Below, one piece after another: positions 1 through 64,000 of a stretch of 64,000 bases of DNA. Each line of letters begins with the position of its first letter. Position 1 is the first letter of the stretch. The notes below the pieces were generated by a model. It worked only from the letters and a program-made list of their open reading frames with translations, ran no database searches and was not told where the DNA came from. The stretch comes from Chiridota heheva. Taxonomy: Eukaryota; Echinodermata; Holothuroidea; Apodida; Chiridotidae. The stretch spans positions 1 through 64,000 of the forward strand of contig JAIGNY010002211.1 of the NCBI GenBank assembly GCA_020152595.1, written 5' to 3'. A program made the translations under genes and the position numbers.

Positions 1-2
1 TG

Positions 3-720
3 AATGAAAGTAGGTCAAAAGCCGCTAAGCCTAGCCAAAATAGAGTAAAGAGACTAAGAGAGGAAATAGAACCTTCCTTAATAGACTTATTGAAGGAAAA
101 ATTAGGTCAAAAAGGACATATTGAGGATGTGCCTTCAGAACTTACTAATAGTCTAAACAGCTCATATCAGAAATTGAGAATTTAATGACAAGATAAATTC
201 CAAAGCAAAAGAAATTGAATAAATTGATGAGCATTATCTAAAGGAAGTTGATAAGGGATTTCAATTTGCCTATAGATATGAGGACACTAAAAACAGAGCA
301 AGAAACTTCCGCCTTCTTCAAACCGGTGTACGATTACATCGCTCACGATATTCTGCCCTCTGATAAAAAAAAAGGCTGCAAAATCAGTCAAACTTAGGTC
401 AGAAGAGTATATTTTATGTAATGGATTATCATTTCGGTTGTTTGTCAAAGATAAAGGTGATGAATGTAATCTTCAACTATGTGTACCAGTTAGTATATCA
501 CAATTTCATGATAAGCTGTTAAGTAGCCATCCATGCATTACTAGGACGTACTTAACTATGAGAGAAAATTTCTATATCTCTAGAATGTTTGAGAGGATTT
601 CAAATTAGGTAAAATCATGTTTAAGGTGTCAAGAATTTAAAGGGAAAATAAATCAAACAAGACGTTTTCATTGTAGAATACCAAAAGAGTACAAACCATT
701 TTCTAGAATCAGTTTAGATT
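3..720 (+). pseudogene. Degenerate gypsy-like LTR retrotransposon pol fragment (integrase N-terminal region)
   Basis: The frame at 381-720 reads like the linker and HHCC zinc-binding region of a Ty3/gypsy-type integrase: a strand ending YILCNGLSFRLFV, a His-rich stretch (FHDKLLSSHPC), a helix with RTYLTMRENFYI, then a CLRCQ cysteine pair and the entry of the catalytic core (SRISLDF). An in-frame TAG at 606-608 interrupts it. The preceding stretch (about 270-370, FFKPVYDYIAHDILPSDKK) is in another frame, shifted in the A-run at 365-373. An open stretch at 3-185 is lysine-rich and unassigned. The copy stops at the (AT)n array at 724. Catalytic residues of the integrase core are absent. The superfamily is inferred from the zinc-finger layout; Pao/BEL is less likely. 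Confidence 0.7.
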
Positions 721-721
721 T

Positions 722-1378
<657 letters not shown>

Positions 1379-1519
1379 ACGTGTTGATATATGATGATGT
1401 CTATAGAATCAACTTTATTTTAAAATCATTAAAATTTTCGGACACGCCTGTGTCCTTCTTCAGTGTGAATTACAATACTCATGATAATGAACATATGTTT
1501 ATATATGTTTATCATCTTC

Positions 1520-1530
<11 letters not shown>
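1379..1530. repeat. AT-flanked segment with a GGACAC/GTGTCC hairpin
   Basis: About 150 bp lying between two (AT)n tracts. Near 1439-1465 it carries an inverted repeat GGACAC-gcct-GTGTCC next to CTTCTTCAGTG. Read on the minus strand this is CTGAAGAAGGACACAGG followed by CGTGTCCGAAAAT. The same CTGAAGAAGGA...CGAAAA layout recurs in the hairpin at 53966-54076, also bounded by (AT)n, so this is one dispersed repeat type. A Penelope-like element terminus is possible but not shown. Confidence 0.5.
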
Positions 1531-1554
<24 letters not shown>

Positions 1555-1559
1555 TATAT

Positions 1560-2572
1560 ATATATTATATAAATATCTGTATTCACTTATTTTAAAAGTA
1601 TTCACTTTTTTGAAAACTATTTTAGGTTCAGCCCCCATAAGCTGTTCTCTGTAGTAGTCTTGCTTGGACTTGTCAATCATTTCATTGACTAGTTTGCGCT
1701 GGGCAACATGGAGCTGCCGATGGACACTCATGTCTGCGACGTTCACGACGTGCCACGTGGATTTCGCTATTGTACCATGGTTGGCAAGGCCTACCAGAGC
1801 ACACAGATATCTTTAGAGGAGCATGAATATCAAGGGTTTCTCTGATGGAATTATCATAGAGATCAACAAACTCTTGAACACTAGAACAGTTACGGGATTC
1901 AAATCGTGGCAGCAAATCACATTTGAAAGATTCACAGTCAACTTGGTTAAGCTTGCGTGTGGTGAACCTTTTTTTCACAGGTTGTGGCTTCGGCAAGCGA
2001 ACTGTACATCTAACAACATGATGATTAGATAGCAATGAACCCGTGATACAATCAGTGATAAGATTATCATTTTCTCTAGATATTATAAAATCCAAGGTAT
2101 GCCCGTGTTCATGGGTTGGGCATACTACATGCTGGATTAAACTAGCACTTGAGATAGTTGTAAGAAAATGTGAAACGTCACTCTTTGTAGGGACATCCAC
2201 ATGCACATTAAAATCCCCGGCTATGATGAATTTACTGTTTAATAAATTCACAAAGTCCACAAAGGTATCAAATTCTGAAAGGAATTCATTAGTTTTGAAG
2301 CCATTGCTTGGGGAGGGTGGGGGTCTGTAGAGTGCGAAATAATACACACTTTTGCACATATCAGTAAAGCATGCATGCTCAATTGTACGGAAATTAAGTC
2401 CAGTGGGGTAAGATTGCAGTCCAAGCACTTCCTTAAATAGGGCTTCTATGCCACCACCCAAAGTACTCGAGTTGCGTGGAATGCTCAGGAAATTTTAACC
2501 GGGTGGTGTAACTTCACCAATTATAATATAACCTCATCATGTTGGGAAAGCCAAGTCTCGGTTATTAGTTGC
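1560..2572 (-). pseudogene. Endonuclease (EEP) part of the CR1/L2-type element
   Basis: Reading leftwards from 2572, the frame opens with ITETWLS (a catalytic Glu of exonuclease-endonuclease-phosphatase enzymes) and a PPG motif, with a TAA just before 2490. An open frame at 2461-1682 then carries GDFNVHVD and LDFIIS, and ends with SNHHVVRCTV in place of the usual SDH. The following frame (1746-1552) continues the linker to the RT (VHRQLHVAQRK, FKKVNTF) after a frameshift. It lies in the opposite orientation to the RT part of the same element. Confidence 0.8.
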
Positions 2573-4207
2573 AAAGAATTATGACGGCATTGAAACAGAA
2601 CTGGCAAATTCAGATCCAACCTCTGAGCCTGAGCAACTGCCAACGCATGAACTTACCTCCACATTGCTTAAGTATAATCATGTTAGTGAGAAAGATATTC
2701 AGAAATATATCATGAAGACTCCGGCAAAATCTTGTTTGTTGGATCCAATACCAACCTGGTTCATCAAGCAGAATGTATGCATGTTTGTTCCTGTCATAAC
2801 TCAAATTGTAAACAGTTCTCTCAACACCGGCACCTTCCCAGACTCATTAAAGCACGCTATCATTTCTGCTGTCATTAAAAAGCACTCCCTCAATCCTAAT
2901 GAACTTAAGAACTATCGGCCGGTATCTAATATCACTTACCTGTCTAAAATCATTGAGAGACATGCTGTTGACAACATTGCCAGATACATAATGGATAGCA
3001 GCCTCGGAGAATCATTACAATCGGCATATAAGCCTGCATATTCTACAGAGTCTACATTGCTCAAAGTAAAAATGACATCATGGAATTTGTATCTGAGCGT
3101 AAAGGTGTGTTTCTGGCCCTGTTAGATCTCAGTGCGGTCTTCGATACTGTTAACCACCACATCTTGTTGACCAGGCTTGCAAATGAAATGGGACTGCAGG
3201 GCAATGTGCTCAAATGGATTAGTTCATATCCATCTAGAAGAACAGCCAGCGTGTGTATAGATGGCGTTCTTACTCAGCGTCTTGATTTGAGGTATGGCAT
3301 ACCACAGGGATCGATAGTTGGTCCACAACAGTTCATCATCTATACCATTCCAATTGGCAACATCCTGAGAAAGCATAATTTGCTGTTTCATATCTATGCA
3401 GATGACATTCAAGTATATACTTCTTTTTTGTCTAACAACCATAATTTCACCATGTCGGCACTTTCACAAATGTCAGCATGCATTGATGAGATCAAGTTTT
3501 GGATGACTGTTAGCAGGCTTAAGTTCAATGAGTAGAAGACCGAGTTTTTTGTGGCCATCTCTAATCACCTTAAGCACCTCCTGCCTCCTGTGACTCTTCG
3601 CGTTGGTAGTAAGATTATTCATCCGTCTGTGAGTGTACGCAATCTCGGCATTATATTTGACACTTCCATGATTATGAATACTCAAAAAACATCACTGTGC
3701 AAAAGTCTCAACTATCAGTTGCGCAATATTTCCCGAATTAGAAGATTCCTTGATATGGACACATGTCACCTTGTCGTCCGATCACTGATTCTCTCAAGGC
3801 TTGACTATGGAAATGCCCCATTGTTTGGATCCAACTCAACCGATATTCAGATACTACAACGGATACAGAACTGGGCGGATAAGCTTGTCTGCCGCGCTAC
3901 AAAGAGAGATCATGCCACACCTTACCTTAAGGAACTGCACTGGCTCCCAGTCAGGGAGAGGATAACTTTAAAGATCTTGGTCTATGTGTATAAATGCCTC
4001 CATGGTATATCACCTGGTTACCTATCATCCTGCTTTTCTTTCCACCAGCCCTCACGCTCAAACCTTTGCTCATCACTTGACGTAGCTCGCCTCATGGAAC
4101 CAAACTCTTTTAAGCTGCTCAAGTCTGCATCAAATCGCACCTTTTCTCAATTTCCCCCAAAAACTGGAATGCACTCACTGTTTCCATCAGAGAATCTGAC
4201 TCTTTAG
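2573..4207 (+). pseudogene. Reverse transcriptase part of the CR1/L2-type element
   Basis: Three overlapping open stretches (2664-3125, 3080-3535, 3551-4207) give one RT split by a frameshift near 3080-3120 and a TAG at 3533-3535. Motifs in order: SPAKSC-like fingers entry (TPAKSCLLDPIPTWF), YRPVSN, the palm motif with LDLSAVFDTVNHH, GIPQGSIVGP, the catalytic YADD (HIYADDIQVY) and the thumb region LGIIFD. The C-terminal part has LDYGNA and LKELHWLPVRERI, typical of the CR1/L2 group. The first 90 bp after the inversion point match the usual linker (ANSDPTSE) of this clade. Confidence 0.85.
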
Positions 4208-4379
4208 GCAAATTCAAAAAGTGTTTGAAGTATTATTTGTATCCAATCTAATGTTGTTTTTCTCTACCACTGTATTTTCATATCATGTAATGCTTTTTTT
4301 GTACTTCGTCGTTATTATGTTTCTCCATATGCGCTGCGTTCTTGATGTAGTGGCGCTTTATAAATGCCTTATATGTATG

Positions 4380-5084
<705 letters not shown>

Positions 5085-5086
<2 letters not shown>

Positions 5087-5394
5087 CTCAGTAAAATTAC
5101 AATGTTAATATCTTTTACATCACATCCGTGGGTCGTTTTATAATTAAGTACGTACTGTACGCGTTGTGTGCGTATATTCAGTCTATTAGTCACTTCTGCG
5201 GCCGCTATTGATTGGTTGTCGGTATTTGTGTATGACCAATCAGAAACGTTGGTTTTTTTATTGTCCATGTTAACACGATATTTGGCCTGGTATTCATAGA
5301 ATAAACATTTACTACTAACAAAAGCTAATGTTGAAGCAATATCAATTTTCAAATCCTTAGTATTAAAACTTTCTGGTATAATGGAAGACGCCAT
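5085..5394 (-). other. Unrecognised open frame, 100-residue class
   Basis: An open frame starting at ATG 5394 (MASSIIPESFNTKDLKIDIA) stays open for about 100 residues before running into an AT microsatellite. The composition is protein-like, but I recognise no family, and no neighbouring exon or splice signal was identified. It lies where the downstream laccase exons might be sought, but shows none of their copper motifs. It could be a fragment of an unnamed mobile element or a single exon of an unknown gene. Confidence 0.2.
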
Positions 5395-5935
5395 AGAACA
5401 ACATTACACACAATGCATCATACTTTCCACATACATTCGCTGTGTATAACAACTTCAAATAGTTGTACAAATTTGCACTCACATTGAAAATTTTAAAAAT
5501 TATAATAATTTGTTTGAAAATGATAATCAAAAACTAAAAAATTAATAATAATAAACCCGAGATGCGACATGTGTGAGAAAAAAATCCACCTTCAATTTTT
5601 CGAGAACGTATAGCCGGCAATCATGGACAAAGGTATTTGTCCTTTTTTCTACATCCGCTAATTGAGTGACACATGGAACCGTCATCATCATCATCATTTG
5701 AGGTACCATGAATCAAATGCTTAAAATTAGAAACCTTTCTTTTCTATTCAGAATATCATCATTTTACCTTAACTTAACTAATTTCCACAAAAACCAAATC
5801 GTCAATATATACAAATCAAAAGGTACTAATATTTTTTTTAGTCCTTGTAGTTTATATATAAAGTTCCTTACTTAAAATAGATTATATTTGTTCCATTTTT
5901 CATACATACTGTTTGTGATTCTTCATCAAAATTAC

Positions 5936-6107
5936 TCAGACAATCATGAACAAAAGTATTTGACCTTTTTCTTTACCCCTTGTACCCCACGTCAATGTTG
6001 GAAGTGAATGTTAACAGTTGCAGGTCGAAGTCATGTCCCAACATTAAAACGGGGTAGAAGGCGAAAAAGGGTCAAGACTTTTGTCCATAATTGCAGGATT
6101 AAATAGA
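5936..6107. repeat. Short inverted-repeat element (MITE-like)
   Basis: The left arm (about 5938-5985, CAATCATGAACAAAAGTATT then TGACCTTTTTC) and right arm (about 6050-6106, GAAAAAGGGTCAAGACTTTT then GTCCATAATTGCAGG) are imperfect reverse complements around a roughly 60-bp centre. A third, arm-only relative lies at about 5618-5665. No coding potential. The rest of 5400-6400 is AT-rich and shows nothing else. Confidence 0.5.
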
Positions 6108-6432
6108 TAAAAAGGTAAATGATTCGGTAAAAAATATCTTGTTGGGTACGATTTTCTTAGATTTAATCAAAACAACCTTTTTATAACTGGATATTACATT
6201 GATTTTACCCTCCATCGTTGTGTGAAAATATCATCTAATTGTTGATCATCATTATATGGTTTTTAATTGGAAAAAAAGTAGGCAGCCTTTTGTTTTATAA
6301 TACCTAAGCTAAGAAACATGTATTATCTTAAAGTTATGAGATTTAATTCTCACGGCCCTACAGATCTAAAATAGCTACCCACCAAATAGCATGGCCAAAA
6401 AAGTTATTTCTTTAAGTCACAGAAACTCTTAC

Positions 6433-6608
6433 CTGTTGATTTCAAGTCTGTGAGGAGTATTGTTGTTATTGTATCAGAATTTTCTGCAATATGAGGATTA
6501 AGTATGATCCCTTCACGGGAGAAATTTTCGGAGCCGGTGGGTTCATGACTTGCGGCTCCCTTGTAGCTCACAACAGCAAGTTGTTGCATATTTGTACATG
6601 AACCCAGT
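6433..6608 (-). CDS. Laccase exon 5: end of cupredoxin 2 and linker
   Basis: Acceptor TTATCAG|ACTGGG completes Gly 331 and continues LGSCTNMQQLAVVSYKGA, the usual text after the YWxRVxGL motif, then LNPH and LLTDLKSTG. Donor CAACAG|GTAAGA, phase 1. No in-phase continuation with copper motifs was found between 6430 and 1. Confidence 0.85.
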
Positions 6609-9600
6609 CTGATAAGAAGAAAAAAAACATCTTACAATATCACTTTTAGATTAATTGAATTAAATCATATAATGACGTGTATAATTTGGTCACATGTTGC
6701 AATCACAAAACATTGAAATGCCATTTGATCTGTTTAATTATGCATGGATTAAAAATCAAAGCATATACGAGTAGTCTTTCACTCACTGAACTGCTAAGAA
6801 GTCAAGTAGATCCAACAAACAAACATAAATCAAAAAGCAGACGTGAATTTGGATTTACTTATGATCGGATTCAAATTCATGATAAGACATTTTTGCAATT
6901 AGAACATGTTAGAGTCTAGAGAATATAGCCGCACTCTGTATCCAGCCCTCTGTAGCCCTGTGGAGTCAGTCATTCAGTCCGTCAGTATAAAAACCAGTCT
7001 TGTTTCGGGTGAAGCACTATTTTTTTACATCAAATGGTCTGAGCAGAGGAAGACTAGTGGACGTTTTTAAGAGAAAAAGATGCCAAAATTCCGAATCGTG
7101 GTTACAGTTGTCGAGGCCCTGGATATGTCGGAGCAATGCGTATAACATTTTCTGTGAAAATCACAACAATTTTGGAATAGTCTAATACCATGGTAATTTT
7201 GTCCTAGTAGACTCCCCCTTTTAAAGTTTTTTTTTTCTTTCTTTCTTTCTTTTTTGTGTTTGCCGTACGGTTACGACTGATATTCAAAATGATCAAATGA
7301 TCTGATTTTCCCGATTGTTCATTCAAAGGATCAAGTTCACCAGTCCCTAGTTTTTCTTACATGTACATGTAATTACCTTCTCGTAAGAGATGTAGACGAG
7401 TTGATCCTTTGGATGCCAGGTTTGTAATACACTTTCCTCTCAAAGTCTCTTATCTATATCTGTATTATTTTTAAAGGGTTTCATCTTAATGATTTGAGAA
7501 TCTGATCCGCATATGTAACAAAAATGAGCCATTCTGGAACAATTGACTAAGTTTCTAAAAAGTATGAGCAGTGTTGTAATTGGAGGTTAATTTGGGATGT
7601 ATTTGAATGTAGCTTATCACAGCCTATTTCGGTTTACATGCAATAAATCTTTCCTTTTCTCAACTGCCTAAAAAGTCTAATATTTTCAATACTATAAGTG
7701 TCTAACTGTATAATAAAGTATTCTTGTTTTATATTGCTTGCTGACAAAAAAAGTTAGAAATGATTAATTCAGGGATCACAAATTATCTACATGTATCTGG
7801 CATGATAGAGTGCAAACAAAACACATGATAAGAGTGCAAACGAAATAAACTCTATAGAAATGGTACTTATATCTTGTTCCGTTCAGGATATATTAAATTT
7901 TAAGTTTTGCTGAAGTTTTAGAATATTTTACTTCAATTAAGAATATTATTTCAAACATTCTTCAGATAAATCAGTAACTTTCCCAGACTCCGTGTACTCT
8001 CTTAACATATGACATAGCCATAATGCAATCTCAGAAAATATTTCCACAAAATACGCATAAATTCTTGGTAATTTTTTACATTGTGGTGTCACAACTTGTC
8101 TTATTTAAGTTATGTCAACACATATAACATTAGACTTAAATGTGAATGTCTCCCAACGGAATAATATTTTTTGCAAACGTCATTTACCTGGTTATCAATG
8201 TGTTTCTTTCGCTGTCTTTTTCACATGAACACGCATAAATACAGAACTTATATATTAAACACCTGTTCCTTTCGTTAAGAGTGCGTGAAGAAAAAAAGAT
8301 TTAAAAATTTGTAATTTTCAAAAACAAATTTCAGACTAACCCAATAACTCTCATCCAGTAGCTTGCGATGTCCTGATTTGCGGACAAAACGAAATCAAAA
8401 CGTTCTCCCGGAACAATGACCAATACATCGACAGTAACTTGTTCAAATGGACGTCCATCGGAGGTAATCACTTGAAGCTGGTGGTTGTCCACCGACACCC
8501 TCATTGGACACTCGGTGATACCGTTATTAACAACGCGAAACCGGTATTTGGTGCCTTGTATCATTGTAAATGTCCTGAGTGGTGTCGAGCCTTTCGTGTC
8601 TTTGTCTGCAGAAGATGGCGTTTTGCCTTTTCCGTCGATTAGTATGTAATCGGAATATAATGTTTCGTCACTTTTATGGTGGTATACAGCTTTGACCAGG
8701 GTTACATCATGATACCAGTCATGAACAAAGAAAGTGTGCTCAGGTAGGTCCTCGTCATACAATGAAAAATGAGGATCCCTCTGTTTTGTGTATTTTGATT
8801 AAAGAAGAAAAGATATAAGGTATTTAAGATATTTTACCTACCGGCATAACCTAGGATATAGGTAATGAAGTCCGTAAAGTTGAAATGGACGTGAATTACA
8901 ACTGTTCAAAGAGCTTTTTCAGGCTTTTGTAATTATCACAACTTATGAGAGCAAACAGATTTAACTTGAAGCTGCCTCCCTCGGGGATGCGGGATAGTAA
9001 GTTTGTGCTATAACTATCATAACTTACCTTTTTCTTCCCCCAAATTGTGGAATTGCTCAATAATATTTCGCATTGTCATTGGAGGTTGCTACTTTTGGAA
9101 AAAATGTCTTTTTAATATTCAACAAGGTTAATCATTGTTATGCTGTTTTCGAGTCACTTTAAGGGATGTATCGCTCAAATTTTACCAAGGGGACCTAAAT
9201 GGTATCAATCGATGGCCTTTTTTATCTCTAATTTTGGCATTCATGATTTTATATCATCTAAAAGACGCTTTGGTGTGCTACTCTAAAAATGTTCGCAACT
9301 CTCTGACAATAATACAAACAGGGTGGTGGTGAAGTTGACAAAATTACGGAAGGGCTTAACATCAAGTGAGGGTAGCCAGCATTTAAAAGTGTGTTTGAGA
9401 GAAGGAGGGGTGTCCAACAGTAACTTTTGGTGTCAACGTTCGAAGGACATTAAAAACATTGTTTTCAAATCGCCATCTCCACATCCCCGCCACCACCTTC
9501 CCCTCCCCATTATGGATGCCTTTCATTTCGGCGTTATGTTCTCAAATTCTAACTTTCTTCGTCCGGCAGGAAATCACTTCTAGTCGTACATCAATTTTTC

Positions 9601-12600
9601 TAGTTGTCGAAATTGGTTTGCTGCATAGAATAACTAAAGTTTCGATGCAAAAATCAATATAAGACCCTCCTTCGTCAATCATAATAAGCTTGAAATTGTA
9701 GGCCAAACATCTTACATAACAAGATGGCGTGCTAAAAAGGGTTATTCACCCTATAAAAAGCCCAAACTAAAACCACCACCACCACAAAAAACAATCAAAG
9801 ACGCCCAGAGTTAATAAAAAAAAAGAAGATCGATGTTGACTTTGAAACTGAAGCTAACTATTCACTTAAGCAAGCAACTCATTAACAACTCTTTGCGAAC
9901 AGCAGTAAATGATCTAGAACAACATCCTTATCCCCATGACATTGCAAACAACACTAGACTCACTGGCCTATGGTTAGGGGGCGAACTGCGTTCACCATAT
10001 TTAAAAATAGGAGTGACATTAGCAATTCTCCAATCACCAGGAACAACACCAACATCAAAGCACTTTGGAAAGATCATACTCAGGGGAACAGAAAGAACAT
10101 CAGGTAAGTCGCGTAAGACAGCGGAATGTATACCTTCCGGTCCGAGTGCTTTATTTGAATTCAAACCCTTCAACTTCTTAGACACAATATCAACTGAAAA
10201 ATCAACATTCGTAATGAACACTGGAGCACACTAAGATAATTCACGGCATCATCAGCAAGAGACTCCTTAGTAAAAACAGACACAAAGTAATCATTCAAAA
10301 CCTTAGCCATATCTTTACCATTATTGATAGTAACACCATCAATACCCTGAAGGGGACCAACAACCTCTTTGTTTTTTTACTTGAGCGAACATAAGAATGA
10401 AACAACTTAGGATAAATCTTAACCTCTTTGGACAAGCGTTTTTTAAAACGCACTTTAGTATCTCTTATCAAACCTTTTTGGAAATTTGCATGACCTCATA
10501 CCTAGCAAGATCCACACCCACTGTGTTTATAACAGCACCACAACTTCTTCTTTTTTCGAACAGCCCGAAAAACTTCCAGGGACATCCACACTGGCCGATT
10601 TCGTCTACAGACTTTCTTTAATGGGACAAACTTTTTTGCACCCTCTAAAACTTTATTTCGAAAAACATCGCATACTTTAGAAGGACCTACAAGCAAACAA
10701 GTCCAATCGAATGACCAATTATCCTGAAGTGCAACAAAGTCAGCATTCTTAAAGTCTAAAACCAGTTTATTAGCTGGATAAGCCATTGTGAAACAATACA
10801 GATTAAAACAAATGAGGTCATGATCACTACACCTTACCTTACTGCTACTTCGCACATTTCTAACCATACTTTCTTCACTACTGAAAATCAAATCAAGACA
10901 ATTCCTATCGCGCGTGGGAAACAGGGTAACAAAGCTGGGTGGAAAAGCAGTCGGATACATCTTTCAGAAAATCTTTACCATGTGGACCATTAGTACAAAG
11001 ATTCCGATCAATGTCTGGAAAATTAAAATAATTGTGTTCATTGTCAAAGGGTATGTGATAAATCGTAGGTATATTTATGTTAGGATATGCTAAGTCACAC
11101 ATGGCTGCAGGTGTCAGGATCTACTAAGCAGGGCAAAAAGTAGGTATATTCAAAATTTAGTCTTAGTCTTCACTGTGTTTCTGAAAACAATTTCCCGACG
11201 GTTGAGCAGATATTCCTGACAAAAGTTTCATGTTTTCCCCGAATTTAGCCTAGTCATGTCACTCAGCGTAAACTTCCAATAAGTTTGAGAATCATAACTT
11301 CTGGCACAACTTCAAGTATTTGTTTGTTACCTCAGGTGCTTGGTGAACGACAAAGGCGCCAAATAATCCATCAGCGTGGTGCAGACCATCGTGCCCGTGG
11401 TAAAAGTGTGTCCCTGTGGTGGACGCGTTGAACCTGTATACGAAGGTTGTTGCAAACGGGATAGGACACTGGGTGATCATAGATGTACCGTCCATGTGTG
11501 GGGTGTTCATCATATGAATGCCGTGCCAATGAATACACATCCCTTCATGATTGTCCAAGAGATTTCTGACGTTAACATGTACAATGTCGCCCTCGCAAAC
11601 CTACATGCAAAGAGAATCTCAAGATTAAAAATAGTCAAAACTATCACTTTTTTTATTTGCAAGCGGATAAATGATAAAAAAAAAAACTCAACTTTAACAC
11701 AATTAATAATCTGTGCCCTTTTACATGTTTTAGGAGATATGTTATTCAAGCTCTATCATATGAGATGAATTCAGAATAGAAGCGACAACTCAATACCACA
11801 CTTCTCACTTTTTTTTTGACGTCAGCAGTGTATGTAGTGATGCATAACTTTGATTGAACGTATAAAGATATTTAAGTTAAGCATCATATAACCCGAAGAA
11901 AAAAATGTTTTTTTTGAGAAAATGTTGTAACTAGGCATTGGGCCTTTCAGCAAAATAAAAAATTAGGGGAAAGCTTCACACTAAATTGCAAATCTTCAGT
12001 GATTCATTGTTTTTGTTACTAATTTGGTACTTTATATTATTTGAATTAATCCGCCATGTTATGTGCACTTAACAACCGAGGAGCACATTTTAACTATGAA
12101 AAGGGCCCATGCGCTTTTATTAGGGCTGTATATTGGGCGTATCAGGCATCAGGTCGAATATAGATCGGTTATATTCCAGAGTCAGCACATAAGGGATTAA
12201 ATCTAACCAAGTAAAAGTTGATAAAGATTGCCGATGTGTAGTGTGTTGGTTTCTCCCTCCACGTGAATAGAACATCTTCTCCTCAAAAGACTTACGTGGA
12301 TTGGTGGGCCGGGTAATTCTCGATTTACGGAAACAATAGGTCTTTTAACACCGTTTGTTGGTACACATCCTACATTATCGCAGTCAGTCAGATTTGACGG
12401 ACACCGCCCGCAAGCCACAGTCATCGTCGCATACCATTCAACCGTAAAGTCGTAAGTGCATTCCATTGGTTTGGGAGGCCAAGAACACCGGCGCACGCAG
12501 TTATGGCGAAAATAATCTTCTACAATGATGGAGATGTGATGTTAATAAAATTAATAAAGAAAATTTAATGATGCATGCACATGCAGGGATGTGGACAACG

Positions 12601-15600
12601 ATATCTATATTATCAACATACGTTAGAGCTCCACCTCCCCCTCACTTTTCAATATTGCCCTGTAGCATCCACTTCCACGTGGTTTTTCAGATATCACTAA
12701 TTCTCCCATCTCCTACATATCTTTCCTATCATCTTCTACCCAACATTCTTCGTCTAGATCACATCTCCACATCCTACCCACTAAAAAGAATTTATCAACT
12801 CATGTACCCTACATACCGCACCTAACCTAATTTTTAAAAAGTGTGGTTTCGTTTCCGAACTGTTGGTCTCAGAAGGACACACTTTACGTTGCCGACATCT
12901 ACATTTATCAGAATGATAAAGGTACAGCCCCTGTCCAACTATAAAGTATGATCAGAAATTGGATTGTTTAATTCAAATCAGAATCATCAACCAAATCAGC
13001 AGAATCTCTTTTAAAGATGTTTATCTCAATAAGGGGCTCAAATATTTAACTAATGAAAGTCCCAAATGTTTAACTTATTAAGAGACCCGACTGGTCTGCT
13101 GGTTAGGCTATTAGATTTGTTAAAGGTATCACGGACAGATGGGACATGTTATAGCTATTTGGGAAGATGCTTAAGTTGTCTAGGGAACTGATGAAATACT
13201 AAGGTCAATACCGCATGCTGGCAAGGTTTTCTTTATAGTTGTAAAATATTACACGTAATTGCTAATACAGGGATAAAGTTTTGTATTACCACTTGAAAGA
13301 TGGGTTTCACCTTAACCACTGAGGGCCGAGTCTCGTCTTTTATTGCAGTGTTTGTGCTACTTTCTTCAATAAACTGATCAGGTGATGCATTTCTAGCGGC
13401 AGTTTTTCAATAATGTACCCTGTAAAATTTCACTTTGCAAAAAACCTTCGGTACTGAGGGTGGAGCCGCTGGGGTATGTCAGTCTATGATAATAGGACCG
13501 TATCGTATGTTGAAGGATCAGGGGATGCACTGTAAGCAGGTAAAATAATTTGTTTTGTAAAATTTTCAAAAATCATTCGGGCACTGTTGGATTGTAAGAT
13601 TTTTTTTGCCCATGCACCAAAGAAATGGTGCCCAAAGTATTTAAATTTTGTTTGGATTTTATACTCTGCCAAAGGCCAATACTTTATTTTTTTCAAAATT
13701 ATTAAAAAGAAGAAAAGATTTTAGCAAAAGTAAAGGATTGAAAAGTAGCGGGCCCTGAAGGGGCAAAACTAGAAACAAACAGTGTGAGGTCATGATCAAG
13801 TAAACTCACAACTTTTGAAAAGTGTTGTTTCGTTCCCCAACTGTTGGTCTGAGAAGGACACACTTCACGCTGCCGAAATCTACATTTATTAGAATAATAA
13901 AGTTACAGCCCCTGTGCAAATATAAAATATGATCGGTTTGAATAGTTTAATTCAAATCATAATCATCAAATTAGCAGAATCTCTTTTGAAGATTTTTATT
14001 TCAATAAGGGGCTCAAATGTTTAAAGAATTAGTTCAGGAGTTAAGCAAGGTCATCTCATATGAAAGAGGACTTCAAAAGGAACAACAAAATTGAAGAAAG
14101 CAATCAAAAATATATTTCCGTTACGAATATATTTACTTTAAGGTTTGGTATCATTTGTGTAGAAAGTCAGACTGTGATGTCACAGCTTCAAAGTTTTTAT
14201 GTATTATATCATATTAAGACCTGCATTTTGTGGCTTAAAAACCATTTTATATGTCAGGAAAGTAGGAAAGCAGAATCTAGTAAAATAATTCAAGTAGTAA
14301 AAAAGTTAATGAAATTAAGCACCTCAAAAAGGTGTCGTATTCCTCCTGCCAATTTTTGTCAAAGCCATGAATAATCAAAAGAATCATAGAAATCAGACAT
14401 GTCATTTTTCGTATCGACTGAATTATCGTTAATTTTAAACCGAAACACACTTTGAACTACAAATCTTCGATTATTGACAAAAAATCCAAATTTACAATTC
14501 ATGGCCAAACATTTTTCAAGTGTTGAAAAAGGGTTAGTGGTCCTTAAAGAAATGGGAGAGTTGCAGTCCATAATTAATGAGTCAGTCGATGCGAACAAAA
14601 TGCTAATAATTCTGTTTTCTACGAACCATTTTATCAGTTTACATTTTAGTTAATTAATTGATGGCTTTGAAGAAAGATCAAGAAAAAATAATTAAAGTAG
14701 TCAAAAAGTTAATCAAATTAAATACTATGTTTTGAGTGAGTGGAGAGAGGAGGGGAAGGAGGGGAAGGGGGATACGGCACTGCTACTCTTCAAATCCAAA
14801 AAGCTTCCTACACACCTAATGAGGAATGTAGCAAACGTTTTGTCTTTAACTCTTCGTATATCTCTACAAACGGTTCAAAATTGCAACACTGAGATGGTCA
14901 GAAATTGTGAGATCCGATCAGCACTTTCTCCAAAAAGTAGATTCGTTCAGACAAGTTCACCTTTCCTCTCACACAAATTAACTTGTGTAGAATATTGTTG
15001 ATGACTGTTATCATTATAAATCTTTGCCTCTCTTACATTTAGAGTCGGATTCACTGCTTATGGGTTTAGAATTGATGTATAAAATCTAAGAGAGAATTCC
15101 CCTCCAAAATGTATCTTTTAAAACTCCATGGGATTACCGTATTTGGCACAGACGGCGGGCTGTAACCGTGTACTTGTTAAGTAAAATTAATTTCAATCTC
15201 GATATTGTAGACTCTGTTTTCCAAACATTTATGAATAAATGATCAACCTGGATCAGAATTTCGCTGAAGACCTTCCTCGAACCTCGACTTTTCTCAGACC
15301 TCGACCTTTCTTAAACCTTGACCTTTCTCGGACCTCGACCTTTTCGGACCTCGACCTTTTCGGACCTCGACCTTTCTCGGAACTTGACCTTTCTCGGAAC
15401 TTGACCTTTCTCAGACCTCGACCTTTTTCAGGCCTCGACCTTTCTCGTACCTCGACTTTTCTCGGACCTCGACCTTTTTCAAACTTTGACCTTTCTCAGA
15501 CCTCGGCCTTTTTCGGACCTCGACCTTTATCGAACCTCGACCTTTCTCAGACCTCGACCTTTGTCGGACCATGACCTTTCTCGGACCTCCACCTTTCTCG

Positions 15601-17480
15601 GACCTCGATCTTTCTCGGACCTCGACCTTTCTCGGACCTTGACCCTTCTCGGACCTCGACCTTTCTCGGACCTCGACCTTCCTCGAACCTCGTCAGGTCC
15701 CCATTGTGGTGGGTGCGTACGACATTTAGTCTCTGTCACAGATAGCACACTACTTTGGGCCAACGTTGGCCAAAGCTTAGCATACGTTGACAAATGTTGG
15801 CTTTGTGTTGGGTTGGTATGCTAACATTGTCCCAACGCTGGACCAACATTCTATACCCAACGGTTAACATGCTAACACTGTTCTTACGCTTGACCAACAT
15901 TCTATAACCAACGGTTGGCATTGTAAAATTGGCCCAACCAACGCTTGGCACACGGTTGGCAAACAGTTGGTATGCAGTGGCGTAGCCAGAAAGGGGCGAG
16001 GGGGTTGTCCGCCCTCCCCAATTTTTTTTTAAATTTGTCTATAATCCTTCGGTTCAGATTATTAATCCGTCAGGCTAGATTGGTGCCTTCAGTTCAACAA
16101 GCTTTGACATTCCAGGTGATTATCATGTCTTTAGATTTCAAAAGGGCACTTTCTTCGAAAAACGTTCATGGGTAATAATATGTTAAACATTTAAGCGATT
16201 TTATATTTAAATACCTGAACTAAGACACAAGGAGAGAGAGGAAGGGACGAGGGGGAGGTGGGTTTTGGAGTACACGTGATATAGAACAGGCTTATTTTAA
16301 AAGTTTGACAACATTTCAAAAGTTTGTAGTAAATTATTGAAAACCTTTCTTTGTCTTTTAGACAACCCATATTTTTTAAAGAGTGACAGTAAACCTAACC
16401 ATGTACGAGCTTTGACAATAAAACATTATATTTCCACATTCTGACATGACGTTTTCATGATTTTGTGTTTTGTATATTATATAGTTCTCTTTGACATGAA
16501 TTTTGAATTTTTAATACACCTTCTTATAATGCGTTGTGACATGCGTTTTTGCCCTTGAGATGTCAATTTTGCGAAGCCTTCCGGGGGCTTCGCCCCTGGA
16601 CCCCTGCCGGTCTTTCGCCCCTGGACCCCACCAGGAGCCGATTAGGCCCCTGGGCCCCACGCTGACAAGTCCATCGCTTTTGCGGTTTCATTTTGTGTTT
16701 TGTATATAATGTATTATAGCTCTATTTGACATGAATTTTGACTTGTATAATACAGCTTACTATGCGTTGTGAAATACATTTTTGTCCTTAAAATGTCAAC
16801 TTTGCGAGAGCTTCCGGGACTTCGCCCCCTGGACCCTAATGGGGCTTCGTCCTTGGACTCCTGGATCCCACGCCAACAAGTGGAGCGTTTTGCGCTTTGT
16901 ATATGGTGTGTAGTAGCTCTCTTTGACATGAATTTTGACTTGCATAATACACCTTCTTACTATGCGTTGTGACATACTTTTTTGCCCTTGAAATGTCAAT
17001 TTTTCGAGAGCATCCGGGGGCTTATCCCCCTGGACTCCAAGCAGGGCTTCGCAACTTGACTCCACCAGGGGCCCTTAAGCGGACCACTGGACCCCACGCC
17101 AAAAAATCGAACGCTTTGCGCTCTAAGTGACACCTTCGGTGTCACCTCTACTATGCCACTAAATATCGTGTCAGTTTCATTCAAAATCCACCCCCCCCCC
17201 TCCCCTCCCCTATCCTTATTATGAAAATCCTGGCTACGCCACTGTTGGTACGCACACGTTAGACCGACCATCAACCTAATCTATACGTTAAGCCAATGTA
17301 ATTCCAACATAATATACAACCTTTAGCCAACGTTTGCCTAATTAGATTGTGCCTGTATCTGGCTGTATTATTCTAGACATAATGGCATAAGGCACAATAA
17401 AAGGTAATTATAAATATCATACCATGTGAGGCATACGCGAGAGTAAAACATGTCAGCAGGGTGATCCAAATTCTGCCCAT
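6433..17480 (-). CDS. Secreted laccase-type multicopper oxidase (5 exons, 3' end outside window)
   Basis: Exons 17480-17423, 12519-12296, 11600-11331, 8780-8341 and 6608-6433 join in phase (1, 0, 0, 2, then 1 at the open end) with GT-AG introns and give 389 residues. Residues 1-19 form a signal peptide. Domain 1 follows with a Cys-rich start (HNCVRRC, ACGRCPSNLTDC, GCVPTNGVKR) and PGPPI-H-VCEGD. The first copper motifs are HWHG (H118, H120) and H162-G-H164, trinuclear-centre ligands. Domain 2 spans roughly 185-389 (FFVHDWYHD, RFRVVNNG, ITSDGRPF, PGERFDF, YWMRVIG). These oxidases couple one-electron oxidation of phenols or metals to reduction of oxygen to water and act extracellularly in cuticle, pigment or iron handling; which applies here cannot be told. 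Family members usually exceed 600 residues, so the third cupredoxin (HPxHxHG, HCHxxxH) is missing and probably lies beyond position 1. Confidence 0.9.
6609..8340. other. Laccase intron 4: no recognised feature
   Basis: AT-rich sequence with a pyrimidine tract at 7225-7252. No coding frame with family resemblance and no clear repeat was seen. Confidence 0.6.
8341..8780 (-). CDS. Laccase exon 4: cupredoxin 2
   Basis: Acceptor AAAACAG|AGGGAT and donor ATTGG|GTTAGT, ending in phase 2. Contains DPHFSLYDEDLPEH, VHDWYH, the LIDGKG turn, TKYRFRVVNNG, DNHQLQVITSDG and YWMRVIG, the standard non-copper-binding middle domain. Confidence 0.93.
8781..9831. other. Laccase intron 3, remaining part
   Basis: No recognised feature. 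A CCACCACC run at 9771-9784 and several short open frames without family resemblance. Confidence 0.55.
9832..11102 (-). pseudogene. Jockey/CR1-group non-LTR retrotransposon fragment in laccase intron 3
   Basis: Reads right to left, the same direction as the laccase. 11102-10905 gives the end of an endonuclease domain (HNYFNFPDIDRN), continued in another frame at 10960-10502 (RDRNCLDLIFSS, CSDHDLICFNL, then the linker WMSLEVFRAVRKKKKLW). 10221-9928 gives the RT entry (LNSNKALGPEGIHSAVLRDL, PGDWRIANVTPIFKYG, NHRPVSL). A further shifted frame holds VVCNVM near 9940. The RT palm with catalytic Asp residues is missing, so the copy is truncated at its 3' end and dead. Confidence 0.75.
11331..11600 (-). 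CDS. Laccase exon 3: first copper ligands
   Basis: Acceptor GCATGTAG|GTTTGC and donor CCTGAG|GTAACA, 270 bp, phase 0 at both ends. It carries HWHG, MDGTSMITQCPI and GTHFYHGHDGLHHADGLFG. The usual HSH and QRxDG are here HGH and HHADG, conservative changes that keep both copper-binding histidines. Confidence 0.93.
11601..12295. other. Laccase intron 2: nothing recognised
   Basis: AT-rich, with homopolymer runs at 11679 and 11811. No repeat or coding feature seen. Confidence 0.6.
12296..12519 (-). CDS. Laccase exon 2: first half of cupredoxin 1
   Basis: Acceptor TTGTAG|AAGATT and donor ATCCAC|GTAAGT. It encodes the Cys-rich N-terminal block typical of animal laccases, through the NRELPGPPI motif, ending in phase 0 before VCEGD in exon 3. 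Confidence 0.9.
12836..13052. repeat. Direct repeat copy A (about 215 bp)
   Basis: Shares long blocks with 13818-14025: GTTGGTCT-AGAAGGACACACTT, ACAGCCCCTGT, AATCATCAA, AGCAGAATCTCTTTT and AATAAGGGGCTCAAAT. The copies are about 85 per cent alike by eye and are 980 bp apart in the same intron of the laccase gene. Confidence 0.8.
13818..14025. repeat. Direct repeat copy B (about 208 bp)
   Basis: The partner of 12836-13052. It is immediately followed by a member of another dispersed family at 14026. The 13053-13817 spacer shows no recognised feature. Confidence 0.8.
14026..14260 (+). repeat. Dispersed repeat family member (GAATTAGTTCAGGAGTTAAG type)
   Basis: Shares TTAGTTCAGG, TATGAAAGAGGACTT, a CAAAAAT-ATTTCCGTTA block and TTTGTGTAGAAA in the same order with 25015-25240, 39172-39400 and (inverted) 39560-39750. 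Non-coding; probably an unnamed MITE or SINE-like family. Confidence 0.65.
14261..15235. other. Laccase intron 1, unassigned part
   Basis: AT-rich. A second, weak block resembling the end of the neighbouring family lies near 14640-14715 (AATTAAAGTAGTCAAAAAG). Purine-rich GGAGGGGAAGG near 14748-14770. No gene seen. Confidence 0.5.
15262..15695. repeat. 17-bp minisatellite, about 25 units
   Basis: Units of CTTTCTCGGACCTCGAC with point changes (CAGACC, GAACTT, TTTCGG) fill this stretch. The open frames here on both strands (PRPFSDLDLSRTSTF and similar) only reflect the repeat. Confidence 0.93.
15755..15974. repeat. Imperfect CCAACGTTGG-rich repeat tract
   Basis: Repeats of roughly 20 to 50 bp built on CCAACGTTGGC, GCTTGGCACACGTTGG and GACCAACATTCTATA. 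The tract continues after the hAT element (17253-17340, CCAATGTAATTCC, CCAACGTTTGCC), so the hAT copy inserted into it. Confidence 0.75.
15975..17244. mobile_element. Non-autonomous hAT transposon, 1270 bp
   Basis: Termini CAGTGGCGTAGCCAG (15975-15989) and CTGGCTACGCCACTG (17230-17244) are perfect 15-bp inverted repeats, with the CAG...CTG ends usual for hAT transposons. They are flanked by TTGGTATG (15967-15974) and TTGGTACG (17245-17252), an 8-bp target duplication with one mismatch, the hAT length. There is no transposase. The interior holds three tandem units of about 210 bp, so it depends on a partner transposase. Confidence 0.9.
16460..17115. repeat. Three tandem ~210-bp units inside the hAT element
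   Basis: Each unit runs TTTGACATGAATTTTGA, then ATACACCTTCTTA, TGCGTTGTGACAT, TTTTGCCCTTGA-ATGTCAA, then a GC-rich hairpin-forming block with GGGGCTTCGCCCC-TGGACCCC and ends CAACAAGT or similar. Units begin near 16490, 16727 and 16920. Confidence 0.8.
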
Positions 17481-18155
17481 TGTGTTTGGCCGAAGACGAA
17501 ATTCCTACGAAAAACGTAATGTGAACTAATTCGAAGAGCCGGTTCCTGATCTTACAACGTTGTAACACCTTATGAAAACTTCGGTTATCAGGTTGTATAT
17601 AGTCTGGTAACGAAAGATATTTGAGGAAACCTTGAAAATTAATTAAAAACGTAATCTTACAGTGTCAAGCATCTCGTACGCATCGGCAGTTAAAATGACT
17701 ATCATCTGGCGATGGAATAATTGGTATTTAAATCTCTCTTTATTTCTTGATACAAGGTCACGGTCACGGTCACCTGCTTTTAAAAGGACACATCCACTTT
17801 GATGCTGGAAAATTTTAAAACAAGAAGTCTATAATCAACTATTACTGCATGCTTACAGATTTCAGATAAAAGACTTCGTTCCATCATTACTATGCCACAG
17901 AAAGGAAAGATATGTTTTATCAATAATTGTTTAGTAATTACAATTCGATGATGGAAAAACAGTTAGTGAAACCATGCGCTTAAATCTTCTTCAGGTTTAG
18001 ATAACAATTTTTTGAAAGGAGCAATGTAAAAGGGAATCAATAACTCGTTTCTATTATTATTATCTATTGCAATTGGTTGAAAAATGTAATACTTTGCTCA
18101 AATGATGATGTAATCAACGTCCCTGTTTTTAACGATCTGAACGATCCAAATAAAA
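17253..18155. other. Laccase upstream region, no other gene seen
   Basis: Apart from the end of the repeat tract (to about 17340) and the signal-peptide exon, this AT-rich stretch shows no recognised feature. The laccase promoter should lie just right of 17480, but no convincing core element can be named. Confidence 0.5.
17423..17480 (-). CDS. Laccase exon 1: signal peptide
   Basis: ATG at 17480-17478 encodes MGRIWITLLTCFTLAYASH, a short basic start, hydrophobic core and A-Y-A cleavage-type end. The donor CATG|GTATGA ends it in phase 1, and exon 2 supplies the two missing bases (G|AA, Glu). The matching phase and fitting signal peptide support this start. No 5' UTR intron or promoter element was identified. 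Confidence 0.8.
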
Positions 18156-18159
18156 CAAA

Positions 18160-19228
18160 TTAGAAATTCCACTTTAAGTGCACTTGGATTCTTCTAAATC
18201 TAGATTCTAAACAAAGCCATAGATTCTTCACAGAAAGACAATAAAAAAAACAGGTGCTGAATAGTTTCAAATTGATGCTTACAGAAAGAACAAGGGCAGA
18301 TTTAACAATCCCAATTTTTTGCATAAAATAATTTACTCCTAAAATGCGGTGAATAAGTCTTAAAACCACCTCAATTTGGTCTGCTCACATATCTTGCGCC
18401 ACTTTTCACTTGGAAAATCAAATCTAAATTACTATTCCATTTTAAGAGTGCTTTATTTACATTACTTCCAGTATAAAAACTTAACAGAATGTTATAAAAG
18501 ATTTACAGCCAACCCTGCCTTTATATAGGGCATCTATTGAATATGGTCGTATTGAGTTCATCAGTTTGGTATTCAACAATTTTTAACTGCTCTCAGAAGT
18601 TCATAATAGTCTAAGAAATTACTTTTCAAAGAGTACTTATAACAAATTTCATTATAAAAATGATCCATTCTCCTTTAATAGATCATTTATGTCAAAATCA
18701 TTTATTTAAAAACATTTTTTTTATCCATTGAGCATAGCAAACAAATTTGTAGTTAACAGTAATTGTACCACAATGACTTAGTATAGAGCCACCATCTGTT
18801 TCTGATGCAGTATATACTTTTAGAAACTCACAAGATTTAGAAAAAAGAGGAAAAAAAAACCCTTTACCCAGAGAGGATTATTGACCACTTGAGCCACCTA
18901 TAAAAGATAAGCACCTCCCAGAAACCAGATACCATTACAATCACAACTACCTCTATCAAACATCACTAAATCCTCCACTGCCCCATTACAGTTGCCACGT
19001 AAAAAAAACGGCGTAACCAAGGAACTGAGAATCTATAGTAACCATTCAATTTCCTCCCTTATCATAACTAGAAACAAATTATTTCCTATTTATCTTGTCT
19101 GGACTTCCATTCCAGACAAAGCCATCAATTACATTGTTAAGACAGTTAATAGAAAGTCTTGATGGGTTGGGCAAAGTTGAAGTAATGTAATTTAGTTTAG
19201 GAAAAACTAAAGATTTTATAACAGTTAG
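18160..19228 (-). pseudogene. L1/Tx1-type non-LTR retrotransposon, RT C-terminal fragment
   Basis: Reading leftwards, 19228-19079 encodes LTVIKSLVFPKLNYI, LPNPSR and FVWNGSPDKINRK, the post-palm region typical of L1-like RTs. After a degenerate middle, 18369-18160 encodes RILGVNYFMQKIGIV and, in a neighbouring frame, a zinc-knuckle-like CPCSFCKHQFETIQHLFF, then SVKNLWLCLE. Several stops and frameshifts. The palm is missing (5' truncated), and the fragment directly abuts the (CGA)n tail of the SINE copy at 19229. Confidence 0.75.
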
Positions 19229-19229
19229 A

Positions 19230-19286
<57 letters not shown>

Positions 19287-19390
19287 TGAGTTAACACACA
19301 ATTACAATAACGGGGTCGTCACCTGCGTAATCGGTTATGATAGTAACAATGCTATCACGAAACGCTTAATACGACCCGGACGAGAACACT
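19229..19390 (-). mobile_element. 5'-truncated tRNA-type SINE copy with expanded (CGT)n tail
   Basis: 19285-19390 is about 97 per cent identical by eye to 27262-27362, the body of the complete copy. It lacks the tRNA head. On the minus strand the body ends TGTGTTAACTCACTCGTCGT and runs into (CGT)n at 19284-19229, about 18 units. The simple repeat is best read as the SINE's own 3' tail, lengthened. Confidence 0.7.
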
Positions 19391-20850
19391 TAAAGAAAAA
19401 TGTGTAGAAATATAATGTGTAGACCACTCAGAAATGAGAGTTTTAATACTTATCAACACCTGATAAAAATTTATATCAATCATTTCGTGTAGATCATGTT
19501 TGCAAAATGTTATTCCTAACAAATCAAATATATGAGAGCGGTTCCACTTAATATCCATCTTGGATATATACGCAAAGGAACCAATACTTGTAACGATGGA
19601 TTTATCTAGATGAATACGAAGACCTGATATCCATCAAATTATTAAACATGCCCATGCAGAAGAAAAGCATGAAAACAGGGGCCTTAGCCAAAGAGGGGGA
19701 AGGTTTTGCGTGGCAGGGCCCCACCCCCCCCTCCCCCAGCGTGGCCGGGCCGCACCCCCTCTTCCTTCCCCCAACTTTATGGTCGTCGGCAAATTGAACA
19801 TGCTTGTCAGCAAAACAAAAAGGGAGAAGGAAAAGAAAAAGAGGGAAAAGAAAAAGAAAGAGAAAAAAAGGAAGGAAATTAAAAAATGAGAAGAAGAGGT
19901 AGAAGAAAGTGGTTAATCATGTTTTCGGCCTTACGAACAGACGGAGTAGTCAGTACGGTACCGGTACATTGCATTTTACTGACAACAAGAGATTTTCCAA
20001 CAAACGGTCAATTAGTTGTTGTTTTTTCTTTCTGTCACTGCAATACTGAACATCGCATTTCCCGACAAAGAAGATTAAATTCCGACAAAAGTCTGAACGT
20101 CGTTTTTCTTTCCACCATTTTCTTCTGAACCGATGAACATATTCCGGTAGGGGCGTAGCCAAGAGTGGGGGGTGGGGGTGGTCTTTGGCAAATTTGAAAA
20201 CCTTGTTGGCTCATGGGTGTAAATGAACTTGAAAGTTTAACGCAAACGTAAGCATAAACCCTTAGTTTTTGAAGGTTAACAATTTCTTGCTTCCTTTTGG
20301 ATATAACTTAGATGGCGTAGGAACAGGGGGTCAGGGCCCCCAATAATATTATTGAGGGCCAAGTATCATTTTGCCCCCACCCCATTAATGAAAGTCTAAC
20401 CGATTTTGAAGAGTCAGATTCCATCATGGCATCTTCAATTGGATTGAGAAATTGTTCGAGAAATCTTCAATTTTCCCAAAATTTTCGAAATTTGCTTCGG
20501 TCAATTTTCATAAAAGTTGTTCCTACAGTTTCACCATGCGTATGGTGATTAATTCTCACCATGTCAGGTATGTATAGCAAGAAAATTAACTGCGCTCACT
20601 GGATGAAGCCCGTTTTTGTCCAATGACTTACAAACTAATACTATTACATTTACACGTTGGCCTACAGATTTATGATAAATAAAATCTGCCCACCTATACA
20701 GGTGGAGGACTGAGGCTTTGGGGCATCGGACTACAGTAAGCGGGGAACCCCCCATCCCTCCCCCTCCCCGAGAAAATTTAACCCTGCCGATTGCATGTTT
20801 TTTTTTCCGCTTGAGAGGTTGAAATGGAAAATCATGATTAAAATTAAACC
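19391..20850. other. Intergenic, with two hAT-end-like pieces
   Basis: GGGGCGTAGCCAAG near 20151 and GATGGCGTAGGAACAGGGGG near 20311 resemble hAT termini like those at 15975, but no partner end or target duplication could be assigned. A G/C-rich stretch at 19690-19770 and a purine-rich tract (GGAGAAGGAAAAG repeats) at 19820-19905. No gene seen. Confidence 0.4.
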
Positions 20851-21090
20851 AATTTGGTCAAATTTATGGACATTTGGTCAAATTATTGAAATATTTGGTA
20901 AACCTTTGATACATTTCCCAAAAATTGAAGATTTTCCGATTAGCAGAGCAACGTTGATCAGTGGAAACAAAAATGGATTCTCGTTTCATAAAAATTGCTT
21001 CAAGTTGACCCGTCACCAATATATCCGATACATACTAGTAACGTCACTACCGCGGAGGAAGCGATTGGTTTGTCGGTAATTGCATCAATA
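20840..21090. repeat. Segmental copy A carrying one 20-bp unit
   Basis: Shares with 21160-22140 the blocks TTTCCCGAAAATTAAAGATTTCC-like, AGCAACGTTTGAT, CACCAATATAT-CGATACATA, CTAGTAACGTCACTACCGCG and GATTGGTTTGTCGGT. Here the 20-bp unit occurs once (21039-21058). Confidence 0.8.
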
Positions 21091-21320
21091 TTTCAACTGT
21101 TCTGAAATGTTGGCTGCAGTGTATTGCCATGTCCACCAGCGCAATTTTTCGCTTGTAACCGGGAATTGTGAAATTATTGCTATATTAGGTAAACATTGGA
21201 ATGATTTCCCGAAAATTAAATGAGATTTCCCGATTAGCAGCAACGTTTGATAAAAATAAAGAGGGATTCTCGGCTCATGGAAATTGCTTGGCCCGTCACC
21301 AATATATACGATACATACTA

Positions 21321-22100
21321 GTAACGTCACTACCGCGGAGGTAACGTCACTACCGCGGAGGTAACGTCACTACCGCGGAGGTAACGTCACTACCGCGGAG
21401 GTAACGTCACTACCGCGGAGGTAACGTCACTACCGCGGAGGTAACGTCACTACCGCGGAGGTAACGTCACTACCGCGGAGGTAACGTCACTACCGCGGAG
21501 GTAACGTCACTACCGCGGAGGTAACGTCACTACCGCGGAGGTAACGTCACTACCGCGGAGGTAACGTCACTACCGCGGAGGTAACGTCACTACCGCGGAG
21601 GTAACGTCACTACCGCGGAGGTAACGTCACTACCGCGGAGGTAACGTCACTACCGCGGAGGTAACGTCACTACCGCGGAGGTAACGTCACTACCGCGGAG
21701 GTAACGTCACTACCGCGGAGGTAACGTCACTACCGCGGAGGTAACGTCACTACCGCGGAGGTAACGTCACTACCGCGGAGGTAACGTCACTACCGCGGAG
21801 GTAACGTCACTACCGCGGAGGTAACGTCACTACCGCGGAGGTAACGTCACTACCGCGGAGGTAACGTCACTACCGCGGAGGTAACGTCACTACCGCGGAG
21901 GTAACGTCACTACCGCGGAGGTAACGTCACTACCGCGGAGGTAACGTCACTACCGCGGAGGTAACGTCACTACCGCGGAGGTAACGTCACTACCGCGGAG
22001 GTAACGTCACTACCGCGGAGGTAACGTCACTACCGCGGAGGTAACGTCACTACCGCGGAGGTAACGTCACTACCGCGGAGGTAACGTCACTACCGCGGAG
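21321..22100. repeat. Perfect 20-bp tandem array, 39 identical units
   Basis: The unit GTAACGTCACTACCGCGGAG is repeated 39 times with no change. It lies inside segmental copy B (21160-22140), whose sister copy A has a single unit, so the array is a local 1-to-39 expansion. Each unit holds ACGTCA (a CREB/ATF half-site, TGACGT on the other strand), CCGCGG and two CpGs. Confidence 0.98.
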
Positions 22101-22140
22101 GTAAGTGATTGGCTTGTCGGTGATTGGGTAAATATTTCAA

Positions 22141-23425
22141 TCTAAAACGGTGACCATTAGAGCTACTACATGGAGAGCTGTCATCACAGGTGCAGAAAGC
22201 GGGGGCAAGAGTGGTGATTGTTCAGATGAAAAACTGGAGGAAAACTATCATTTCGCCCCCGTGCAGCAAAAAATGGGTAGAAAGAAATTCAAAATAGGAA
22301 TAAGTATATCGGGACCATGTAAATTTGCAATTATTTTGATTTAAGATGATGGCAAAAGGCGGAAATTTTAAATAATGTATATAATTGGCACGGGTCCGAA
22401 AATCTCAGCTTTCATTTGGCCAAAGCAAAATTTCAATTATTTCGATATAAAATAATGGAGCGGAGGAAGGTTTGGGTGGAGGGAGGAAGAAGGAGGAGAA
22501 GATGGGGGGGGGGGGGGGGGGAGGTGGCAAAACAGGAATTTGTAACCAAAATATAAGATTTTTTATTTTTTATTCTAATAAATACAATCGTAGTGCTTCC
22601 GGGGCGTTGATTCTGGGCCCCAATCAGATATTTTGAAACATTTACTTGGTTTATAATCACAACATATTTTATTAAGTTTGCGAATTTCTTCTGAATTTAA
22701 TAGTTTACTTCGCCTTAAAAATGAAATTTTGTCATTTTTGACCGAACTAAGCTTTTATTTGGCTCTCACATGAATACAATCGTAGCGCTATGTTCTGGCC
22801 TCACCAGGTAAGAATATGGAAAACTTAATTTAGATTTATTGAATTTTATGCCCACCCATCTGCCCATCTTATGCTCCATACTCAACCTTCCGTCCCATGG
22901 AACACATCATTTTTCATTTTATCGCTGTACCCTTCAATTTCGAGGGGACAAAATAAATTATTTTCTGATTCAATGGTTTCCCTTATTTGGACATTTCCTA
23001 ATAATAATCTACCATTTTGCGATTACTGACAGCAAATTTTCAGCATTTTGTTAGTTAATTCCGCAATTCCGAAAACTGAATTTTCAAATAAGATTTCTAG
23101 GGATGCTAGTGTGAGTATGTGCGTGTATGTATATGCGTGTGTGTGTATGTGTGTTGGGAGGGGAGGCACTATGCTCTACCGAAGTAAGTTGCTAAGGTAT
23201 GATTCTATAGCGTGTTTCAATCACATTCCTTCTGGGAAATATCATTTAATTTTTAGAAAACTACCTTCATTCCCGTGCACTTTTTTCAATTTGGGGCATT
23301 TTTTGGGAAATTTTCTTTATCAGGAAATAGAGTCAATTTTCATCAATTATCTGGAAATGTTGCCAAATATTATTGAAATTGCCACTGATTTCACCTCATT
23401 TTCCTTCAATCTTATGTTTATAAGT
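22141..23425. other. Intergenic, simple tracts only
   Basis: A G-run at 22505-22521 and purine-rich flanks, and a (GT)n-like stretch at 23112-23155 (GTGTGTATGT). Two copies of ATACAATCGTAG-GCT near 22583 and 22773. No gene recognised. Confidence 0.5.
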
Positions 23426-23429
23426 CTCA

Positions 23430-64000: not shown

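What the first reader, a model, noticed from the sequence alone, without database searches (positions are those of the whole stretch)
21321..22100. 39 perfectly identical 20-bp units expanded from a single copy
A degenerate sister segment 280 bp away (20840-21090) contains the same 20-mer once with matching flanks. The array has zero divergence, so the expansion is very recent or an assembly artefact. Each unit offers a TGACGT half-site and a CCGCGG, giving 39 evenly spaced CREB/ATF-type and CpG sites two helical turns apart, between two divergent genes.
Basis: partly seen in the sequence, partly recalled or inferred. Interest (0 to 1): 0.7.

Follow-up and report, generated by a model that had tools for sequence, protein, structure and literature searches.

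The report
Very young perfect 20-bp minisatellite
A short stretch of what looks like animal DNA has been copied head-to-tail 39 times without a single difference, beside an older relative of the same stretch that still holds one copy; it looks like a newly born, ordinary minisatellite rather than a regulatory device.

Summary
Confirmed: window 21321-22104 is an exact 20-bp tandem array, 39.2 copies, no mismatch or indel. A diverged direct duplicate 283 bp upstream holds the same 20-mer once (21038-21057). Outside the unit the two copies differ at 41 of 194 ungapped sites (K2P 0.25). The expansion therefore came long after the local duplication: on a star genealogy the units' ancestor is at most about 3% as old.

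The likely birth is by the known minisatellite route. The expanded copy has GTAA at both edges of the unit; the unexpanded sister has GAAG at its right edge. This is only suggestive: 2.8-3.4% of 20-bp segments in the window have as much flank homology.

The regulatory reading is weak. ACGTCA/TGACGT and CCGCGG occur 39 times each as copies of one seed, the full CRE palindrome is absent, and 20 bp is 1.9 helical turns. 'Divergent genes' is not shown: laccase exons lie about 9 kb to the left (minus strand), and the nearest other candidate is a weak CHCH-type ORF at 60 kb, but only a minority of ORFs was scanned. Copy number could be an assembly error. Genome-wide checks could not be run: the genome search did not complete.

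The parts
21321..22104 (+). Perfect minisatellite: 39 exact copies of GTAACGTCACTACCGCGGAG plus a terminal partial unit GTAA
21038..21057 (+). The same 20-mer, single copy, in the unexpanded sister segment
20877..21100 (+). Sister segment: diverged direct duplicate of the array's flanks (K2P about 0.25 outside the unit)
21168..21320 (+). Left flank of the array, paralogous to the sister segment
22101..22140 (+). Right flank of the array (GTAAGTGATTGG...), paralogous to the sister; its first 4 bases are the second GTAA of the microhomology pair

Best explanation
It is a newborn minisatellite (VNTR-type locus) in non-coding DNA of an animal-like genome. Steps. (1) A segment of roughly 220 bp was duplicated in direct orientation and the copies diverged to K2P 0.25 (the divergence is shown; a local duplication is the inferred cause). 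(2) The right-hand copy carries GTAA at both edges of a 16-bp core, 20 bp apart (shown). Slipped-strand mispairing or microhomology-mediated repair between these made the first tandem duplicate (inferred). (3) Further slippage, unequal exchange or gene conversion, or one reiterative burst, took it to 39 copies so recently that no unit has mutated (homogeneity shown on the assembly as given; recency and route inferred). The left-hand copy reads GAAG instead of GTAA at the right edge and stayed single (shown; causal link inferred). No regulatory function is needed to explain it.
For: Exact 784-bp periodicity ending in a 4-bp partial unit. Single-copy sister with matching flanks: 41 of 194 ungapped sites differ outside the unit, K2P 0.25; zero changes in 784 bp bounds divergence since the units' ancestor at about 0.4% under a star genealogy, about 3% of the duplication's age. 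117 CpG intact, o/e 1.67 against 0.60 in the rest of the window. The array has stops in all six frames, longest open stretch 19 codons. The window holds other direct repeats at short range and many other tandem arrays (66 TRF rows, some overlapping), so the region is prone to tandem duplication. Short flanking direct repeats, or an incomplete terminal unit, are the marks of two published models of minisatellite birth: passages of PMC3389668 and PMC6947457 citing Haber and Louis 1998, and of PMC3389668 citing Taylor and Breden 2000 (the two originals were not read).
Against: The microhomology is only 4 bp, while the cited Haber-Louis model speaks of 5-10 bp, and 2.8-3.4% of 20-bp segments in the window have as much. 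The partial unit is 4 of 20 bp, whereas PMC3389668 counted terminal units at most 10% shorter than full, and says that the two models account for only 6% of its transposon-derived arrays. Whether the sister lost the T or the array copy gained it is unknown. The CpG argument for youth is weakened by the flanks, which are not CpG-depleted either (o/e 1.25 at 20801-21100, 1.1 at 21101-21320). A hairpin drive is not supported: tandem repeats of shuffled units fold as well in 94-228 of 1000 cases. Copy number was not checked on reads.
Confidence: 0.72

Rival explanations
1. Assembly or polishing artefact: the locus has fewer units, or has variant units that a consensus step homogenised.
For: Zero variation in 784 bp; copy number in such arrays is often wrong in assemblies (general knowledge).
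Against: Other arrays in the same window keep many variants: the 24-bp array at 42148-43243 is 91% matching with 27 distinct of 45 fixed-register blocks, the 65-bp array at 48665-49774 has 17 distinct of 17 (fixed blocks overcount variants where indels shift the register). No N in the window.
Confidence: 0.13
2. Cis-regulatory array: selected expansion of a CRE-like/CpG-rich element (homotypic cluster, or a new CpG island) acting on a nearby gene.
For: 39 ACGTCA and 39 CCGCGG. The block around the unit is unusually well kept between the duplicates: longest identical run of 36 ungapped columns, reached in 163 of 20000 column shuffles.
Against: Sites are copies of one seed; no perfect CRE in the array; spacing is off-phase; 10 ORFs between 12206 and 28485 scanned gave no Pfam match above cut-off (65 of the 75 kept's filter in that stretch were not scanned), and the nearest recognised exon is about 9 kb off. 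The longest-run test was chosen after looking.
Confidence: 0.05
3. The segment pair belongs to a dispersed transposable element family whose members carry this 20-bp array at variable copy number, so that the array was amplified elsewhere and inserted here.
For: Two copies of the segment exist; tandem arrays inside transposable elements are known (passages).
Against: A two-copy profile finds no third copy in 64 kb above its inclusion threshold (two weak minus-strand hits, E 0.29 and 0.8, at 23.2-23.4 kb); both copies lie close together, as in local duplication. The rest of the genome could not be searched.
Confidence: 0.1

Closest known systems
Minisatellites/VNTRs born by slippage between short direct repeats (Haber and Louis 1998, as cited in passages of PMC3389668 and PMC6947457; Taylor and Breden 2000, as cited in passages of PMC3389668)
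   Same: 20-bp unit, short direct repeat at both edges, incomplete terminal unit, unexpanded paralogue beside it
   Different: Microhomology is 4 bp rather than the 5-10 bp of the cited model; the partial unit is only 4 of 20 bp; 39 units with zero divergence
CRE / CREB-ATF homotypic site clusters (recalled, no call)
   Same: TGACGT half-site in each unit
   Different: No full TGACGTCA in the array; spacing 1.9 turns; no linked gene or occupancy data

Membership tests
Minisatellite / VNTR locus | Head-to-tail units of roughly 10-100 bp, array of hundreds of bp, non-coding | tested here: met
Minisatellite / VNTR locus | Copy number varies between individuals | not testable with these tools
   no reads or second individual
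Haber-Louis/Taylor-Breden type of minisatellite birth | Short direct repeat (5-10 bp in the cited model) at both edges of the unit, or incomplete terminal unit | tested here: inconclusive
   GTAA at both edges, absent in the sister; 4 bp only, background 2.8-3.4%; criteria from passages
CREB/ATF-responsive element | Perfect CRE palindrome TGACGTCA | tested here: not met
   0 in the array; 39 x TAACGTCA and 39 half-sites
CREB/ATF-responsive element | Factor binding and linked promoter | not testable with these tools
   no ChIP or expression data
Bidirectional intergenic region | Array lies between two divergently transcribed genes | tested here: inconclusive
   minus-strand laccase exons at 8331-8762 and about 12206-12541; no plus-strand gene recognised close by, but only 24 distinct ORFs were scanned in the whole window
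Dispersed repeat / transposon-borne array | Further copies of the segment elsewhere | tested here: inconclusive
   none in 64 kb beyond the pair above threshold; genome search unanswered

The most novel reading that the evidence does not exclude
The array arose in a single reiterative-synthesis burst from one copy to about 39 identical copies, triggered by a one-base indel that created the GTAA/GTAA microhomology. The neighbouring paralogue, which lacks it, would be a natural unexpanded control, and the burst made a new 784-bp CpG-island-like block.
Probability: 0.1. Interest if true: 0.45.

Novelty: new member of a known kind. Interest (0 to 1): 0.22.

Why it matters
If the copy number is real, this is a clean snapshot of minisatellite birth: seed, unexpanded paralogue and fully homogeneous expanded allele side by side, useful as a marker and as a test of microhomology-primed expansion. 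It is not evidence of a regulatory switch.

Tried and rejected
Hairpin-driven expansion: four units of the bottom strand fold at -21.4 kcal/mol, z -3.82 against ordinary dinucleotide shuffles (top strand -18.4, z -2.28). Against four-fold repeats of shuffled units the array is unremarkable: bottom strand 101 of 1000 (base shuffles) and 94 of 1000 (dinucleotide) fold as well, top strand 154 and 228. Rejected as a special feature.

Coding repeat: rejected, stops in all six frames.

Splice-donor idea: the right junction reads GAG|GTAAGT (22098-22106), one of 2 such 9-mers in the window, 0.37 expected, 4 of 100 shuffles with as many. The form with A or C first gave 5 matches, none in the array, 1.02 expected. 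There is no exon evidence; kept as a note only.

RNA families at Rfam's gathering scores and tRNAs: none in the window. A 30-base stretch of the array (one and a half units) had no exact match in viral contigs or genome contigs; these hold viruses and prokaryotes, so this says little about an animal genome.

Paper searches: (CREB with VNTR terms, at least 4 of 5 terms) and one search listed nothing. Only passages of PMC3389668 and PMC6947457 were read; the other papers were seen as search listings only.

Full report
Observation. The array is exact. TRF reports 21321-22104, period 20, 39.2 copies, 100% matches. A script extends exact periodicity over the same 784 bp. A pattern search with up to 3 mismatches finds 40 copies, all perfect: 39 in the array and one at 21038-21057; 100 shuffles give none. 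Of the 66 TRF rows in the window, five are 100% matching; this is the only one of those with a period above 3 and more than three copies.

Sister segment. BLASTN aligns the upstream segment to the array's left flank (148/186) and to the last unit with the right flank (53/60). With one unit kept in each, the core alignment has 41 differences in 194 ungapped sites outside the unit (22 transitions, 19 transversions), K2P 0.25, and 15 gap columns. The unit itself is identical. The longest identical run in the 214 ungapped columns is 36, reached in 163 of 20000 column shuffles, so the block around the unit is somewhat better kept than the rest. This test was chosen after seeing the alignment. Constraint, local gene conversion or chance are all possible. 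A two-copy profile finds no third copy in the window above its inclusion threshold; two weak minus-strand hits (E 0.29 and 0.8) lie at 23.2-23.4 kb.

Age. No change in 784 bp gives a 95% bound of about 0.0038 substitutions per site since the units' common ancestor if they radiated as a star, against about 0.125 per lineage for the duplicates, a ratio of about 0.03. Other genealogies or ongoing homogenisation loosen this bound for the age of the first expansion. The array holds 117 CpG with o/e 1.67, the rest of the window 0.60. Intact CpGs fit a very young or germline-unmethylated array, but this is weak evidence: the duplicated flanks are not CpG-depleted either (o/e 1.25 at 20801-21100 and 1.1 at 21101-21320).

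Origin. The right copy reads GTAA-CGTCACTACCGCGGAG-GTAAGTGATTGG with the array reduced to one unit. The sister reads GTAA-CGTCACTACCGCGGAG-GAAGCGATTGG. Thus only the expanded copy has GTAA on both sides. One published model of minisatellite birth invokes short direct repeats at the edges, another an incomplete terminal unit (passages of PMC3389668 and PMC6947457). The fit is partial: the repeat is 4 bp, below the 5-10 bp named there; PMC3389668 counted terminal units at most 10% short, here 4 of 20 bp remain; and that paper says the two models account for only 6% of its transposon-derived arrays. Of 20-bp segments in the window, 2.8% (TRF arrays masked) to 3.4% (whole window) have at least 4 bp of flank homology. 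I treat the seed as suggestive. Hairpin stability is not unusual once repetition itself is in the null.

Function. The units do contain a TGACGT half-site on the minus strand and a CCGCGG palindrome, but these are copies of a seed already present once in the sister. The array has no TGACGTCA. Twenty bp is 1.9 turns at 10.5 bp per turn (general knowledge), so the sites are not in phase. The array does not encode protein.

Gene context. ORF 8331-8762 (minus) matches Pfam Cu-oxidase at 4.4e-27 and solved laccases. ORF 12206-12541 (minus) matches Laccase BP76 at 5.9e-15, though its Pfam match (Cu-oxidase_3, E 0.19) is below cut-off. They are probably exons of one laccase gene whose 5' side faces the array, about 9 kb away (inference). 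To the right I recognised retroelement fragments (51883-52362 and 52787-53554) and a plus-strand ORF at 60006-60398 with sub-threshold CHCH-type matches (E 0.012; E 0.13 to CHCHD1/mS37). In all, 24 distinct ORFs were scanned against Pfam, against 268 of at least 55 residues that pass a complexity filter, so genes, and short exons above all, can have been missed. The window looks like animal DNA by content (laccase, LINE-type reverse transcriptases, 38.2% GC); the species was not determined.

Artefact. Other arrays in the window retain variation, so the assembly does not homogenise repeats in general. Copy number remains unverified.

Verdict. A very homogeneous, probably young minisatellite of ordinary kind, with an informative unexpanded paralogue; the regulatory story is not supported beyond the presence of motifs.

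Noticed in passing
window 8331-8762 and 12206-12541 (-): Probable exons of a laccase-type multicopper oxidase gene.
   Followed up: partly
window 60006-60398 (+): ORF with a sub-threshold CHCH-domain match; from recall it resembles the C-terminus of MIC19/CHCHD3.
   Followed up: partly
window 42148-43243 and 48665-49774: Two other long minisatellites (24 bp x 45.8 and 65 bp x 17.1, both 91% matching) that keep unit variants.
   Followed up: partly
window 22098-22106 (+): Right array junction reads GAG|GTAAGT, a consensus splice donor (recalled consensus); each unit junction reads GAG|GTAACG.
   Followed up: partly
window 46007-46720, 16460-17117, 23422-24079, 12829-14024, 40479-41136: Further diverged direct duplicates at short range (73-86% identity), as with the sister segment.
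   Followed up: no
window 2664-3535, 51883-53554: Fragments of retroelements: reverse transcriptase (3080-3535 and 51883-52362; 2664-3125 below cut-off) and RNase H (52787-53554).
   Followed up: no
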